Source: Ilyobacter polytropus DSM 2926 (GTDB lineage Bacteria; Fusobacteriota; Fusobacteriia; Fusobacteriales; Fusobacteriaceae). Taken from it: a stretch of DNA of 64,000 nt. Shown here piece after piece: positions 1 through 64,000 of the stretch. Positions within the stretch are counted from its first letter, which is position 1, and every line of letters starts with the position of its first letter. A program made the position numbers and the translations under genes. Where the stretch lies: the NCBI RefSeq assembly GCF_000165505.1, contig NC_014633.1, positions 868,001 through 932,000 on the forward strand. Reading direction: 5' to 3'. The notes under the pieces were generated by a model. That model was not told where the DNA came from. It made no database searches and saw only the letters and a list, made by a program, of their open reading frames with translations.

Positions 1-581
1 AACATCTGAGAAGTTTGATCTACCATGAATATAAAGTCAGTAAGAGCTGGTGAATAAACTGCTCCTCCTGCACAAGGTCCCATTATTGCAGAGATTTGAG
101 GTATAACACCAGAGTATATAGAGTTTCTGTAGAAGATATCTCCGTATCCAGAAAGTGCATCTACAGCCTCTTGTATTCTAGCTCCACCTGAATCGTTTAA
201 CCCTACGAAAGGGGCTCCTACTTTAGCAGACATCTCCATTGCTTTACATATTTTTTTTGCGTGCATTTCACCAAGTGATCCACCAGTTACAGTAAAGTCT
301 TGTGAAAAAGCATATACAAGTCTTCCGTCAATCATTCCGTAACCAGTTACTACTGATTCAGATGGAAGATCTTGTTTGTCCATTCCAAAGTTTGTACATC
401 TGTGTTGTACGAAAGCATCGATTTCTACAAAACTTCCAGCATCAAAGAAATACTCAAGTCTCTCACGAGCTGTCATTTTACCTTTTTCGTGTTGTTTTTC
501 TATTCTCTTAGCACCACCGCCAAGAGAAATTTTTTCTTTCATTTTTAGCATCTTCTCTAATTTAGAAGCAGCAACAGACAT
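1..581 (-). CDS. mmdA: Methylmalonyl-CoA decarboxylase alpha (carboxyltransferase) subunit, partial
   Basis: The gene runs off the left edge; about 193 N-terminal residues of a family usually near 510 are visible. The ATG at 579-581 follows an AAGGGGG ribosome site. Seen are crotonase-fold carboxyltransferase motifs: [25 protein letters not shown] and [16 protein letters not shown]. In this family the subunit moves the carboxyl group of (S)-methylmalonyl-CoA to biotin on a partner protein; in propionigenic anaerobes the complex pumps Na+ across the membrane. The identical fold occurs in propionyl-CoA carboxylase beta, so the decarboxylase reading rests on its place at the end of a mutase-epimerase operon. 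The biotin carrier and membrane subunits would lie outside the window. Start 23 bp after the epimerase stop suggests co-transcription. Confidence 0.88.
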
Positions 582-603
582 AATTTTATAGCCCCCTTAG
601 TTT

Positions 604-1008
604 TTATTGTCTTTCACTTAATTCGATTAATACTCCGCAAGTTCCCTTTGGATGCATAAATGCTATTTTTGCTCCTCCAGCACCATATCTAGGAGATTCG
701 TCGATCATTCTGTATCCTTTTTCTTTCATATCTGCAATAGCTTCCTCAATGTTTTCTACTTTAAAAGCTACGTGTTGAACTCCTTCACCTTTTTTGTCGA
801 TGAATTTTGCAATAGGACCGTCTGGAGAAGTAGACTCTAATAATTCAATCTCAGTGTCTCCAACTGGCATAAAAGCAACTCTTACTTTTTGCTCTTCTAC
901 AGTTTCGATTCCGTGTAGTGGGATACCCATTACGTCCTCATAAAATTTTACAACAGCGTCAAGATCTTTTACAGCAATACCAATGTGATCTACTTTTAAT
1001 GCTTTCAT
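604..1008 (-). CDS. mce: Methylmalonyl-CoA epimerase
   Basis: 134 residues, the normal length for this small VOC-fold (glyoxalase/bleomycin-resistance) enzyme, which interconverts (R)- and (S)-methylmalonyl-CoA. The two beta-alpha-beta-beta-beta halves are visible: the first opens LKVDHIGIAVKDLDAVVKFY with metal ligand His8, the second contains GVQHVAFKVENIEEAI with the second His, and the C-terminal CGVLIELSE supplies the Glu ligand. A ribosome site (GGAGG) precedes the ATG at 1008. It sits between meaB and the decarboxylase gene: the mutase makes the R epimer and the decarboxylase uses the S epimer, so the operon order fits the chemistry. Cytoplasmic. Function assignment is firm. Confidence 0.95.
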   Translation of the reverse strand: MKALKVDHIGIAVKDLDAVVKFYEDVMGIPLHGIETVEEQKVRVAFMPVGDTEIELLESTSPDGPIAKFIDKKGEGVQHVAFKVENIEEAIADMKEKGYRMIDESPRYGAGGAKIAFMHPKGTCGVLIELSERQ

Positions 1009-1030
1009 TTTTACCTCCCATTTATTTTTA

Positions 1031-1969
1031 TTAATTCATATTTATTTTTTCTAATATCATTTCTGCAGCTGAATAAGGATCTGTTTCCTTTTTGGCAACC
1101 TTTTGAGATAAATCATCTATAACTTCACCGTTATATGTTTTCTCAAAAAGCTTTCTTGTCATTCTTTCTTTAACTATTGTCAAAAGCTCACTTTTTCTGT
1201 TCTCTACTCTTCTGACATGACCTTTTCCACTACCAGTCATATATTCACGGTGTTCAAATATAGAGTCAAGCAGCTCTTTAATACCCTGATTTTCAACAGC
1301 AATAGCCATATTAACCGGAGGATTCCACTCATTTTTATTGAATTCGAGCATCATCCGAATTTCACGTGCTGTTTTTTCAGCTCCGTCTCTGTCTGCTTTG
1401 TTTATTACAAACACATCTCCGATTTCCATAACTCCTGCTTTGATTGCCTGGATATCGTCCCCTAATCCTGGGACCATTACCATAAGTGTTGTATCACATG
1501 ATTTTACGATGTCAACTTCTGACTGTCCTACTCCCACAGTTTCAACAAATATGTACTCGCAGCCGTATATATCCAATACATCCACAGCTACTCCTGTAGC
1601 CTCTGAGATTCCTCCCAGATTTCCTCTAGCACCCATTGATCTTATAAAAACACCTGGGTCTGTATTAAGATCGCTCATTCTTATTCTATCACCAAGGATA
1701 GCTCCACCTGTGAATGGACTTGTAGGGTCTACTGCAATAACTCCTACTTTGTGTCCTGCGGCTCTGCATACTTTTACAAGTTTGTCTGTCAAAGTACTTT
1801 TTCCTGCCCCAGGAGGGCCGGTAACACCTATAACATAGGCGTTACCAGTTTTGTGATAAAGCTCTTTTATCACATCTAAAGCCTCTTGTTGTCCGTTTTC
1901 ACCCATGGATATCAATCTAGCAGCAGCCCTTTTCTTCCCTTCTAAAAGTCCTTGCTTAAAATCTTCCAT
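1031..1969 (-). CDS. meaB: Methylmalonyl-CoA mutase-associated GTPase MeaB
   Basis: 312 residues of the MeaB/ArgK branch of SIMIBI G3E GTPases. The Walker A GPPGAGKST is at residues 51-59; MeaB-specific segments follow, including VDPTSPFTGGAILGDRIRM, a MGARGNLGG segment, VETVGVGQSEVDI and the base-recognition NKAD. MeaB guards B12-dependent methylmalonyl-CoA mutase: it gates cofactor loading and ejects inactivated cobalamin. Its gene directly follows the mutase small subunit (19 bp gap) in the same direction, as expected. The ATG at 1969 has a GGAG-type ribosome site. The alternative name arginine/ornithine kinase (ArgK) is a legacy misassignment for this family; context settles it. Confidence 0.95.
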   Translation of the reverse strand: MEDFKQGLLEGKKRAAARLISMGENGQQEALDVIKELYHKTGNAYVIGVTGPPGAGKSTLTDKLVKVCRAAGHKVGVIAVDPTSPFTGGAILGDRIRMSDLNTDPGVFIRSMGARGNLGGISEATGVAVDVLDIYGCEYIFVETVGVGQSEVDIVKSCDTTLMVMVPGLGDDIQAIKAGVMEIGDVFVINKADRDGAEKTAREIRMMLEFNKNEWNPPVNMAIAVENQGIKELLDSIFEHREYMTGSGKGHVRRVENRKSELLTIVKERMTRKLFEKTYNGEVIDDLSQKVAKKETDPYSAAEMILEKINMN

Positions 1970-1987
1970 AGCACTTCTCCTAAGAAA

Positions 1988-2383
1988 CTATTTTTTTACG
2001 TTAGCTTTGATATAATCAATTGTAACTGATGTTGGAGTTCCTGGAGTGAATATTTCTGCACAACCATTTTCTTTTAAGAAAGGGATGTCATCTGCAGGGA
2101 TTACTCCTCCACCTACGAATAATACATCGTCTGCTCCTTCAGCTTTAAGTAATTTTGCAATTTTTGGAAGTAGTGTGCTGTGAGCTCCTGAAAGGATGCT
2201 GCAAGCAACTACGTCTACATCTTCTTGTATAGCAGCATTTACGATTTCTTCAGGTGTTTGACGAAGTCCAGTATAGATAACTTCCATTCCTGCATCTCTA
2301 AGTGCTCTTGCTACAACTTTTGCTCCTCTATCATGTCCATCAAGACCTGGTTTAGCTACTAAAACTCTAATAGGTTTATCCAT
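1988..2383 (-). CDS. Methylmalonyl-CoA mutase, cobalamin-binding small subunit
   Basis: 131 residues forming one Rossmann-like B12-binding domain. The lower-axial-ligand signature DxHxxG is read as DGHDRG at residues 15-20, with His17 as the predicted cobalt ligand, followed by the usual [14 protein letters not shown] and FVGGGVIP segments. In many bacteria this domain is the C-terminus of a fused mutase chain; here it is a separate gene 32 bp after the large subunit, the split arrangement seen in archaea and several anaerobes. With the large subunit it converts succinyl-CoA to (R)-methylmalonyl-CoA by a radical rearrangement. Ribosome site AGGAGG precedes the ATG. Confidence 0.95.
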
Positions 2384-2415
2384 TTTTAAATCCTCCTAAA
2401 ATCTATTATTAATTA

Positions 2416-4092
2416 TTATAACTTGATGCTTTGCTTGTACTCTCCGAATACCTCTCTCATAACTCCACAGATTTCTCCAAGAGTTCCGTATGCTCTTACA
2501 GCATCAACAATGTAAGGCATTAGGTTTTCATCTGTAGAACAAGCAGCTTTTAGAGCAGCTAGTTTTTCAGCAACTGCATCGTTGTCTCTCTTAGCCTTAA
2601 GTGCGTTTATTTTATCAGTCTGCATTTGTCCAACAGCTGGATCAACTTTTAATAGATCTTTTGGTGCGTCTTCCTTGATTATGTATTTGTTCATACCAAC
2701 GATGACTCTGTCACCTTTTTCGATATCCATTTGGTAGTTGTAAGCAGCATCCATGATCTCTTCTTGGATATAACCTTTTTCGATAGCAGCTGGTGCTCCA
2801 CCAAGCTCGTCAATTTTCTTGATGAACTCCATAGCTTTATCTTCGATATCTTTTGTTTTTGCTTCGATGTAGTAAGATCCTGCTAATGGATCTACTGTAT
2901 TAGTAACTCCACTTTCTTCTGCAACTATTTGTTGAGTTCTAAGTGCAACCATAACTGATGCTTCAGTAGGAAGAGCTAGAGCCTCATCTTTAGAGTTTGT
3001 ATGTAGAGATTGAGTTCCACCCATTACAGCAGCAAGAGTTTGGATAGCAACTCTTACGATGTTGTTTTCAGGCTGTTGTGCAGTAAGAGTAGATCCTCCT
3101 GTTTGAGTATGGAATTTAAGAGCCATTGATTTTGCACTCTTAGCTCCAAATCTTTCTTTCATGATCTTAGCCCAAAGTCTTCTAGCAGCTCTGTATTTTG
3201 CTACTTCTTCTAAAAGGTCATTGTGAGCATTGAAGAAGAATGAAAGTCTAGGAGCAAATGTATCTACGTCTAGTCCAGCTTTTACAGCTGCATCAACGTA
3301 TGCGATACCATCAGCAAGAGTGAATCCTACTTCTTGAGCAGCTGTAGATCCAGCTTCTCTGATATGGTATCCAGATATTGAGATTGTATTCCACTGAGGT
3401 ACTTCTTTTGAACAATATTCGAAAATATTAGTTATAAGTCTCATTGATGGAGTAGGTGGGAATATGTAAGTTCCTCTAGCAATGTATTCTTTTAAGATAT
3501 CGTTTTGGATAGTTCCTCTAAGTTTATCAGCAGAAACTCCTTGCTTTTCAGCAACTACGATGTACATAGCAAGTAGTACAGACGCAGGTCCGTTGATTGT
3601 CATTGAAGTACTTACTTTACCAAGATCGATTCCTCCGAATAGGATCTCCATGTCAGCTAGTGAATCGATAGCAACTCCAACTTTTCCAACTTCTCCTTCA
3701 GATAATTCGTGATCTGAGTCATAACCTATCTGTGTAGGAAGGTCAAATGCAACTGAAAGTCCCATTGATCCTTGCTCGATAAGATACTTGTATCTCTTGT
3801 TTGATTCTTCTGCAGTTGAGAATCCAGCGTACATTCTCATTGTCCAGAATCTACCTCTATACATTGTAGGCTGTACCCCTCTTGTAAACGGATATTCTCC
3901 AGGGAAACCTAATTCTGAAAGGTAATCTACACCCTCTACATCAGCAGGTGTATAAAGTCTTTCAATTTCTTCTCCTGATCCAGTTACAAACTGGGATCTC
4001 ATTTCAGGTCTTTTTTCTAGACCTTTTTTTGTTTTCTCGTCGTACTTTGCAAATCCTTCTTTCACTTCAGCGAGTTTTTCCGCTTTGAACAT
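2416..4092 (-). CDS. Methylmalonyl-CoA mutase, catalytic large subunit
   Basis: 558 residues, the length expected for the stand-alone catalytic domain. It starts with a dimer/linker segment, then a TIM barrel that wraps the CoA ester: the substrate-binding stretch [18 protein letters not shown] carries Tyr78, and [15 protein letters not shown] carries His243, matching the family's conserved Tyr and His near the substrate. No B12-binding domain follows; that is the next gene. The pair carries out the reversible 1,2-rearrangement of succinyl-CoA and methylmalonyl-CoA. An AAGGAGG site lies before the ATG at 4092. In this fermenter the flux is probably succinyl-CoA to methylmalonyl-CoA, because the CoA transferase and decarboxylase flank it. 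Confidence 0.96.
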
Positions 4093-4138
4093 ATGAAGTT
4101 CCTCCTTGAATAAAATAATTAGTTTGTTGGAAATTTAT

Positions 4139-5641
4139 CTATTTAATTTTCATGCTGCCAGTTTTAACGAACCTATCATGCCAAGAAAGTGACTCACCAA
4201 TAATGTGCGGCTCGTGACCTCCAACCTCTTTCTCAGCTCTTTCAAGATAATCAAGTAATGCAGGTCTATAGTCAGGGTGAGCACAGTTATTTATTATAGC
4301 TCTAGCTCTTTCTCTTGCAGTAAGACCTCTAAGGTCAGCTGTACCCTGCTCAGTAACAATTACCTGCACATCATGCTCAGTATGATCTACATGAGATACC
4401 ATAGGTACGATTGAAGAGATGTCTCCTCCTTTAGCTGTAGAAACAGTTGTGTATATTGAAATATAAGCATTTCTAGTAAAGTCTCCAGACCCACCTAAAC
4501 CATTCATCATTCTGTTACCCATGATCATAGTTGAGTTTACATGTCCGTACATATCTACTTCTATAGCTGTGTTCATTGCTATTACACCAAGCTGTCTTGT
4601 TAAGATTGGGTTGTTAGAAATTTCCATCGGTCTTAGTATACAGTATTTTGCATAATGTTTCATGTTTTCTTTTAATTTTACCAATCCTGTGTCAGAAGGT
4701 GTGAATGAAGTTCCTGATGCAACCCTTACTTTTCCTGCATCGATAAGGTCAAACATTGAATCCTGAATAACCTCTGTATAACATGTAAGATCTTTAAAAT
4801 CAGAATCTACTAGTCCACCTAGTACTGCGTTTGCAACAGATCCCACTCCCGATTGAAGCGGTAGAAGATTTTCAGGAAGTCTTCCCTCTGCAACCTCTTT
4901 TTTGAAGAATTCTATTATGTTTGCTGATATTTTTTTAGAATCCTCATCTATTGCTCCTAGAGGTCTAACGTTATCAGGAATGTCACATTCTACGATTGCT
5001 GCGATTTTAGCAGGATCACATGGAATATAAGTAGTTCCTATTCTGTCTCCTGGATCTTTTAATGGAATAGGCTCACTAAATGGTGGCTTTTTCACTGAAT
5101 ATATGTCATGACAACCTTCAAGTTCCATAGGTTGAGTCGAGTTGATTTCAACGATTACGATATCTGCATTTGCTATTCCTTGTGGAGATACTCCTACTGA
5201 TGTTGTAGGTATAATTCCTCCGTCTTCAGTTATTGCAATTGCCTCTACAATGGCTATATCTATGTTTCCAAAGAAACCATAGTCAATATATCTAGGTACA
5301 TGGCTAAGGTGCATATCTTGGTATGCCACTGTTCCTGCATTTAGTGCTTTTCTCATATCTTTGTTTGTCTGATATGGGAATCTTCTTGCGATCGCTCCTG
5401 CTCTAGTCAGTGCTCCGTCTAACTCATCCCCTACAGATGCTCCTGTAATAAGAGTAAGGTCATATTTTTCCTCTGAAGCTTCTGCCATCTTTGCTAATGC
5501 AAGAGGTACAGCTTTAGGATAACCTGCTGGCGTGAATCCACTTGTAACAAGAGTCATTCCAGGTTTTACAAGCTTTGCAGCTTCTTCTGCTGTGGTAACT
5601 TTTTTCTTCAGTTCTTCGCAACGAATACGTTCTTTTAACAT
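4139..5641 (-). CDS. Acetyl-CoA hydrolase/transferase family CoA transferase, probably propionyl-CoA:succinate
   Basis: 500 residues of the Cat1/ScpC/AarC class of CoA transferases. The glutamate that forms the covalent CoA thioester is predicted to be Glu290 in LTCYTEVIQDSMFDL, after the oxyanion-type loop QSGVGSVANAVLGGL. The C-terminal part has GLGGSGDF and VIVTEQGTADLRG, typical of the family. Family members accept acetyl-, succinyl-, propionyl- or butyryl-CoA, and sequence alone does not fix the donor. Being the first gene of the mutase-epimerase-decarboxylase operon, it most likely swaps CoA from propionyl-CoA to succinate, closing the cycle without ATP cost. Start ATG at 5641 follows a weak GAGGTGGG site. 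Confidence 0.92.
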   Translation of the reverse strand: MLKERIRCEELKKKVTTAEEAAKLVKPGMTLVTSGFTPAGYPKAVPLALAKMAEASEEKYDLTLITGASVGDELDGALTRAGAIARRFPYQTNKDMRKALNAGTVAYQDMHLSHVPRYIDYGFFGNIDIAIVEAIAITEDGGIIPTTSVGVSPQGIANADIVIVEINSTQPMELEGCHDIYSVKKPPFSEPIPLKDPGDRIGTTYIPCDPAKIAAIVECDIPDNVRPLGAIDEDSKKISANIIEFFKKEVAEGRLPENLLPLQSGVGSVANAVLGGLVDSDFKDLTCYTEVIQDSMFDLIDAGKVRVASGTSFTPSDTGLVKLKENMKHYAKYCILRPMEISNNPILTRQLGVIAMNTAIEVDMYGHVNSTMIMGNRMMNGLGGSGDFTRNAYISIYTTVSTAKGGDISSIVPMVSHVDHTEHDVQVIVTEQGTADLRGLTARERARAIINNCAHPDYRPALLDYLERAEKEVGGHEPHIIGESLSWHDRFVKTGSMKIK

Positions 5642-5704
5642 ATACTTTATCCCACCTCGTCTTATAATATGTTTTTGCTATTTATTTAGAGTTCAATACA
5701 CTAA

Positions 5705-5734
5705 AATATATTTTAAAAATAAAACTGATTTCAA
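5705..5734 (-). promoter_or_regulatory. Candidate sigma-70 promoter of the propionate operon
   Basis: On the minus strand TTGAAA (5729-5734) and TATATT (5705-5710) are 18 bases apart, about 65 bases before the CoA transferase start. The fit is good but the surrounding DNA is very A/T-rich, so chance matches are likely. Confidence 0.5.
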
Positions 5735-5753
5735 ATTACTGAGTTTATTTTGA

Positions 5754-5793
5754 GCAGAACACAGATATTGTTGTTTTCAAATCTGTGTTCTGC
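5754..5793. terminator. Hairpin after the AspT-type exchanger gene
   Basis: Perfect 13-bp inverted repeat GCAGAACACAGAT / ATCTGTGTTCTGC with a 14-base loop, just past the exchanger stop codon at 5803. The T-run lies on the plus side (CATTTTTTATT); in the minus direction, where the gene is read, the tail is TCAAAATAAA and not U-rich. It may be a weak terminator or an mRNA 3'-end stabiliser. Confidence 0.6.
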
Positions 5794-5802
5794 CATTTTT
5801 TA

Positions 5803-7167
5803 TTACATAGGCATTTTATGTAAGATTATTGTGAACAGTACCATTCCAAAGAGTGCAAATGGATATGTAGCTCCGTATCCTGCTGCTGGGTCATCATTAC
5901 CTACTGCATCGATTGCCACTCCTAGTCCAGGAGTAGATGTCATACCACCACAGATAGCTCCTGAAAGCATGATCCAGTTGATTCCCATAGCGTATTTACC
6001 TACGATGAATCCGATTGTCATTGCAATGATTCCAACCATTAGTGAAACAAATGCTAGGAAAAGTCCTGATCCAGTAAGTGAATCAATAACTGCAAATCCA
6101 TATCTAAGTCCTACTATTGCTAAGAAAAGAGCAAGTCCTACTTCTCTTATAGCTGCAAGGATTTTCTTATCCATTCTAAAGTGGAACATTCCAACTTTAC
6201 CAATGTAACCAAATACTAGAGATGCTATTAGTACTCCTCCTGTAGAACCAAGTCCGAAGTAACCTAGAGGTCCTAAGAATATTTTGATCTTACCGATAAA
6301 GTAACCTACTGCACATGCAAGTATAAATGCTGTAAGGTCAAAAGTTACTGTTTCTATCTCTTTTACTCCGCCAGCTGCTTCTGCTGCTGCCATCTCTTCG
6401 TTAAACTTTTTATATTCTTCATCTACATTAAGTCTGAATAAAATTGGGAAGAATCTCATAGCTAAGATAACTATTATTACTCCGAATGGATATCCGATAG
6501 CATGTCCTACTCCAACTCCTGCTTCTGCTTTTACTACGAATTCATCAATTTGTTCTGGTGTAAGAGAAGCTGTATTTTCAAGTGTTACTGCCTCTTCACC
6601 AAGGATGTTTAGTATTCTTTCTTTATTATGATCATTTTGGTTGCTATAGTCTTCAGCCCATCCTCTAGCGTGCTCTCTAGCTGTCTCGATGGCTGCTGCC
6701 AGTCCTGGAGAACTTGTAAGAGCTCCTGTATAAACACCTGAAACCTCATAAGGGCTTGCACTTTTACTCATAAGAGTAAGTCCGTAAGTAGTAGCCGCTC
6801 CTAAAAGAGTGATGATAAATCCAAGAATTATGAATTTTGCACCGTATTTTTTAATAATAATACCGATCTTGTCTGCTGCAAGAAGTCCAACCGCTGCAAC
6901 GAATAGTATCAAGAAAAGTAAAAAGAACATTTTATCTACAACTGATATCTTTAGAAGCTTGTGAGCCGCTTTTACATGACTAGCAACATCTCCTGCTGCG
7001 ACAGTATCTACTGCCATCTTTCTTACTGCCCATCCCATTCCAAGTCCTGTAAAAAGGGTCCCTGAAGTTCCTATTTTTAAAAGTTTACCAAGTATCATTC
7101 CTGTAACAACTGCGACGAACATCAGAACAAACTGGTCCATCATAAAAGTCATCAAATCAAATTTCAT
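5803..7167 (-). CDS. AspT/YidE/YbjL-type exchanger (membrane)
   Basis: 454 residues, strongly hydrophobic, with two copies of the family duplication. The first half ends SSPGLAAAIETARE...GHAIGYPFGVI; the second ends GGMTSTPGLGVAIDAVG...YGATYPFALFGM. This tandem repeat is the hallmark of the aspartate:alanine exchanger family, inner-membrane carriers with about 10-12 helices. Most members have TrkA-C (RCK) domains between the halves; here only about 60 hydrophilic residues are present, so a regulatory domain is missing. Family members include aspartate/alanine antiporters and succinate exporters, so beside a succinate-propionate operon a dicarboxylate substrate is a reasonable guess. The start at 7167 has a GAGGGAGG ribosome site. 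Confidence 0.82.
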   Translation of the reverse strand: MKFDLMTFMMDQFVLMFVAVVTGMILGKLLKIGTSGTLFTGLGMGWAVRKMAVDTVAAGDVASHVKAAHKLLKISVVDKMFFLLFLILFVAAVGLLAADKIGIIIKKYGAKFIILGFIITLLGAATTYGLTLMSKSASPYEVSGVYTGALTSSPGLAAAIETAREHARGWAEDYSNQNDHNKERILNILGEEAVTLENTASLTPEQIDEFVVKAEAGVGVGHAIGYPFGVIIVILAMRFFPILFRLNVDEEYKKFNEEMAAAEAAGGVKEIETVTFDLTAFILACAVGYFIGKIKIFLGPLGYFGLGSTGGVLIASLVFGYIGKVGMFHFRMDKKILAAIREVGLALFLAIVGLRYGFAVIDSLTGSGLFLAFVSLMVGIIAMTIGFIVGKYAMGINWIMLSGAICGGMTSTPGLGVAIDAVGNDDPAAGYGATYPFALFGMVLFTIILHKMPM

Positions 7168-7221
7168 AATTCCTCCCTCGTTATGTTTTGGTGAAAATAA
7201 TAACTCATAAAGCTATAGTAT

Positions 7222-7300
7222 TCCTAAAAGATGTACACGCAAGGTCAGCAAAGCTGCCCCGAAAGATTCTTAAGATGCTGTTAGGGTCCGGATCCTATTT
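7222..7300 (-). other. Unexplained G+C-rich leader upstream of the exchanger gene
   Basis: About 45% G+C in a non-coding stretch, clearly above neighbouring intergenic DNA. Read on the minus strand it contains short self-complementary pieces: GGATCC followed by GGACCC, TCTTAAGA, and GCAGC TTT GCTG. It lies 55-130 bases before the exchanger start, where a 5' leader would be. No known riboswitch consensus (cobalamin, glycine, T-box, fluoride) was recognised. Confidence 0.4.
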
Positions 7301-7335
7301 TCTCAAGAAAATTTTAGTATGTTTCTATAAAATAA

Positions 7336-7435
7336 AAAAGTTGATATACTCTCTCCTCGGTCCATACATTATAGCGGTTACATAAAAATGTTTCACGCCT
7401 AATATACTTCTCTTAAAGAAAGTAAATCAACTTTT
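7336..7435. other. Long-stem RNA structure between the DUF3870 and exchanger genes
   Basis: The arms at 7336-7350 and 7421-7435 pair over 14 of 15 positions (AAAAGTTGATATACT against AGTAAATCAACTTTT). The 70-base interior has an imperfect inner hairpin, GCGGTTACAT / ATGTTTCACGC. T-rich tails lie on both sides, so it could terminate transcripts in either direction. On the minus strand the left arm also overlaps TTGATT-18-TATATT, a possible exchanger promoter, so terminator and promoter readings compete. Confidence 0.45.
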
Positions 7436-7485
7436 ATTTTACCGTTTAAAGAACAAAGGGTCGCTTTATTCCCGCGGCAAAACCG

Positions 7486-7821
7486 TCACTTACTAGTTTC
7501 CAGGGCTTTTCTGTTTTCTAAAGCTTTGAGGTATCGATCACAACATATTTTCGTCGCAGTTATTAATGCCTTCCTAGTGGAGCCATGATAATCGTTTTTG
7601 AATTTATGCTCGAGAGCACTGATATCAGTCAGCTTCTCTCCTTCAAGTATCCTCTTTACAAATTCTCTAGCTAATTTCGTTACCAGCGAACAGTCTGCTT
7701 TAATAATTTCTCCAGTTTCTACATCTACTTCCATGCTAACACCTATAACGGAATAAACGTCAGATGCAGAAATTCCTCCTGGTATTTTTGAATACCCTGT
7801 GACTAACACTCTATTTCCCAT
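7486..7821 (-). CDS. DUF3870 domain protein
   Basis: 111 residues that match my recollection of the DUF3870 family: an N-terminal strand region (VLVTGYSKIPGGISASDVYS), a central SMEVDVETGEIIKADCSLVT, a helix AREFVKRILEG, and the conserved tail KNDYHGSTRKALITATKICCDRY. No catalytic motif is known for this family. No signal peptide or membrane segment. It lies upstream of the exchanger gene in the same direction but is separated by 318 bases carrying a terminator-like structure, so the two may not share a transcript. The ATG at 7821 follows an AGGGGTG site. In my memory the family occurs beside catabolic genes in anaerobes; function unknown. Confidence 0.75.
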   Translation of the reverse strand: MGNRVLVTGYSKIPGGISASDVYSVIGVSMEVDVETGEIIKADCSLVTKLAREFVKRILEGEKLTDISALEHKFKNDYHGSTRKALITATKICCDRYLKALENRKALETSK

Positions 7822-8259
7822 TGCAACACCCCTGAGAAAATTTTCTGTAATTATCGTTTAGTAACATCATTCACATTAAAGGTATACCTCTTTTTTAGCA
7901 TTATATTCAATCACTTTTTATCAATGTTAGTCATATATAGAGTATATATTACCCCTCTGCCCCTGTGATACCAAAGAAATTAATTCTATAATCGCTTTTA
8001 AAAAAAATTAAAAAAACATAAAAAATGTTTTGATTACACACGTTTTGAAATTTCTTCGAATTCAAAACATTTATAAAATTTATCTTTAGAATTCTTTTTG
8101 TAAATAATTCAAGCTGTAACTTTTTTTGAAATACAGTTATATAATTCACAATCTATAACAAAAAATAAAATCAGTGCACTGAAAACTGCTATTTATACAC
8201 TGATTTTTAAATAAAAACAATTTAGGGTATTCATTCTGGGAAAATATTAGCTCTGAAAA
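7822..8259. other. Intergenic stretch, no gene seen
   Basis: 438 bases of A/T-rich DNA. Apart from the terminator at 8167-8207 and space for the DUF3870 promoter, no gene or RNA is supported. A 66-codon minus-strand reading frame here has low-complexity composition and no ribosome site. Confidence 0.6.
8167..8207 (-). terminator. Intrinsic terminator of the DUF2914 gene
   Basis: Arms AAAATCAGTG and CACTGATTTT, followed on the minus strand by TTTTATTTTTTG, about 50 bases past the stop codon at 8260. Confidence 0.85.
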
Positions 8260-8652
8260 TTACTGTACAGTGAACTCTCTAGATTCCAAAATTACTCCGT
8301 TATCGTCGGTCAAATCGACTATCCAGCTCCCTTTGTCATATAAATTTTTGGATGACCATGTACGCCATCTATAACCTTTTATTTTAAGTGAAACAGATGC
8401 CATCATTTCTTTTGTTCCGTCGTCTTTTAATAGATACCAGTTATGAAAAACTTTTTTTTCATCTGTTCCTATATCTGTAAGTTCCGTAAAAAATACCGCT
8501 CGCTCTCCAAAATAAAACAAATTTCTATGGGGAGCAGGTTCTTTTTGAACTATAGCGTCAGTCAGAACAGATCTCGAGACGTTATAGGATGTCTCTCCAT
8601 AGGCTAAACTTAAAACTGCCATAAAAAATATCAAACTTAATATTTTCTTCAT
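8260..8652 (-). CDS. Secreted DUF2914 domain protein
   Basis: 130 residues. The first 19 form a signal peptide (MKKILSLIFFMAVLSLAYG) ending in a likely cleavage site, so the mature protein is periplasmic. The rest fits DUF2914: an early SRSVLTDAIVQKEP, a FFTEL motif near residue 55, HNWYLLKD, and the hallmark GYRWRTWSSKNLYDKGSW before a final strand GVILESREF. This small all-beta domain is found alone or on membrane and cell-wall proteins; its role is not known to me. Single gene with its own terminator, divergent from the secreted gene at 8882. Ribosome site GGGAGG before the ATG. Confidence 0.8.
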   Translation of the reverse strand: MKKILSLIFFMAVLSLAYGETSYNVSRSVLTDAIVQKEPAPHRNLFYFGERAVFFTELTDIGTDEKKVFHNWYLLKDDGTKEMMASVSLKIKGYRWRTWSSKNLYDKGSWIVDLTDDNGVILESREFTVQ

Positions 8653-8806
8653 GATAAATACCTCCCTAGTTTAAAAGAAATACCCTTTAGTATCTCAATG
8701 TTATTATTTTTTTATTCATTGGTAAAAAACCTGTGATTATAAATATTATATACTAAATTTAAATCCAATACTTTTTTTAATAAAATTTAATTAAAAAAAC
8801 ACAATT

Positions 8807-8835
8807 TTGACACATAGGATACCTAGTATTTTATT
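8807..8835 (+). promoter_or_regulatory. Candidate promoter of the gene at 8882
   Basis: TTGACA (8807-8812), 17-base spacer, TTTATT (8830-8835). The -35 is perfect; the -10 is weak. The site lies about 45 bases before the ribosome site. Confidence 0.5.
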
Positions 8836-8881
8836 TAGTTATTATCTAATTTAAAATTTTTATTTAAATGGAGGTATGCCT

Positions 8882-9370
8882 ATGAAAAAAATGTTGATTG
8901 TATTGATGTTACTGGGGTGTTTTTCTTTTTCCCAGGCAAGACCCTTTGAACATGTTCACTTTAGTAAAGATCCACTGCTAATTCCTTTTGCAGCAGCAGT
9001 TACCATATTTGGACTGGTAACTTTAAACAATCAAAATGACTATAGGGAATTTGAAAACGGAATAAAAGAGACTGTATTCCTTATAGACGAGGCTGACAAT
9101 ATTGAAGAATTGACCAGAATAAAGGCCACCCACTCAAAATATTTTACAGAATCTGTAGAAAGCCTTTATCATGACAAAAAAAGAAGTCTTGAAAGTACAA
9201 AATACATCTCTGAAAATCTCAATAAAGAGGAAGAGCTTACAATATTTCTTATACATGATGCAGAAAGTATAGAGGAACTAGAAATTATAAAAGAAAAAAG
9301 ATTAAAATATTTTTCAGAAGATGTTCAGGATGAATATTTTTCCAAGAAAAAATTCATCTTGAAAAATTAA
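8882..9370 (+). CDS. Hypothetical exported protein with an internal tandem repeat
   Basis: 162 residues; not recognised as a named family. Start chosen at 8882 and not the in-frame ATG at 8876, because GGAGG lies 7 bases before it. Residues 1-19 look like a signal peptide (MKKMLIVLMLLGCFSFSQA); a second hydrophobic stretch at 31-48 could be a membrane anchor. The remainder is charged and helical and consists of two copies of a ~40-residue unit: residues 63-102 begin ETVFLIDEADNIEEL and residues 119-158 begin LTIFLIHDAESIEEL, each continuing to a KYF(T/S)E segment and a Lys-rich end. Single gene with promoter and terminator. Function unknown. Confidence 0.7.
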   Translation: MKKMLIVLMLLGCFSFSQARPFEHVHFSKDPLLIPFAAAVTIFGLVTLNNQNDYREFENGIKETVFLIDEADNIEELTRIKATHSKYFTESVESLYHDKKRSLESTKYISENLNKEEELTIFLIHDAESIEELEIIKEKRLKYFSEDVQDEYFSKKKFILKN

Positions 9371-9393
9371 TAATCAAATTTGCATTTTATTTT

Positions 9394-9420
9394 AAGGGCT
9401 CCTATATAGGGGCTCTTTTA
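9394..9420 (+). terminator. Intrinsic terminator after the exported repeat protein
   Basis: Stem AAGGGCTCCTA / TAGGGGCTCTT pairs over 11 positions with two G-U wobbles, followed by TTTTATATTT. Confidence 0.85.
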
Positions 9421-9499
9421 TATTTAGATATTATTTCAAGATTCTTCATATAAATATATCCGAAAGATCAAAATCTTACAATTTTATCAAAAGAAATTA

Positions 9500-10318
9500 T
9501 TAGTTGTTTATACTTTTGATATAATATCTGTTATTTTCTTTTTGTAAATCAATTTTTATATCAAAAATTTTAGATAAATTTTTTGAATTAAGTATTTCGT
9601 TTTTCTTTCCCTGTTTAAAAATTGTTTTGTTGTGCATCAAAGCCACATGGGTAATTTCCTGAAAAATTTCTTCGATATGGTGCGTAACTAGTATAATAGT
9701 AGTTTTTCTAGAAAGCTTTTGTATAAATTTTATAAAACTGTCCTGAGCTTTTATATCCAATCCCACTGTGGGTTCATCTAGTATCAATGCCTTGGGATCG
9801 TGAATCAATGCCCTTCCTATAATACAACGCCTCAACTGTCCTGTACTCATCTGATGGACTTTTTTATCTTTTATTTCTAAAATCTCAAGAAATTCTAAAA
9901 CCTCCAAAACCTTTTCATGCTGTTCTTTTGTAAAGTCGTGATATTTGTAGATTCCAATAGAACTATAATATCCGCTTAAGACTACCTCATAGGCAGTTTC
10001 AAATTTTCCATGGATGCCAAAATGATTATGAAGGTCATTTGTGATAATCCCAAGTCTTTTTCTGATTTCAAATAAACTCCATCTGTCTTCTCCGAATAAT
10101 TTTTTTCTAAAGGGGTAACCTGTATTTGGATGCAGATCATTTGAGATCAATTTAATCAAGGTTGATTTCCCACTTCCATTGGCTCCTAAAATAGCCCAGT
10201 GCTCATCTGTATTGATTTTGAGGTTAATATTCTCTAGAACCGGTTGGCCCACTTCATAATTTATATGTATATTTTCAAAATCAATTATATTTTTTAAAAA
10301 ATCTTTATCTTTCTCCAA
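9500..10318 (-). CDS. ABC transporter ATP-binding protein (stand-alone)
   Basis: 272 residues with a complete ABC ATPase: Walker A GANGSGKST near residue 45, signature MSTGQLRR, Walker B ALILDEPTVG and the switch His in LVTHHIEE. The overall pattern, including the MSTGQ signature, resembles YlmA-like and ModF-like ATPases, often annotated for iron or molybdate, but no permease or binding protein is nearby, so the partner is unknown. The start is TTG at 10318, chosen because AGGAGG lies about 8 bases before it; no ATG upstream fits. It stands alone, back-to-back with the HxlR regulator gene at 10617. Confidence 0.85.
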   Translation of the reverse strand: MEKDKDFLKNIIDFENIHINYEVGQPVLENINLKINTDEHWAILGANGSGKSTLIKLISNDLHPNTGYPFRKKLFGEDRWSLFEIRKRLGIITNDLHNHFGIHGKFETAYEVVLSGYYSSIGIYKYHDFTKEQHEKVLEVLEFLEILEIKDKKVHQMSTGQLRRCIIGRALIHDPKALILDEPTVGLDIKAQDSFIKFIQKLSRKTTIILVTHHIEEIFQEITHVALMHNKTIFKQGKKNEILNSKNLSKIFDIKIDLQKENNRYYIKSINN

Positions 10319-10616
10319 ATTTTTGACCTCCTATATTGTTTATTTTAAATTTTAATCTTAAATTACTATTATATCTTATCATATATCTGATATTTTATTA
10401 AAGTTAATCGAAATCATATTATTTTAAGTAGTCACGTCTTTAATTTAGATAATGGAAAAAAAATAGAAAAAATAACCTATCTCATAATACATTTAATACA
10501 TTATTTTTTGGTAGAGTAATTTTTTTATTCTATTTTATGATATAATCATATTATTAAACAGACTTTTTTAACAAGTATATAGTTTTATGATTTATATAGT
10601 AGTAAAGGAGAGTATC
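10319..10616. other. Divergent intergenic region
   Basis: About 298 bases of A/T-rich DNA between divergent genes. A consensus TATAAT lies at 10541-10546 for the HxlR gene with no convincing -35. Nothing else is supported. Confidence 0.5.
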
Positions 10617-10958
10617 ATGGAAAATAAAGATATCTTGGGGGATTGTTCTAACGGAGCTATCTGTCATATGGCATATACAATGAATAGAATCGCTGGAAAA
10701 TGGAAGTTGGTTATTTTGTGGCATATCTATGACAAAGAAGTTATCAGATATGGAGAGTTAAAAAGAAATATTGGAAAAATAACACATAAGATGCTCAGTA
10801 ATCAACTTAAAGAGCTTGTAAGTGACGGTATAATTCACAAAGAAATTTATCATCAGGTTCCTCCAAAGGTAGAGTATTCACTTACTGAATATGGTAAAAC
10901 TTTGGCCCCTATAATGGACATGCTATATGAATGGGGAAAGAAAAACAGAAAAGATTGA
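10617..10958 (+). CDS. HxlR-family winged-helix transcriptional regulator
   Basis: 113 residues from the ATG at 10617, which has AAAGGAG 6 bases upstream; an in-frame ATG at 10587 lacks one. The HxlR pattern is clear: an N-terminal Cys pair region (GDCSNGAICHM), NRIAGKWKLVILWHI, the recognition segment RYGELKRNIGKITHKMLSNQLKEL, then the wing GIIHKEIYHQVPPKVEYSLTEYG. HxlR proteins are DNA-binding dimers responding to electrophiles, oxidants or metabolites; the conserved N-terminal Cys may be redox-active. No neighbour in its direction, so the target is unknown; the divergent ABC ATPase is a candidate. Confidence 0.9.
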   Translation: MENKDILGDCSNGAICHMAYTMNRIAGKWKLVILWHIYDKEVIRYGELKRNIGKITHKMLSNQLKELVSDGIIHKEIYHQVPPKVEYSLTEYGKTLAPIMDMLYEWGKKNRKD

Positions 10959-10992
10959 CTTTTTTATCCAAATGTTCAAAAAATTTGATATT

Positions 10993-11038
10993 AACTTCTG
11001 GATTAATGTAGCGTCGCATTAATCTGGAAGTTTTTTAT
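10993..11038 (+). terminator. Intrinsic terminator of the HxlR gene
   Basis: 16-bp stem AACTTCTGGATTAATG / CATTAATCTGGAAGTT (two G-U wobbles), 8-base loop, then TTTTTTATTTT. Confidence 0.9.
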
Positions 11039-11309
11039 TTTACCTGTATATCTGTCAAAAATAATCAAAACAAAAGTTATAATAATTACAAATTGTTATC
11101 TTTTGTACAACTTTACCACAGGATCACTATTTAAAAAATTATATTTTTTATAAATAGTATTAGCGTCCCATTAAACAGCCTTTTAAAATCCAAATTTTGA
11201 GGACAAAATATAAAATATATATAACTAACATCCTATCATTCAACTAGACATAAAATACCACATATGGTATCATCTAATTTAGATTTAAACTAAATATAGG
11301 GGGTTTCTC
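11039..11309. other. Leader region of the nrdD operon
   Basis: About 270 bases with no gene. It should hold the nrdD promoter; no single promoter stands out. The only notable element is the palindrome at 11255-11270, listed separately. Confidence 0.5.
11255..11270. promoter_or_regulatory. Candidate operator palindrome upstream of nrdD
   Basis: The 16-base near-palindrome ATACCACATATGGTAT (14 of 16 symmetric) lies 40 bases before the nrdD start. Its length and A/T-rich centre recall NrdR boxes, but the outer bases do not match the usual ACAC...GTGT. Only one copy was seen, whereas NrdR sites normally come in pairs. Confidence 0.4.
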
Positions 11310-13661
11310 ATGTTTGTTATAAAAAGAGACGGAACAAAAGTTCCCTTCAACAAAGAAAAAATAATCAATGCCATTGAAAAGGCTGGAATTGCAGCAGGTA
11401 AAGATATACCTAAAGAATTTTCAGTGACTGCGGCGTCAAAAATACTGAATTTAAGTTCAGATACAGAAGTAGAGTCTATTCAGGATATGGTAGAAAAAGA
11501 ACTAATGCAGGAATATCCGGAAGTTGCAAAAAAATACATCTTGTACAGAGATATGAGAAATGTAGAAAGGCACAAAAGAACACACATAAAAAAAGCCTTT
11601 GACGGAATTGTCACAGTGGAAAAAAATAATATCAACAAAGAAAATGCAAATATGGCCGGGGACACACCAAGTGGTCAGATGATGACATTTGCCAGTGAGA
11701 CTACCAAAGACTATACACATAAATATCTTCTTAACCAGGAATATTCAAGGGCCCATATGAGCGGCGATATCCATATACATGATCTGGACTATTACCCGAC
11801 TAAAACGTCTACCTGTGTGCAGTACGATTTGAAGAAACTTTTTGATAACGGCTTCTCATCTAAGCATGGAAAAATAAGAGAACCAAAATCTATATCAACT
11901 TATGCTGTACTTGCTACAATTATCTTTCAGACAAATCAAAATGAACAGCACGGTGGTCAGGCAATTCCTGCTTTTGATTTCTTCATGGCTCCTGGAGTTT
12001 TAAAGTCTTTCAGAAGGCATTTTAGATATAGAGCCCTCACTTTTTTAGAATTTGACTATATAGAAGAGAAAAGCAAAGAGGTCAAATTAATAGTAAACAG
12101 CCTTGTGACTACTATAGATGTAGATGATAAGACAAAGGAAAAATTGGCATCTGAGTTAAATCTGCCTTTAAAGACAGTAAACAGACTTGTTACTATTGCA
12201 TATAACGATACAAAAAATGAGACTCATCAGGCTATGGAAGGATTTATACACAACCTCAATACAATGCATTCTAGAGGAGGTAATCAGGTAGTATTCAGTT
12301 CTATAAACTATGGTACCGATACTTCTCCAGAGGGAAGAATGGTTGCTTTTGAACTTTTAAACTCTACTGAAGAGGGACTAGGGGATTCTGAAACACCAAT
12401 ATTCCCAATACAGATACTCAAGATAAAAGAAGGAATAACTTATTCTGAAAAAGATTTTAAATTAGCCTGCCAAAACTGGGATAAGGCTATAAAGGGTAAA
12501 CTAGAGTTTGAAACTCCTAACTTTGATCTATTTATAAGATCATGTGAAGTTTCTTCAAAGAGACTTTTCCCTAATTTTGTATTTTTAGATGCACCATTTA
12601 ACCATAATGAAAAATGGGATATAAATGACCCAGACAGATACAAGTACGAAATAGCCACAATGGGCTGCAGAACAAGGGTATTTGAAAATGTAAACGGAGA
12701 AAAGACATCTGTAGGAAGAGGTAACATCTCATTTACATCTATAAATATGCCTAGACTTGCAATCAGGGCGAAGTTAGATGCAGAAAGAGAACTAAATGGT
12801 GCTTCTGAAAATGAAATCCAAAAATTAGCCATAGAAAAATTTTATGACAGAGTAAAAAATATGTCTCTGTTTGTAGGAAAACAGCTAGCTGACAGATTTT
12901 CCTTTCAAAAGACCGCTCTTGCCAGACAGTTCCCATTTATGATGAGTAACGGCATATGGAACGGCGGAGAAACTCTAGGTCTAAATGAGGAAGTAGGAGA
13001 CGCACTGTCTAGCGGTACTTTAGGAATCGGTTTTATCGGCGGACATAACGCAATGATGGCTCTTTTTGGTAAAGGCCATGGTTCAGACGACACAGCCTAC
13101 GAAACTCTGTATAACGCTGTAAAAATAATCAAGGACACTGCTGAAGAACTTAGTAAAAAACATAAATTAAACTTCTCTGCTCTTGCGACTCCTGCGGAAG
13201 GTTTATCTGGTAGATTTACAAAAATAGATAAGCAGGTATTCGGTGAGATAACTGGAGTAAACGACAGAGACTACTATATAAATTCTTTCCACGTAGATGT
13301 AAAAGAAGATATCTCAGCAATTGAAAAAATAAAAAAAGAAGCCCCTTTCCATGAATTGACAAGAGGTGGGCACATTACATACATAGAACTAGACGGTGAG
13401 GCAAAGAAAAATGTACTGGCTATCATGAAGCTTGTAAAAGAGATGCACGAAGCCGGTATTGGTTACGGTTCTATAAATCATCCTGTAGATAGATGCAAAG
13501 AGTGCGGTTACAAAGGAATAGTCCAGGACAACTGCCCTGTTTGTGGGAGTACGAATATCTCAAAAACAAGAAGAATCACAGGTTATCTTACTGGAGACCT
13601 TGACAACTGGAACTCTTATAAACAAAAAGAAGAAGAGGACAGAGTCAAACACGGAATGTAA
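11310..13661 (+). CDS. nrdD: Anaerobic (class III) ribonucleoside-triphosphate reductase
   Basis: 783 residues. An ATP-cone allosteric domain occupies about residues 1-90 (starts MFVIKRDGTKVPFNKEKI), followed by the ten-stranded catalytic barrel with HIHDLDYYPT and the GGNQVVFSSINYGTD region. The C-terminus holds the zinc site CKECGYKGIVQDNCPVCG and the glycyl radical loop RRITGYLTGD, with the radical predicted on Gly758. It reduces NTPs to dNTPs without oxygen, using formate or a thiol system as reductant, and needs NrdG to make the radical, consistent with strict anaerobiosis. Start ATG at 11310 behind AGGGGG. First gene of a four-gene same-strand run. Confidence 0.97.
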   Translation: MFVIKRDGTKVPFNKEKIINAIEKAGIAAGKDIPKEFSVTAASKILNLSSDTEVESIQDMVEKELMQEYPEVAKKYILYRDMRNVERHKRTHIKKAFDGIVTVEKNNINKENANMAGDTPSGQMMTFASETTKDYTHKYLLNQEYSRAHMSGDIHIHDLDYYPTKTSTCVQYDLKKLFDNGFSSKHGKIREPKSISTYAVLATIIFQTNQNEQHGGQAIPAFDFFMAPGVLKSFRRHFRYRALTFLEFDYIEEKSKEVKLIVNSLVTTIDVDDKTKEKLASELNLPLKTVNRLVTIAYNDTKNETHQAMEGFIHNLNTMHSRGGNQVVFSSINYGTDTSPEGRMVAFELLNSTEEGLGDSETPIFPIQILKIKEGITYSEKDFKLACQNWDKAIKGKLEFETPNFDLFIRSCEVSSKRLFPNFVFLDAPFNHNEKWDINDPDRYKYEIATMGCRTRVFENVNGEKTSVGRGNISFTSINMPRLAIRAKLDAERELNGASENEIQKLAIEKFYDRVKNMSLFVGKQLADRFSFQKTALARQFPFMMSNGIWNGGETLGLNEEVGDALSSGTLGIGFIGGHNAMMALFGKGHGSDDTAYETLYNAVKIIKDTAEELSKKHKLNFSALATPAEGLSGRFTKIDKQVFGEITGVNDRDYYINSFHVDVKEDISAIEKIKKEAPFHELTRGGHITYIELDGEAKKNVLAIMKLVKEMHEAGIGYGSINHPVDRCKECGYKGIVQDNCPVCGSTNISKTRRITGYLTGDLDNWNSYKQKEEEDRVKHGM

Positions 13662-13671
13662 TAATATAAAT

Positions 13672-13706
13672 TTTAAAGGGGGAGAGATACTATTCCCCCC
13701 TTTAAA
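13672..13706 (+). other. Intercistronic hairpin after nrdD
   Basis: Arms TTTAAAGGGGG and CCCCCTTTAAA form an 11-bp stem immediately after the nrdD stop. The following bases (TTGATCAAAA) are not a U-run, so it is more likely an mRNA stabiliser/processing point or partial attenuator within the operon than a full terminator. Confidence 0.65.
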
Positions 13707-13769
13707 TTGATCAAAAATCAAAAGTAATTTTTATTAAATATTTTTCATGTAATCAGGAAGGGATATAAT

Positions 13770-14048
13770 TTGGAGTTAAAAGGTCTGTTTGAGCTAGAAT
13801 CAGCTCTAAAGAAAATTAACGATAATGGTACAATAAACAAATATAAGGAAATTTTTTCTGAAAATTTTATGATAGATAACACACAATTTGATGATATAGA
13901 GGACTTTTTCTACTTTGGCAAAATAGAGATAAAACCTATAGAGGAATACAGCACCGTTGAAATATGGATGATAGATGAAGCGGTTGATAAGTACACTGAT
14001 TTTTCTACTTGGGATGAATTTTTTAAAGCTGCTAAAGGAAAAGGTTAA
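13770..14048 (+). CDS. Small acidic protein between nrdD and nrdG
   Basis: 92 residues from a TTG start at 13770 with AGGAAGGG about 7 bases upstream. I do not recognise the family. It is acidic and aromatic-rich (IEDFFYFGKIEIKP, YSTVEIWMIDEAVDKY, TWDEFFKAA), without Cys, signal peptide or membrane segment, and looks like a compact soluble alpha/beta protein. Its place between the reductase and its activase suggests an accessory or regulatory role in the class III reductase system, but this is inference from position only. Codon use resembles its neighbours and the frame is open, so it is probably a real gene. Confidence 0.65.
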   Translation: MELKGLFELESALKKINDNGTINKYKEIFSENFMIDNTQFDDIEDFFYFGKIEIKPIEEYSTVEIWMIDEAVDKYTDFSTWDEFFKAAKGKG

Positions 14049-14098
14049 ACTTTATCTTTATGAGGTATAGAGGACAGAAAGCACAGGTGTAAGTAATT

Positions 14099-14599
14099 TT
14101 GAAAATAATAAAAATATTTAAAGAGACCATCTCAGACGGACCTGGATTCAGATATAGTATTTATTTTTCCGGGTGCAGCCATTATTGCCAAGGATGCCAT
14201 AATCCCGAGACATGGAAGGGAGATATAGGGGAAGTCTTAGATGAAACCTATATGAAAAAAATAATATCTCAGATAAGCAACAACCCCCTTTTAGATGGCG
14301 TAACTCTTTCTGGAGGAGATCCGTTTTTCATTCCTGAAGAGCTTTTAGGCTTTCTGAGACGTCTCAAAGAGGAAACACATAAAAATATATGGGCATATAC
14401 TGGATACACCTTTGAAGAATTGCTTAAAAAGGATATCACAAAAAAATGCCTAGAATATATAGATGTCCTAGTGGATGGTAGGTTTGAGAAAAATCTTGCA
14501 AATCCTGAGCTTTTTTACAGAGGAAGCTCAAATCAAAGACTTGTGGATGTAAAGGCTTCCCTCAGTGAGGGTATAGTCTGTACAAAAGATTATGACTAA
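14099..14599 (+). CDS. nrdG: Anaerobic ribonucleotide reductase-activating protein
   Basis: 166 residues of the short radical-SAM activase family. The 4Fe-4S cysteines are in SGCSHYCQGCHNPETW (CxxxCxxC type); a GGDP SAM-binding motif follows (LSGGDPFF), then IWAYTGYTFEELL and the C-terminal DVLVDGRFEKN...FRGSSNQRLVDV-like end typical of NrdG. It cleaves S-adenosylmethionine to place the glycyl radical on NrdD. Translation starts at TTG (14099) with AGGTG upstream; no ATG option preserves the N-terminus. It lies 50 bases after the small gene and 15 bases before the ThyX-like gene. Confidence 0.95.
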   Translation: MKIIKIFKETISDGPGFRYSIYFSGCSHYCQGCHNPETWKGDIGEVLDETYMKKIISQISNNPLLDGVTLSGGDPFFIPEELLGFLRRLKEETHKNIWAYTGYTFEELLKKDITKKCLEYIDVLVDGRFEKNLANPELFYRGSSNQRLVDVKASLSEGIVCTKDYD

Positions 14600-14614
14600 T
14601 AGAGGAGGAAAGAG

Positions 14615-15247
14615 ATGTTAAAGGTTTTTAACACCAGGGTATACGGGTTGGAAGAGAGCATCATCGCGGGGGGATATCCCATGAGGGCTGATGAGATAAC
14701 AGAATGGAGTGATGATGAAGTCCAACTTACTGAAAAAGATGTATCAAGAGCTATTAAACTAGGTACAGTCCCTACAGGGAGTGGACACGATAATTTTTTG
14801 AAGGGAATAGTCGTACAGTATGACGTGAGATACCCCAACTACTGGACACCTCAATTTCAGAGATATTCATTTCACGACATAGTATCTTCAAACAGTAAGA
14901 TGCATAGAATGACCAAAATGAACCTAAAAGAGTGCTGCAACAAATATGTGGACGATATTGTTATCGAAAACCTTCAGAAATGGGTAGATATCTACAATTC
15001 TTTTGAGGCTGGGATGAATGAGATTCGTATAGAGGGTAAAGCCTATTCTAAGTACGAGATCTTTATGAAGGTCATCTCAAATGCTCCTCTAGGATTTGAG
15101 CAAACCATGAGAGTCACTTCAAACTATCTCCAGCTAAAGACAATCTATTTGCAAAGAAGACATCATAAGCTTAAAGAGGATTGGGGAAGCTTTTGTGAGT
15201 GGTGTGAAACTCTGCCTCATTTCAAGGAATTTTGTCTAAAAAAATAA
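14615..15247 (+). CDS. Divergent ThyX-like protein in the nrd operon
   Basis: 210 residues. Not a textbook family member, but it resembles flavin-dependent thymidylate synthase (ThyX). The segment GHDNFLKGIVVQYDV leads into QFQRYSFHDIVSSNSKMHR (residues 80-98), which recalls the ThyX QxxRHRxxSxNxxSxRY signature but lacks the RHR. A C-terminal NYLQLKTIYLQRRHHKLKEDW matches the position where ThyX carries its flavin/dUMP-binding arginines. ThyX makes dTMP using folate, FADH2 and dUMP; whether this protein does is doubtful. Location 15 bases after nrdG with its own GAGGAGG site supports a role in deoxynucleotide supply. Similar proteins occur, from memory, in clostridia and phages. Confidence 0.6.
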   Translation: MLKVFNTRVYGLEESIIAGGYPMRADEITEWSDDEVQLTEKDVSRAIKLGTVPTGSGHDNFLKGIVVQYDVRYPNYWTPQFQRYSFHDIVSSNSKMHRMTKMNLKECCNKYVDDIVIENLQKWVDIYNSFEAGMNEIRIEGKAYSKYEIFMKVISNAPLGFEQTMRVTSNYLQLKTIYLQRRHHKLKEDWGSFCEWCETLPHFKEFCLKK

Positions 15248-15271
15248 AGTCGGTTTCCCGACTTTTTTTAT
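15247..15271 (+). terminator. Intrinsic terminator of the nrd operon
   Basis: AAGTCGG TTTC CCGACTT followed by TTTTTATTTT, starting at the last base of the ThyX-like stop codon. Confidence 0.9.
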
Positions 15272-15290
15272 TTTCTCCAAAAAATAAAAA

Positions 15291-15367
15291 TGGCGACCCT
15301 GGCGCGATTCGAACGCACGGCCTACGCCTTAGGAGGGCGCCGCTCTATCCATCTGAGCTACAGGGTC
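15291..15367 (-). tRNA. tRNA-Arg (CCT)
   Basis: 77 nt with encoded CCA. Acceptor arms GACCCTG / CAGGGTC, D-loop AGCTCAGATGGATAGAGC, anticodon loop CTCCTAA giving CCT (reads AGG), T-loop TTCGAAT. A lone gene on the minus strand. Confidence 0.95.
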
Positions 15368-15503
15368 AACGAAATAAGTATACAATATTTTCAGATAAAA
15401 ATAAAGATTTTTTTGTAAAAAAACCATTGTTTATGAAAACTCTAGACTTAGAGAATTTTTTTTCTATATTCCTCATATATCATAAATCCTTAATAAAATA
15501 TAT

Positions 15504-15537
15504 AAAAAATATTCCCTTTATACAGGGAATATTTTTT
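15504..15537. terminator. Terminator after the macrodomain gene
   Basis: AAAAAATATTCCCT / AGGGAATATTTTTT around a 6-base loop, T-rich on both sides; on the minus strand it lies 22 bases after the stop at 15559. Confidence 0.85.
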
Positions 15538-15558
15538 ACTTGCTCAAATCTTTTTAAA

Positions 15559-16086
15559 TTAACCAACAAGTTTTCTTTTGCTTTCTTCATACTGATTAAA
15601 AGTATCTTCGCTCTTGCAGACTATGTAAATATTTTCTATTTCATTTTCTTCGCTGTTCAGAAACTCTGAAATTGTATTTAAAGCAATCTCACTGGCCGTG
15701 TCCAAAGGAAACTTATGCCCTCCTGTACTTATAGAAGGAAAAGCAATTGATTTTACTTTTAACTCTATGGCTTTTTTCAACGAACTAACATAGGATTTAC
15801 GCAGTAGACTTTCTTCGTCAAAAAAACCTCCTCTCCATATGGGCCCTGGAGTATGAATTATATACTCTGCATTCAGGTTATACGCTTTTGTCACTCTGGC
15901 TTCTCCAGTAGGGCACCCATGAAATTTTTTACATTCTTTTAAAAGCTCTGGACCTGCTGCCTTATGGATAGCTCCGTCCACTCCACCGCCTCCTAGTAAA
16001 GATACATTGGCGGCATTAACTATCACGTCAGCTTTTTGCTTTGTGATATCGCCTCTTACTATACTTAATTTACTCCAATCCCACAT
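15559..16086 (-). CDS. Macrodomain protein (ADP-ribose/O-acetyl-ADP-ribose hydrolase, YmdB type)
   Basis: 175 residues from the ATG at 16086, chosen because GGGAGTG lies 5 bases before it; an in-frame ATG at 16110 has no site. A single macrodomain fills the protein: KLSIVRGDITKQKADVIVNAAN, the ADP-ribose loop LLGGGGVDGAIHKAAG, HTPGPIW, and the second phosphate loop SIAFPSISTGGHKFP. YmdB-like enzymes hydrolyse O-acetyl-ADP-ribose or remove ADP-ribose from proteins; the NAAN and GGGGVDGAI residues needed are all present. Cytoplasmic, single gene with its own terminator. The exact substrate cannot be read from the sequence. Confidence 0.92.
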   Translation of the reverse strand: MWDWSKLSIVRGDITKQKADVIVNAANVSLLGGGGVDGAIHKAAGPELLKECKKFHGCPTGEARVTKAYNLNAEYIIHTPGPIWRGGFFDEESLLRKSYVSSLKKAIELKVKSIAFPSISTGGHKFPLDTASEIALNTISEFLNSEENEIENIYIVCKSEDTFNQYEESKRKLVG

Positions 16087-16152
16087 AAAAACACTCCCAT
16101 TTTTCTGCATTAAACTACTCTGAAATTAATTTCTGCGTTACCTCTACTAATA

Positions 16153-16192
16153 ACATATAATTATTATTTTTAAAAATTAAATAATTATATGT
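16153..16192 (-). terminator. A/T-only hairpin after the GNAT gene
   Basis: Perfect 13-bp arms ACATATAATTATT / AATAATTATATGT around a 14-base loop, 30 bases past the stop codon at 16223. The stem lacks G/C pairs and no long U-run follows, so termination is uncertain. Confidence 0.4.
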
Positions 16193-16222
16193 AACATATA
16201 TCAAAGGTAAATATAATAAGTT

Positions 16223-16783
16223 TTATTTATACAACTCTTCATATCTTTCTTTGAGCATGACATAGTGTAAGTGATCTTCCCATTTTCCATTAATTTTCAG
16301 ATATTTTTCTGAAATTCCCTCTTTTATAAAACCGACTCTTTCTACAGCCTTTATTCCTAGGTTATTCTGTGGCATTAAATTAACCTCTATCCTGTGTAAT
16401 TTCATTACATCAAAGTAAAAAGCCATCCCCTCCTTCAACGCTTCAGTCATATATCCTTTCCCTGTTTCATCTTTATCTAATTTGTAACCTAAAAAACATG
16501 AATCAAAGGCTCCTCTAATTATATTCCCAAAATTTAAAAACCCAATAATTTTATTATTTTTCCTGTTAAAAATCCATAATTTCATTCTGTTACCGTTTTC
16601 AATATCCTCTTGTTCTAATTTTAAAAGCATCTTTTGATATGATTCTGAAAAAAAATCATCCCTTTTTGAGCTTTCCCATCTTTTGAAAAAATCTCTATTT
16701 CTCTTATAATATTCTGCTACTTGTGAAACTGCTTCTTCTCCAAGAACTTTTAGATATAATCTTTCTGTTTTCAATGTAACCAT
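16223..16783 (-). CDS. GNAT acetyltransferase, RimJ/RimL type
   Basis: 186 residues with the Acetyltransf_3 pattern: N-terminal LKTERLYLKVLGEEAV, a central NKIIGFLNFGNI, the beta-bulge FLGYKLDKDETGKGYMTEALKEGM that holds the acetyl-CoA pyrophosphate loop, LHRIEVNLMPQNNLGIKAVERVGF and the C-terminal EGISEKYLKINGKWEDHLHYVML. Such enzymes acetylate protein N-termini (RimJ, RimL) or small amines and antibiotics; the substrate is not predictable. Cytoplasmic single gene, ATG behind GGGAG. No sign of truncation. Confidence 0.9.
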   Translation of the reverse strand: MVTLKTERLYLKVLGEEAVSQVAEYYKRNRDFFKRWESSKRDDFFSESYQKMLLKLEQEDIENGNRMKLWIFNRKNNKIIGFLNFGNIIRGAFDSCFLGYKLDKDETGKGYMTEALKEGMAFYFDVMKLHRIEVNLMPQNNLGIKAVERVGFIKEGISEKYLKINGKWEDHLHYVMLKERYEELYK

Positions 16784-17536
16784 TAGACTGCTCCCTTCGA
16801 ATATTTAACTTTTTTATATCTAATTTAATTATACTAGATACAGCTCTAAAACCCAAAAAAATACATAGCAAACATTAAAAATACACTTTTCTAAACCAAG
16901 GAAAAATACAGATGAAGATTCAAATAATTTTCTAATTATCAAATTTAAACTAGGTTACTGCCTATATCTGAATTAAAGTAATGAATTTCTCCAAAAGCTT
17001 CTGTTACTTTTCCTTGATGAAAAGTAACCAAAAATCAAGGCCTGTGAAAAATAAGCTAAATGCCTTCGGAAATCTAAGTAAAAATCAAAACTCGCTTTGC
17101 TCAAACAGTTGATTTTTCTAGAGATTTCTCTCAGTCATTCTTAACGCTTATTTTATCAATGGCCAAGTAGATCAAAAGATTTTGAATATTGTAAATCTAA
17201 ACATAGCTATAGGAGTATTTTTTATTTTTTTTGAATTTCAAGTCGCAGGGCTTATACAGGAAAGAACCTGCGCTCAGCCGTTCTACAGAATAAGTTAAGG
17301 GAGTTCAAGGAGCGATAGCGACTATGAAACACCTTATCCTGTGGATGAGCAGGGAACCGAGGACTGTAGCTTACAAAGGCGATAAAAGAAATACCTACTT
17401 CCTAGACATTTGAAAATTCTTGAACTTTTGGTTACTTTTTTTTCAAGAGAAAAGTAACAGGTTCAAATAAAGTCAGTAATTTATAAAAACTTCTCTCAAA
17501 TACAGCTAAAGTAAATATATATAATTTAAAAGTTTG
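16784..17536. other. Long non-coding region holding a dispersed element
   Basis: About 750 bases without a gene. The middle (17003-17458) is the inverted-ended element listed separately; the flanks are plain A/T-rich DNA. The promoter for the tRNA pair begins at 17537. Confidence 0.7.
17003..17458. repeat. 456-bp non-coding element with hairpin-forming inverted ends
   Basis: The ends are inverted copies of each other: 17003-17039 (GTTACTTTTCC...CAAG) and 17419-17458 (CTTGAACTTTTGG...GTAAC) match over nearly 40 bases, and each end can itself fold because GTTACTTTT pairs with AAAAGTAAC. No protein is encoded. Part of the interior is shared with the region near 34.5 kb: 17091-17163 on the minus strand aligns with 34456-34530, and 17003-17060 with 34625-34718. 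This supports a dispersed family. It could be a MITE-like element or a structured RNA repeat; no clear short target duplication was found. Confidence 0.75.
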
Positions 17537-17565
17537 TTGACTTTTTTTTTACCATATGATACTAT
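17537..17565 (+). promoter_or_regulatory. Promoter of the tRNA-Ala/tRNA-Met pair
   Basis: TTGACT (17537-17542), 17-base spacer, TACTAT (17560-17565), about 60 bases before the mature tRNA-Ala. Confidence 0.8.
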
Positions 17566-17628
17566 TTTTCTGTCCTGAATACACCAATTTGATCTGGAGT
17601 TAAGTTTTCCTGTCAGTGTATCATGCAT

Positions 17629-17704
17629 GGGGATATAGCTCAGTTGGGAGAGCGTCGCACTTGCACTGCGAAGGTCAGCGGTTCGACTCCGCTTATCTCC
17701 ACCA
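17629..17704 (+). tRNA. tRNA-Ala (TGC)
   Basis: 76 nt with encoded CCA. Acceptor GGGGATA / TATCTCC, anticodon loop CTTGCAC giving TGC, T-loop TTCGACT. Seven bases from tRNA-Met and probably co-transcribed. Confidence 0.95.
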
Positions 17705-17711
17705 TTTATAT

Positions 17712-17788
17712 GCCTAGATAGCTCAGTTGGCTAGAGCACACGGTTCATACCCGTGCGGTCGGTGGTTCGAATCCACTTCTAGGCACCA
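17712..17788 (+). tRNA. tRNA-Met (CAT)
   Basis: 77 nt with CCA. Acceptor GCCTAGA / TCTAGGC, anticodon loop TTCATAC giving CAT. It starts with a paired G, so elongator-type rather than initiator. The gene is base-for-base the same as the copy at 51434-51510. A tRNA-Ile whose CAT anticodon is modified to lysidine cannot be wholly excluded. Confidence 0.92.
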
Positions 17789-17803
17789 TCTTGAAGTTAA
17801 AAT

Positions 17804-17835
17804 GCATCTTTGTTCTTTGAAGGATGCTTTTTTTA
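17804..17835 (+). terminator. Terminator of the tRNA pair
   Basis: GCATCTTT / GAAGGATGC arms (one G-U) followed by TTTTTTTATTTG. Confidence 0.8.
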
Positions 17836-17923
17836 TTTGTATTATTATTTTATTAACTTACTATGAAAAATACTATTTAAGAATTACAGTTGTTATTTTT
17901 TTCTTGATTTAAAGGAAAATCAA

Positions 17924-17952
17924 TTTACTTAAAAAAAAAGTTGTGATATAAT
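17924..17952 (+). promoter_or_regulatory. Candidate promoter of the XRE-cupin regulator
   Basis: TTTACT (17924-17929), 17-base A-rich spacer, perfect TATAAT (17947-17952), about 40 bases before the gene. Confidence 0.65.
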
Positions 17953-17993
17953 TTTCAAAATCTTCATCATCAGATTTTCAGGGGGAACAAATA

Positions 17994-18530
17994 GTGAACA
18001 ATTTAGGAGAAAAAATTAAATTTTGCAGAAAAGAAAAGGGGCTTACTCTAAAAAAGCTTTCAGATATGACTGGGTTGTCCGTTGGCTTTATCAGCAACAT
18101 TGAAAGAAACCAAAACAGTCCTTCTGTTTCTAATCTTCAGCAAATTTGTGCGGCGCTTTCTATCAATTTAATGGAGATCCTACAGGTTAACTCTGATTCA
18201 TCTCCAGTGGTAAAAAAAGAAGATAGAAAAGAAGTTTTTTCTTCTAACAGCGACCACACAAAAATTGAGCTACTCACAAAGGGATCACATAAACTTAATA
18301 GTATTGCCATTACCATCGATGGAAACAGTGACTACAGCGATCTTTCTTGGGGACACGATTATGATGAAATAGGAGTTGTAATCAAAGGAGCTCTAGAGAT
18401 AGAGGTGAATAATGAAATTTTCAATCTAAACGAAGGAGATTCTGTCTATTTGGAAAAATTTACCCCTCATAAATATAGAAACCCCTTTAAAGACCCCAGT
18501 GTTGTTTACTGGTTTTCTGTAAAAAAATAA
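17994..18530 (+). CDS. XRE-family regulator with C-terminal cupin sensor
   Basis: 178 residues. Residues 1-65 are a lambda-repressor-type HTH (NLGEKIKFCRKEKGLTLKKL then SGFISNIERNQNSPSVSNL-like helices); residues ~110-178 are a small cupin barrel (WGHDYDEIGVVIKGALEIEV, LNEGDSVYLEKFTPHKYRNP). This HTH-cupin layout is typical of regulators such as PuuR and its relatives that sense small molecules in amine, amino-acid or sulfonate metabolism. GTG start at 17994 with CAGGGGG upstream. It is alone between the tRNAs and the convergent polysaccharide cluster, so its target is unknown; self-regulation is common in the family. Confidence 0.92.
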   Translation: MNNLGEKIKFCRKEKGLTLKKLSDMTGLSVGFISNIERNQNSPSVSNLQQICAALSINLMEILQVNSDSSPVVKKEDRKEVFSSNSDHTKIELLTKGSHKLNSIAITIDGNSDYSDLSWGHDYDEIGVVIKGALEIEVNNEIFNLNEGDSVYLEKFTPHKYRNPFKDPSVVYWFSVKK

Positions 18531-18563
18531 AAGAGTTCCGAATTTTTATTTCGGAACTCTTTT
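18529..18563. terminator. Bidirectional terminator shared by the regulator and the polysaccharide cluster
   Basis: AAAAGAGTTCCGAA / TTCGGAACTCTTTT, 14-bp perfect stem, T-rich on both sides, between convergent stops at 18530 and 18579. Confidence 0.92.
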
Positions 18564-18578
18564 ATTTTAATATAATTA

Positions 18579-19544
18579 TCAGCTATTATTCTCTCTATAC
18601 CACTGTACAAACTTTCTTATCCCATCCTTAAACTCAGTCTTGGGATTATAACCTAAAATCTCTTTTGCTTTACTTATGTCTGCATAAGTCTTCTCAACGT
18701 CTCCAGGCTGCATAGGCTGTCTGTTTATCTTCGCCTCTATACCTAGCTCTTCCTCTATAGTTCCTACCATCTCCTTGAGAGATATAGTGTGAGATTCCCC
18801 CAGGTTAAAGATTTCATATACATTATCGTTATTTTCGAGGTATCTTATTGATTTCACTATTCCGTCTATAATATCATCTATATAAGTATAGTCCCTCTGA
18901 GTTGTCCCGTCACCATAGAAAGGAATTGCTTCTCCAGCTGTTATCATCCCTGTAAACTTATGTATAGCAAGATCCGGTCTCTGCCTAGGACCATACACTG
19001 TAAAGAACCTTAGCTGGATCATATCGATGTTATAGAGGTAATGATACACATGCCCCATCACTTCTCCGGATTTTTTTGTTGCAGCATAGGGGGATATGGC
19101 AAAATCCACCACTGCCGTTTCCTTAAATGGCACTTTTTTGTTATTACCATACACCGATGAAGAGGATGCCTGAATAAATTTATTTATACCATTAGCCTTA
19201 CTAAGCTCTAAAAGGTTCATTAGGCCCCTTATATTTACCTCTTCATAAAGCATCGGGTTCTCTAGAGAAGGTCTGATCCCAGCCATGGCTGCCAGATTTA
19301 TAACTGCATCTATCTTTTCATCTTGAAATATCTTTTTGAGAAAATCAATATCCCTTATATCCCCTCTATACAACTTGTAGTTTGGATTATCTAGATTACT
19401 CCCTACATTTCTTTCTTTTATTTCCACATCATAATAGGCATTAAAATTATCTACAACCACTACTTTGTGTCCTCTATCGAGCAAGTAGTCGCATAGATGT
19501 GAGCCTATGAATCCTGCTCCACCAGTTACAAGGTATTTTTTCAT
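18579..19544 (-). CDS. NAD-dependent sugar-nucleotide epimerase (UDP-glucuronate 4-epimerase-like)
   Basis: 321 residues, extended SDR family. N-terminal NAD fold with GGAGFIGSH at residues 8-16 and VVVDNFNAYY; catalytic Ser/Tyr/Lys in SSSSVYG and YAATKKSGE. The long segment FFTVYGPRQRPDLAIHKF and QRDYTYIDDIIDGIV resemble UDP-glucuronate 4-epimerases (CapI/LpsL type) more than GalE. It would supply a uronic acid or related sugar nucleotide to the surface polysaccharide made by the cluster upstream. Last gene of the minus-strand run; GGAG ribosome site before the ATG. A separate clear galE is at 55716. Confidence 0.85.
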   Translation of the reverse strand: MKKYLVTGGAGFIGSHLCDYLLDRGHKVVVVDNFNAYYDVEIKERNVGSNLDNPNYKLYRGDIRDIDFLKKIFQDEKIDAVINLAAMAGIRPSLENPMLYEEVNIRGLMNLLELSKANGINKFIQASSSSVYGNNKKVPFKETAVVDFAISPYAATKKSGEVMGHVYHYLYNIDMIQLRFFTVYGPRQRPDLAIHKFTGMITAGEAIPFYGDGTTQRDYTYIDDIIDGIVKSIRYLENNDNVYEIFNLGESHTISLKEMVGTIEEELGIEAKINRQPMQPGDVEKTYADISKAKEILGYNPKTEFKDGIRKFVQWYRENNS

Positions 19545-19560
19545 TAGATCATCTCCTAAT

Positions 19561-20283
19561 CTATATTTTCCAACCTTTATCCCTCAAGATCTTCTTATTC
19601 TTTTTTATCTTTGCCACTATGGGATTTCTTTTAAAAAATTTCACTAAAAGTACGAGATAATAAAAAATATTTTTCCTATACGGGTATATCATCTCCTTAT
19701 AAGAGTCATTTTTCATAGTGACCATATCATAATGTGCCCTGTAATTTCCAAAACACATTTTTTTGGCCTGAGTATCTATCACCTTGACACCTTCTTTTGT
19801 AATTATAAAATTACTCGGATTACAGTCTCCATGATAGACTCCGTACTTATGCATTTCTTTTGTAGCCTCTACCGCCATATGCTTATTTTTTAAAACAGCT
19901 TCCCCGTCTGCCATCTCGAAAATTATACAGGATTCTTCAATCATACCATATTTTCTATTTACAATAGCTCCTAGAGGCATAGCAAAGATATCCAAACCTT
20001 TTTCTTTTAAGATATTAATATTTTTAAGGGTCTCCACTGCTTCTCCAGACTTGAAAAGAGTAAAAAATTTCCTCTGGGGTATTCTAAATTCGTTTCTTGG
20101 AGATTTCATAACATAATCTTTACCATCATAATTTATTTTCACTACATAATTACGCAGAGTATTTTTAAACTCCTCTTTTATTTCAATGTCATTATCTGCT
20201 ATTTTTTTTAAAATATTTTCGATTTCGGAATCATAAAAAAACAATTTATATCCCTTATACTCTTTTTCTATAAAATCATTCAT
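19561..20283 (-). CDS. LPS core heptose kinase-like protein (RfaY/WaaY type)
   Basis: 240 residues of the protein-kinase-like fold. Visible are an N-terminal Lys on a beta-strand (KDYVMKSPRNEF), the catalytic loop YGVYHGDCNPSNFIIT with HGD and the metal Asn, and VKVIDTQAKKM where DTQ replaces the DFG Asp motif, as is usual in RfaY. Such enzymes phosphorylate heptose in the inner core of LPS at the cytoplasmic face. It is one of three small kinase-like genes in this cluster (also 21350 and 32312), each next to a glycosyltransferase family 9 gene or close to one. The sugar phosphorylated cannot be read. Confidence 0.85.
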   Translation of the reverse strand: MNDFIEKEYKGYKLFFYDSEIENILKKIADNDIEIKEEFKNTLRNYVVKINYDGKDYVMKSPRNEFRIPQRKFFTLFKSGEAVETLKNINILKEKGLDIFAMPLGAIVNRKYGMIEESCIIFEMADGEAVLKNKHMAVEATKEMHKYGVYHGDCNPSNFIITKEGVKVIDTQAKKMCFGNYRAHYDMVTMKNDSYKEMIYPYRKNIFYYLVLLVKFFKRNPIVAKIKKNKKILRDKGWKI

Positions 20284-20313
20284 AAGGTTCCTTTCAAAGT
20301 TAAAAACAGAAAA

Positions 20314-21327
20314 TTATCTTTTCTCAACATACCTGTCTATCATATCGTCCAGTTTTTCTATTACATGACTGGGCTTTATATCAAAATATTCTTTAGCCCC
20401 TATATCCTTTGTTTCTATACCCTGATGCCTGTCATTTGCATTGGATAGCCACTCCTTTTTAGAAGCACTAGGACTGAATATAGCGAGACTTGGAATATCT
20501 AAGGCCTGTGCTATATGCCTTGGCCCCCCCTCGTTTCCCGTAAAAAAGTCACAGTTTGCAAGAAGCATGGCCAGTTCTCTTATAGATTTAGTCTCTACGT
20601 TGGAAAATATATTTTCATTCCAATTCATTATCTCGTGGGTTTCCTTGGCATAGGCCTTTTCCGCTGGAGAATAATAGAATATTATCTGAGCATTATATTT
20701 TTCTATACAATGCTTTATAACCTCCATCATATGCTCTTTTTTCCATATTTTATGAGGCCTTCTGGAATTTATAGCGAAGGCAAACACAGGCCTGTCAAAA
20801 TCTACGCCTGATTTCTCCATTCTTTTTTTGAAAATATTTTTCTCTTCAACGCTTACATAGATTTTATAATCTGAATCATATTTCACGTCTATTCCGTCAT
20901 TTTCAAGAGGTTTCAGCATTTTCAGAAATTTATCCACTTTGTCCTTTGCATCTTTTGGTTCGTCCGTTTTGTGAGTATATGTATAACCCCTCTTTGGCTT
21001 TCTTCTCCCTATCCTGTATTTTGCACCTGGAGATAAAAGAGTGAAAACTTCACTCTTTGGAGTGGACATTATATCAATAACTATATCGTACTTTTTCCTG
21101 GTAACCTTCCATACCTTGGAAAGATATTTAAAAGGATTTTTCTGTTCCTCTCTTGTTATGGATATTACATTGTCTATACAGGGATGATTTTCAAAAAGAG
21201 GAGCTATATGCTCATATACCACGTAATCTATTTCACTGTCTGGATATGTTTTTTTTAAACTTCCGCAGATAGGGGTTGCCAATACAGAGTCCCCTATCTG
21301 CTTAAATCTGACTACTAGTATTTTCAT
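20314..21327 (-). CDS. Glycosyltransferase family 9 (heptosyltransferase)
   Basis: 337 residues of the GT-B fold. The N-terminus KILVVRFKQIGDSVLATPI is the classical start of ADP-heptose:LPS heptosyltransferases, and the C-terminal half has FTGNEGGPRHIAQALDIPSL, the nucleotide-sugar-binding region. The enzyme adds heptose to lipid A-Kdo or a later core residue on the cytoplasmic face. Flanked on both sides by small LPS-type kinases, which fits inner-core assembly. A second GT9 gene is at 31188. Donor and acceptor specificity are not readable; an O-antigen sugar donor is possible. Confidence 0.9.
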   Translation of the reverse strand: MKILVVRFKQIGDSVLATPICGSLKKTYPDSEIDYVVYEHIAPLFENHPCIDNVISITREEQKNPFKYLSKVWKVTRKKYDIVIDIMSTPKSEVFTLLSPGAKYRIGRRKPKRGYTYTHKTDEPKDAKDKVDKFLKMLKPLENDGIDVKYDSDYKIYVSVEEKNIFKKRMEKSGVDFDRPVFAFAINSRRPHKIWKKEHMMEVIKHCIEKYNAQIIFYYSPAEKAYAKETHEIMNWNENIFSNVETKSIRELAMLLANCDFFTGNEGGPRHIAQALDIPSLAIFSPSASKKEWLSNANDRHQGIETKDIGAKEYFDIKPSHVIEKLDDMIDRYVEKR

Positions 21328-21349
21328 TAGTACGCTCCATTTATTTTTT

Positions 21350-22003
21350 TTACCAACCTAATTCCTTACGGACTCTAAAAACTTGACTTTTCAAATAGTG
21401 ATCAAATTCTTTTCCAAGATTTGTCTCCATATATGTTCTTCTAGCTAATTTGTAAATAACATATTTTTTAAATTTTTTTGTAACAACTAATTTCGTTCTA
21501 TAGGAATCAAAATCTATTAGATAAAGCTCATCATTATTTACTAAAGTTCCTTTATAGTTATAATCAGTAGGATATATACCATTTTTACAAAGTCTTATAA
21601 AATAATCAAAAAATTTATCTAGAAGTTTCATATTTTGATGAAAATTTGAAATTTCTACAAGCGGCACTCCTCCATCTTTTGTTACCAATATCGACTCTCT
21701 TTCAAAAAATGATTTTTTGTTAATAATTACAAACTCCGGCTTTATATGTGGGATGTCTAGTTTTTCTAGTTTTCCCGATATAAATTTATAGTGTTCCGCC
21801 CTGTCTCTTTGAAGCCCAAAAGCTATGGATCTTTTTCTTTGTTTCCGTGGTATGTATTTTTTTATATAATATTTTTCCCCATTAATTTCTTCCATAAATA
21901 CAATTCTTCTATTTTTTGTATTTTGTATACACTTTTTTTCTTTTGTTTTATTTTCATCAAAATATTCTAAAAATTTTTCCCTATTTACCATATTTCCCGC
22001 CAC
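21350..22003 (-). CDS. Second small LPS kinase-like protein, degenerate catalytic loop
   Basis: 217 residues. A kinase-like fold is suggested by KYYIKKYIPRKQRKR near residue 40, a helix-rich middle, and IYPTDYNYKGTLVNNDELYLIDFDSYRT: the HGD of the catalytic loop is replaced by PTD but the Asp survives, and DFD provides the second metal-binding Asp. This fits the RfaY/KdkA/InaA group of LPS core kinases with drift. It is translated between the family-9 transferase and rfbB genes, in the same direction. Activity is uncertain because the usual His is missing. C-terminal 40 residues are basic, as expected for membrane association. Confidence 0.7.
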   Translation of the reverse strand: MAGNMVNREKFLEYFDENKTKEKKCIQNTKNRRIVFMEEINGEKYYIKKYIPRKQRKRSIAFGLQRDRAEHYKFISGKLEKLDIPHIKPEFVIINKKSFFERESILVTKDGGVPLVEISNFHQNMKLLDKFFDYFIRLCKNGIYPTDYNYKGTLVNNDELYLIDFDSYRTKLVVTKKFKKYVIYKLARRTYMETNLGKEFDHYLKSQVFRVRKELGW

Positions 22004-22014
22004 CTCGTAAACAA

Positions 22015-23214
22015 CTATTTTTCACAATACATATTCTCATAGTATTTTACATAGTCTCCACTAACCACTTCCTTTACCCATTCCTGATTATCAAGATACC
22101 ACTTTATAGTTTTTTCTATCCCTACTACAAATGAAGTTTCTGGATAGAAACCTAATTCTCTTACTGTCTTAGTAGGATCTATGGCATATCTTGCATCGTG
22201 TCCAAGTCTATCATGTACATGAGCAATTAAATTATGATTTATATTCTCTAAACTAGTCTTTAAAATCTTCTGATAATTTGGCTGTTCTTTCATGAGTCGA
22301 GCTATAGTATCTATAGTTAACTTCACTATAGTTATATTTTGCTCTTCATTAAATCCACCTATATTGTATGGTTCTCCAAGTCTGCCACTATTGATTACCA
22401 TGTCTATCCCTTTACAGTGGTCTTCCACATAAAGCCAGTCTCTTACTTGCTTTCCGTCACCATACAAAGGAAGTTTTTTCCCTTCTAATATATTTTTTAT
22501 AATCAATGGAATTAATTTTTCCGGAAAATGGTACGGTCCATAGTTATTTGAACATCTGGTTACATTAACCGGCATATGATAGGTTTCCCAATATGCCCTC
22601 ACAAGCATATCAGCACCAGCCTTAGATGTGGCATAAGGAGAACTCGGATCAAGGGATGTTTTTTCTGTAAAGAAATTTTCTCCAAAAATCCTTGGCATTA
22701 CTTCTCTGTCCTTAAGTATAACTTTCAACTCTTCAGTTTCAACTTTCAACTCTGTACCTTCAGGTATGTCTCTCTCAAGACTTCCATAAACTTCATCTGT
22801 TGATACTTGGAGGAATTTTTTACCATCTTTATATAGAGGGTATCCTTTTTCATCTTTTCCAATTGTCCAATGTGCCTTGGCTGCATCCAGTAAAGTCTGC
22901 GTCCCTATGATATTGGTTTTCAAAAATATACCTGGATTTTCTATACTTCTGTCCACATGAGATTCTGCTGCAAAGTTTACAACGCAATCTATATCATATT
23001 TCATAAATATATTTTCAACTAATTCCCTATTACAGATATCACCTTTTACAAAGGTAACTCTATTATCTGAAAGTTCCTCTTTGATTGTTCCCAGATTTCC
23101 AGCATAGGTAAGCTTATCTAAAATTATTATGCTTATTTTTTTATATTTTTTCAAAATATATTTTATGAAATTGGCACCTATAAAACCAGCTCCGCCTGTC
23201 ACTAAATAATTCAT
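22015..23214 (-). CDS. rfbB: dTDP-glucose 4,6-dehydratase
   Basis: 399 residues, extended SDR. NAD site GGAGFIGANFIKY at residues 7-19; catalytic STDEVYG and SSPYATSKAGADML, with the family's VTRCSNNYGPYHFPEKLIPL and GDGKQVRDWLYVEDH. It converts dTDP-glucose to dTDP-4-keto-6-deoxyglucose, the branch point for rhamnose and amino sugars. About 40 residues longer than typical RfbB: an insert follows STDEVYGSL and contains a short repeat (TELKVETEELKV), before FTEKTSLDPSSPYATSK. Next to rfbA, the preceding step. No rfbC/rfbD is in the window, so rhamnose is probably not the product here. Confidence 0.94.
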   Translation of the reverse strand: MNYLVTGGAGFIGANFIKYILKKYKKISIIILDKLTYAGNLGTIKEELSDNRVTFVKGDICNRELVENIFMKYDIDCVVNFAAESHVDRSIENPGIFLKTNIIGTQTLLDAAKAHWTIGKDEKGYPLYKDGKKFLQVSTDEVYGSLERDIPEGTELKVETEELKVILKDREVMPRIFGENFFTEKTSLDPSSPYATSKAGADMLVRAYWETYHMPVNVTRCSNNYGPYHFPEKLIPLIIKNILEGKKLPLYGDGKQVRDWLYVEDHCKGIDMVINSGRLGEPYNIGGFNEEQNITIVKLTIDTIARLMKEQPNYQKILKTSLENINHNLIAHVHDRLGHDARYAIDPTKTVRELGFYPETSFVVGIEKTIKWYLDNQEWVKEVVSGDYVKYYENMYCEK

Positions 23215-23225
23215 TTTATACCCCT

Positions 23226-24089
23226 TTATTTTATCAAGTTTATCAAATACTGTCCATAATGTGTTTTTAAAAGTGGTTCTGTTAACGCTTTAATTTTTTC
23301 TTTGGATATCCACCCTTTTAGATATGCTATCTCCTCGGGACAAGCTATCATTATCCCCTGCCTGTCTTGCACAGCCTTGACAAAATTTGTGGCATCTAAA
23401 AGTCCCTCAAATGTCCCTGTATCCAGCCAAGCCATACCTCTCCCAAGGTTTATACAGCTCAGATTCTCTTCTTCAAGATAAAGTCTATTTATATCTGTTA
23501 TCTCTAATTCGCCCCTGACAGATGGTTTTATTTTTTTAGCTTTTCCAACAACTGTTTTATCATAAAAATAGAGACCAGGTATTGCATAGTTAGATTTTGG
23601 TTGCTCAGGCTTTTCTTCGAGTGAAATAACCATTCCACTTGAATCAAATTCCACCACTCCAAAAGCACTTGGATTTTTGACGTAATACCCGAAAATTTTT
23701 GCCCCTTCTGATAATTTACCGGCATTCCCCAATATACTTCCAAATCCATACCCGTAAAAAATATTATCCCCTAAAACAAGGGCTACACTGTCATTCCCAA
23801 TGAATTCTTCCCCAATTATAAAAGCCTCGGCTAGACCATTTGGTTTCTCCTGGACAGCATACTCAATTTTTAATCCAAAATCACTCCCATCCCCCAAGAG
23901 CTCCTTAAATACACTTATATCTCTCGGGGTTGATATCACCAGTATCTCCCTTATACCAGCTAGCATCAAAACCGATAGAGGATAATAAATCATTGGTTTA
24001 TCATATATTGGTGTTATCTGTTTACTTATAGCTTTCGTTACTGGATAAAGCCTTGTTCCTGAGCCACCGGCAAGTATTATTCCCTTCAA
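23226..24089 (-). CDS. rfbA: Glucose-1-phosphate thymidylyltransferase
   Basis: 287 residues, the standard length. The N-terminal nucleotidyltransferase signature [17 protein letters not shown] is complete, followed by [24 protein letters not shown] (metal-binding Asp) and [20 protein letters not shown]. It joins glucose-1-phosphate and dTTP to give dTDP-glucose, the substrate of the rfbB product encoded just downstream (11-bp gap). C-terminal [16 protein letters not shown] is typical. Cytoplasmic tetramer in the family. Assignment is firm. Confidence 0.96.
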
Positions 24090-24123
24090 ATCATTTCTCC
24101 CCCCTAACTTGAATACAAATTTA

Positions 24124-25254
24124 TTAAACTAACTGGCATTTTTTAATACTATCTAAAATATAATTAATATCTTGGATATTTAAAGATCCATACATTGGTA
24201 AAGTTAAAATTCTTTCTCCAACATATTTTGAATTTTTTAAATTTTCTGTTTTATATTTACTCCTGTAGCACTCGTATTCTGTAATAATTGGATAAAAATA
24301 TTTTCTTGTGAAAATATTATATTCTTTTAATTTATCATGCAACTCATCTCTAGTTATGCCAAATTTCTCTTCATTTACCAAAATTGGAAAATAAGCATAA
24401 TTATGTCTCACTCCTGGAATATCTTTTAAAAATCTAATACCAGAAATATCTTTAAGACCATCCCTATATTTTTCTGCAACTTTTTCTCTACTCTTTATCT
24501 CTTTATCTACATACCTTAAATTTACAATCCCCATTGCTGCTTGAAATTCATTCATTTTTGAATTTCCACCCACAGTTACAACTTCTTCTGGACCTGTTAT
24601 TCCAAAATTTTTTAAATTCTTAAGGTTTTTTCCTAAAGTTTCGTCTCTATAAGTTAAAATCCCTCCCTCTATTGAATGGAAAACTTTTGTGGCATGAAGT
24701 GAAAACATGGATATATCGCCAAAACTTCCTATTCCTTTGCCATCGATTTCAACTCCAAATGTGTGGGCAGCGTCATAGAGAACCTTTATGTTATATTTTT
24801 TGGCTATCTCTTCGACTTTTTTAACATTACATGGGTTACCAAATACATGAACCGGAACAATCGCTACTGTTTTTTCAGTTATAAGTTTTTCTATTTTTTC
24901 AACATCTATATTATAAGTATCTAATTCAATATCGCAGAATACAGGTTTAAATCCGCAGTTTACAATCGCATGAGTTGTAGATGCAAAGGTAAACGGAGTG
25001 GTTATTACCTCTCCCCCCTCTTTTAATTCCAAAGACTTTAAAGCAATTTCAAGTGATTGATGACCATTAACAAAAAGAGAAATGTTCTCGCACTTTAAAT
25101 ACTTTTTCAGTTTTAATTTAAACTCCTGGTGAATGGGTCCCATATTGGTAAGCCAGTTTGTCTCCCAAATTCTTTCTATCTCTTTTTTATATTCTTCTAT
25201 TGGCGGAAGAAAAGATTTTGTTATCATAATAGGGGAATCAGATTTTTTTCTCAT
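24124..25254 (-). CDS. DegT/DnrJ/EryC1-family sugar aminotransferase
   Basis: 376 residues, PLP fold type I. Schiff-base lysine in [16 protein letters not shown]; upstream PLP contacts in [23 protein letters not shown]. Family members transaminate keto sugars; the HATKVF(N/H)(T/S)IEGG form is typical of dTDP-4-amino-4,6-dideoxyglucose (VioA-like) and dTDP-3-amino (FdtB-like) enzymes. No FdtA-type ketoisomerase is present, so 4-amination of the RfbB product is the simpler reading. The neighbouring hexapeptide acetyltransferase would then acetylate the amine. Ribosome site GAGAGG before the ATG. The sugar identity is inference. Confidence 0.9.
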
Positions 25255-25268
25255 AATTTTTCCTCTCT

Positions 25269-25826
25269 TTAATAATCATTTTCAAATTCTTTAACTTTTT
25301 CAAGAAGTTCTTTTTTTCTATCTCTAATTTTGATTGCTGGAGAACCACTGTATATGGACCATCCTTTCAACTTTTTATAAACTAAGCTATTCGCTCCAAC
25401 AGCTACCCCTTCTTCAAGATACGCCCCTGGTAAAAGTATTGTTCCAGTTCCTAAAACGGTATATTTTTCTAAGATTACCTTCCGTGACTTAATTCGCCTG
25501 TATTTTTCTGGTATAATTGGACCTATTAAAGCTGCTCCAGTGTAGTCATCGGATACAGCATATATTGAACATCTAGAAGATAATCCTACAAAATCTTTTA
25601 ATACTATTCCTGCATTACCAGCAAAAATATAATTTCCTGCAGCTATATGAATATGAGATCCTATACTTATAACCCCACTAAGTATACAAAAATCATCTAT
25701 TCTTACATTATCACCAATAGAAATATTTTCAGCCCCGTATATACTCGTTTTTCTGCTAATTAAAACATTTTCACCAAAACTTTTTAATCCGATACCCTTG
25801 AGTTCTTCTTTATTATAAAAAGACAT
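25269..25826 (-). CDS. Left-handed beta-helix (hexapeptide) acyltransferase
   Basis: 185 residues with tandem hexapeptide repeats across nearly the whole protein (ISIGDNVRIDDFCILSG, ISIGSHIHIAAGNYIFAG, LGTGTILLPGAYLEEGVAVG), forming a trimeric beta-helix that binds acetyl-CoA. Such enzymes acetylate sugar amino or hydroxyl groups. Directly upstream (14 bp) of the sugar aminotransferase gene, it is a good candidate for N-acetylation of the dTDP-amino sugar, but the fold is also shared by maltose/galactoside O-acetyltransferases. AGGAGG precedes the ATG. The N-terminus lacks the sugar-binding domain of PglD-type enzymes. Confidence 0.85.
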   Translation of the reverse strand: MSFYNKEELKGIGLKSFGENVLISRKTSIYGAENISIGDNVRIDDFCILSGVISIGSHIHIAAGNYIFAGNAGIVLKDFVGLSSRCSIYAVSDDYTGAALIGPIIPEKYRRIKSRKVILEKYTVLGTGTILLPGAYLEEGVAVGANSLVYKKLKGWSIYSGSPAIKIRDRKKELLEKVKEFENDY

Positions 25827-26084
25827 CTCGCCTCCTGTTATATAGTTTGTTTAATATTCGACTTATACAAAAAATTTATTTTACATTATTTAGCTTTATA
25901 TTTTTGAGGTGCCACACATATGACACATAATTTTGAAATAATAATAGAGCAAAAGCTTTTTAAGGTTAAAATTTAAAAGTTACTTTTTAAAAAGCAGTAC
26001 TTAAAAGAACTAAAAGTTTAAATATTTAAGCAAAAATTGAACAGGGAGATAGTTTTTAAACCCTATTATTATAATATTAAATTT

Positions 26085-27053
26085 TCACAGGTTGAATAAA
26101 TTATTATTTATAGATTTTTTTATTTTTTTCTTATATAGGCTATATCTTAAATTATCAAGTGGAGAAAATATATTATATAAAAATAAGCTTACCTTTTCTT
26201 CTAGATTTAAAGAGTTTCTATATTTTTTAAAATCTTTTTTTTCTTTTTTTAAAATTTTTATATGTGCCTTTCTTCTTCTGTTTAGATAGCAATTTATAAA
26301 AAATGAATATTCTGATCCATAATATTTTTTTATTCCTATTATAACTTTTTCCAATTCAATATTCTGTTTAATTGCTGCCATTGATGAAAAAGAAGTAGAG
26401 TCACTTTTTATGTATCTATAAGCACCTGTTTTCTCTTTTAAATTGTAAAATTTACCTAATTTAATTAAAAAAGCAAAAAGAGGTAAATCTCCGATTATAT
26501 TGCTAGTTGTAAGAAATTCCTCTATTCCTCTGCCATCACAATTGTTTTCTTTATTTTCTAAAAAAATATTTTTAAAAAGAATTGTTCCTGTGGGAATTCC
26601 ATTTCTGTTTAAGATTAACTCCTTTATATTATTTATTGTGTATATAGGTTGGAATTTTTCCCCTACTATATTACCATTTTCATCAACTGTATGAGAATAT
26701 GAAAAACACAATATCCCATCTTCATTATCTTCTAAAACTTTTATTTGCTTTTGAATTTTTTTGGTGTCTGTCCAAAAATCATCCCCCTCTAAAACAGCTA
26801 TATACTCACCTTTAGCTTTTTTAAATAGATCATATAAATTTTTAGTAGCTCCAATATTCTTTTTTCTGTTCAGAATAATAAATCTTTTATCATTTTCATA
26901 TTCTTTTAATACTCTTTCTGTGCTATCAGGAGACTTATCATTTCCTACTAGAATTTCCAGTTGAAAATCTCCTTTCTGTTCTAATATACTATCCAAACAT
27001 TTTCTAATATACTTTTCTTGGTTATACGTTATAACCAAAACACTTATAAGCAT
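26085..27053 (-). CDS. Glycosyltransferase family 2
   Basis: 322 residues with a GT-A domain in the first ~230: MLISVLVITYNQEKYIRKCL, the acidic GNDKSPDSTERVL, and the DxD-like VLEGDDFWTD that coordinates the nucleotide-sugar metal. The C-terminal 90 residues are basic and aromatic-rich (KIKKSINNN), consistent with membrane contact. It would add one sugar to the repeat unit or outer core on the cytoplasmic side. A 258-base A/T-rich gap after it separates it from the acyltransferase gene, so a promoter may lie there. Sugar specificity unknown. Confidence 0.9.
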   Translation of the reverse strand: MLISVLVITYNQEKYIRKCLDSILEQKGDFQLEILVGNDKSPDSTERVLKEYENDKRFIILNRKKNIGATKNLYDLFKKAKGEYIAVLEGDDFWTDTKKIQKQIKVLEDNEDGILCFSYSHTVDENGNIVGEKFQPIYTINNIKELILNRNGIPTGTILFKNIFLENKENNCDGRGIEEFLTTSNIIGDLPLFAFLIKLGKFYNLKEKTGAYRYIKSDSTSFSSMAAIKQNIELEKVIIGIKKYYGSEYSFFINCYLNRRRKAHIKILKKEKKDFKKYRNSLNLEEKVSLFLYNIFSPLDNLRYSLYKKKIKKSINNNLFNL

Positions 27054-27074
27054 TTATCTCACCCCTGCTTTTTT

Positions 27075-27878
27075 TCATAATTTAGCCTTAAAATCGCCAC
27101 TCAAAATTTCTAGAAATTTTTTTCTACCTTCAAGGTTTAAATGATCGAAATCATTAAACAAGTCCCTATTATTGGCAATATATTTATTGTCTGAATAGTT
27201 TAAATAAGTAGCATTGTGCTTTGTGGCAAAATTATTTAAATAAGTAAAAAAAACTAGTAATTCATCCTTTGAGAAAAAATTATTATATTCTCTATAGAAT
27301 GGAGTAGTGATTAAGAAAATCTTACAATCCTTTTTTTGTAAAAGATATATTATTTCTGATAAGAGACTTTCATTATGTTTTAAATATTTTTTATCTCTAA
27401 AAAGTTTTACATGTCCTTCAATTCTTTGTTCTCTAGTTTTTTTAACCCTGATTTTCTTTTTATTTAATTTCTTTTTTAAACTGTAAAATAAAGGAAAAAA
27501 ATTATAAAAAATATATTCTAATTTTATTTTCCCTTTAAAATCTCCTAACGAAAATGTTTTTAAATATTTAATCAAGTCACGAGATGACCACAATTCATTG
27601 CTTGAAAAAGAGAAATAACTTACAGGTAGTAATACTGTTGCCCCCTCTTGAATATTCGAATATATTTTTTTCAAAACTTTTAAATCATAATAAAATGTCT
27701 GGGAGTCCTGAGCTCCATTAAATTCATTTTTCCCTGTATGGTCAAAAGAAAATACCCCATGTGAACTTCCAAGGTTTAATTTTTTTATGTCTCGAGGCAA
27801 ACTTCTAAGAAAAGACCCTTTCCGGTTTTTTTTGAAGATAATGTAACTCCAAAGTATGTAAAAAAATAGATAAATCAT
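27075..27878 (-). CDS. Membrane-anchored SGNH-like hydrolase
   Basis: 267 residues. Residues 1-15 form a hydrophobic anchor (MIYLFFYILWSYIIF), then KKLNLGSSHGVFSFDHTG, where Ser in GSSHG takes the place of the GDSL nucleophile, and near the end LFNDFDHLNLEGRKKF, which supplies the Asp-x-x-His of SGNH enzymes. This resembles the DltD/AlgX/polysaccharide-acetylation group of periplasmic proteins, so a role in acylating or deacylating the surface polysaccharide is likely. The block-N Asn is not obvious. Located between two family-2 glycosyltransferases. Function is inferred from motifs and context. Confidence 0.65.
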   Translation of the reverse strand: MIYLFFYILWSYIIFKKNRKGSFLRSLPRDIKKLNLGSSHGVFSFDHTGKNEFNGAQDSQTFYYDLKVLKKIYSNIQEGATVLLPVSYFSFSSNELWSSRDLIKYLKTFSLGDFKGKIKLEYIFYNFFPLFYSLKKKLNKKKIRVKKTREQRIEGHVKLFRDKKYLKHNESLLSEIIYLLQKKDCKIFLITTPFYREYNNFFSKDELLVFFTYLNNFATKHNATYLNYSDNKYIANNRDLFNDFDHLNLEGRKKFLEILSGDFKAKL

Positions 27879-27959
27879 AATAAGACTCCCTTTGAAATAA
27901 ATGTTTCTGTTGACTTACATTGCATTTGAGTCACTCCCGACTTACAAATATAATTTAAA

Positions 27960-28820
27960 TTAATTTAAAATTTTAAGATGAATTTTATTATCATTCTTAG
28001 ATGAATTTTTATATCCATTTACACACCTGTAGTTTTTTCTTGAAATTTCTTCTTTTCTTTTCCTATAATATCTTTCATTCGGACTTTCCTTTTTACTTTT
28101 CTCATGATGATGCCACATATGAATAGGAGGCATATCAAAAAATATAGGTTTTGACGCAAAGCCAGCTTTATAGAGTCTATTAAAAAGGTCATCATCTTCA
28201 TGCCCCCACCCTTCAAAATTTTCATCAAACCCATTGACTTTTATAAAGTCATTTTTATTTATAGAAAATATCATTGAAGGAATCTTAGCACCTCTACTTC
28301 TTAATTTTATAGAGTAAAGAAAATTATAAAAAATATCTTTATTGTTTTTCTGCTTTCTTTGTTTTATTTTTTCTCTATAGTCAACATCTTTATAAATTTT
28401 TGAATATTTTCCATCTAAATTAATTAATTCTTCTATTCTTAATTTTTCATTTTCTGTACTATTAATAGCTCTAGAAAAAATAAATTTCCCTTCTTGACTA
28501 TCATTTAAAAATTTTTCTATAAAATTATCAGGGAATATAACATCTTGATCCATGAACAATAGTATGTCCCCTTCCGCTTCTCTTGCACCATTATTTCTAT
28601 TTTTTGATGCTCTAAATCCTAAATCTTCTTGATATATATGCTTTATTTTAAAATTGCATTTAGGTATCAAATCCTTTACTGCATCAAATAAATTTTCCTT
28701 AGATCCATCATCTGCAAAAATTAATTCGTGTATCGTGCATGTCTGATTTATAAGACATTTTAAGATGTTTCTTGCATATTCAAACCTGTTATAAACAGTT
28801 ACAATTACACTTATTTTCAC
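27960..28820 (-). CDS. Glycosyltransferase family 2 with galactosyltransferase-type C-terminus
   Basis: 286 residues. GT-A fold: MKISVIVTVYNRFEYARNIL, FADDGSKENLFDAV and the metal-binding LLFMDQDVIF. The C-terminal part has the GT7/GT27-like signature GFDENFEGWGHEDDDLFNRL, which binds acceptor and Mn2+, then MWHHHEKSK. Family-2 enzymes with this tail are frequent in capsule and LPS clusters. Start is GTG at 28820 behind GGGTGA. The IS element ends only about 80 bases upstream, so the present promoter may derive from it or be lost. Confidence 0.9.
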   Translation of the reverse strand: MKISVIVTVYNRFEYARNILKCLINQTCTIHELIFADDGSKENLFDAVKDLIPKCNFKIKHIYQEDLGFRASKNRNNGAREAEGDILLFMDQDVIFPDNFIEKFLNDSQEGKFIFSRAINSTENEKLRIEELINLDGKYSKIYKDVDYREKIKQRKQKNNKDIFYNFLYSIKLRSRGAKIPSMIFSINKNDFIKVNGFDENFEGWGHEDDDLFNRLYKAGFASKPIFFDMPPIHMWHHHEKSKKESPNERYYRKRKEEISRKNYRCVNGYKNSSKNDNKIHLKILN

Positions 28821-28835
28821 TTTTATTCACCCGTC

Positions 28836-28898
28836 TTAAAGTTTCTTTTCTTTGAAAAGTTTTAAGTAAATATCTTTAACTTCTTTCTTATGGTCTTC
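28836..28898 (-). pseudogene. Short C-terminal remnant of a gene cut by the IS element
   Basis: An open frame of 20 codons (EDHKKEVKDIYLKLFKEKKL, then stop) begins at the IS right end and runs into the spacer before the glycosyltransferase gene. The charged, helical composition fits a protein C-terminus. It may be the original tail of the pyruvyl-transferase-like gene on the other side of the IS, or the end of a gene deleted during insertion. Confidence 0.4.
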
Positions 28899-28912
28899 TG
28901 TCAATATAGTAG

Positions 28913-29833
28913 TCAACCTAACACCAATTTTTTCTGTATTTTTTCAAACTCAACAGGGGAGACATTTCCTAAGAAACTGTGTCTCCTCTCTTTATTATAA
29001 AATTCTATGTAATCAAATACCATTGCCTTCATATACCTTTTAGTTACTAAACCTTCTACATAAATCATCTCTTTCTTCAAAGAAGCATGAAAGGATTCTA
29101 TTACTGCATTATCATAACAGTTCCCACGTCTACTCATAGATTGGATTAATCCTAGCTTCTTTACAAGGTTAGAGTACTCCCTACTCGAATATTGCGATCC
29201 TTGATCACTATGAATTATCAGTTCTTCCTCTGGTTCCTCCAGTAAAAATGACCTTGTTAAAGTATCTATTACTAACTCACTAGTCATGCGCTTACCTATA
29301 TCGTAGGCGATAATCCTTCTAGAAAAAAGATCCATAATTGTGCTTAAATATAGCCAACCTTCGCTTGTCCAAATATATGTGATATCTGTAACCCAGACCT
29401 CATTTTTTCTACCTACTTTGAATTTTCTTTTTACAATATTTCCTGTGATATTTTCTCTTTTACTCTTTTCATTTCCTGTTTTAAACTTCTTGGTAGAATT
29501 AACTGATATATCATTTTCTTTCATTATTCTATTTATTCGTCTTTCGCTTGTTATTATGCCATATTCATCTTTGAGCTCAACCTTTAGTCTAGGGGCTCCA
29601 TAGCTCCTCTTATGTCTGTTCTTTCTGACCTCTAGAATACTATCTAGAATCCCTTGATCCTTTTTCTTTCTCTCAGTAGTTTTGTTATTCTGAAACTTAT
29701 TAAAACCACTTCGAGAGACTTCTAGGGCTCTACATATCTGAGATATAGAATGAACATTTCTGTGTATTTCAACGAAGATAAAGAGTTCCCTCTTAGTTAT
29801 CTTTTTTTCCTTGAGAATATGGCTGTAGCCTTT
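28913..29833 (-). CDS. IS3-family transposase OrfB (integrase domain)
   Basis: The -1 frame relative to OrfA is open from about 29833 down to the stop at 28913; the part upstream of the ATG at 29524 reads continuously and includes the IS150-type HTH_21 segment (ICRALEVSRSGFNKFQ) and GAPRLKVEL. The rve integrase core follows: first Asp in VWVTDITYIW, second in IIHSDQGSQYSS, and the Glu in CYDNAVIESFHASLK, so the DDE triad is complete. It is normally expressed only as a fusion to OrfA by slippage on the A7 run at 29803-29809. No internal stop is present, so the element may be active. Confidence 0.88.
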   Translation of the reverse strand, partial: KGYSHILKEKKITKRELFIFVEIHRNVHSISQICRALEVSRSGFNKFQNNKTTERKKKDQGILDSILEVRKNRHKRSYGAPRLKVELKDEYGIITSERRINRIMKENDISVNSTKKFKTGNEKSKRENITGNIVKRKFKVGRKNEVWVTDITYIWTSEGWLYLSTIMDLFSRRIIAYDIGKRMTSELVIDTLTRSFLLEEPEEELIIHSDQGSQYSSREYSNLVKKLGLIQSMSRRGNCYDNAVIESFHASLKKEMIYVEGLVTKRYMKAMVFDYIEFYNKERRHSFLGNVSPVEFEKIQKKLVLG

Positions 29834-30090
29834 TTTAAGATCTCTATATCCTCTTCTTTTTCCTTAAGTAGATTTTTCAACCTGATAATTTCTTTGTCTT
29901 GAGCGCTTAACTCCATGTCCTTCTTAGGACCTCCAAAGTATTTCTTTTCCCAGGCAGCAACAGTATTAGTGGTAATACCGTATTCATTTGATAGCTCTAC
30001 CTTTGTTTTTATTTTAAGGAAAGAAAGCTCAGCGATTTGCTTCTGTTTCTCCTCTGAAAATCTTGCATATCTTCTTTTTTCTTCCATCAT
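29797..30090 (-). CDS. IS3-family transposase OrfA (HTH and leucine zipper)
   Basis: 97 residues from the ATG at 30090, which has AGGAG 5 bases upstream; GTG at 30096 is too close to the site. HTH_Tnp_1 domain: KRRYARFSEEKQKQIAELS, VELSNEYGITTNTVAAWEKKYFG, then a leucine-zipper helix (KEIIRLKNLLKEKEEDIEIL) for multimerisation. The frame ends 40 bases into OrfB's frame beside the A7G run, the usual place for -1 frameshifting. OrfA alone usually represses transposition. Confidence 0.92.
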   Translation of the reverse strand: MMEEKRRYARFSEEKQKQIAELSFLKIKTKVELSNEYGITTNTVAAWEKKYFGGPKKDMELSAQDKEIIRLKNLLKEKEEDIEILKKATAIFSRKKR

Positions 30091-30118
30091 AGCCACTCCT
30101 AAATATGTTTATTTTTTA

Positions 30119-31165
30119 TTATATATTTTTGAGTGCTAAACTGTCTACTAAACCATCATAACACCACTTATGAGTTATCAAATCTTTAGACTTATTTTCT
30201 ATCTCTAAAATTAATTTATCAATTGTATCAAAGAATACATTTTCATCTTCTCCAATTTTCACAAGTTCACCTTTGAAACCTTTAACTGTATCTGCTCTGA
30301 AATCATGTGCCAACATTATCCCCGGTATTCCCTGTGATGCAGAAATTCCAACTCCATGAACCCTTGTTCCTATAATTAAGTCAAACTTACCATAAATATC
30401 TATATAATCTTTAGAATCATATGAATAATTTATAATTTCATTCGGAAAGTCTTTCTTGAATTCAGGTAATTCATCAATATAATGAGCAACAAATTCTATT
30501 TCATATTTATCTTTATATCTCACTAAAAATTCCCTATATAAAGACATTATGTATTCGTATGTTTCTGCCGAAACATTGTTATTTTTTACAGCTTTATTGG
30601 TAGCATACATTATACCTACCTTCTTTACTTCTTTTACTTCCCTTTCTTTTTTAGCAGATAAAAGTGCTGGACAAGGGATATATCTAGCATCTAAACCTTC
30701 TAACCCATTTTGTGTTGTATGATCTCTCACAGTTATGACTTTAGATTTTCTAAAAATTTCTCTTTCTAGGTCGCTAAAAGATTTATCTTCAAATTTAAAT
30801 TCTCCACCTGTTCCTATCCCTAAAAATATTGCAGGGATATTATAATCTTTTGCATATTTATATAAGCTTTCCACTCTTCTACCTCTCCACTCTGGAGATC
30901 CAGCAAAAACAATTAAATCCGCAAACGAAAGATCCATCCCGTCTTTTACAGAGTTATCCAAAAACTTTTCAATAACTTCCCCGCCCAATAATTTGTCTGT
31001 TGCTTTTACAACATCATATTTTCTGGCTCTTCTCGTCTGTGGATTCCTGTTGTAAATTACAGGATTAAAATCTCCAAAATATTCTTTCAGTAAATTTATA
31101 GCTCCCATTAATATAAATTCATCACCTGGATTCCACTGTCTTGTTGTTGAAAATACTATGTTCAT
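30119..31165 (-). CDS. Polysaccharide pyruvyl transferase family protein, 3' end cut by IS
   Basis: 348 residues from the ATG at 31165 (GGAGGGG about 9 bases upstream). CsaB/PssM-like GT-B fold: NIVFSTTRQWNPGDEFILMGAI contains the family GD motif, LIVFAGSPEWRG, AIFLGIGTGGEF, and the C-terminal LIIGTRVHGVGISASQGIPG with the conserved RxHG. Family members transfer pyruvate, or another group, onto surface sugars. The last nine codons (after DGLVD) appear to lie inside the IS end, so the native C-terminus is lost; about 20 lost residues may survive at 28836-28898. The core motifs remain, so activity is possible. Confidence 0.8.
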   Translation of the reverse strand: MNIVFSTTRQWNPGDEFILMGAINLLKEYFGDFNPVIYNRNPQTRRARKYDVVKATDKLLGGEVIEKFLDNSVKDGMDLSFADLIVFAGSPEWRGRRVESLYKYAKDYNIPAIFLGIGTGGEFKFEDKSFSDLEREIFRKSKVITVRDHTTQNGLEGLDARYIPCPALLSAKKEREVKEVKKVGIMYATNKAVKNNNVSAETYEYIMSLYREFLVRYKDKYEIEFVAHYIDELPEFKKDFPNEIINYSYDSKDYIDIYGKFDLIIGTRVHGVGISASQGIPGIMLAHDFRADTVKGFKGELVKIGEDENVFFDTIDKLILEIENKSKDLITHKWCYDGLVDSLALKNI

Positions 31166-31187
31166 AATTTTAAACCCCTCCAAAATT

Positions 31188-32261
31188 TTATATTTTAAAT
31201 TCAAATCTGTTTATATCTGCCTCTTCACCCTCTATAAAATTGGGATCAGAATAAATTATACTTACCTTGTCTGAATTCGGACCCCACACTAGACTGTTGT
31301 GTTCTCTGGTTCCTTCATCACTTCTATACACAGTGATCATATTCTTATCTAGTGCAACGCCTAGATGAACTATTGAGGTATCCGTTGTAATTATAAGATC
31401 TGAATATTTTAGGATAGCCGCCGAGTCCATTATATCTATTGCCTCCTCACAAAGGTAAACTCTTTCGCCAAGTTCTTTTACAAATATTTCTATCTCTTTT
31501 TTCTTATCTGGTGAAAAAATAAAAGTTAATGCACTTTCCGAATCACTCAAAACTTTTCTTCCTATTTCCAGTATTTTTTCTGTATTAAAGGTCCTATACT
31601 TACTGGCTCCATATGGATTTAATGCCACTAATTTTTTTTGTGGTATATTTTTTCTGAAGTTTTCCCCCATTTTATCTTGTTCAATCGTAAGATAAATATC
31701 ATAAGATATATCTGCATTATTTATATTAAATAATTCCAAAACTTTAGAATATCTATTTGTTATATGTTTTTTTTCCTCCTTGTAATCGAGGCTTACATCG
31801 AAAATATTCCAGCCATTTTTATTTATGCCTATATTTTGTTTGGCTCCACAGAGACTAATAAACATCATTTGTTTTACTCTAAGGATTTCAGAAAAATCTA
31901 TCAAAAGGTCATAGTTCTCTTCTTTTATTTTCTTAGCCAGACTCTTAATTTTTTTACTATTCTTATCATATTCATATATTTTATCCACATTAGGATTATT
32001 CTCTATTACTTGTCTATTGGCACCACGAGCGACTACACCGATTTCAATATCAGGGTATACTTTTTTTATTTCTCGAAACATAAAAGTATTAATGATCATA
32101 TCCCCTATTTTCCCATCATATCTCAAAAACAATATTTTCTTTACTTTATCCATATCTATATTTTCAATTTTATTGTCCTTACGATCCCAAAAATATCTTC
32201 CTATGGCCAGTCTTTTAGGCCTAAACCAATCTTGTAAAACTCGATTAATTTTACTTAACAT
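31188..32261 (-). CDS. Glycosyltransferase family 9 (heptosyltransferase-like)
   Basis: 357 residues from the ATG at 32261, which has AGGGG 6 bases upstream. GT9 features: KKILFLRYDGKIGDMIINTFMF near residue 45, VARGANRQVIENNPNVDKIY, KKLVALNPYGASKYRTF and LIITTDTSIVHLGVALDKNM for donor binding. About 40 extra N-terminal residues (RVLQDWFRPKRLAIGRY) precede the catalytic fold and may contact the membrane. Second GT9 in the cluster; next to a kinase-like gene as in LPS core loci. Overlaps the upstream region of the pyruvyl-transferase-like gene only slightly. Confidence 0.88.
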   Translation of the reverse strand: MLSKINRVLQDWFRPKRLAIGRYFWDRKDNKIENIDMDKVKKILFLRYDGKIGDMIINTFMFREIKKVYPDIEIGVVARGANRQVIENNPNVDKIYEYDKNSKKIKSLAKKIKEENYDLLIDFSEILRVKQMMFISLCGAKQNIGINKNGWNIFDVSLDYKEEKKHITNRYSKVLELFNINNADISYDIYLTIEQDKMGENFRKNIPQKKLVALNPYGASKYRTFNTEKILEIGRKVLSDSESALTFIFSPDKKKEIEIFVKELGERVYLCEEAIDIMDSAAILKYSDLIITTDTSIVHLGVALDKNMITVYRSDEGTREHNSLVWGPNSDKVSIIYSDPNFIEGEEADINRFEFKI

Positions 32262-32311
32262 AATCAACCCCTAATAATTTAAATATTAATAAATATAGTT
32301 ACTCTCTAAAC

Positions 32312-32833
32312 TTATTCTTCTTCAATAAGGTTTATTACATAACGGTACCACTTATCATTTTTTAAAGTTTTTTTCAGCCTTCTTAAAGCTTCATTTTTAT
32401 CTCTCTTTAGAAGTTTTTCTTTTCTGTAGTCTTCTAAATCTATTGCAAATATTTCGCCATCTGAAAAAATAAAGTTGCTTGTATTAAAATCTCCAAAATA
32501 TATATTTGAATTCAGTATTCTTACAATTATATTTAGAAACTCCTTTACAACCTCATCATCATAGCCATTTTCATCAAAATATTTAGATAATATAACACCC
32601 TCAATCTTTTTTGTAATGACCTCATACTTATTTGAAGATACGATTTGAGGCACTTTTACTCCTATTTTCCTTAATTCTTCTGAGATATATCTAAAATTTT
32701 CTCCAGGATATCTTCTAAATCGTAAAAAGAATTTTAATCTATTTTCAAATTTAGGATAAAATCTTTTTACGAAAACATTTTTTTCCGTATCAAAAAAAAC
32801 TTTACACCTTTTATGGTCAACAATTATTTCCAT
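32312..32833 (-). CDS. Third small LPS kinase-like protein (KdkA/InaA type)
   Basis: 173 residues, the shortest of the three kinase-like proteins here. Seen are NVFVKRFYPKFENRLKF (ATP-binding strand with Lys), the catalytic-loop equivalent IYFGDFNTSNFIFSDG with GD and the metal Asn, and IFAIDLEDYRK with DLED in place of DFG. It belongs to the lipopolysaccharide kinase (Kdo/WaaP/InaA) clan. First gene of the minus-strand polysaccharide run, 50 bases before the heptosyltransferase-like gene. Substrate unknown, probably an inner-core sugar. Confidence 0.75.
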   Translation of the reverse strand: MEIIVDHKRCKVFFDTEKNVFVKRFYPKFENRLKFFLRFRRYPGENFRYISEELRKIGVKVPQIVSSNKYEVITKKIEGVILSKYFDENGYDDEVVKEFLNIIVRILNSNIYFGDFNTSNFIFSDGEIFAIDLEDYRKEKLLKRDKNEALRRLKKTLKNDKWYRYVINLIEEE

Positions 32834-33024
32834 TTTTTACCTCTCAAAGTTTTTTATTTCAAGTGGTGCACTTTATTTGATGATATAGCATTTTTATAAA
32901 AATTCTTACTTTATATATATTATCATAAAAACCTCTCTTTTTTAAAATTTATTTGTTATTTTCAGTCTACTATAAAGTATAGTATTTTATAAAATTTACT
33001 CAAAAGGAAAATATCTTCATTTAT

Positions 33025-33053
33025 TTGAACTTTTAAAGAAAATAAACTATAAT
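33025..33053 (+). promoter_or_regulatory. Promoter of the coiled-coil gene
   Basis: TTGAAC (33025-33030), 17-base spacer, perfect TATAAT (33048-33053), 28 bases before the ribosome site. Confidence 0.8.
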
Positions 33054-33090
33054 TTATATTGATAGAATCTATATGTTTTGGAGGCAACTT

Positions 33091-34200
33091 ATGTCTAAAA
33101 AAGAAAGTTTTTTTGGAAGTATTTTTAAAAACAAAAGAAATGACGAGGCAAATGAGGTAGATATTCTAAACAGCATCATCGAAGAGAGAAACCAGATCAT
33201 AAATCAGATGAAGGAAGAACTCATTGAGGAGAAAAAAAAAGTAGGGATCGATTTAAAGCAGCTTGAAATCTATGAAAAGAACCTAAAAAACAAGGACAAG
33301 AAAAACCTTGAACTTTCAAATCATATCCTAGATTTAAAAAATTCCAAGGTTGAACTTGAGAAAAATTTAGAGAATTTAAAAAATAACCACGAAAAATCAT
33401 CTCTAGAACTTAAATATCTTAGGGAAGAGAATCATGAAATAAAAACCAAATACTTGCAGCTTTCAGAAACATACAGACTTATAGAGGGAGAAAATCAAAA
33501 CCTAAAACTTTCCAAGGAGGAAGTTAAAAACCAGCTAGAAGAAAAGATAAACCGTTTAAACGAATTGAAAGACGAAGGAAATCAGATGCAGATCCTAGGA
33601 GATTCATTTATATCCAAGGATGAGCTAGAAGAAATGAGACTCAAAATTGACTCTTTAAACAAGTTGTGCGGTGAACAGAGAGACAAAATAAATGCTTTGG
33701 ATTCTGAACTCTTGAACAAGGAATCTATGGTGGAGGATTTTAGGGAAAGGTTGGCCAAGGCCCTCAGTCCAAAATCTGATAAAATCAGATACAAACTGCC
33801 TATAGAGGAGCTTTTTTCTGCCTCAAAATTTTCAGAGATTAAAACTGCCCTTGCCGAGATGAACTTTTCTTTAGTAAGAGAGCTCAAAGAAAAATCTCTT
33901 GTTGAAATTTTGGGAGAGGGGATCAAGAATATAGAAACAGCCTCAAAAGTTCTTGAAGATTATTTTTCAGGAAAAACAAGTTGGGAAATAAAAACATACC
34001 TCTATAAGGGAGATAAACTCTCAAAGATTTTCAGCCGTCAGAGAAAACTTTTGAATTATTTCAGTGATAACTATATGGAATTTGCCTCCGACCTTGATAA
34101 TTTTGAATTTGATATCCTACTTCAGGAAGGATTCTCAGCCAATCATGTGGAAAAATTTAGAGATATACTTGATGAATATAATAAACAGAGAAGAATATAG
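33091..34200 (+). CDS. Cytoplasmic coiled-coil protein of unknown function
   Basis: 369 residues from the ATG at 33091 (GGAGG 6 bases upstream); an in-frame ATG at 33073 lacks a site. After a short basic start (KKESFFGSIFKNKR) comes a long coiled coil, roughly residues 20-230, rich in Lys/Glu/Leu heptads. The last ~130 residues are different and look globular: a helical FSASKFSEIKTALAEMNFSL, then FSGKTSWEIKTYLYKGDKLSKIF and an acidic/aromatic end. No signal peptide or membrane helix. I do not recognise a family. Single gene with a good promoter and terminator; a structural or scaffold role is a guess. Confidence 0.75.
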   Translation: MSKKESFFGSIFKNKRNDEANEVDILNSIIEERNQIINQMKEELIEEKKKVGIDLKQLEIYEKNLKNKDKKNLELSNHILDLKNSKVELEKNLENLKNNHEKSSLELKYLREENHEIKTKYLQLSETYRLIEGENQNLKLSKEEVKNQLEEKINRLNELKDEGNQMQILGDSFISKDELEEMRLKIDSLNKLCGEQRDKINALDSELLNKESMVEDFRERLAKALSPKSDKIRYKLPIEELFSASKFSEIKTALAEMNFSLVRELKEKSLVEILGEGIKNIETASKVLEDYFSGKTSWEIKTYLYKGDKLSKIFSRQRKLLNYFSDNYMEFASDLDNFEFDILLQEGFSANHVEKFRDILDEYNKQRRI

Positions 34201-34245
34201 AAAAAGAAGCTCTTGGAAATAAATATCCTGTGAGCTTCTTTTTAT
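34201..34245 (+). terminator. Terminator of the coiled-coil gene
   Basis: AAAGAAGCTC / GAGCTTCTTT arms around a 19-base loop, then TTTATTTAAA. Confidence 0.85.
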
Positions 34246-34740
34246 TTAAAATAAATTGATGAATTTATTCTAAGATCAGAGTCAAAAGATTTTGTCACGA
34301 ATGAAAACCAATAAAAGGCAAAAAAATTAACACGAATAAGGATAAAACCTTTTGGCCACAGAGACCACAGAGAAAAAGAGAAAGAGTTTCACAGAGTTAA
34401 AACCGAAACTATAAACACTCTCTTTTGCGAAAGGTTTTTTTATCCCTTTTCTTTTGCCATTGACAAAATCAGCGTTAAGAATAACCGCAGCGAAATCCTT
34501 AGAAAAAATCGACTGTCTGAGCGTAGCGAGTAGCCAAAAAATAACGAGTTATACGAGTATATTTTCTGGTTCTCAGAAACTTGTTTTCTGAGTCTCATTA
34601 CTCTTCTTGGATTTTCAAGGTTATTTAGCTGATTTTTCACAGGCTTGAACTTTTGGTTATGCCCTGACCGAAGGGAGGAAACACTCTTGGGGTGCTTTTC
34701 TTTCAAGAGAAAAGTAACGAATCCCAATAAATTCAATACT
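34246..34740. repeat. Non-coding repeat region (second copy of the dispersed element)
   Basis: About 495 bases with no gene. Two parts are visible. 34340-34445 is bounded by inverted ends GGATAAAACCTTTTGG and CGAAAGGTTTTTTTATCC and contains CCACAGAGACCACAGAG. 34456-34718 matches the element at 17003-17163 in opposite orientation: 34456-34530 aligns with 17163-17091, and 34625-34718 with 17060-17003, with a 35-base insert (GCCCTGACCG...) inside the terminal hairpin region. The end again carries AAAAGTAAC. A 98-codon minus frame lies in it but has repeat composition. Confidence 0.7.
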
Positions 34741-36714
34741 TTAATCTAGTGTCCTTAAAAGTGCATCATAAAAAAGACTGTGTTGCTCCATCCCACGCCC
34801 TGAATAGATTGTCCCAAATAAATATACTTCTTCAGTAACACTTTTAAAAAGTCTTTTCAACACTGCGTCTAAATCCAGTTTTTCCATCTGAAGTTCATCC
34901 TCTCCTGTGAAGACTCTGCCTACAGGCCAGTCTTTATTTAAGGACCATAAGTTTTGAAATTCATTATAACTTTTAAGGGTATAGAGGGGATTTCTCACAT
35001 CAGTAAGTATGAGTATTTTACTCTTTCTACCAGTTCCTATAAAACTCCCTGGAGTGGATAGGGACATGTAACCTCCTTCTAATTTAACCCCTATATCCTC
35101 TAAAGTAGGCGTCGTCTTAGCCCCCTCCCTTATAAATTTTATAAACTCATAATTTGCATCCTTTAGCATCTGAAAACTCTCCATCACCCTCACAAAGTCC
35201 TCTGATGAATCCATTAATTCCCTACAGGCCTTTATATCCTTGGCATCGTCACTTCTGCCTACGAAATATTCTAGATACACCGACGTGAAAAACTGATTTA
35301 TGGTCATTTCCCTGTCCAAGGATTCTACGAATTCAACCATGTTGTTGTATTCTTCTATTTTCTCCTTAGGTAGCCTTTTTAATAGCTGCTTGTCTTCTAC
35401 CTTTTCCAGTCTGTAGTCTCTTTTAGACAGATAATCGGCTAAAAGGGCGGAACTTATGAGATCCATCTGCAGGACTATATTTATAAAGACCTTCATTTCA
35501 TCATAATTTATTCTTATTTTGTCAAACCTGTAAAAAACCAAGGCAAAAATAATCAGAGCAAAAACATAGGGATTATCGGTAACCTTATCATTTTTGGAGG
35601 TATACAAGTATTTTATATCCATTTTCTCTGATATTCTGGAAAGTCCAAAATCCAAAGTCACATTATATCTCGGGGTAATTACTGATATTTCATTTCCGGG
35701 TACTCCCTGTTCCAAAAGTTCAGCCACAAGTCTTAGAACCTTCTTGTCCTCTTTACTTCTGAATTCATTGTCAAGATCTGTTTTTATAGCTGAATTTTCA
35801 GATATTTCTTCGGTGTCCAGCATGAGATTTTTTGAAAGAGCCTCTATAAATTCTCTAAATTTTTCTGCATTTTTATTTTCTTCCAGCCTTTCCTCCTGAA
35901 AATTTGGAAGTAATTCCTTTTCTATATAATTTCTTGAAAACTGGTATATCCCATAAGGCCCATCAGTATTGTAATAAAGGATGCTTCCCTTTACCCACTT
36001 AGAAAGTTCAATTATAAAATCTCCCTGTGATATAGATATATTTTCTAGGTTGTCCACCACGAGATATTTTGTGTTATTTTGAAGATGTTCCAGGTATTTT
36101 CCATCTTTTAGAAGATAGTTAAAATAAAGATAAATTGATACTGCGTTGTCTACAATCCCCTCTTCAAGTATTCTCTCGATATATCGGACTGTTATTTCGT
36201 TTATCTCTTTGTAAAATTCCAATTCTAGTTTTTCGTCTTCTGTCTTGCTCTTATATATCCTTTCACCAATTTTCTTATAACTTGTATTAGACAATGAGGC
36301 CCCTGTGATGTTTGACAAAAGTTTCCTAGATATTTCCTCATCGCTGCTTATGATTCCCTTTAAGTAATCTTTTTTTCTGTAAAATTCCACTGTCTTGGAC
36401 ATCAAGCTTTGCGAGGCTTCATAGTGCATAAAAACAGGTTCAATCTCATGTTTTTTTACAAGACTGCACTTGTCCAAAATCAATGGCCAGAATAGTTTTA
36501 ATTCCCTCTGGATAAAACCAAAATAAGAGAAAATTCTAAGCTGCGAGGTTACCTTATAATCAACATTTTTCATCCATTTTATTCTCTCTGTCCTATTGGC
36601 AACAAGAACAAGTATATCATTGGAGTTTATTCCGTCTGACAGCATACGGCAGTATCTTTTTATGGCATTTTTTGTTTTCCCACTTCCGGTTTCTCCTAAA
36701 ATAACTCTTCTCAT
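34741..36714 (-). CDS. UvrD-like superfamily I ATPase/helicase-related protein
   Basis: 657 residues. Walker A GETGSGKT at residues 7-14, a helix DILVLVANRTERIKW, a degenerate Walker B YLVVDNLENISISQG (DNLE where DEAQ/DExx is usual), and motif-IV/V-like ISVITPRYNVTLDF and GGYMSLSTPGSFIGTG. This pattern is UvrD/AddB-like but the Gln-rich motif III and a full motif VI are not evident, so unwinding activity is doubtful. No nuclease cysteines were seen. It lies alone on the minus strand beside the repeat region, 400 bases from the membrane-protein pair. A DNA-repair or recombination ATPase is the best guess. Confidence 0.7.
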   Translation of the reverse strand: MRRVILGETGSGKTKNAIKRYCRMLSDGINSNDILVLVANRTERIKWMKNVDYKVTSQLRIFSYFGFIQRELKLFWPLILDKCSLVKKHEIEPVFMHYEASQSLMSKTVEFYRKKDYLKGIISSDEEISRKLLSNITGASLSNTSYKKIGERIYKSKTEDEKLELEFYKEINEITVRYIERILEEGIVDNAVSIYLYFNYLLKDGKYLEHLQNNTKYLVVDNLENISISQGDFIIELSKWVKGSILYYNTDGPYGIYQFSRNYIEKELLPNFQEERLEENKNAEKFREFIEALSKNLMLDTEEISENSAIKTDLDNEFRSKEDKKVLRLVAELLEQGVPGNEISVITPRYNVTLDFGLSRISEKMDIKYLYTSKNDKVTDNPYVFALIIFALVFYRFDKIRINYDEMKVFINIVLQMDLISSALLADYLSKRDYRLEKVEDKQLLKRLPKEKIEEYNNMVEFVESLDREMTINQFFTSVYLEYFVGRSDDAKDIKACRELMDSSEDFVRVMESFQMLKDANYEFIKFIREGAKTTPTLEDIGVKLEGGYMSLSTPGSFIGTGRKSKILILTDVRNPLYTLKSYNEFQNLWSLNKDWPVGRVFTGEDELQMEKLDLDAVLKRLFKSVTEEVYLFGTIYSGRGMEQHSLFYDALLRTLD

Positions 36715-36756
36715 AAAATCATCACCCTAACCAATTTTACACGGGAAATAAAAAAA

Positions 36757-36781
36757 AGAAAACCTCTTTATAAGGTTTTCT
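36757..36781 (-). terminator. Terminator of the membrane-protein pair
   Basis: AGAAAACCT / AGGTTTTCT arms followed on the minus strand by TTTTTTTATTTCC, 30 bases past the stop at 36811. Confidence 0.85.
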
Positions 36782-36810
36782 TTATCTAGCTTTCATTAAC
36801 TCCTCTGAAT

Positions 36811-37359
36811 TTAGCTTATCTCCTCTAGGTCCGCAAAAATTCCTCCTAGTATAAAATAACTTAAACTTATAAGGAAAATAGATATTACTATTCCTATGAG
36901 GCTCAGAGCCATTAAAACTGCTGTCAGTATGCAATTGGTGTATAGGGGAAGGTCTTTTAATTTTACCAGCAATTCCAAAGGGGCATCTAGCCTCTTTAAA
37001 GAAACTGCATAAATTACCAAGAGAATAAGATCTGCAACTCCAAAGGCTAGCTGAAACCAGAAAAGCTGCATAGGATAAGATTTTGCCAAAATCATTCCAC
37101 CATGACCTGCAATGGTGAGACATATCATCAGATTTATTATTTTATTCATTTTAAAACTGTGAAGTTTATTATTTAGCTCTTCCTTAAATCTCAGCATTAT
37201 AAAAGTGAAAATTAAAACAGAAATAAATGTCCCCATTGTTATGAACCAGAAAGGAGGTCTCTGAGATTCTTTGGTGATCTGAAGAGACTGGAGAACAAGG
37301 TTATACCCTCCATAAAAAAAGCATATTTGCTTCATCACGTTAAGAGATACCTCTTTCAT
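36811..37359 (-). CDS. Integral membrane protein, paralogue of the upstream gene
   Basis: 182 residues from the ATG at 37359, with AAAGGTG upstream. Hydropathy suggests four or five membrane helices: LVLQSLQ...FWFITMGTFISVLIFTFIML, INLMICLTIAGHGGMIL, LFWFQLAFGVADLILLVIYAV and ILTAVLMALSLIGIVISIFLISLSYFILG. A shared MRFKEELNNK(L)HS(F)KM loop and LDAPLELL loop match the neighbour at 37388. Not a family I can name. The two genes are 28 bp apart and co-directional, so probably a tandem duplication; they could form a hetero-oligomer. Confidence 0.75.
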   Translation of the reverse strand: MKEVSLNVMKQICFFYGGYNLVLQSLQITKESQRPPFWFITMGTFISVLIFTFIMLRFKEELNNKLHSFKMNKIINLMICLTIAGHGGMILAKSYPMQLFWFQLAFGVADLILLVIYAVSLKRLDAPLELLVKLKDLPLYTNCILTAVLMALSLIGIVISIFLISLSYFILGGIFADLEEIS

Positions 37360-37387
37360 AAAAATCACACCTTTATAATAGAGTTTT

Positions 37388-37939
37388 TTACTCCTTGGCC
37401 TCTTCTAGATAACTCATCTCCATAAAAATATTTCCAAGAATAAAATAACTGAGACTAATAAGGAATACTGCAAAAATAATTCCCACTATGGTAAATATCA
37501 TAAATACTGCAACTAGGATGCAGTTACTATAAAGTTTCAGGCTTTTTACTTTCTCAAGTTTCTCAAGGGGAGCATCCAAATTTTTCAAAAAAAGAGCATA
37601 AATAACGTCTAAAACTATACCCCCTATACCCAGGAAAAGCTGCATATAGACAACACTTTGGGGATAGGCTCTTCCCAATAGTGATGTGGCATATCCGGCA
37701 ATAGACAGATATATCATTATTATTATTACCCTGTCCATCTTTACACTATTCAGCCGTTTGTTCAATTCTTCTTTAAATCTCATCATTATAAATATAAATA
37801 CGACCACTGAGAAAAAAGAGATAAGTATAACTAACCACGTGGGAGTTTTTTCAGGAGATATGCTAAACTGAGTCACGAGGCTAAACATACCATAAAAATA
37901 ACATATAGCTTTCATTGCCTCTAAAGAAATCATATTCAT
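37388..37939 (-). CDS. Integral membrane protein, first of a tandem paralogous pair
   Basis: 183 residues, four or five predicted helices in the same order as the next gene. Shared features: an N-terminal ISLEAMKAICYFYGMFSLV, the loop MRFKEELNKRLNSVKM, NLDAPLEKLEKVKSLKLYSNCIL, and the final FAVFLISLSYFILGNIFMEM. No conserved charged residues inside the helices stand out, so a channel or transporter role is not indicated. ATG at 37939 has GGAGGGG upstream. The pair is divergent from the alarmone synthetase gene. Function unknown. Confidence 0.75.
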   Translation of the reverse strand: MNMISLEAMKAICYFYGMFSLVTQFSISPEKTPTWLVILISFFSVVVFIFIMMRFKEELNKRLNSVKMDRVIIIMIYLSIAGYATSLLGRAYPQSVVYMQLFLGIGGIVLDVIYALFLKNLDAPLEKLEKVKSLKLYSNCILVAVFMIFTIVGIIFAVFLISLSYFILGNIFMEMSYLEEAKE

Positions 37940-38007
37940 AAATACCCCTCCAATATTTCTCTCTACAACTACTTTACTTTAATAAATTGCATAGACCTTT
38001 TATTTTA

Positions 38008-38036
38008 TTGATTTTTTAAGAAGATTGAAGTAATAT
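38008..38036 (+). promoter_or_regulatory. Candidate promoter of the alarmone synthetase
   Basis: TTGATT (38008-38013), 17-base spacer, TAATAT (38031-38036), 30 bases before the gene. Confidence 0.65.
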
Positions 38037-38065
38037 AGGCATTAGGAAGATTATGAGGTGATTTT

Positions 38066-38845
38066 ATGAGCAGTTCTGAAATATTAAATAGAGAGAGTTT
38101 TTTTAAAGAATTCTCTATAGACGAAGAGTACTTTAAAAGTACCGGACTAGAGTGGAGTGAGCTTGAAAAAATATATCAAGATTACACGTTACTGGTTCCT
38201 CTTATGGAAAAGAGAGCCGAAGAGATCGTTTTATATATAATGGCATTAAAAGATGTCCATTCTGTAAGACGTCGGGTAAAAAAACCGGAACATCTTATTG
38301 AAAAAATCATAAGAAAGGGAAAGAAATACACAGACAGAGGCATCAATGTCAAAACTTACAAAAAAATTGTAACTGACCTTATAGGGGTTAGAGTTTTACA
38401 TCTATTCAAAGATGACTGGAAAAGCATACATGAAGAAATAATCGATTTATGGGAAACAAAAGAAACCCCTCAGATCAATATAAGAAGGGGAGACTACAAC
38501 CTTGATAAGCTGAGGGAAGGGATAAAAAACTACAATTGTGATATTATTGTGAGAGAACACGGTTACAGATCTGTACACTACCTTATAGGAGCCTCTCTAA
38601 GCCCTCAAAAGGAAGTCTTTGTAGAGATTCAGGTGAGAACTGTTTTCGAAGAGGCCTGGAGCGAAATAGACCATATAATAAGATACCCATATGATATAGA
38701 CAATCCTATTCTTTCTGAATACCTGGGAATATTCAATAGAATTGTAGGAAGTGCAGATGAAATGGGGATGTTTTTAAAAAAATTAAAAAAAGAGGTCGGT
38801 AAAAACAATCCAAACCCTAGAGAATTGGATAATAAATTCAAATAA
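38066..38845 (+). CDS. Small alarmone synthetase (RelA/SpoT synthetase domain only)
   Basis: 259 residues; no HD hydrolase, TGS or ACT domain, so this is a single-domain (p)ppGpp synthetase of the RelP/RelQ (YwaC/YjbM) kind, though a little longer. Motifs: RRRVKKPEHLIEKIIRKG, YTDRGINVKTYKKIVTDLIGVRV, the EHGYRSVHYL motif, and VEIQVRTVFEEAWSEIDH with the catalytic Glu. It transfers pyrophosphate from ATP to GDP/GTP, a stress signal. An N-terminal ~60 residues are extra. Single gene with promoter and terminator, so expression is independently controlled. Cytoplasmic. Confidence 0.93.
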   Translation: MSSSEILNRESFFKEFSIDEEYFKSTGLEWSELEKIYQDYTLLVPLMEKRAEEIVLYIMALKDVHSVRRRVKKPEHLIEKIIRKGKKYTDRGINVKTYKKIVTDLIGVRVLHLFKDDWKSIHEEIIDLWETKETPQINIRRGDYNLDKLREGIKNYNCDIIVREHGYRSVHYLIGASLSPQKEVFVEIQVRTVFEEAWSEIDHIIRYPYDIDNPILSEYLGIFNRIVGSADEMGMFLKKLKKEVGKNNPNPRELDNKFK

Positions 38846-38852
38846 TATTATG

Positions 38853-38882
38853 AGCTGTCCTTATATTGGGACAGCTTTTTTT
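38853..38882 (+). terminator. Terminator of the alarmone synthetase
   Basis: AGCTGTCC TTATATT GGGACAGCT followed by TTTTTTTATTT. Confidence 0.9.
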
Positions 38883-38939
38883 ATTTATACCTGTAAAAAC
38901 ATATTTTTGACGAAAAATACCTTCGGTAATTATTCATTT

Positions 38940-38968
38940 TTTACTTTTTTTATACAATTTTATATAAT
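38940..38968 (+). promoter_or_regulatory. Candidate promoter of the PdxH-like gene
   Basis: TTTACT (38940-38945), 17-base spacer, perfect TATAAT (38963-38968), 72 bases before the ATG. Confidence 0.6.
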
Positions 38969-39039
38969 TTATTTTTTTATTGAAAAGGAAAACAACCAGA
39001 AATTTATAAAATTAAAAGTATAAAGAAGGAGGTGAAAAT

Positions 39040-39678
39040 ATGGTTTCAGATCTTAGAATTTATAAAGGAGATTATGAAAGAGGGAAAATACCTATCAAAG
39101 ATTTCCAGGAATACCCATTAGAGCATCTTCACGAATGGCTTATAGAAGCCTATGAAAAAGGAGAAAATTTTCCAAATACCATGACTCTTAGCACAGTAAC
39201 CCAGTCCGGTGTCACAATGAGCACTGTTCCTCTAAAATCCTTTAAAAATGAAAAACTCAGATTTTTCGGTAATTATGATAATTATTATAATTCAGAATTA
39301 GGTTCCAAAAGCTCTGTGGGTGTTCATTTCTTTTTCAAAAAAACAAAAAGACAGATTTTTATAAGAGGTGATCTCGAAAAAATACCTGCATCGGAATCTA
39401 AGGATTATTTTAATGAACAACCAAAGGAAGATAAGATCATGATATGGGCTACAAAAGAAGGAAAGGCAATCTTAAAAGAAGACGAATTAAAAAATCATTT
39501 TGATCAAATCAGAGACAAATTCAAGGACAACTCTATTCCCTGCCCGAAATTTTGGGGAGGTTATGATATCACTCCTAAATATATCGAATTCCTTGAGGGT
39601 ATAGAGGGTGGAGTGCACCAAAAATTAACTTATCAACTTATTAATGGAAAATGGGCAAAGAAAAAAACTACATCTTAG
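39040..39678 (+). CDS. Divergent pyridoxamine 5'-phosphate oxidase-like flavoprotein
   Basis: 212 residues, close to PdxH length and collinear with it (start DLRIYKGDYERG, FFKKTKRQIFIRGDLEKI, FWGGYDITPKYIEF). PdxH oxidises pyridoxine or pyridoxamine 5'-phosphate to PLP using FMN. Several family signature residues differ: the FMN-binding RxVLLK is STVPLK, the SRKxxQ phosphate clamp is NYYNSE, and the C-terminal RLHDR is GVHQK, keeping only His. So the fold is likely PNPOx but the reaction may be weak or different, especially in an anaerobe without O2 as electron acceptor. AGGAGG precedes the ATG at 39040. Confidence 0.75.
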   Translation: MVSDLRIYKGDYERGKIPIKDFQEYPLEHLHEWLIEAYEKGENFPNTMTLSTVTQSGVTMSTVPLKSFKNEKLRFFGNYDNYYNSELGSKSSVGVHFFFKKTKRQIFIRGDLEKIPASESKDYFNEQPKEDKIMIWATKEGKAILKEDELKNHFDQIRDKFKDNSIPCPKFWGGYDITPKYIEFLEGIEGGVHQKLTYQLINGKWAKKKTTS

Positions 39679-39705
39679 TGTAATTATGAAAATAAATTAA
39701 ACTAC

Positions 39706-39734
39706 AAAAAGGAGTTTGTACAAACTCCTTTTTT
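39706..39734. terminator. Bidirectional terminator between convergent genes
   Basis: AAAAAGGAGTTTG TA CAAACTCCTTTTTT, T-rich on both sides, shared by the PdxH-like gene and the phosphatidyltransferase operon. Confidence 0.9.
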
Positions 39735-39773
39735 AATTATACAAAGATTAGATTTTATGTGTTCAAATAAAAG

Positions 39774-40364
39774 TTATCCCAGTATTTTTCTAGCCTCTAA
39801 AAGTCTTTGGGATGCTGTAAAAATAACCGCTGATAAAAATACCACCCCTATTGGATTTATATACTTTGTAAAAAGCATCATCATTGTAAAAAATATAAAC
39901 CCCTCAGTCCTTTCAGCCACTCCAGCCTGATAATAAAAGGACTTACTTCCCTTTTTTTCGGCCATCATTCCGGTGGTTAGGAAAACTGTCATGGAAAATA
40001 TTATACTGCAAGTCAAAATTAGCATTGTCATTCTAGTATTTGAAAACCTAAATGCCAGCCCTAATATAACGGATATTTCCACAAGTCTGTCAAAGGTTAT
40101 ATCCATAACTGTTCCAAAGGGGGTCGACCCATTTTCCCTGGCTATAGTTCCATCTACCGCATCGAGGAGACCTGACAACCACAAGACTGCTATGGCCATT
40201 AGCGGCATTTTAAAGTAGATAAAAATCCCCGTTGATATTCCCATAAAAAAAGCCATAACAGTAACTTGATTGGCAGTAAAATTATATCTCATAAAAAAAT
40301 CTGCTACTTTTTCAATAATTGGTTGTACATGTTTCCTAGCGTGTGTGTCTAGCATTTTTAGCAC
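39774..40364 (-). CDS. CDP-alcohol phosphatidyltransferase (YnjF-like)
   Basis: 196 residues with about five or six membrane helices. The family signature D(x2)DG(x2)AR(x8)G(x3)D(x3)D is complete: DAVDGTIARENGSTPFGTV then MDITFDR near residues 65-90. Such enzymes join a CDP-linked lipid to an alcohol such as glycerol phosphate or inositol phosphate. It follows the ABC ATPase gene by 6 bp, the same order as ynjD-ynjF in E. coli, where ynjE intervenes. Why a lipid-headgroup enzyme belongs in this cluster is not known; it may modify or anchor a product. Shares a bidirectional terminator downstream. Confidence 0.9.
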   Translation of the reverse strand: MLKMLDTHARKHVQPIIEKVADFFMRYNFTANQVTVMAFFMGISTGIFIYFKMPLMAIAVLWLSGLLDAVDGTIARENGSTPFGTVMDITFDRLVEISVILGLAFRFSNTRMTMLILTCSIIFSMTVFLTTGMMAEKKGSKSFYYQAGVAERTEGFIFFTMMMLFTKYINPIGVVFLSAVIFTASQRLLEARKILG

Positions 40365-40370
40365 CTCTGT

Positions 40371-41396
40371 TTATATCAATATAATATTATCTTTGTTATA
40401 CCTTATATAGAGTTCCATATGATTCTCTATAGGAAATTCAACACGGTTTTGAATCACCTCTATACACTCTCCGCCTATATCAATATCCAAATGATAAAAG
40501 CCACTTTTAAAGGAGCTGTCCTTTACTATGCCTTTGAAAACACCCTCATTACCATCTGTTTTTTCCTCCAATGTTACTCTTAGGTCCTCTGACTTCAAAG
40601 CCAGACAGACTTTTTCAGCCTCACTAAATTTTACAGGAAATTCTATGGTTTCATTATAAAAGATACCATCTTTGATCTTTCCAGTGAATATGTTATTTAT
40701 TCCTATAAATTTTGCCACAAAGGGTGAGGACGGTTTTTTATAGAGGTTCAATGGAGTATCAAACTGAGCAAGTTTTCCATTATCCAATATGGCAATTTTG
40801 TCCGATAGATAAAATGCTTCATTTCTGTCGTGAGTCACAAAGAGTACAGTACTTTTATGTTTTTTCTGAATTTTTTTTAGAAGTTTCTGTAGTTTTCCTC
40901 TGAGTCCTTCATCTAGTGCTGAGAAAGGTTCATCCATAAGAAGAAGTTTAGGTTCCATGACAAGTGCTCTTGCTATAGACACCCTCTGTTTCTGGCCTCC
41001 ACTGAGGTCATATGGATGTCTTTTTTCAAAACCACCTAGTCCAAGCTCTTTCAACACATCTCTAGCCTTTTCCAGTCTCTTCTTTTTACTTATTCCCATC
41101 ATTTTTAGGCCAAAGGCTACATTATCCTCTACATTTAGATTTGGAAGAAGCAGGGAATCTTGAAAAACCATTGACAGGCCTTTTTCTTTAGGGGATTTTC
41201 CTCTAGTTTTTTCACCCTGTATGTAAACTTCCCCATCATAGTCTTCTGTTAATCCAGAAATTATATTTAACAAAGTGGTCTTTCCACATCCAGATTCTCC
41301 CAGAAGGGTTACAAACTCACCTTTTTCAATTTTTAGATTAAAATTTTTCATTTTAAAATTATCATAATTTTTACCAATATCTTCCAAAATTACCAT
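40371..41396 (-). CDS. ABC transporter ATP-binding protein (YnjD-like)
   Basis: 341 residues: an ABC ATPase followed by a ~100-residue regulatory tail (TOBE-like), as in MOI/CUT1 importers. Walker A GESGCGKT near residue 34, Q-loop MVFQDSL, signature DLSGGQKQR, Walker B LLLMDEPFSALD, H-loop FVTHDRNEAF. It powers import by the two permeases encoded just upstream; its start overlaps the stop of the second permease by 7 bp, indicating translational coupling. Compared with E. coli ynjD, which is shorter, the regulatory tail is extra. Substrate unknown. Confidence 0.93.
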   Translation of the reverse strand: MVILEDIGKNYDNFKMKNFNLKIEKGEFVTLLGESGCGKTTLLNIISGLTEDYDGEVYIQGEKTRGKSPKEKGLSMVFQDSLLLPNLNVEDNVAFGLKMMGISKKKRLEKARDVLKELGLGGFEKRHPYDLSGGQKQRVSIARALVMEPKLLLMDEPFSALDEGLRGKLQKLLKKIQKKHKSTVLFVTHDRNEAFYLSDKIAILDNGKLAQFDTPLNLYKKPSSPFVAKFIGINNIFTGKIKDGIFYNETIEFPVKFSEAEKVCLALKSEDLRVTLEEKTDGNEGVFKGIVKDSSFKSGFYHLDIDIGGECIEVIQNRVEFPIENHMELYIRYNKDNIILI

Positions 41397-42151
41397 ACTA
41401 TGTCCCCTGTCATTTTTTTATTGTAGATCCTCTTTAATTTTCTCTCCAAAATAAAGAGTAAAGAAAAGTTTATAAATATATAGAGTACGCTGTATACAGC
41501 CCCCACCTTTATATTCCCTCCCGATATATACGGAAACATCAAAATAGGGATGGTCAAAACCTTCCCCCCTCCTATTATGAGGGTATTTAAGTATTGTGCA
41601 AAGGATACTATTATCACCAGGCTACCACCTGCGATTACAGAAGGCATAATATGAGGCAAAGTAATGTAAAAAAATCTCTGTATTCTGTTGGCCCCTAGCA
41701 TCTTACCAACTATTTCATAATTTTCATTGAGAGTCCCATACCCTATGGTTGTAGAATGAATGTAATACGGAAGGGTAAGTACCGTATGTATAAAAACAAC
41801 CCCTATAAGAGTTTCTGAAAGCCCTAGCCTGATAAAAGTAAAATAGATTCCCATACTGGTAACAAAAGATGGAATAATCAACGGGAGAAAAACCAGCCCC
41901 TGGATAATTTTTTTACCTTTGAAATTCTTTCTTGCCAGTATATTTGCAGCTGGAGTCCCAAGCATAATATTAAGAAAAAGGGTCAGCATAGCTGTTATAA
42001 CAGTGGTAATTGAAGCATCATAAGTTTTTTTGTCATTTATTATATAAAGCCATGAATCAAAGTTTAAACTTTCGTATATAAGAGCTCCAAAGGGAAGTAT
42101 AAAACATATCATTATAATAACCCCAATTAGTTTCATTCCTAATCTTTTCAT
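41390..42151 (-). CDS. ABC transporter permease, second subunit (YnjC-like half)
   Basis: 253 residues, six predicted helices: starts RLGMKLIGVIIMICFILPFGALIY, and the EAA cytoplasmic loop that contacts the ATPase is read as YEIVGKMLGANRIQRFFYITLPHIMPS. Belongs to the binding-protein-dependent permease superfamily of CUT1/MOI importers. In E. coli the equivalent YnjC is one long chain with two such halves; here the halves are two genes, stop and start adjoining at 42151/42152. Inner membrane; forms a heterodimer with the other half. Confidence 0.92.
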   Translation of the reverse strand: MKRLGMKLIGVIIMICFILPFGALIYESLNFDSWLYIINDKKTYDASITTVITAMLTLFLNIMLGTPAANILARKNFKGKKIIQGLVFLPLIIPSFVTSMGIYFTFIRLGLSETLIGVVFIHTVLTLPYYIHSTTIGYGTLNENYEIVGKMLGANRIQRFFYITLPHIMPSVIAGGSLVIIVSFAQYLNTLIIGGGKVLTIPILMFPYISGGNIKVGAVYSVLYIFINFSLLFILERKLKRIYNKKMTGDIVW

Positions 42152-43036
42152 CTAATCCCACGCCCTTTGATTTTTACCTACGGTGAATCTGTGAAGACAG
42201 TATACCAATACTCCCCCTGTCATACTAACCAATGAGATAAACATATTTATCACCATAAGGTTTGGCCTGTCAGCAAGATTCCCCTTAGAATACATATCAT
42301 AAGCCATTACTGCCAGAGCCTTTGGATAAGTCACACCAAGTATATAAGGCGTTTCAAATGCTGTAAACATATAAGCAATTATGATAAAAAAACTCATAAG
42401 AAGAGATGGGCCCATCAATGGAAGCGCCACTTCGAAAAAAAACCTTATTTTCCCCACACCAAAAATATAAGCTACCGAATCCCATTTTTTATTTATTCTC
42501 TGAAGAACCGGAAAAGACATCATAACTACAAAGGGACAGGTTTTCCATATATAAGTTAGCATTATCCCAATTCCTTTTTCGTCATTTGTTATGATAGGAA
42601 ACTCCCTGTAACTTTCTATTAATCCAGTAGCCACTAGGCAACGACTGATAAATCCATTCTGTAAAAGAAGGATCAGTATAAGGTAAGATGCCACTAGGTA
42701 AGGCACTAGTAAAGGGCTTTCTATTATTTTCTTTAAGTAATTACCTTTGAAATATCTGCCCTTTATATTCATATATAGAAAAAAAAGCAATCCTATAGAA
42801 ACCAATAGAGATAACATTGAAGAACAGATTGCCATTTTTGATGTAAATACCAGCGAATCCAAAAAGCTTTCACTGCCTAGAACCTCCATGTAATACTTTA
42901 GTGTAAACTCGGATTTCCCAATTATTTTATTTAGTCCGAAGCTCTGCAACAGCCCATAGATAAATCCATAAACAAAAAACAATGTTATGAATAAAATTAC
43001 AGGCATCAGATAGATATATCTTTTAATTCTTTCCAA
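42152..43036 (-). CDS. ABC transporter permease, first subunit (YnjC-like half)
   Basis: 294 residues with six predicted helices: YIYLMPVILFITLFFVYGFIYG, the middle SSMLSLLVSIGLLFFLYM, and an EAA-type loop WDSVAYIFGVGKIRFFFEVALPLMGPS. It overlaps the binding-protein gene by 14 bp and adjoins the second permease gene, so the transporter genes are translationally coupled. The long periplasmic loop between helices 1 and 2 (about 40 residues) is typical of CUT1/MOI import permeases. Pairs with the product of 41390. Confidence 0.92.
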   Translation of the reverse strand: MERIKRYIYLMPVILFITLFFVYGFIYGLLQSFGLNKIIGKSEFTLKYYMEVLGSESFLDSLVFTSKMAICSSMLSLLVSIGLLFFLYMNIKGRYFKGNYLKKIIESPLLVPYLVASYLILILLLQNGFISRCLVATGLIESYREFPIITNDEKGIGIMLTYIWKTCPFVVMMSFPVLQRINKKWDSVAYIFGVGKIRFFFEVALPLMGPSLLMSFFIIIAYMFTAFETPYILGVTYPKALAVMAYDMYSKGNLADRPNLMVINMFISLVSMTGGVLVYCLHRFTVGKNQRAWD

Positions 43037-44225
43037 TCTTCTCTAGCCATCCCTTTTCAATTATTTCAAGCTTTTCCGGAGAAAGCTCTCTCACTCTTTT
43101 TGTCGCTCTTTCCTCTAGCGTAGGAAGTGCATCTGACTGTCCTAGTATTTCAAAATTTTCTTTATCCTCTTGAGATAATTTACTCATATCTAGAATAGTA
43201 GAATCCCCCCAGTTTTTTGGATCCTGTTTTGCTAGCTGTGCATCTTCTGACAACAGATAATTTACTACATATAAGGCTCCTGCCTTATTTTTAGAGTTTT
43301 CAGGTATACTCAAATAATGATTATTAAACAGAGTTCCTTTTTCTATAAGAAAGCTTTTACTGTTCTCAGAAAATTCTCCAGATGTGATTTTATTGCTCGC
43401 TTTATTGACTGCATATCCCATAGTTACAGCAATCTCTTGGTTGGAGTATAGTATATCCAGTTTCCCTTCACTCTCAGGATAGGTTTCACCCTTTCTCCAT
43501 AAATAAGGTTCTAACTCTTCAAAGTAATTCCATACCTCTTCAAGAGCTACCTTAAATTTTTCATTACTCATACCTTGAGCCTTCTCTTCTCCTATTATAT
43601 CTATAACCATATTTCTCACAAAAGCGCTTCCTGTAAAATCAGGGATAGCCGGATATGTAAAAACTCCCGGGTTGTTTTTTACATATTCCTTGAGAGTCTC
43701 ATGATCTATGAAAGGTAGGGTTCCAGTAGAGCTGTCATATATAAAATTAAACTGTGTTTCTCCCCAGGGAGCCTCCAACCCGTTTATAGGTTCTCCAAAG
43801 TCACTTATCAGAGTTTCTTGTTTCACTTTTTCTATTATAGGAAGATTTTTCACAAAATTTCCCCATAAAACATTACTTTCTTTAAGAAGTTTAAAATTCT
43901 CTCCGTTTATCCATATAATATCCACACTTCCATTTTTTTTACCCGCCTGATTTTCAACGATGAGCTTATTTACAGTGTCTTTTATATCTGTGATTGGAAC
44001 TCTGTTAAGAATTATATTATTTTTTTCTTTTAGTGAATTTGCTACAAAAGTATCCATAAATTTATTTATCTCTGCAGATCCACCCCACATATATATGCTT
44101 ACCTCTGTTCCTTGAGAATTTTTTTCCACTTTTCCCCAGCTATAATCAAGCTTTGTAGCATCCTCTTCTTTTTTACCACAGGCCACTGCCATAAGGACTA
44201 AAATCAAAAATACAACTTTTTTCAT
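43023..44225 (-). CDS. Solute-binding lipoprotein of an ABC importer (YnjB-like)
   Basis: 400 residues from the ATG at 44225, chosen because GGGGGAG lies 4 bases upstream and the signal peptide starts there (MKKVVFLILVLMAVAC). The AVAC lipobox predicts a lipid-anchored Cys, so the protein sits in the periplasm on a lipid. The mature part is a family-1-type binding protein (EVSIYMWGGSAEINKFMDTF, DIIWINGENFKLLKESNVLWG, LEAPWGETQFNFIYDS) collinear with E. coli YnjB. Ligand not known; relatives bind small anions, sugars, metal complexes or polyamines. First gene of the transporter group. Confidence 0.9.
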   Translation of the reverse strand: MKKVVFLILVLMAVACGKKEEDATKLDYSWGKVEKNSQGTEVSIYMWGGSAEINKFMDTFVANSLKEKNNIILNRVPITDIKDTVNKLIVENQAGKKNGSVDIIWINGENFKLLKESNVLWGNFVKNLPIIEKVKQETLISDFGEPINGLEAPWGETQFNFIYDSSTGTLPFIDHETLKEYVKNNPGVFTYPAIPDFTGSAFVRNMVIDIIGEEKAQGMSNEKFKVALEEVWNYFEELEPYLWRKGETYPESEGKLDILYSNQEIAVTMGYAVNKASNKITSGEFSENSKSFLIEKGTLFNNHYLSIPENSKNKAGALYVVNYLLSEDAQLAKQDPKNWGDSTILDMSKLSQEDKENFEILGQSDALPTLEERATKRVRELSPEKLEIIEKGWLEKIGKN

Positions 44226-44506
44226 CGTGCTCCCCCATTCCAATTATTCATCAGTATCTAATTTACCATATTTTCTATTAGAAAATTCAAATTTTTAATA
44301 AAAAAATTAAATCTTCTAATATTTAATACATTATTAGACTTATATCTTGATTATATAATATACATTCTCCATTAGCAAATATGAGGTCTTTTCTTCCTGT
44401 ATCTAGTAATAATATATTCTTAAAAATTTAAAACAACCATTTAATTTATAAAAAAATTATTTAGGGAGTGATGGCGGTATATTATTTATCAATTTTTATC
44501 CAATGT

Positions 44507-44530
44507 AAAAGCCCTCCTTAGAGGGCTTTT
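44507..44530 (-). terminator. Terminator after the rhodanese-TVP38 fusion
   Basis: AAAAGCCCTC CTTA GAGGGCTTTT, perfect 10-bp stem, 3 bases past the stop at 44533. It separates the redox genes from the ABC genes; read-through is possible. Confidence 0.88.
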
Positions 44531-44532
44531 CA

Positions 44533-46080
44533 CTATACTGATTTTACAGAAGCTTTTGACTTTTTAGCTATTATTTTTGTTATTACTGTCAATATAAAGA
44601 ATATCAGAGATGCTGTAAGAGACATCTTTATAGCCGTAGCCTTATCTCCTGATGCCACTGCTCCTGCTAATAGAACAAAAACAGCGGTTCCTGGAAGGAT
44701 AAATAAGGTGGATAATAAAGAATACTGCATAAAGTTAATTGATGTAAGTCCGTAAACATAATTCTGTATCCCGAATGGGAAAACTGGAATCAGCCTTGTT
44801 GTAGCAAGGATAAACCAACCATCATTTTTGACCCCTTCATTTATCTTTTTAAAGACCTCTGAATTCCCAAATTTAGATTCAATAGGCTTTCTAGCAATAT
44901 ATCTAGCTATCAAAAATGCCATGGAAAGTCCTAGAGAAGCACCGATTGCAGTATAGATAACCCCTTTAACTCCTCCGAATACGAGCCCTCCCACTAAAGT
45001 TATAGGCAGTACAGATATACAGGTAATTGTTATCAGGGCATACATGAGTATGTATGCTGCAGGAGCCCATACCCCAAGACTTCCAATTAACATTTCCATT
45101 TTTTCTCTAGATTTCATATAGCTGAAAAAAACTTTGAAAAGACTTGTTTTTTCAAGCTCTACATTCCCATTCACTGCATTATAAGACCACTCAATCCAAG
45201 AACCATCATAATTCTTTACGTTGTCCCAGCCTAGTAACTGACTCAATACAAAGGTCATATGAGCCGATCTTACTCCCGACTGACAATAAGAGATGATCTG
45301 CTTATCTCTAGTGATTCCGTTTTCTGCAAGGATAGCCTCCATCTCTTCTTTTGACTTGAAGCTTTTATCCTCATTTACCATTTTATCCCAAGGAACATAG
45401 TATTCACTAGGAATTCTTCCTTTGGCGAAAGCTCCTTTATACTGAGCTAGCCCATCATGTTCAAAGTCTGTCCTTGTATCTATTACGACTGTATTATCAT
45501 CCCCTATACTTTTTTTCACATCCTCTATAGTGGCAAACTTAGAGGTGTCCTCAGACTTTGGAAACTCGTATTTTACAGATTCAGGTTTTGCAGAAGTCTC
45601 AGCTACCATCGGTAGCCCTGCATTTTTCCATCCATCTATTCCGCCATCTATAAGAACCATTTTTTCGTGGCCATACATATCAAGGATCCACCACAGTCTG
45701 GCTGCATCATACTCTGCTTTTGCACTTACTAGCATTATATATGTGTCTCCAGTTACTCCGTAACTTCCGAGAACTTCAGCCATTTTTTCCCTTGTAGCCC
45801 TCATACCACCGTATTCATACTCGCCTTTATCTGCTGAAAAAGATGGCCTCCAGATCTGGTACGAACCAGGTATATGACCCTTGTTATAGTCAGGCTCTTT
45901 TCTTACATCTAATACAACTATATTTTTATCCGCTGTCAGCATTTCATTTGCTTTTTCAGGGCTGATCAGTATTTTAGAATTTGAATATTGATCATAATTT
46001 TTTACTGCTGTAGGATTTTCATTAGCTACTCCAATCACAAATACCAATAAAAAGATTACAGAAACAAGTAGTTTTTTCAT
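44533..46080 (-). CDS. Exported double rhodanese fused to a TVP38/TMEM64 membrane domain
   Basis: 515 residues from the ATG at 46080 (GGAGGG upstream, signal peptide MKKLLVSVIFLLVFVIG). Two rhodanese domains fill residues ~20-310: the first has DVRKEPDYNKGHIPGS but no obvious active-site Cys, the second has DTRTDFEHDG and the active loop SYCQSGVRSAH with the sulfur-carrying Cys. After it comes a TVP38 (SNARE-associated) membrane domain, residues ~335-515, with ITLVGGLVFGGVKGVIYT and TRLIPVFPFGIQNYVYGLT. Rhodaneses move sulfane sulfur; TVP38 domains are putative transporters. The fusion puts the sulfur-transfer site on the outer face of the membrane domain. Lies 40 bp after the Hdr-like fusion gene. 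Confidence 0.9.
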   Translation of the reverse strand: MKKLLVSVIFLLVFVIGVANENPTAVKNYDQYSNSKILISPEKANEMLTADKNIVVLDVRKEPDYNKGHIPGSYQIWRPSFSADKGEYEYGGMRATREKMAEVLGSYGVTGDTYIMLVSAKAEYDAARLWWILDMYGHEKMVLIDGGIDGWKNAGLPMVAETSAKPESVKYEFPKSEDTSKFATIEDVKKSIGDDNTVVIDTRTDFEHDGLAQYKGAFAKGRIPSEYYVPWDKMVNEDKSFKSKEEMEAILAENGITRDKQIISYCQSGVRSAHMTFVLSQLLGWDNVKNYDGSWIEWSYNAVNGNVELEKTSLFKVFFSYMKSREKMEMLIGSLGVWAPAAYILMYALITITCISVLPITLVGGLVFGGVKGVIYTAIGASLGLSMAFLIARYIARKPIESKFGNSEVFKKINEGVKNDGWFILATTRLIPVFPFGIQNYVYGLTSINFMQYSLLSTLFILPGTAVFVLLAGAVASGDKATAIKMSLTASLIFFILTVITKIIAKKSKASVKSV

Positions 46081-46120
46081 TTGACCCTCCATTAAGTGCA
46101 GGAAATTACACCACACTATA

Positions 46121-48715
46121 CTATTTACTTTTTTTATCAAGTTCTTGTTTTGACTTATATCTATTCATCCATTGTTTTACAGGCCCCATGTTTCTATTAT
46201 TAACTTTTTCTTTAGTATAGGTTTCTCCAAATAACAGGTCTAATATATGAACTGAGTCTGCTCCCCCATTTTCCATAGATTCTCTACAGGCTGCACAATA
46301 AGAGATCATATGACCCGTTGTAGTTTCTTCAGCTCTTCTTTTCATTACCCTTCCTGCCAAGTCTGGATTTGCAGGAACTACCATCCCTCCGAAACCACAG
46401 CATCTGGTCTTTTCTCTGGAATTTTCAAGCTCTTCTACTTTATAACCCATATTATCTATTATCCATCTTATTCCATCATGAAGATCACTTCTCTCTCTAG
46501 CAGAACACGAATCATGGATGTTAAATACAATATCTGAACCCTTACCTATTCCATATTTTTCATCAGGAAGACCTATTTCAGGAAGCAGAGTCCACAGAGA
46601 AACCACATTCTGTTTCAGATATTCTGAAAACACTGCAAGACAAGACTGGCAGGCAACGATTACAGTATCTGCTCCCAATCTATCAATCTCAGCTTGAACC
46701 TCACCAAACCTCTCTTTAAATTTTTCCTTTTGACCTAGAGCTTTAGTTGGCTTCCCACAGCATTTCAAGACAGAACCTACCCCTCCATCGAGTTTATCTT
46801 GTAAGTGCCCCAATACATTCCCTACTGCTTCTGGATTATATGATGGCAAAGAACATCCAGGGAAAAATACATATTTTGTTTTCTCTCCTTCTGGAGCCTT
46901 ATTTGTTGTATTAAAGAATTTTGAGTATCCTAAATATTGATGTACCTCTATAGCACTATGACCCTTCATCGGAGATTTTCCTCCGTTGTCTTTTATATAT
47001 TCCGGTCTCATGCCCATAAAGGCTCCCTTCATATCAAAGTCCTTTGGACATTTGAGTGTACACTGGGAACATGCATTGCAAGAATAACTTATTTTTGGGT
47101 CCATTGCTGCATAACCCTTTTCAAGGTATTCCTCAAAAAGTGTCTTAGGACAATCTGTAAAGTCATTTAACATAATACACTCTTTCATACATAATTTACA
47201 TGTACACTGAAGACATCTATTGGCTTCTTTTTCTGCCTGCTCCTTGGTGAATGTAAATTCTGTCTCATCGAAAGATTTTATCCTTTCAGTTGGATCCAAC
47301 TCTTTAGCAATGACTCTTTCTACCTTTTCAGCAGCGTCCCATCCTTCTGACAAATACTCAGTTGGAAGCTCTAGTTTTGTCTTATATGCAGCTTCTTCCT
47401 CTGTTGTTCTGCCAGACATCAGGTCTTCACCTTTTAAGAATCTATCTGCAGATATGGCAGCACTCCTACCCTCAGCCATAGCTTCTATAACTATGAAAGC
47501 CGAGGCACAATCTCCAGCCACAAAAACATTCTCATTATTTACAGACTGCTTTGTAAGCTCATCAGTTTCAAAGGTCCCGTTTTTTCTTTTAGCGAGAGTT
47601 TCTTTCTTGTCAAATCCAGAATCTACACCCTGACCTATTGCAAAAACAACTGTATCAACATCTAGCATTTTTTTGTTATCTTCATTGCATGTAGGGTTAA
47701 ATCTCCCTTCATCATCAAAGATAGATATACACTCTTTGATCTCTAGACCTTTTACTCTACCATTATCATCAATTAAGATTTCATTTGTTCCCATCGCCAG
47801 ATTAAACTTTACTCCCTCTGCTATGGCACCCTTAACCTCATGCATAGAAGAGGTCATCTCTTCATAGCTAGGCTCTAGGCAAACAGAATAGACCTCTTCA
47901 ACTCCCTGAAGCCTGAGAGAAGACCTAGCACAGTCCATGGCAACATCTCCACCACCTATTACTGCAACTCTTTTCCCAACTCCTTCAGAGCCATTAGTAA
48001 GAGATATTTCCTTTAGATATTCTGCGGCATCATATACTCCTTGAGCGTCGTGATTTTTGAGACTACGGTCTATTCTTCCAGCCTGTCTTCCAACTGCTAT
48101 GATTACAGCATCATTTTCTTTCTTGAGAGTTTCAAAATCTATATCCTTACCTATTTCAGTATTTAGCTTGACACTTACTCCTAACATTTCAAGTATTGAG
48201 TATTCTTCATCAATTATGTTTCTAGGAAGCCTGTAAGCAGGGATCCCTACTCTCATCATACCTCCATATACCGGAAGTTTATCGTAAATAGTTACTTCAT
48301 GACCATTTTTAGAAAGGTCAATCGCTGCCTGTGCCCCTGCAGGTCCTGCCCCTATAACTGCAACTTTTTTTCCTGTGGCAGGTTTTTTATTCAGATCCCA
48401 GTTTACCGGGTTGTCAAAATTATCAGCAGCATACCTCTTTATATTTGCTACAGATATAGGTTTATCTTCATCCCCTCTTCTGCATCCCGCTTCACAAGGA
48501 TGGGCACAGACTCTACCAAGAGTTTTAGGTAAAAATAATTTTTCTCTTATTACCCCTATAGCACCTTCTCCGTCTCCTTCTCCTACAAGTCTCACATACT
48601 CTTTTATATCTGTATGCATAGGACAAGAAGATTGACATGCCGGATTGGAATCACCCATACAATTATCTACAATATCCTTCATATTTTCCATTACTTCTTT
48701 TGGCAATACACCCAT
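46121..48715 (-). CDS. GltD-like flavoprotein fused to HdrC/HdrB-like iron-sulfur modules
   Basis: 864 residues. Order: residues ~15-95 an Fe-S helical domain of the Fer4_20/GltD kind (CQSSCPMH, CAHPCEAGCRR); ~110-450 an FAD/NAD(P) oxidoreductase (VAVIGAGPAGAQAA, VAVIGGGDVAMDCARSS, VFVAGDCASA); ~520-600 two 4Fe-4S motifs (CLQCTCKLCMKEC, CNACSQCTLKCP) like HdrC; ~640-830 two CCG domains like HdrB (FFPGCSLPSYN with LKCCGKPTKALG, and HDSCSAR with TRCCGFGGM). Thus electrons from NAD(P)H can pass by FAD and clusters to a noncubane-type disulfide/persulfide site, or the reverse. Rhodanese genes on both sides suggest a sulfur substrate. No methanogen-like HdrA. Confidence 0.92.
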   Translation of the reverse strand: MGVLPKEVMENMKDIVDNCMGDSNPACQSSCPMHTDIKEYVRLVGEGDGEGAIGVIREKLFLPKTLGRVCAHPCEAGCRRGDEDKPISVANIKRYAADNFDNPVNWDLNKKPATGKKVAVIGAGPAGAQAAIDLSKNGHEVTIYDKLPVYGGMMRVGIPAYRLPRNIIDEEYSILEMLGVSVKLNTEIGKDIDFETLKKENDAVIIAVGRQAGRIDRSLKNHDAQGVYDAAEYLKEISLTNGSEGVGKRVAVIGGGDVAMDCARSSLRLQGVEEVYSVCLEPSYEEMTSSMHEVKGAIAEGVKFNLAMGTNEILIDDNGRVKGLEIKECISIFDDEGRFNPTCNEDNKKMLDVDTVVFAIGQGVDSGFDKKETLAKRKNGTFETDELTKQSVNNENVFVAGDCASAFIVIEAMAEGRSAAISADRFLKGEDLMSGRTTEEEAAYKTKLELPTEYLSEGWDAAEKVERVIAKELDPTERIKSFDETEFTFTKEQAEKEANRCLQCTCKLCMKECIMLNDFTDCPKTLFEEYLEKGYAAMDPKISYSCNACSQCTLKCPKDFDMKGAFMGMRPEYIKDNGGKSPMKGHSAIEVHQYLGYSKFFNTTNKAPEGEKTKYVFFPGCSLPSYNPEAVGNVLGHLQDKLDGGVGSVLKCCGKPTKALGQKEKFKERFGEVQAEIDRLGADTVIVACQSCLAVFSEYLKQNVVSLWTLLPEIGLPDEKYGIGKGSDIVFNIHDSCSARERSDLHDGIRWIIDNMGYKVEELENSREKTRCCGFGGMVVPANPDLAGRVMKRRAEETTTGHMISYCAACRESMENGGADSVHILDLLFGETYTKEKVNNRNMGPVKQWMNRYKSKQELDKKSK

Positions 48716-48742
48716 TTTTATCCTCCTAAATTACCTCGACTC

Positions 48743-49582
48743 TTACATCCCGTATTTTACAGGTGCTTTTACAGCCTCATACTCAAGCCAAGATCCATCG
48801 TAATTTTTTACATTGTCATATCCAAGAATTTCCACAAGAGCAAACATAGACTGAGTTGATCTTACTGCAGATTTACAGTGTGGCATTATAGCCTTTAGAT
48901 TTTTAGTTATCCCTGAATCTCTATAAAGCTTTTTTAGTTCAGCTTTAGATTTGTATTTTCCATCTTTTGTTATATTTTCTTTCCATTCAATAAATACGGA
49001 ATTTGGTATATGTCCCTTGATTCTCTCAAGTTTAGATCTCGCATCAAGCACAACCATTTGATTGTCTTCAATTGATGCTTTTACCTCTTCCAGAGTTGCA
49101 ACAAGCTTTGGATTTGCATCTTTCGCTACATATTTTGAAGTTTTTGAAGGCTTGCTAGGTGCCGCCATTGGAAGACCTGATTTTTCCCACGCCATTATTT
49201 GACCATCTAATATAAAGACATCTCCCTTATGTCCATAAAGGTTCAGTATCCACCATAATCTTGTGGCATTCATCATCCCATTATCGTCTACAATCACTAC
49301 TGTATCTTTATTTTCTATTCCCATTTTTGACATAAAACTTTCGAATTCTTCCTTTGGAAGAACCATTCCCTTGACTCCGTCTCTCTCCCTTGAAAATTCT
49401 TTATTCAATACCACCATGGCTCCTGGTATTGTTTTTTCAGGAACCTTATTCCATCTGTAGTCCAATACCACCACATCTTTTTTATCCTTGATCTTATTCA
49501 ATTTTTCCGGTGTGATTAGACCTCCCGCCACTGAAACTGCATAAAGTGTCACCATCATCAATAAAGCTACTAATTTCTTCAT
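48743..49582 (-). CDS. Exported double-domain rhodanese (thiosulfate sulfurtransferase, YnjE-like)
   Basis: 279 residues. Signal peptide MKKLVALLMMVTLYAVSVAG, so periplasmic. First rhodanese domain (residues ~25-140) has DYRWNKVPEKTIPGA and lacks the active Cys; the second (~160-275) has LDARSKLERIKGHIPNS and the active loop MPHCKSAVRSTQ. Thus one catalytic and one inactive domain, as in typical thiosulfate or mercaptopyruvate sulfurtransferases; E. coli YnjE has three. It would pass sulfane sulfur between a donor such as thiosulfate and a thiol acceptor in the periplasm. 27 bp upstream of the fusion oxidoreductase gene. Confidence 0.92.
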   Translation of the reverse strand: MKKLVALLMMVTLYAVSVAGGLITPEKLNKIKDKKDVVVLDYRWNKVPEKTIPGAMVVLNKEFSRERDGVKGMVLPKEEFESFMSKMGIENKDTVVIVDDNGMMNATRLWWILNLYGHKGDVFILDGQIMAWEKSGLPMAAPSKPSKTSKYVAKDANPKLVATLEEVKASIEDNQMVVLDARSKLERIKGHIPNSVFIEWKENITKDGKYKSKAELKKLYRDSGITKNLKAIMPHCKSAVRSTQSMFALVEILGYDNVKNYDGSWLEYEAVKAPVKYGM

Positions 49583-49828
49583 CTTTTCTCCCTCCTAGAT
49601 TTTATTTTTATGTTACTGTTAATAATTTAACTATATTTAAACTAAAATAATTTTTCTTGTTTAAAAAATTATTGATATTTCAAGATTTCAAACCTTTTTT
49701 AATATCTAATTTTATTAAAATTTAAATTTCTAAATATAAAAACCAATTTTTAAAAAGCTTATTCTTTGAATCTGAATAAATTAAATAAACATATTTTTTT
49801 CACAAATCCAAACATTCGTAATCTCAAA

Positions 49829-50185
49829 TCAGATATTTTTATTGTTTTCTTTTTGCCAAGCTTTGATCCCACCTGCCATGTCATAGACTTCGTTAAAACC
49901 CATTTTAGTCATCAAGGCAGCAGCAGCCTTACTTCTTCCCCCAATTGCACAAAATACAAGATACGGCAACTCTTTGTCTAGTTTTTCCAGCTCTTTTTTA
50001 AAATGATTTAGCTTTAGAAAATCAATTAAAATCGCACCATCAATATTACCTTCAAATTTGTTTTCTTTTTCGGTTCTTACGTCAATTAAAATCATATCCT
50101 TTTTCATTTCAATAAGATTTTTAGCCTCTTCAACTGAAACTATTTTGAACCCATCAGATTTTCTTTTGAAAAAATTTAACACCAT
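49829..50185 (-). CDS. Single-domain rhodanese (GlpE/PspE-like)
   Basis: 118 residues from the ATG at 50185, 8 bases after an AAAGGA site; an ATG at 50194 overlaps that site. One rhodanese domain: EEAKNLIEMKKDMILIDVRT, EGNIDGAILID, and the active loop VFCAIGGRSKAAAA with Cys near residue 79. No clear signal peptide (an N-terminal MVLNFFKRK is basic), so probably cytoplasmic, unlike the two exported rhodaneses in the cluster. 58 bases after the TVP38 gene. It may hand sulfur to cytoplasmic acceptors. Confidence 0.9.
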   Translation of the reverse strand: MVLNFFKRKSDGFKIVSVEEAKNLIEMKKDMILIDVRTEKENKFEGNIDGAILIDFLKLNHFKKELEKLDKELPYLVFCAIGGRSKAAAALMTKMGFNEVYDMAGGIKAWQKENNKNI

Positions 50186-50252
50186 AAACCACATCCTTTA
50201 ATTCTATTAAATAATAATTTTTTTCCCGTAAAAAAATTTATCTGTGTTACTA

Positions 50253-50927
50253 TTATTTTTCTTTAAACTCTTCATTTTTTTTCAAAAATTTTGGAATCAA
50301 AGATATAAATACAAAACAAAGGACAGCAATTCCAAGATAAGTAAGATTTTTAGTAGATAACCCTTCACCACTGGCTATAGCCCCTGCACTAAGTGTATAG
50401 ACAGCCGTACCAGGGATTATGAAAACTGTAGAAAGAATCCAATACTGCAAAAAACTGATACCCGTCAGTCCATAGACATAATTTTGAACATTAAAAGGAA
50501 AAATAGGGACCAATCTTGTGGTCATTAGAATTCTCCAACCTTGCTTTTTAACTCCCTGATCTATCCTTTGGAAAATCAGAGAATCCGAAAATTTTTTCTC
50601 TATAGATCTCCTGAAGAGATATCTAGCCACAAGAAATGCCGATGACAGTCCCAGACTAGCTCCTATAACTGTGTATATTGTCCCCATAATAGGTCCAAAT
50701 ACTATCCCTCCCAACACTGTAATGGGAAGTCCTGGCAAAAAGAAAATGCATGCTACTATGTAAAGTACCACATAAACTAAAGGCCCTAATACTCCAAAAC
50801 TATTTATCCAATTTTTTAACTCTTTTATATTTTCAAGACTGATATAACCGAAAACTCCGCCTTTATACAACAAGAAAATCACAATAAAGAAGGTTATCAA
50901 AATTACCATTCCTTTTTTATTTTTCAT
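50253..50927 (-). CDS. TVP38/TMEM64-family membrane protein (YdjX/YdjZ-like)
   Basis: 224 residues with about six hydrophobic segments. SNARE-associated/TVP38 signature: FFLPGLPITVLGGIVFGPI, IGASLGLSSAFLVARY, then the re-entrant TRLVPIFPFNVQNYVYGLT; the Arg and Pro of the last motif are strictly kept. E. coli has two such proteins, YdjX and YdjZ, in the ydj-ynj locus. The family is suspected to move ions or lipids or to transport oxyanions, but no substrate is established for this type. First gene in the minus-strand run of sulfur/redox genes; GGGGAG ribosome site before the ATG. Confidence 0.92.
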   Translation of the reverse strand: MKNKKGMVILITFFIVIFLLYKGGVFGYISLENIKELKNWINSFGVLGPLVYVVLYIVACIFFLPGLPITVLGGIVFGPIMGTIYTVIGASLGLSSAFLVARYLFRRSIEKKFSDSLIFQRIDQGVKKQGWRILMTTRLVPIFPFNVQNYVYGLTGISFLQYWILSTVFIIPGTAVYTLSAGAIASGEGLSTKNLTYLGIAVLCFVFISLIPKFLKKNEEFKEK

Positions 50928-51395
50928 ACCCCACTCCCCACAATAGGCAGACCTTATTTCCAGTATATTTTACTTATTTTATCATTTTTATTAGCACATT
51001 AACCATTCATTACATTATATTACCCTAATATTTAAATAAGGGCAATTTTTATTTTAAAAAATGTTTTTTAGGTTTTTTTATTTATCATATATATTATTTT
51101 TAATATTTTCATTGTAAGTTATTGCCGCTGATATATTCTATATTATTTTTATTTTATTATTGAAAAAGTTGTTTGATACTATAAAAAAATCGACCTGTTA
51201 CAATTTATTTATACTTTTTTGGTAGACTTTGATCTTAAATAAAAAGGAAGACTAAAATTAGCCATATTTCTAATAAGAAACATAAAAATAACTTTATATC
51301 ACACATAATTCTTGTGTTTTAAGTATTTTTCTCCTGGATCAGAATATCATGGGTTTTTTATAAAGTCAACCTTCTATCTATCGTATAAGTTTGGA
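50928..51395. other. Intergenic stretch between the sulfur cluster and tRNA array
   Basis: About 470 bases of A/T-rich DNA. It must hold the cluster promoter on the minus strand, but no site stands out. No repeat, RNA or gene is supported. Confidence 0.5.
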
Positions 51396-51424
51396 AATAA
51401 AAAAAAAGCACCCATTAGGTGCTT
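51396..51424 (-). terminator. Terminator of the tRNA array
   Basis: AAGCACC TAATG GGTGCTT followed on the minus strand by a long T-run. Confidence 0.92.
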
Positions 51425-51433
51425 GAATATCAA

Positions 51434-51510
51434 TGGTGCCTAGAAGTGGATTCGAACCACCGACCGCACGGGTATGAACCGTGTGCTCTAGCCAACTGAG
51501 CTATCTAGGC
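51434..51510 (-). tRNA. tRNA-Met (CAT)
   Basis: 77 nt with CCA; identical to the copy at 17712-17788. Last gene of the nine-tRNA array. Confidence 0.93.
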
Positions 51511-51520
51511 TTATAAATAA

Positions 51521-51596
51521 TGGTGGAGCTAACCGGGATCGAACCGGTGACCTCTACGCTGCCAGCGTAGCGCTCTCCCAGCTGAGCTATAGCCCC
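51521..51596 (-). tRNA. tRNA-Ala (GGC)
   Basis: 76 nt with CCA. Acceptor GGGGCTA / TAGCTCC, anticodon loop CTGGCAG giving GGC. Confidence 0.95.
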
Positions 51597-51612
51597 AACT
51601 TTTAAAAATTAA

Positions 51613-51697
<85 letters not shown>

Positions 51698-51702
51698 ATT
51701 TT

Positions 51703-51777
51703 TGGTACCCCGTAGGAGAATTGAACTCCTGTCTCCAGAGTGAAAATCTGGTGTCCTTACCACTGGACGAACGGGGC
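51703..51777 (-). tRNA. tRNA-Glu (TTC), copy 2
   Basis: 75 nt with CCA. Acceptor GCCCCGT / ACGGGGT, anticodon loop TTTTCAC giving TTC. Same sequence as the copy at 51866. Confidence 0.95.
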
Positions 51778-51782
51778 TTATT

Positions 51783-51858
51783 TGGTGGTCGCAACAGGAC
51801 TTGAACCTGTGACCCCCTGCTTGTAAGGCAGGTGCTCTCCCAACTGAGCTATGCGACC
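51783..51858 (-). tRNA. tRNA-Val (TAC)
   Basis: 76 nt with CCA. Acceptor GGTCGCA / TGCGACC, anticodon loop CTTACAA giving TAC. Confidence 0.95.
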
Positions 51859-51865
51859 ATATTTT

Positions 51866-51940
51866 TGGTACCCCGTAGGAGAATTGAACTCCTGTCTCCA
51901 GAGTGAAAATCTGGTGTCCTTACCACTGGACGAACGGGGC
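51866..51940 (-). tRNA. tRNA-Glu (TTC), copy 1
   Basis: 75 nt with CCA; identical to the copy at 51703, with tRNA-Val between them. Confidence 0.95.
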
Positions 51941-51944
51941 TTAT

Positions 51945-52020
<76 letters not shown>

Positions 52021-52027
52021 ATAATAA

Positions 52028-52103
<76 letters not shown>

Positions 52104-52108
52104 ATAAG

Positions 52109-52184
52109 TGGTGCGTCACACAGGGATCGAACCTGTGACAACACGATTAAAAGTCGTGTGCTCTACCAACTGAGCTAGTGACGC
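52109..52184 (-). tRNA. tRNA-Lys (TTT)
   Basis: 76 nt with CCA. Acceptor GCGTCAC / GTGACGC, anticodon loop CTTTTAA giving TTT. First gene of the array. Confidence 0.95.
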
Positions 52185-52206
52185 ATTTCCTCTTGCAACA
52201 GGATTA

Positions 52207-52235
52207 ATAATATCATAGCTACAGGGCTTTGTCAA
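52207..52235 (-). promoter_or_regulatory. Strong promoter of the nine-tRNA array
   Basis: Minus strand: perfect TTGACA (52230-52235), 17-base spacer, TATTAT (52207-52212), 22 bases before tRNA-Lys. Confidence 0.92.
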
Positions 52236-52376
52236 CGCTTTTTTTTATCTTTTATTTAGATTATTAAAAAGTCGAAAGCCCTTCTTAAACTTTCATAAAT
52301 ACTAACTTTATTATGTGTTGATAAACTTTATAAAGACTGGGAATTTTTGTATAAAGTTTGTGCTTAAAGAATACTA

Positions 52377-53372
52377 TCACTTCATAAATTTCATTAGATT
52401 CTTTTTCAGGGTTTCTGAAGCAAAAGATGCTTTTACACTATTGTAGTATATTGTCCTATATTCTTCATATGTGATATGAAACTCTTTAGAAACAAGACTT
52501 ATCTCTTTTTCTAAGTTTGTATTTGATACTGTCCTATTATCTGTGTTTAGTGTAACTTTTATCCCATCCTTTAAAAATCCGTAAACAGGATGCTCTGAAA
52601 ACTTTTTTACAGCTTTTGTCTGAATATTACTTGTTGGACACATTTCCAAAGTTATACCCTGTTTTTTAACAATGTCATAAGCCTCTGGACAATCTTTTAT
52701 AAACACCCCGTGACCTATCCTTTCGGCTCCTAGTAATTTCACCGCATCCCTTACATTTTCCCCTATACCAGTTTCTCCCGCATGAATAGTTATCCTATAA
52801 CCATACTCCTTGGCCAGTTTGATCGGCTCCTGAAATGCCTCACAAAAGCCTCTATTTTCATTGGCACACAAGTCTATCCCAACTACTCCTCTGCCTAAAA
52901 ATTCTTTTCCTTTTTCAACTACTTCAAAGGCTTTTTCGACATCAAAATTCCTCATACAACAAAGTATAATATTTCCGTATATTTGGAATTTCTTTTCTCC
53001 AATTTTCATACCGGTTATAACACTAGAAATAACCTCTTCTATTGTAAGTCCTTTTTGAGTATGAAGCTGAGGTGCAAATCTTATTTCTATGTATTTCACA
53101 TTTTCCTTAGCTGCATCTTCCATCAGTTCAGAGGTCACTCTTATGAGGTTCTCTTTCGACTGCATCACAAGTCCAGGAAGACTAAATCTTGTTAGGTATT
53201 CACTGAGGTCCTTACAGTTTATAGGAGCTATCATTTTTTCTTTAATTTTATCAAGGTCGTAGGTAGAAAGTTCTATCCCATCCTTTTTAGCTATCTCTAT
53301 AACACTAAGAGGTCTTATACTCCCGTCTAGATGACAATGTAATTCTATTTTTGGTAAAGAGTTTACGTTCAT
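52377..53372 (-). CDS. add: Adenosine deaminase
   Basis: 331 residues, the usual bacterial length. Zinc and catalytic motifs of the amidohydrolase barrel are complete: LHCHLDGSIRP (first two His ligands), TIHAGETG (third His), RIGHGVFI with the catalytic His and VTLNTDNRTVS with the Asp ligands. The middle GVVGIDLCANENRG is typical of adenosine rather than adenine or AMP deaminases. It turns adenosine into inosine for purine salvage in the cytoplasm. AGGAGG lies before the ATG. Single gene. Adenine deaminase-like adenosine deaminases share the fold, but this looks like Add. Confidence 0.95.
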   Translation of the reverse strand: MNVNSLPKIELHCHLDGSIRPLSVIEIAKKDGIELSTYDLDKIKEKMIAPINCKDLSEYLTRFSLPGLVMQSKENLIRVTSELMEDAAKENVKYIEIRFAPQLHTQKGLTIEEVISSVITGMKIGEKKFQIYGNIILCCMRNFDVEKAFEVVEKGKEFLGRGVVGIDLCANENRGFCEAFQEPIKLAKEYGYRITIHAGETGIGENVRDAVKLLGAERIGHGVFIKDCPEAYDIVKKQGITLEMCPTSNIQTKAVKKFSEHPVYGFLKDGIKVTLNTDNRTVSNTNLEKEISLVSKEFHITYEEYRTIYYNSVKASFASETLKKNLMKFMK

Positions 53373-53701
53373 TTCTCCTCCTATAAATAAAATAAAATTT
53401 TACTTAAATGCAGTTAAAAACTTAAATTTGTTTTTTATAATTTATCAATTACTTAGAAATAAAAAAATCTCATTGCGAAAAAAACATAATAATTAAATCT
53501 TTTTCGTAATCAGAAAATTAATAGTTTCTGCCAAAGGTCTCTATCATAATTAATAACAGAGAAATATAATTTTATTTTTGATTTTACTTATATTATCACC
53601 AAAAAAAGAAAAAAAGTAGGACAGTTGTCAAATTTTAAAAATTTGTATAAAAATACCGCCCTTAAAAAGAGCGGTAAAAAGTATACTTAACTTTAAAATA
53701 G
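53373..53701. other. Intergenic stretch upstream of add
   Basis: About 330 bases, A/T-rich. It holds the terminator at 53645-53676 and the unresolved add promoter. No gene or riboswitch is recognised. Confidence 0.5.
53645..53676 (-). terminator. Terminator of the exported FMN-binding-like gene
   Basis: TACCGC / GCGGTA arms followed on the minus strand by ATTTTTATAC. Confidence 0.8.
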
Positions 53702-54208
53702 TTACTTACCAACTATATCTTTTTTTCTGTATTCAAAAGCCCTCAACATACTTTTCAATTCTCCATAAGTACTATTTGCAATAAAAGTGGAACCTGCAAG
53801 TCCGTCAAATTCCATTTCATCATATTCTTTTCCTATGTAACTGTTTTTCCAATTATAGTCATGAACCTCCTGGTGTTTATCATTTGCATCTGGAAGATAA
53901 AAGTCCATTAGTTTTCCCTCAGGAGAAATTATTGCTAAAAGTGCCTCATGCTTGTTATAGCTCTTTATGTGGGTTATGGCTCCATACCCAACTGTTTCAC
54001 CATTTTTATAAAGAGGAATAAAGTTATAATATCCTAGTTTCTTTGAATCCTTTTTATCTCCAAACCTATCATAGTCTACCTTCATCATTCTAAAACTTCC
54101 TCTAAAATAATCGATATTGTATCTTGACTCATCCTTACTGCTTATCTTATACCCCCAAGAAGAAACTGAAAAAATCATAATAAATAAAAATAAAATATTT
54201 TTTTTCAT
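53702..54208 (-). CDS. Exported protein, possibly FMN-binding-domain related
   Basis: 168 residues with signal peptide MKKNILFLFIMIFSVSSWG, so exported. The rest suggests a degenerate FMN_bind domain: ETVGYGAITHIKSYNKHEALLAI, then LMDFYLPDANDKHQEV, and FDGLAGSTFIANSTYGELKSML at the place where FMN_bind has a (S/T)GAT motif for covalent flavin attachment to Thr. Here AGST stands instead, so flavin attachment is uncertain. FMN_bind proteins sit in RNF/NQR complexes and other periplasmic electron carriers. Single gene with AGGAGGGG ribosome site and terminator. Family call is tentative. Confidence 0.5.
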   Translation of the reverse strand: MKKNILFLFIMIFSVSSWGYKISSKDESRYNIDYFRGSFRMMKVDYDRFGDKKDSKKLGYYNFIPLYKNGETVGYGAITHIKSYNKHEALLAIISPEGKLMDFYLPDANDKHQEVHDYNWKNSYIGKEYDEMEFDGLAGSTFIANSTYGELKSMLRAFEYRKKDIVGK

Positions 54209-54393
54209 AAAATCCCCTCCTATATAATAATACAGCCTATATCTAAATTATAATCTATTTTCTATACTTAATCAATTAAACAGATGAGTACTTTATTTAA
54301 ATTATTTAATCAAAATTCTTCTTCAGCTGTCTTGAACTTTATCTTTTTATAAAGTAATCTCTTATTAAAAAAGCTTCTTAAATGGTGGTGTTT

Positions 54394-55692
54394 ATGAAAA
54401 TTGATTATTCTTTCCCCAATACTTTTTTTGATTTCATTAGAGAAAACAAAACTCTAAAAGAATTTATGTCACATCCCTTCTCAGAAATTTTTCTTAAAAA
54501 TAACTGCTGTAACTCAGAAAATATTCAAGATTTCAGGAAAAATCCGATTTTTCAAAACTTTTTAAATAAAGAAAGCATAATTAATGAGATTATAGAGGAA
54601 CTGACCTTTCATGAAAATGTCTGGTTTCATAACTTAAAAAAACATACAGAATACTTATTTCCGCAGCACAACATAGAGAATACAGAGCTTTTTTTCACTT
54701 TAGGCGAAAAACAAAACAGCAAGAATGAAATTTTTGTAAATATTGGAAAATATATAGACAGTAATAATTACCAGGAGATCATTCCTGAAATAATTTATAA
54801 AACAACTCTTTTCCTCTATACCCGTAAACATCCATACAAAATTGATTTAAATCACCTAGCTCCTGTCCACTATATGGATTTTATACATTATCTTATTCAC
54901 TACAAAGGAGCTGCAGCTTATTCAACCAGACTTTATATGAGCTCTAGCTCTTTTGATTACTCAGACTCACATTTTCTTGGAGATTCTCTCAAATTAAATG
55001 AACTTCTAAACTCTTATAACTCTTTATCAAACACCTTAGAAAAGATGAAAGAGATAAATCTTTCTCCGTTTTTAGAAACTAATTCTTTTCCGGAAAATTT
55101 AGGTTATCAGATTTTCAGAAGAACTATTTTATCTGGAAAAAGTTTCTATGAAGTTGTCTCTAAACCCTTTCCAGACTTTATAAATATGTATCTCCCTCCT
55201 ATACTTCCCCAGAATATACAAAAATTATCTGCAGGAAACCTAAGTGAAAGTCAAGCTAAGGAGATCGTTAATTGGGAATATCCAGATGAATTTTCTGTAT
55301 ACAACTTTCCATCCTGGGATGAGATGTCAAAACTTCGGTGGGCCATTACTTTTAAAGAAAAAAGAAAAAAAGAGTTCATAGGTTTTTTTATACAGGACTC
55401 TCTTATCGGTTTCGGACAAATCGTAAAAGGATCAGGGGAAATAATCATTGGTGTCGGTATACGTCCTGACCTTTGTGGCTATGGATATGGAACTAGGGTA
55501 GTAGGTATTCTTATAGAAAAGTGTAAAGAAATAAATGCAAATTCTACTATCACCCTAAAAGTTAGAAGTTTTAATAAAAGGGCAATTAACTGCTATAAAA
55601 AACTTGGTTTTGAAGAAATATCAAAATACAAAACCTATTCCCTTGCAGGGGAAGAAGAGTTCATAAAAATGGAACTTTACCAAATACACTGA
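54394..55692 (+). CDS. Large GNAT acetyltransferase with unknown N-terminal domain
   Basis: 432 residues from the ATG at 54394; GGTGG lies about 6 bases upstream, and an ATG at 54382 overlaps it. Residues 1-~300 are an unrecognised, aromatic-rich, mainly helical region (KIDYSFPNTFFDFIRENKTL, TLFLYTRKHPYKIDL). The last ~130 residues are a GNAT domain: FIGFFIQDSLIGFGQIV, VGIRPDLCGYGYGTRVVGIL with the acetyl-CoA loop, and NKRAINCYKKLGFEEI. The acetyl-CoA loop has the Q/RxxGxG form (CGYGYG). Its N-terminal region may bind a target. Single gene. Confidence 0.8.
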   Translation: MKIDYSFPNTFFDFIRENKTLKEFMSHPFSEIFLKNNCCNSENIQDFRKNPIFQNFLNKESIINEIIEELTFHENVWFHNLKKHTEYLFPQHNIENTELFFTLGEKQNSKNEIFVNIGKYIDSNNYQEIIPEIIYKTTLFLYTRKHPYKIDLNHLAPVHYMDFIHYLIHYKGAAAYSTRLYMSSSSFDYSDSHFLGDSLKLNELLNSYNSLSNTLEKMKEINLSPFLETNSFPENLGYQIFRRTILSGKSFYEVVSKPFPDFINMYLPPILPQNIQKLSAGNLSESQAKEIVNWEYPDEFSVYNFPSWDEMSKLRWAITFKEKRKKEFIGFFIQDSLIGFGQIVKGSGEIIIGVGIRPDLCGYGYGTRVVGILIEKCKEINANSTITLKVRSFNKRAINCYKKLGFEEISKYKTYSLAGEEEFIKMELYQIH

Positions 55693-55720
55693 AAAAGGAG
55701 CCTAAAAAGGCTCCTTTATA
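55693..55720. terminator. Bidirectional terminator between GNAT and galE
   Basis: AAAAGGAGCC TAAAAA GGCTCCTTTA between convergent stops. Confidence 0.85.
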
Positions 55721-56687
55721 TATTTTTGTACCAGTTCCATGCAGTTTTTATTATATCATCTATATTTGTATATTCTGGCTCCCATCCCAGATCTTCATTG
55801 GCTTTTTCGCTACAGGCTACAACACAGGCAGGATCTCCTGGCCGCTTTTCAGATATCACTGCAGGTATTTCTTTCCCTGTCACTCTTCTGGCTGCGTCTA
55901 AAATCTCAAATACAGAAAATCCATTGCCGTTTCCAAGGTTAAATAAACCACTTTCCTCTTTCTTTAGCTTGTTTATCGCCATCACATGAGCACGGGCAAG
56001 ATCAGTAACATGGATAAAGTCTCTCACCCCTGTTCCGTCCTTGGTACTATATGTATCTCCAAAAACTTCAACTTTGTCCCTTTCACCCTTTGCAGCTTCT
56101 AGAACCACAGGAATAAGTGATGTCATTCCTTCGCCTATCTGACCGATATGATATTTTTCATGGGCTCCGGCCACGTTGAAGTATCTAAAAATAACATAAT
56201 TCATATTATATGCAGAAGCTGAATCCTTTATTATTTCCTCAGCCATAAATTTACTCATTCCATAGGGGTTTATAGGCTGAGAGTCAAAACTTTCCGATAC
56301 CAGATCGTCTCCTGAAACTTCCCCATACACCGCAGCTGTAGATGAAAAAACAATATTTTTTACATTAAATTCCTTCATTATTTCTAGAAGATTGAGAACT
56401 CCACCGGTATTATTTTCATAGTATTTATTTGGCTCGGTTACACTTTCCCCGACTTTTATATAAGCGGCAAAATTCATAACCACGTCTATTTTTTCCTTTT
56501 TAAAAACATTTCTCAGACTTTCTTTTTCTCTTAAGTCAGCCTTATAAAATTTTGCCCTGCTGTCTACAAGCTCTATATGACCCGTTTCAAGGTTATCAAG
56601 TATAATCACCTCATATCCACCATCTAAAAGTTCTACCACAGCATGACTCCCTATATAGCCAGCTCCTCCAGTAACAAGTACCCTCAT
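55716..56687 (-). CDS. galE: UDP-glucose 4-epimerase
   Basis: 323 residues from the ATG at 56687, where GAGAGG is 6-7 bases upstream; the ATG at 56693 is too close. Extended SDR: GGAGYIGSHAVVEL, the NAD-linked MNFAAYIKVGESV, catalytic SSTAAVYG and NPYGMSKFMAEE, then the sugar-binding YFNVAGAHEKYHIGQ and YSTKDGTGVRDFIHV. It interconverts UDP-glucose and UDP-galactose for polysaccharide synthesis. It lies away from the polysaccharide cluster, downstream of hflX in the same direction (70 bp gap), so may share its transcript. Confidence 0.95.
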   Translation of the reverse strand: MRVLVTGGAGYIGSHAVVELLDGGYEVIILDNLETGHIELVDSRAKFYKADLREKESLRNVFKKEKIDVVMNFAAYIKVGESVTEPNKYYENNTGGVLNLLEIMKEFNVKNIVFSSTAAVYGEVSGDDLVSESFDSQPINPYGMSKFMAEEIIKDSASAYNMNYVIFRYFNVAGAHEKYHIGQIGEGMTSLIPVVLEAAKGERDKVEVFGDTYSTKDGTGVRDFIHVTDLARAHVMAINKLKKEESGLFNLGNGNGFSVFEILDAARRVTGKEIPAVISEKRPGDPACVVACSEKANEDLGWEPEYTNIDDIIKTAWNWYKNI

Positions 56688-56758
56688 AAACATCCTCTCC
56701 TCAATTATTTTGACAACTCAATATATTCAAAATACTTTTCAAAAATTTTATTTTTTAT

Positions 56759-58084
56759 TTAATCTTTATCGCTGTCTTTTAAAATATACTGCTTGTACTT
56801 TTCAACATCTTCAGGTTTCAGAAATGTCGTTACAAGAAGTCCATCACCTGTATATTCTTGCTGAATTACCCTTGTACTGTCGAGAATATATGAAGAAATA
56901 TCCCCTCTTGAAAAAGGAATCAACAAAGTTACTTCCTTGCTTGTTTTAAAAATTTCTTTTTCGATCTCTTTTAAAAGTTCCCCTATACCTTTCCCCTCTA
57001 TAGCAGATATATATACAGACTTTTCAAAGATATCACCTGTTTTTTCTAGTTCCTCAGAACTAAGTTTGTCTATCTTATTATAAACCACAAGAAAAGGAGT
57101 GTCCTTTACATTTAGTTCCTCTACCACATTTCTAGTGACCTTTAGCTGATGTTTATAGTCTTCTCTAGATATATCTACTACATATAAAAGCAAGCTAGCC
57201 TCTTCAACTTCTTCAAGAGTAGATTTAAAAGATTCTACAAGATCATGAGGAAGTTTGCTAACAAAACCTACTGTATCTATAAGTATAAACTCTAGATTAT
57301 CTTCAAGCTTAATTTTCCTGTGGAAGGGGTCTAGAGTTGCAAAAAGCATATCCTTTACAAAGGACTTTGTCCTTGTATCTTCCTCTTCTTCCATCTGCAT
57401 AAGGTGGTTCATAATTGTGGACTTCCCTGCATTGGTATAGCCTACAAGAGCTACTGTAGGTATAGAGGTACGTTTACGTTGCTTTCTCTGAACTTCCCTC
57501 TGTTTTTTTACCTCTTCTAGTTCTTTTTCAATATCACTTATACGTTTTGATATTACCCTTCTGTCAAGCTCTAGTTTTGTTTCTCCTAGACCCCTGGTTC
57601 CTATACCTGCACCTGTTCTAGACAACTCTCCCCCTAGACCTATGAGTCTGGGTTTCTGATATTTCAACATGGCAAGTTCTACTTGGAGTTTACCTTCTTT
57701 AGACTTTGCCCTGTGACCAAATATATCCAAAATAAGACTGGTTCTGTCTATGATTTCTACACCTATTATTCTTTCTAGATTACGAATCTGTATACCGGAA
57801 AGTTCATCATCAAAGATAACCATGTCTGCATTTTTTCTTATGGCCTGATCTCTGATTTCCTCTATTTTACCCTTTCCCATATAGGTAGAAGACTCCATTT
57901 TTTCTCTGCTTTGAGTGATAATATCTATCACCTCTATACTGGCCGCACCTGCCAGTTCTTTTAGCTCATTTAATGAATCCTCGAGGTTTATACTCTCACC
58001 TTTTTGGTAGACGTCTAGTCCTGCTAAAATAGCTCGTCCTCTTATATTTTTGTTAAATATATATTCACTGCTAATATTAATCAC
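56759..58084 (-). CDS. hflX: Ribosome-associated GTPase HflX
   Basis: 441 residues. The N-terminal HflX domain (residues ~1-185) has NADMVIFDDELSGIQIRNLE and the characteristic LIGLGGELSRTGAGIGTRGLGE; a coiled-coil follows, then the G domain with Walker A GYTNAGKST, DTVGFVSKLPHDLV and NKID. HflX splits stalled or stress-arrested 70S ribosomes in the cytoplasm. GTG start at 58084; the upstream site (ATGAG) is weak and no better start was found. Followed by galE. Family call is firm. Confidence 0.95.
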   Translation of the reverse strand: MINISSEYIFNKNIRGRAILAGLDVYQKGESINLEDSLNELKELAGAASIEVIDIITQSREKMESSTYMGKGKIEEIRDQAIRKNADMVIFDDELSGIQIRNLERIIGVEIIDRTSLILDIFGHRAKSKEGKLQVELAMLKYQKPRLIGLGGELSRTGAGIGTRGLGETKLELDRRVISKRISDIEKELEEVKKQREVQRKQRKRTSIPTVALVGYTNAGKSTIMNHLMQMEEEEDTRTKSFVKDMLFATLDPFHRKIKLEDNLEFILIDTVGFVSKLPHDLVESFKSTLEEVEEASLLLYVVDISREDYKHQLKVTRNVVEELNVKDTPFLVVYNKIDKLSSEELEKTGDIFEKSVYISAIEGKGIGELLKEIEKEIFKTSKEVTLLIPFSRGDISSYILDSTRVIQQEYTGDGLLVTTFLKPEDVEKYKQYILKDSDKD

Positions 58085-58377
58085 CTCATCTGAAAATATC
58101 TTTTACTATATAATACCAGTTTTTAAATTTTTTATACATATAAATTTAGAATATCAGTAAACAAAATAATATAAAAATAAAAGATGAAATCTGAACTTAT
58201 AAAGAAAAACACTATAAGACCATCTTTAATAGAAATGTCCAATGGATGAACAAAACATCTTCTGACCCAGTAAGAAATAAATATAAGACTATAATCCTCT
58301 ACATAGAAAATTTTTCTTACTTTATAAACTTCAGAGCAGTGAATTTATAATGCCGAACTTTTAAGGATGTGGTTTTT

Positions 58378-59997
58378 ATGGAACTTTTTATTACAATTTT
58401 TCTTCAGGTAACTGGTGGATTGGGAATGTTCCTCTATGGAATGGATCTTATGTCAAAGTCCTTTCAGGAAATAGCTGGAAACAGATTAAGGGAGATAATT
58501 CATAAAATGACCTCAAACATATTCCGAGGGATTATTGTGGGAACTTTTATAACGGCCATTATTCAGTCTAGCTCAGTTACCACTGTTATGGTTGTAGGGT
58601 TTATAAACGCCTCTCTCATGACTCTGAGACAGGCCATAGGCATAATCTTAGGGGCAAACATAGGAACCACGATAACAGGATGGATACTTGTTTTTAAGAT
58701 AACAGAGTACGGACTCCCTATGATCGGTATAGGGGCTTTTGTTTTTCTCTTTTCGAAAAATCCAAAGAGGAAAAAAAGAGCCTCGATCTTCATAGGTTTA
58801 GGACTTATTTTTCTGGGATTGACCCTTATGAAAAAAGGAATGGCTCCCTTAAAGGATATGCCTCAATTTATAGAATTTTTCCACATCTTTTCTGCAGAAA
58901 GCTATAGAGGCGTCATCTTATCTGCACTTACAGGGGCTGCCTTGACCTCTATACTTCAGTCCTCATCTGCCACTATAGGTATCACCATGGCCCTTGCAAC
59001 TCAGGGACTTATTATTCCAAAAACTGCAGTTGCACTTGTTTTAGGAGAAAACATAGGAACCACAATAACAGCATATCTAGCCTCTCTCAAGACACGGTCA
59101 GATGCAAAGAGAGCCGCCTATGCCCATATTCTCATAAAGATAGTAGGAGTATCCTTGATACTTCCTTTTTTCTACGGCTATGCTTCGATAATCGAGAGGT
59201 TAACCCCTCCTGAAAAAAATATCTCCGAATATATCGCACTTTCTCACACCCTTTTCAACATTGGAAATGCCGTTATATTTTTACCCTTTATAAATATATT
59301 ATTAAGATTTTTAAATAAAATAGGAGTTGATAAAAAAGAAAATGAGTCAGAGTCTTATGTAACTGAAAAACTATACCAGTTCCCCTTAGCATCCCTTGAA
59401 AAATCGAGACTTGAAGTTAGTCAAATGATAACCAGATTCAGAGGAGATCTATATATTTTCATCCGACTAATAAAAAGTGAACTATCTCCAGAGAACTCTG
59501 AGCTTCTCTTTGAAGGGGAAAAATACCAAGATGAAAAAAAAGACTCTATTTTTAAAAACCTTACAGGTCTACTTCACTCTACAGACTCTAAAAACATTTT
59601 GAAATCCATTAGGCTGTTGCTTCTTTTGGCAGACACAATGGAATCCCTAGGAGATTATGCAGCAAGCCTTGGAAAAATATACAAAAAAACAATAAATAAC
59701 AAACTTATTCTACCTGAAAATTTTATCAACCAGATAGATTATTACCATGAGAAAATAGCCATGTCCTTGGAAAACCTAGAAAAAATAACCATGAACCCCA
59801 ATATACAGGAGATAATAAATGAAAAAAAAATATGTCAGGATATCTCCACTGCTCTCCAATTTGTCGACCCCCTCAAAAATGTAGATTATCCAGAGCATAT
59901 TTTTATGGAGGTCTTATCAAAGTACAGGAGAATAAACAGACATATTTTATTTATGTTAAACAATCTAGAAGAAGAGATAAAATTGCAGATGAGTTGA
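58378..59997 (+). CDS. Na+/phosphate cotransporter family protein (NptA/YjbB type)
   Basis: 539 residues from the ATG at 58378 (AAGGA upstream); GTG at 58369 is too close to that site. Residues ~1-310 hold two inverted PNaS repeats, each with the QSSS motif (ITAIIQSSSVTTVMVVGFIN and LTSILQSSSATIGITMA) and GANIGTTITG/GENIGTTITA. The C-terminal ~200 residues are cytoplasmic helices resembling PhoU. E. coli YjbB of this type exports phosphate; others import it. Divergent from hflX by 290 bases of plain A/T-rich DNA. Direction of transport is not readable. Confidence 0.92.
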   Translation: MELFITIFLQVTGGLGMFLYGMDLMSKSFQEIAGNRLREIIHKMTSNIFRGIIVGTFITAIIQSSSVTTVMVVGFINASLMTLRQAIGIILGANIGTTITGWILVFKITEYGLPMIGIGAFVFLFSKNPKRKKRASIFIGLGLIFLGLTLMKKGMAPLKDMPQFIEFFHIFSAESYRGVILSALTGAALTSILQSSSATIGITMALATQGLIIPKTAVALVLGENIGTTITAYLASLKTRSDAKRAAYAHILIKIVGVSLILPFFYGYASIIERLTPPEKNISEYIALSHTLFNIGNAVIFLPFINILLRFLNKIGVDKKENESESYVTEKLYQFPLASLEKSRLEVSQMITRFRGDLYIFIRLIKSELSPENSELLFEGEKYQDEKKDSIFKNLTGLLHSTDSKNILKSIRLLLLLADTMESLGDYAASLGKIYKKTINNKLILPENFINQIDYYHEKIAMSLENLEKITMNPNIQEIINEKKICQDISTALQFVDPLKNVDYPEHIFMEVLSKYRRINRHILFMLNNLEEEIKLQMS

Positions 59998-60097
59998 TTA
60001 TAATGTATACTCGCAATTCAATTCTACAGCACTATACTTATATTGATATATACCTAAAAAGAACGCCTTTTAAAGAATAAAGTCTGTTTTTCTATTA

Positions 60098-60126
60098 TTG
60101 ACAACAATTGTCTTTTGTGGTAAGAT
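60098..60126 (+). promoter_or_regulatory. Promoter of guaB
   Basis: Perfect TTGACA (60098-60103), 17-base spacer, TAAGAT (60121-60126); transcription would start about 25 bases before the riboswitch. Confidence 0.88.
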
Positions 60127-60160
60127 CATTCCAATATATTAAAATAAAATTTATTTTTTT

Positions 60161-60223
60161 CTCATATAAGCTGCTAATAAGGTGCAGTGTATCTACGATT
60201 AACCTAAAATTAATCTCTATGAG
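60161..60223 (+). ncRNA. Purine (guanine-class) riboswitch aptamer
   Basis: 63 bases with the purine-riboswitch plan: P1 CTCATA / TATGAG, J1/2 TATAA, P2 CTGC / GCAG, J2/3 GTATCTAC matching the conserved UAUCUAC core, P3 GATTAA / TTAATC, and loops with AAGG and CCTAA that can kiss. The specificity base before the P1 closing strand is C (TCTATGAG), so guanine or hypoxanthine rather than adenine is the expected ligand. U51 is present, arguing against the 2'-deoxyguanosine variant. It precedes guaB, the first step to GMP, giving end-product feedback. Confidence 0.92.
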
Positions 60224-60247
60224 TGAAAGCGGTTCAGCAAATTTAAG

Positions 60248-60305
60248 GCCTGAGTCTAATCTTTCACCAGCTTAAAAGGTGAAGTTTGGACTTAGGCTAT
60301 TTTTA
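60248..60305 (+). terminator. Riboswitch-controlled terminator upstream of guaB
   Basis: GCCTGAGTCTAATCTTTCACC pairs with GGTGAAGTTTGGACTTAGGC (a few wobbles), then TATTTTTATT. The base of the left arm, CTTTCAC, can also pair with GTGAAAG just after P1, which would give the competing antiterminator. Confidence 0.88.
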
Positions 60306-60340
60306 TTAGAATTAATTTATCTTAAGGAGGAATTCAGTTC

Positions 60341-61804
60341 ATGTTGAATGGAAAAATTATCAAAGAGGCTATAACTTTTGACGATGTTCTACTGGTACCA
60401 CAAAAATCTGATATCTTACCAAATGAAGTTTCGCTCAAAACAAAAATTACAAAAAATATAGAACTAAATGTTCCAATTTTAAGTGCTGCCATGGACACAG
60501 TAACAGAGGCAAAACTGGCTATAGCCTTAGCAAGACAGGGTGGATTGGGATTCATCCATAAAAATATGGCTATTGAGGAACAGGCTGCTGAGATAGATAA
60601 AGTTAAAAGAAATGAAAGTGGTATGATCACAGATCCTATAACTCTAAACAGGGAATCTACCCTTGCAGATGCTGATGGTATAATGGCAAAATACAGAATC
60701 TCTGGACTTCCTGTAGTAGAAAGCGACGGAACTTTAGTCGGTATAATCACAAATAGAGATCTGAAATACAGAAAAGATCTAGATGAAAAAGTAGAAACTA
60801 TAATGACAAAAGAAAATCTTATAACAGCTTCTGTAGGTACTACTCTTGAAGAAGCAAAAGAGATCCTTTTGGAAAACAGGATAGAAAAGCTTCCAATAGT
60901 TGATGAAAATTCCAAGCTTATGGGACTTATAACAATAAAAGATATTGATAATATAGAAGAATATCCAAATGCCTGCAAGGACTCTCGTGGAAGACTCAGA
61001 GTAGGAGGAGCTGTAGGTGTAGGAGCTGATACTTTAGAAAGAGTAGCTGCCCTTGTAAAATCAGGTGTAGATATAATTACAGTAGATTCTGCTCACGGAC
61101 ATTCTAATGGTGTAATTCAAACTGTAAAAAAAATCAGAGAAGCATTCCCTGATCTTGATATAATCGGTGGAAATATAGTAACTGCCGAAGCTGCCAAGGA
61201 TCTTGCTGATGCAGGAGCAACTGCAGTAAAAGTAGGAGTAGGACCAGGTTCTATATGTACTACCAGAGTGGTAGCTGGTGTAGGGGTTCCTCAGATATCT
61301 GCGGTAAACGATGTATATGAAGCTTGTAAAGAAAGAGGTATAGGAGTTATTGCCGATGGTGGAATAAAACTTTCTGGAGATGTTGTAAAAGCAATAGCTG
61401 CAGGTGCTGACTGTGTTATGATCGGAGGGCTTTTAGCCGGTACAGAAGAGGCTCCTGGAGAAGAGATCATTTTTGAAGGAAGAAGATTCAAGGTTTATGT
61501 GGGAATGGGTTCTCTAGCTGCAATGAAGAGAGGTTCTAGCGACAGATATTTCCAAAAAGAATCTGAGGCAAAAAAACTTGTTCCTGAAGGTATAGAGGGA
61601 AGGGTTGCTTATAAAGGTAAATTAGAAGATGTGATTTTCCAACTTACAGGTGGACTAAAGGCAGGTATGGGGTATTGTGGTACTGCCACTATAGCAGATC
61701 TTAAAAAAGATGGTAAGTTTGTAAAAATAACAGGTTCTGGACTAATCGAATCACATCCTCACGATATAAACATTACAAAAGAAGCTCCAAATTATCATAA
61801 ATAA
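60341..61804 (+). CDS. guaB: Inosine-5'-monophosphate dehydrogenase
   Basis: 487 residues. TIM barrel interrupted at residues ~95-205 by two CBS domains ([18 protein letters not shown]-like and [20 protein letters not shown]). Catalytic loop [20 protein letters not shown] with the active Cys, phosphate site [13 protein letters not shown] and flap region [21 protein letters not shown]. It oxidises IMP to XMP with NAD+, the committed step to guanine nucleotides. Expression is governed by the guanine riboswitch and terminator just upstream; AAGGAGG precedes the ATG. Single gene with a terminator. No unusual features. Confidence 0.97.
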
Positions 61805-61811
61805 ATTCTTC

Positions 61812-61843
61812 AGCTGCTGAAATATTTCAGCAGCTTTTTTTTA
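61812..61843 (+). terminator. Terminator of guaB
   Basis: Perfect 12-bp palindrome AGCTGCTGAAAT / ATTTCAGCAGCT followed by TTTTTTTATTC. Confidence 0.92.
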
Positions 61844-61966
61844 TTCTTTGATACTCTTCCGCTTTCTATCTTTACAGGATTTTAATTTTTCACTTTGAAT
61901 AACTATATGAATCATATTTCAAAATATCTTTCCTAAAACATATAAAAAAAACTTAAACTCAGTTTC

Positions 61967-61995
61967 TTGACTTTTTTTCAAAAAAGTTATATATT
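61967..61995 (+). promoter_or_regulatory. Promoter of clpB
   Basis: TTGACT (61967-61972), 17-base spacer, TATATT (61990-61995), directly upstream of the CIRCE operator. Confidence 0.85.
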
Positions 61996-62008
61996 AAACA
62001 TAAGAAGT

Positions 62009-62035
62009 TTAGCACTCACTTTGATAGAGTGCTAA
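62009..62035. promoter_or_regulatory. CIRCE operator (HrcA site)
   Basis: Perfect TTAGCACTC - 9 bases - GAGTGCTAA, matching the CIRCE consensus at every arm position. It lies between the clpB promoter and its ribosome site, so HrcA repression and heat-shock release of clpB are expected. Confidence 0.97.
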
Positions 62036-62058
62036 CAAAAATTAAAAGGAGGTTTACT

Positions 62059-64000
62059 ATGAATGATAAATACACAGAAAAATCAGTTCTTGCCATAAAT
62101 GATGCCCATAATTATGCATTAAAATACAAGCACACAAATATCAAACCTGAACACCTTGCCTTGGCTTTAATGACTCAAAATGATGGACTTATTCCAAGGC
62201 TTCTTGAAAAAATGGGGCTCAACCTCACCTCGCTGATAAAGGAGATCCAAAATGAATTGGATAAATACCCCAAAGTAGAAAGTTCATCCCAGGGAAATTT
62301 GACACTTGAAGCTACCACCAACAGGATAGTCATGGAAGCTGAAGATATTATGAAAAAAATGGGAGACTCTTATATAAGTGTAGAACATCTTTTTAAAGCC
62401 CTTTTAAAAAATCTTCCCATTTTAAAAAGGATGGGGATAGATAGTAAAGAGTTTGAAATAGTTCTCACTGAAGCGAGAGGCAGCCAAAAGGTGGACTCTC
62501 CAAATCCAGAAGGTAAATTTGAGGCACTTTCAAAATACGGAAAAGACCTTGTGGAACTTGCTAAAAAAGGAAGCCTTGACCCAATTATAGGAAGAGATTC
62601 AGAGATAAGAAGGGCTATTCAAATATTGTCTAGAAGGACAAAAAATAATCCAATTCTTATAGGGGATCCCGGAGTAGGGAAGACTGCCATAGTAGAGGGA
62701 CTGGCCCAAAGGATCCTCAAAGGGGATGTTCCAGATTCCCTCAAAGGAAAGACTATATTTTCTTTGGATATGGGATCACTTATTGCAGGGGCAAAATTCC
62801 GTGGAGAATTTGAAGAAAGGCTTAAAGCTGTTTTAAAAGAGGTAGAAGAATCTAAGGGAAATATTATTCTTTTTATAGATGAGATCCACACCATAGTAGG
62901 GGCAGGGAAGACAGACGGAGCCATGGATGCAGGAAATATCCTAAAACCAATGCTTGCAAGGGGAGAGGCTAGAGTTATAGGGGCTACAACAGTAGACGAA
63001 TACCGCAAACACATGGAAAAAGATGCTGCACTAGAAAGAAGGTTTCAGACCATAATGGTCGACGAGCCAGATGTGGAAGATACAATTTCTATATTGAGAG
63101 GTTTGAAGGAGAAATATGAAGTTTATCATGGTATCAGAATAAGTGACTCTGCAATAGTTTCCGCTTCTACGCTAAGTCACAGGTATATAAGTGACAGATT
63201 CCTTCCAGACAAGGCTATAGATTTGATTGACGAAGCTGCTGCAATGATAAGAACAGAGATAGACTCTATGCCAAATGAACTAGATGAACTTACCAGAAGA
63301 GCCTTACAGCTAGAAATTGAAAAAGAAGCCTTAAAAAAAGAAAAAGATAAGGGGTCCCAGGAAAGGCTTGGAATTTTAGAAAAAGAACTCTCTGAGTTAA
63401 ACTCCAAAAAATCAATATTAAAGTCTCAGTGGGACTTAGAAAAAAACGAAATCTCCAGCGTAAAAGATATCAAAAAGAAAATTGAAGAAGTTCAGCTAGA
63501 GATAGAAAAAGCAGAAAGAGATTATGACCTAAATAAATTAGCAGAGTTGAAATATGGTAAATTGGCTTCCCTTGAAAAGGAATTAAAACTCCAGGAAGAA
63601 AAACTTAAAAAGGGGGAGAATACTGCAAAACTTTTAAAACAGGAAGTTACCTCTGAAGAGATAGCAGATATAGTGGCCCGTTGGACAGGAATTCCTGTAT
63701 CTAAGTTGATGGAAGGAGAAAGGGAAAAAATTCTTCACTTAGAAGACTCTCTGAAGGAAAGAGTAATAGGTCAGGAAGAAGCCATAAAAGCTGTATCTAA
63801 TACAATCATAAGATCTCGGGCAGGTCTAAAAGACCCAAACCGTCCAATGGGTTCATTTATATTTTTAGGACCTACAGGTGTCGGTAAGACATATCTTGCA
63901 AAATCATTGGCACACAACCTTTTCGATGACGAGGACAACGTTGTAAGGGTGGATATGAGTGAATATATGGACAAATTTTCTGTCACAAGGCTTATAGGGG
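62059..64000 (+). CDS. clpB: Chaperone disaggregase ClpB, partial
   Basis: 647 complete codons before the right edge; a full ClpB is about 860. N-terminal Clp_N repeats (residues ~1-145), first AAA+ domain with Walker A GDPGVGKT at 202-209 and Walker [10 protein letters not shown], arginine fingers in DAALERRF, a middle coiled-coil domain (~400-530, [20 protein letters not shown]) that marks ClpB rather than ClpA/ClpC, then the second AAA+ domain with GPTGVGKT near 604-611. It remodels protein aggregates with DnaK in the cytoplasm. AGGAGG precedes the ATG at 62059. CIRCE-controlled. Confidence 0.97.

Follow-up and report, generated by a model that had tools for sequence, protein, structure and literature searches.

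A ydj-ynj-like gene cluster of Ilyobacter polytropus, a putative anaerobic variant of the YnjBCD-YnjF-TVP38 system

Related systems and organization of the cluster

The E. coli K-12 genes ydjXYZ-ynjABCD, ynjE and ynjF (b1750-b1758) have, to our knowledge, no agreed function. FNR directly activates ydjXYZ-ynjABCD and ynjE (PMC3688515), and genetic interactions place ynjABCDEFI together with suf genes (PMC3930520). DedA proteins of COG0398, the type of E. coli YdjZ, have been described as putative phospholipid flippases; Lpd/MerA-type domains are their commonest fusion partners, and a published survey links these proteins to aerobic metabolism (PMC10127716). The window analysed here, 64,000 nucleotides of I. 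polytropus DSM 2926, carries on the minus strand a block of ten genes (39774-50927; Table 1). The ORF list and family searches recovered a YnjB-type ABC importer, a CDP-alcohol phosphatidyltransferase, two VTT/TVP38 modules, three rhodanese genes, one of them a fusion with TVP38, and a GltD-HdrC-HdrB-like fusion of 864 residues. The original prediction of a ydj-ynj-like locus with this content is borne out by these searches, by both HdrB-type cysteine sets and by synteny in a sister genome.

Table 1. Features of the cluster
Feature	Position	Strand	Evidence
TVP38/VTT-domain membrane protein, YdjX-like, 224 aa	50253..50927	-	PF09335 E 2e-26; 34% identity to E. coli YdjX
Single-domain rhodanese, 121 aa, lacking a signal peptide, active-site Cys82 (CAIGGRS), cytoplasmic	49829..50194	-	PF00581 E 4e-18
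Two-domain rhodanese, 279 aa, signal peptide, one active Cys236 (CKSAVRS) in domain 2	48743..49582	-	PF00581; N-terminal hydrophobic segment; Cys position
864-aa fusion: Fer4_20 + FAD/NAD(P) GltD-like module, HdrC-like dicluster, HdrB-like two-CCG module	46121..48715	-	Family searches; CCG motifs C621 + C737; PDB profile matches to HdrC, HdrB
Signal peptide + double rhodanese (active Cys286) + TVP38 fusion, 535 aa	44533..46140 as listed	-	PF00581 x2 + PF09335
Stem-loop between redox group and ABC group, possible terminator	44495..44540	-	-19.5 kcal/mol, z -5.15
YnjB-type substrate-binding lipoprotein, 406 aa; alternative ATG 44225	43023..44243	-	NF008633 430 bits, cut-off 203; AlphaFold model pLDDT 92.5
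ABC permease A, 294 aa, weak match to YnjC first half	42152..43036	-	PF00528
ABC permease B, 253 aa, matches YnjC second half	41390..42151	-	PF00528
ABC ATPase, 341 aa, YnjD-like, with C-terminal regulatory extension	40371..41396	-	PF00005; 35% identity to YnjD
CDP-alcohol phosphatidyltransferase, YnjF-like, 196 aa	39774..40364	-	PF01066 E 6e-13; intact D..DG..AR...G...D...D motif

Kinship with the E. coli locus is evident from YnjB (34% identity, E 7e-75), YdjX (34%) and YnjD (35%) and extends, at about 27%, to YnjE and YnjF; YnjC is represented by two genes. A YnjF-like CDP-alcohol transferase and a YdjX-like TVP38 protein reside in the same cluster, as in the ydj-ynj type, and an extracytoplasmic rhodanese is found in both organisms. 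In contrast to E. coli, the window lacks YdjY and YnjA (the AhpD-like YnjA had no match among the ten proteins), has in addition the 864-aa Hdr-like fusion, further rhodaneses and the TVP38-rhodanese fusion, and carries the ynjF-like gene in the same direction as the other genes, not on the opposite strand. Since YdjY is missing (domain NF040466 was found in 0 of 98 Fusobacteriota genomes, the E. coli control being positive), the locus is a variant and not the E. coli form. The fusion was also considered as an enlarged YdjY, and the idea was discarded because it has no similarity to E. coli YdjY and the YdjY domain is absent from the phylum. The gene table of Klebsiella, which is incomplete, has no YdjY entry between its ydjX and ydjZ homologues.

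The ten genes appear to form three transcription units. The small (121-aa) rhodanese gene and that of the 279-aa rhodanese are separated by 246 bp, the TVP38-rhodanese and binding-protein genes by 289 bp which include a strong stem-loop. The latter was not listed by a consensus terminator scan, probably because of its short T-run, and an automatic promoter scan performed no better than on shuffled sequences. The TVP38-rhodanese gene probably starts at ATG 46080, and thus spans 44533-46080, rather than at the listed TTG 46140, because a clean signal peptide results.

The redox proteins and the importer

On the basis of sequence and signal peptides, the cluster encodes two secreted or membrane-tethered double rhodaneses and a cytoplasmic one; rhodaneses are thus predicted on both sides of the membrane, as had been proposed. 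The TVP38 part of the rhodanese fusion is 49% identical to the first TVP38 protein, and lacks the first TM helix of the latter. As in the COG0398 DedA/TVP38-Lpd/MerA fusions (PMC10127716), a VTT protein is tied here to a thiol/disulfide redox enzyme, but it is joined to a secreted double rhodanese, and the predicted reductase is an anaerobic-type Fe-S flavoprotein. A TVP38-flavoenzyme fusion of the COG0398 kind adjoins YnjBCD in locus L166, and probably also in L238. A literature search retrieved no paper combining TVP38 with rhodanese, none on YnjF, and none joining arsenosugar genes with TVP38.

The 864-residue protein has two CCG motifs, at 621-692 and 737-810, both invariant in seven relatives. 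Profile searches matched HdrB and HdrC (5odc chains B and C), structural searches EtfD and HdrB, and the FAD part is of the GltD/NfnA type. Domains, motifs and profile matches all suggest that the predicted Hdr-like NAD(P)H/FAD/Fe-S enzyme is intact. HdrB/HdrC and the HdrD-like proteins EtfD, TfrB and LdhH similarly combine an HdrC dicluster with two CCG motifs for non-cubane clusters, but the window protein is fused to a GltD/NfnA-type FAD-NAD(P) module, and neither HdrA nor a partner hydrogenase is encoded in the cluster. Its overall architecture is that of NF045663 (pyridine nucleotide-disulfide oxidoreductase/dicluster-binding protein, ‘diclust_near_Sec’), whose curated cut-off of 530 bits is missed at 501 bits; in contrast to that family, no selenoprotein gene was seen in the cluster. 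In the AlphaFold model of its C-terminal Fe-S part, quality is good chiefly around the CCG region.

The binding protein belongs to the YnjB family (Table 1). Against solved structures, its sequence gave no more than weak, partial matches. Fold searches returned many equivalent class matches, from which no ligand can be called; they are of the organic-solute binder type, and generic, including sugar, polyamine, iron and phosphonate binders. The nearest solved relatives of the CDP-alcohol transferase are PI/PIP synthases. The two permease genes had been regarded as a split YnjC. This is the wrong way round, as separate genes are the commoner state among YnjBCD loci, and fused YnjC proteins occur in Gammaproteobacteria and a few Bacilli.

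Conservation of a core and variable redox parts

The block is syntenic in a genome of the same genus, with 89.5% identity along 11.6 kb, and its order of genes is repeated across Fusobacteriaceae, which indicates that the cluster is more than a chance assembly. Relatives of YnjB and TVP38 occur in the identical 29 of 98 Fusobacteriota genomes, usually adjacent; order is conserved and TVP38 and ynjB are 8-110 bp apart in most genera. The order FeS-(rhodanese)-TVP38-SBP-ABC-CDP is constant in most Fusobacteriaceae, and is found again in Anaerobacillus (L197) and Halanaerobacter (L151). Of 35 YnjB loci of Bacilli, 27 have TVP38 within 8 kb, 28 a CDP-alcohol transferase, 22 an Lpd/MerA-like flavoenzyme and 18 a TIGR03169 flavoenzyme. 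SBP, permease, ATPase and CDP-alcohol transferase genes are contiguous in five gammaproteobacterial loci (L238, L240-L243). In distant YnjB relatives from Desulfobacterota, Alphaproteobacteria and Chloroflexi/Actinobacteria/Bacteroidota, TVP38 is nearby in 1 of 22 loci and the CDP-alcohol transferase in none, so that the importer can also serve other purposes.

The core shared across phyla is made of importer, CDP-alcohol transferase, TVP38 and thiol-redox flavoenzyme, and rhodaneses and Hdr-like fusion are accessories found in anaerobes. Judged by its genes, the window holds an anaerobic variant of a widespread, uncharacterised YnjBCD-YnjF-TVP38 system. The original prediction had taken the locus as one unit, open to doubt if the ABC group proved independent of the rhodanese group in transcription and conservation. 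Such independence is found in part: ABC, CDP-alcohol transferase and TVP38 genes are kept without rhodaneses or Fe-S protein across Bacilli and Gammaproteobacteria, and a sister species (G043) has retained them while the rhodanese/Fe-S part has been deleted.

A possible function and its alternatives

The reading we tentatively prefer is that the cluster may encode a membrane-lipid and thiol/persulfide redox module, in which an organic head group is imported and a disulfide or persulfide is reduced by the Hdr-like enzyme at the expense of NAD(P)H. The cargo of YnjBCD would be polar and organic, namely an alcohol, polyol, amino-alcohol or nucleoside-like compound, rather than a bare sulfur oxyanion; the CDP-alcohol transferase would attach this compound, or a derivative, to a phosphatidyl group; and TVP38 would shift the resulting lipid, or a different one, from leaflet to leaflet, the flipping of phospholipids being itself a putative activity of this TVP38 type. 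A thiol/disulfide or persulfide redox step would then act on the system. In aerobes it may be performed by the lipoamide-dehydrogenase/MerA-like flavoenzyme; here, the loading of sulfane sulfur outside would fall to the rhodaneses, and the NAD(P)H-dependent reduction of the disulfide or persulfide inside to the Hdr-like enzyme. The coupling of lipid and sulfur is suggested by gene association. The mechanism originally outlined left out the lipid side, that is, the CDP-alcohol transferase and the VTT flippase type. A core combined with swappable redox parts turns an orphan operon into a testable lipid-plus-thiol hypothesis, to which the Fusobacteriota variant adds a redox partner of anaerobic type as well as a physical link of TVP38 to rhodanese by fusion; this variant also goes against the view that ties COG0398 DedA proteins to aerobic metabolism.

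According to the original sulfur/chalcogen view, a sulfur or selenium compound enters through the importer, sulfane sulfur is handed on by the rhodaneses on either side of the membrane, and the Hdr-like enzyme uses NAD(P)H to reduce it to sulfide or selenide for Fe-S, Moco or tRNA thiolation. Redox parts and neighbours elsewhere speak for the sulfur side. The rhodaneses have intact active cysteines, two YeeE/YedE-type sulfur transporter genes lie directly upstream of the same fusion in Halanaerobacter, a YedE-type gene flanks the cluster of G047, a fusion paralogue (L129) is near a CoA-disulfide reductase-rhodanese and a YedE-type gene, and the suf interactions of ynjABCDEFI fit as well. The cargo fares worse: the binding protein resembles organic-solute binders, and a 99% complete genome (G041) carries the core but not SelD. 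A selenium-specific system was rejected, since the distribution of SelD does not match that of YnjB (SelD is found in 27 of the 29 YnjB genomes, yet also in 30 of the 69 without YnjB). Rhodanese and fusion are lacking in the majority of YnjBCD loci, and in the sister species mentioned above, and the lipid enzyme is left unexplained. We regard this scenario as rather unlikely.

Equally doubtful is that two unrelated modules lie side by side, one an operon for phospholipid head-group import and synthesis (YnjBCD-YnjF-TVP38), the other for sulfane-sulfur detoxification or assimilation (rhodaneses, TVP38-rhodanese, Hdr-like fusion). The stem-loop and the 289-bp gap, which seem to separate transcription units in the window, the independent loss in G043, an opposite-strand arrangement in G048 (L105) and the association of the fusion family with an unrelated transporter (L114, L127-L129, L224, L226) are all compatible with two modules. 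The tight spacing and constant order described above, both in Fusobacteriaceae and beyond, are not easily reconciled with them, and a rhodanese is kept beside ynjBCD in E. coli and Klebsiella too.

A more specific form of the preferred lipid and thiol reading is a lipid-borne thiol/sulfane shuttle, quite improbable in its details. YnjBCD would import a hydroxy-thiol-like head group, YnjF join it to CDP-diacylglycerol and TVP38 flip the lipid; the TVP38-fused secreted rhodanese would charge it with sulfane sulfur outside, and the Hdr-like enzyme (elsewhere a TVP38-fused Lpd/MerA-like one) reduce it inside. If true, this would explain why a secreted rhodanese and a disulfide reductase are both fused to the same flippase-type protein. 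Just as improbable is a role in metalloid or organoarsenic handling, in which importer and glycosyltransferase/kinase partners process arsenosugar- or nucleoside-like compounds, and thiol enzymes reduce metalloid-thiol bonds. Hits to the ‘arsenosugar biosynthesis glycosyltransferase’ families TIGR04283 and TIGR04282 exceed the cut-offs in L135 and L227; with an APH-type kinase, such genes follow the ATPase in L134, L135 and L151, and lie beside FeS-rhodanese-TVP38 in L227, and a nucleoside hydrolase adjoins ynjB in several loci. However, TIGR04283, TIGR04282 and kinase genes are absent from the window cluster and most YnjBCD loci, the arsenosugar family names rest on context, not tests, and ArsM/ArsS were not seen within 10 kb in those loci that were read. 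Thiamine import, for which YnjBCD is presumably named in some databases, is very improbable: permease and ATPase are weakly similar to ThiP/ThiQ in NCBIfam, and a thiamine-binding protein is among the fold matches, but phosphonate, polyamine and tungstate families score higher, and a TPP riboswitch was found in 0 of 27 sequences scanned, an absence which does not exclude a thiamine role.

Lipid-related genes accompany YnjB in other loci as well. A lysophospholipid acyltransferase gene adjoins ynjB in Deinococcus, Pqi/MlaD and CDP-alcohol transferase genes are found at the YnjB locus of Roseivivax, and further lipid partners are patatin in L166 and LPG-synthase-TM in L154.

Gene content and protein anatomy

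The ten genes form a genuine and conserved locus that can be linked to an orphan operon of Escherichia coli. It lies on a contig of 961,624 bp (C2) in a genome of 3.13 Mb, whose relatives in the group include Cetobacterium (Fusobacteriaceae). Gene and family annotation bore out the ten-gene content put forward in the original prediction.

Positions of the locus, of its genes in order of transcription, and of other features of the window
Order	Feature	Position	Strand
1-10	Whole locus	39774-50927	-
1	TVP38		-
2	One-domain rhodanese		-
3	Two-domain rhodanese		-
4	864-aa fusion	46121-48715	-
5	Double rhodanese-TVP38	44533-46140	-
6	YnjB-type lipoprotein		-
7	Permease		-
8	Permease		-
9	ATPase		-
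10	CDP-alcohol phosphatidyltransferase		-
	Lost in G043: one-domain and two-domain rhodanese genes (2, 3), about two-thirds of fusion	47022-50269	
	Lost in G043: TVP38-rhodanese	about 44433-46074	
	Nine-tRNA gene cluster	51434-52184	
	Purine riboswitch	60142-60239	
	Gene resembling IMP dehydrogenase	60341-61804	
	Two neighbouring membrane proteins	36811-37939	

The 864-aa fusion opens with Fer4_20 and a FAD/NAD(P) module resembling GltD and NfnA; next come an HdrC-like dicluster and a pair of CCG motifs of the HdrB type, and the motif cysteines are all invariant in seven relatives. Profile searches matched the HdrC/HdrB-like half to HdrC and HdrB in the PDB, and its structure model resembles EtfD and HdrB. 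Each rhodanese gene encodes one active-site cysteine. Signal peptides are present on the two-domain rhodanese and on the TVP38-rhodanese fusion, as in their fusobacterial relatives, and none was found on the small one-domain rhodanese. The TVP38 part of the latter fusion shares 49% identity with the first TVP38, starting at residue 31; since a signal peptide and the rhodanese replace the first membrane helix, this rhodanese is predicted to face outside. The CDP-alcohol transferase motif is intact.

Conservation, partial loss and kinship to ydj-ynj

YnjB-type proteins and TVP38/rhodanese relatives occur in the identical 29 of 98 Fusobacteriota genomes, and their presence and absence are concordant within the mixed genera (g3, g5, g8, g14). 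In 24 of the 29, either the whole fusion or its C-terminal half scored above threshold. The gene order fusion-(rhodanese)-TVP38-binding protein-ABC-CDP transferase is recurrent, and most genera have 8-110 bp between TVP38 and the binding protein. The 8-kb neighbourhoods of 30 binding-protein genes, a good number of them at contig ends, contained CDP-alcohol transferase (24), TVP38 (23), the C-terminal part of the fusion (21) and rhodanese (14).

The original prediction joined ABC and rhodanese genes in one system, a view which stands in part only. G043, of the same genus, has suffered two deletions (L092:9200-11400) that removed the one-domain and two-domain rhodanese genes with some two-thirds of the fusion, and the TVP38-rhodanese gene; it keeps the first TVP38, the entire ABC-CDP group, and a C-terminal piece of the fusion as an open frame of 285 aa. 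This loss, and a stem-loop separating redox and ABC groups in the window, point to some independence of the ABC group.

Kinship to E. coli ydj-ynj holds for six part types (YnjB, YnjC, YnjD, YnjF, YdjX, YnjE), not for the same part list: YdjY is absent from the 98 Fusobacteriota genomes searched and YnjA is missing from the cluster, so the locus is a variant of the E. coli set. In E. coli, FNR directly activates ydjXYZ-ynjABCD and ynjE (PMC3688515), and ynjABCDEFI group genetically with suf genes (PMC3930520).

Partners in other phyla

One scan with a YnjB alignment returned 80 loci. Near the YnjB genes of Bacilli (n = 35) reside TVP38 (27), CDP-alcohol transferase (28), Lpd/MerA-like (22) and TIGR03169 (18) flavoenzymes, rhodanese and fusion being found once each. 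The binding protein occurs in 9 of 274 Gammaproteobacteria, and the run from binding protein through permease and ATPase to CDP transferase is contiguous in five gammaproteobacterial loci. Anaerobacillus (L197) has a nearly full set including the fusion, and so has Halanaerobacter (L151), where the CDP gene is missing. The fusion is scarce (3/291) in a class-wide sample around Tepidibacter, and in Desulfobacterota, Alphaproteobacteria and Chloroflexi, where the YnjB relatives are more distant, most of these partners are absent nearby.

Recurrent partners are of two kinds. Thiol-redox partners include Lpd/MerA-like and TIGR03169 flavoenzymes, AhpD-like proteins, MsrAB, rhodaneses, the Hdr-like fusion and YeeE/YedE; lipid partners include CDP-alcohol transferase, VTT protein, lysophospholipid acyltransferase, Pqi/MlaD genes, patatin and LPG-synthase-TM. 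COG0398 DedA proteins are regarded as putative phospholipid flippases, are most commonly fused to Lpd/MerA-type domains, and are tied to aerobic metabolism (PMC10127716). A TVP38/DedA-Lpd/MerA-type fusion is encoded beside YnjBCD in L166, and probably in L238. Most economically, the locus would join a module for membrane lipids to a thiol/persulfide redox arm exchanged between lineages, of which Hdr-like enzyme and rhodaneses may be the anaerobic form.

Other associations were noticed. TIGR03169 flavoproteins of the "Nterm_to_SelD" type, not fused to SelD, recurrently adjoin YnjBCD (L136-L141, L172, L173, L188, L238). In the Bacillus YnjBCD loci L154, L155, L159 and L163, genes upstream encode a protein of the LPG-synthase-TM type, a PrdB/GrdB-like protein of 169 aa and a VTT protein of 390 aa whose N-terminus is extended at length; at least L154 has a YdjY-domain protein. 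A trio of TIGR04283, TIGR04282 and APH-kinase genes follows YnjD-type ATPases, or flanks fusion-rhodanese-TVP38 genes, in unrelated genomes (L134, L135, L151, L227). A paralogue of the 864-aa fusion adjoins a DMT-like membrane protein of 305-338 aa (L114, L127, L128, L129, L224, L226; that of L226 has no NCBIfam match), possibly a second transporter-reductase pair.

Substrate, selenium and neighbouring features

The modelled binding protein (pLDDT 92.5) matches many binders of organic solutes (sugar, polyamine, phosphonate, glycerophosphocholine) as well as iron binders; such fold matches lean against a simple oxyanion, and single out no ligand. TPP and SAM riboswitches were not found in 27 sequences scanned. 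Among Fusobacteriota genomes, 27 of the 29 with YnjB have SelD, against 30 of the 69 without YnjB; the YnjB-positive G041 lacks it. Most fusobacterial SelD genes have an in-frame TGA, likely a selenocysteine codon; those of the window genome (C2:403710-404612), G042 and G043 have none.

Elsewhere in the window, the two membrane proteins look similar (183-185 aa, no Pfam match), the purine riboswitch lies upstream of the IMP dehydrogenase-like gene, and the tRNA cluster sits directly upstream of the locus on this 961-kb replicon.
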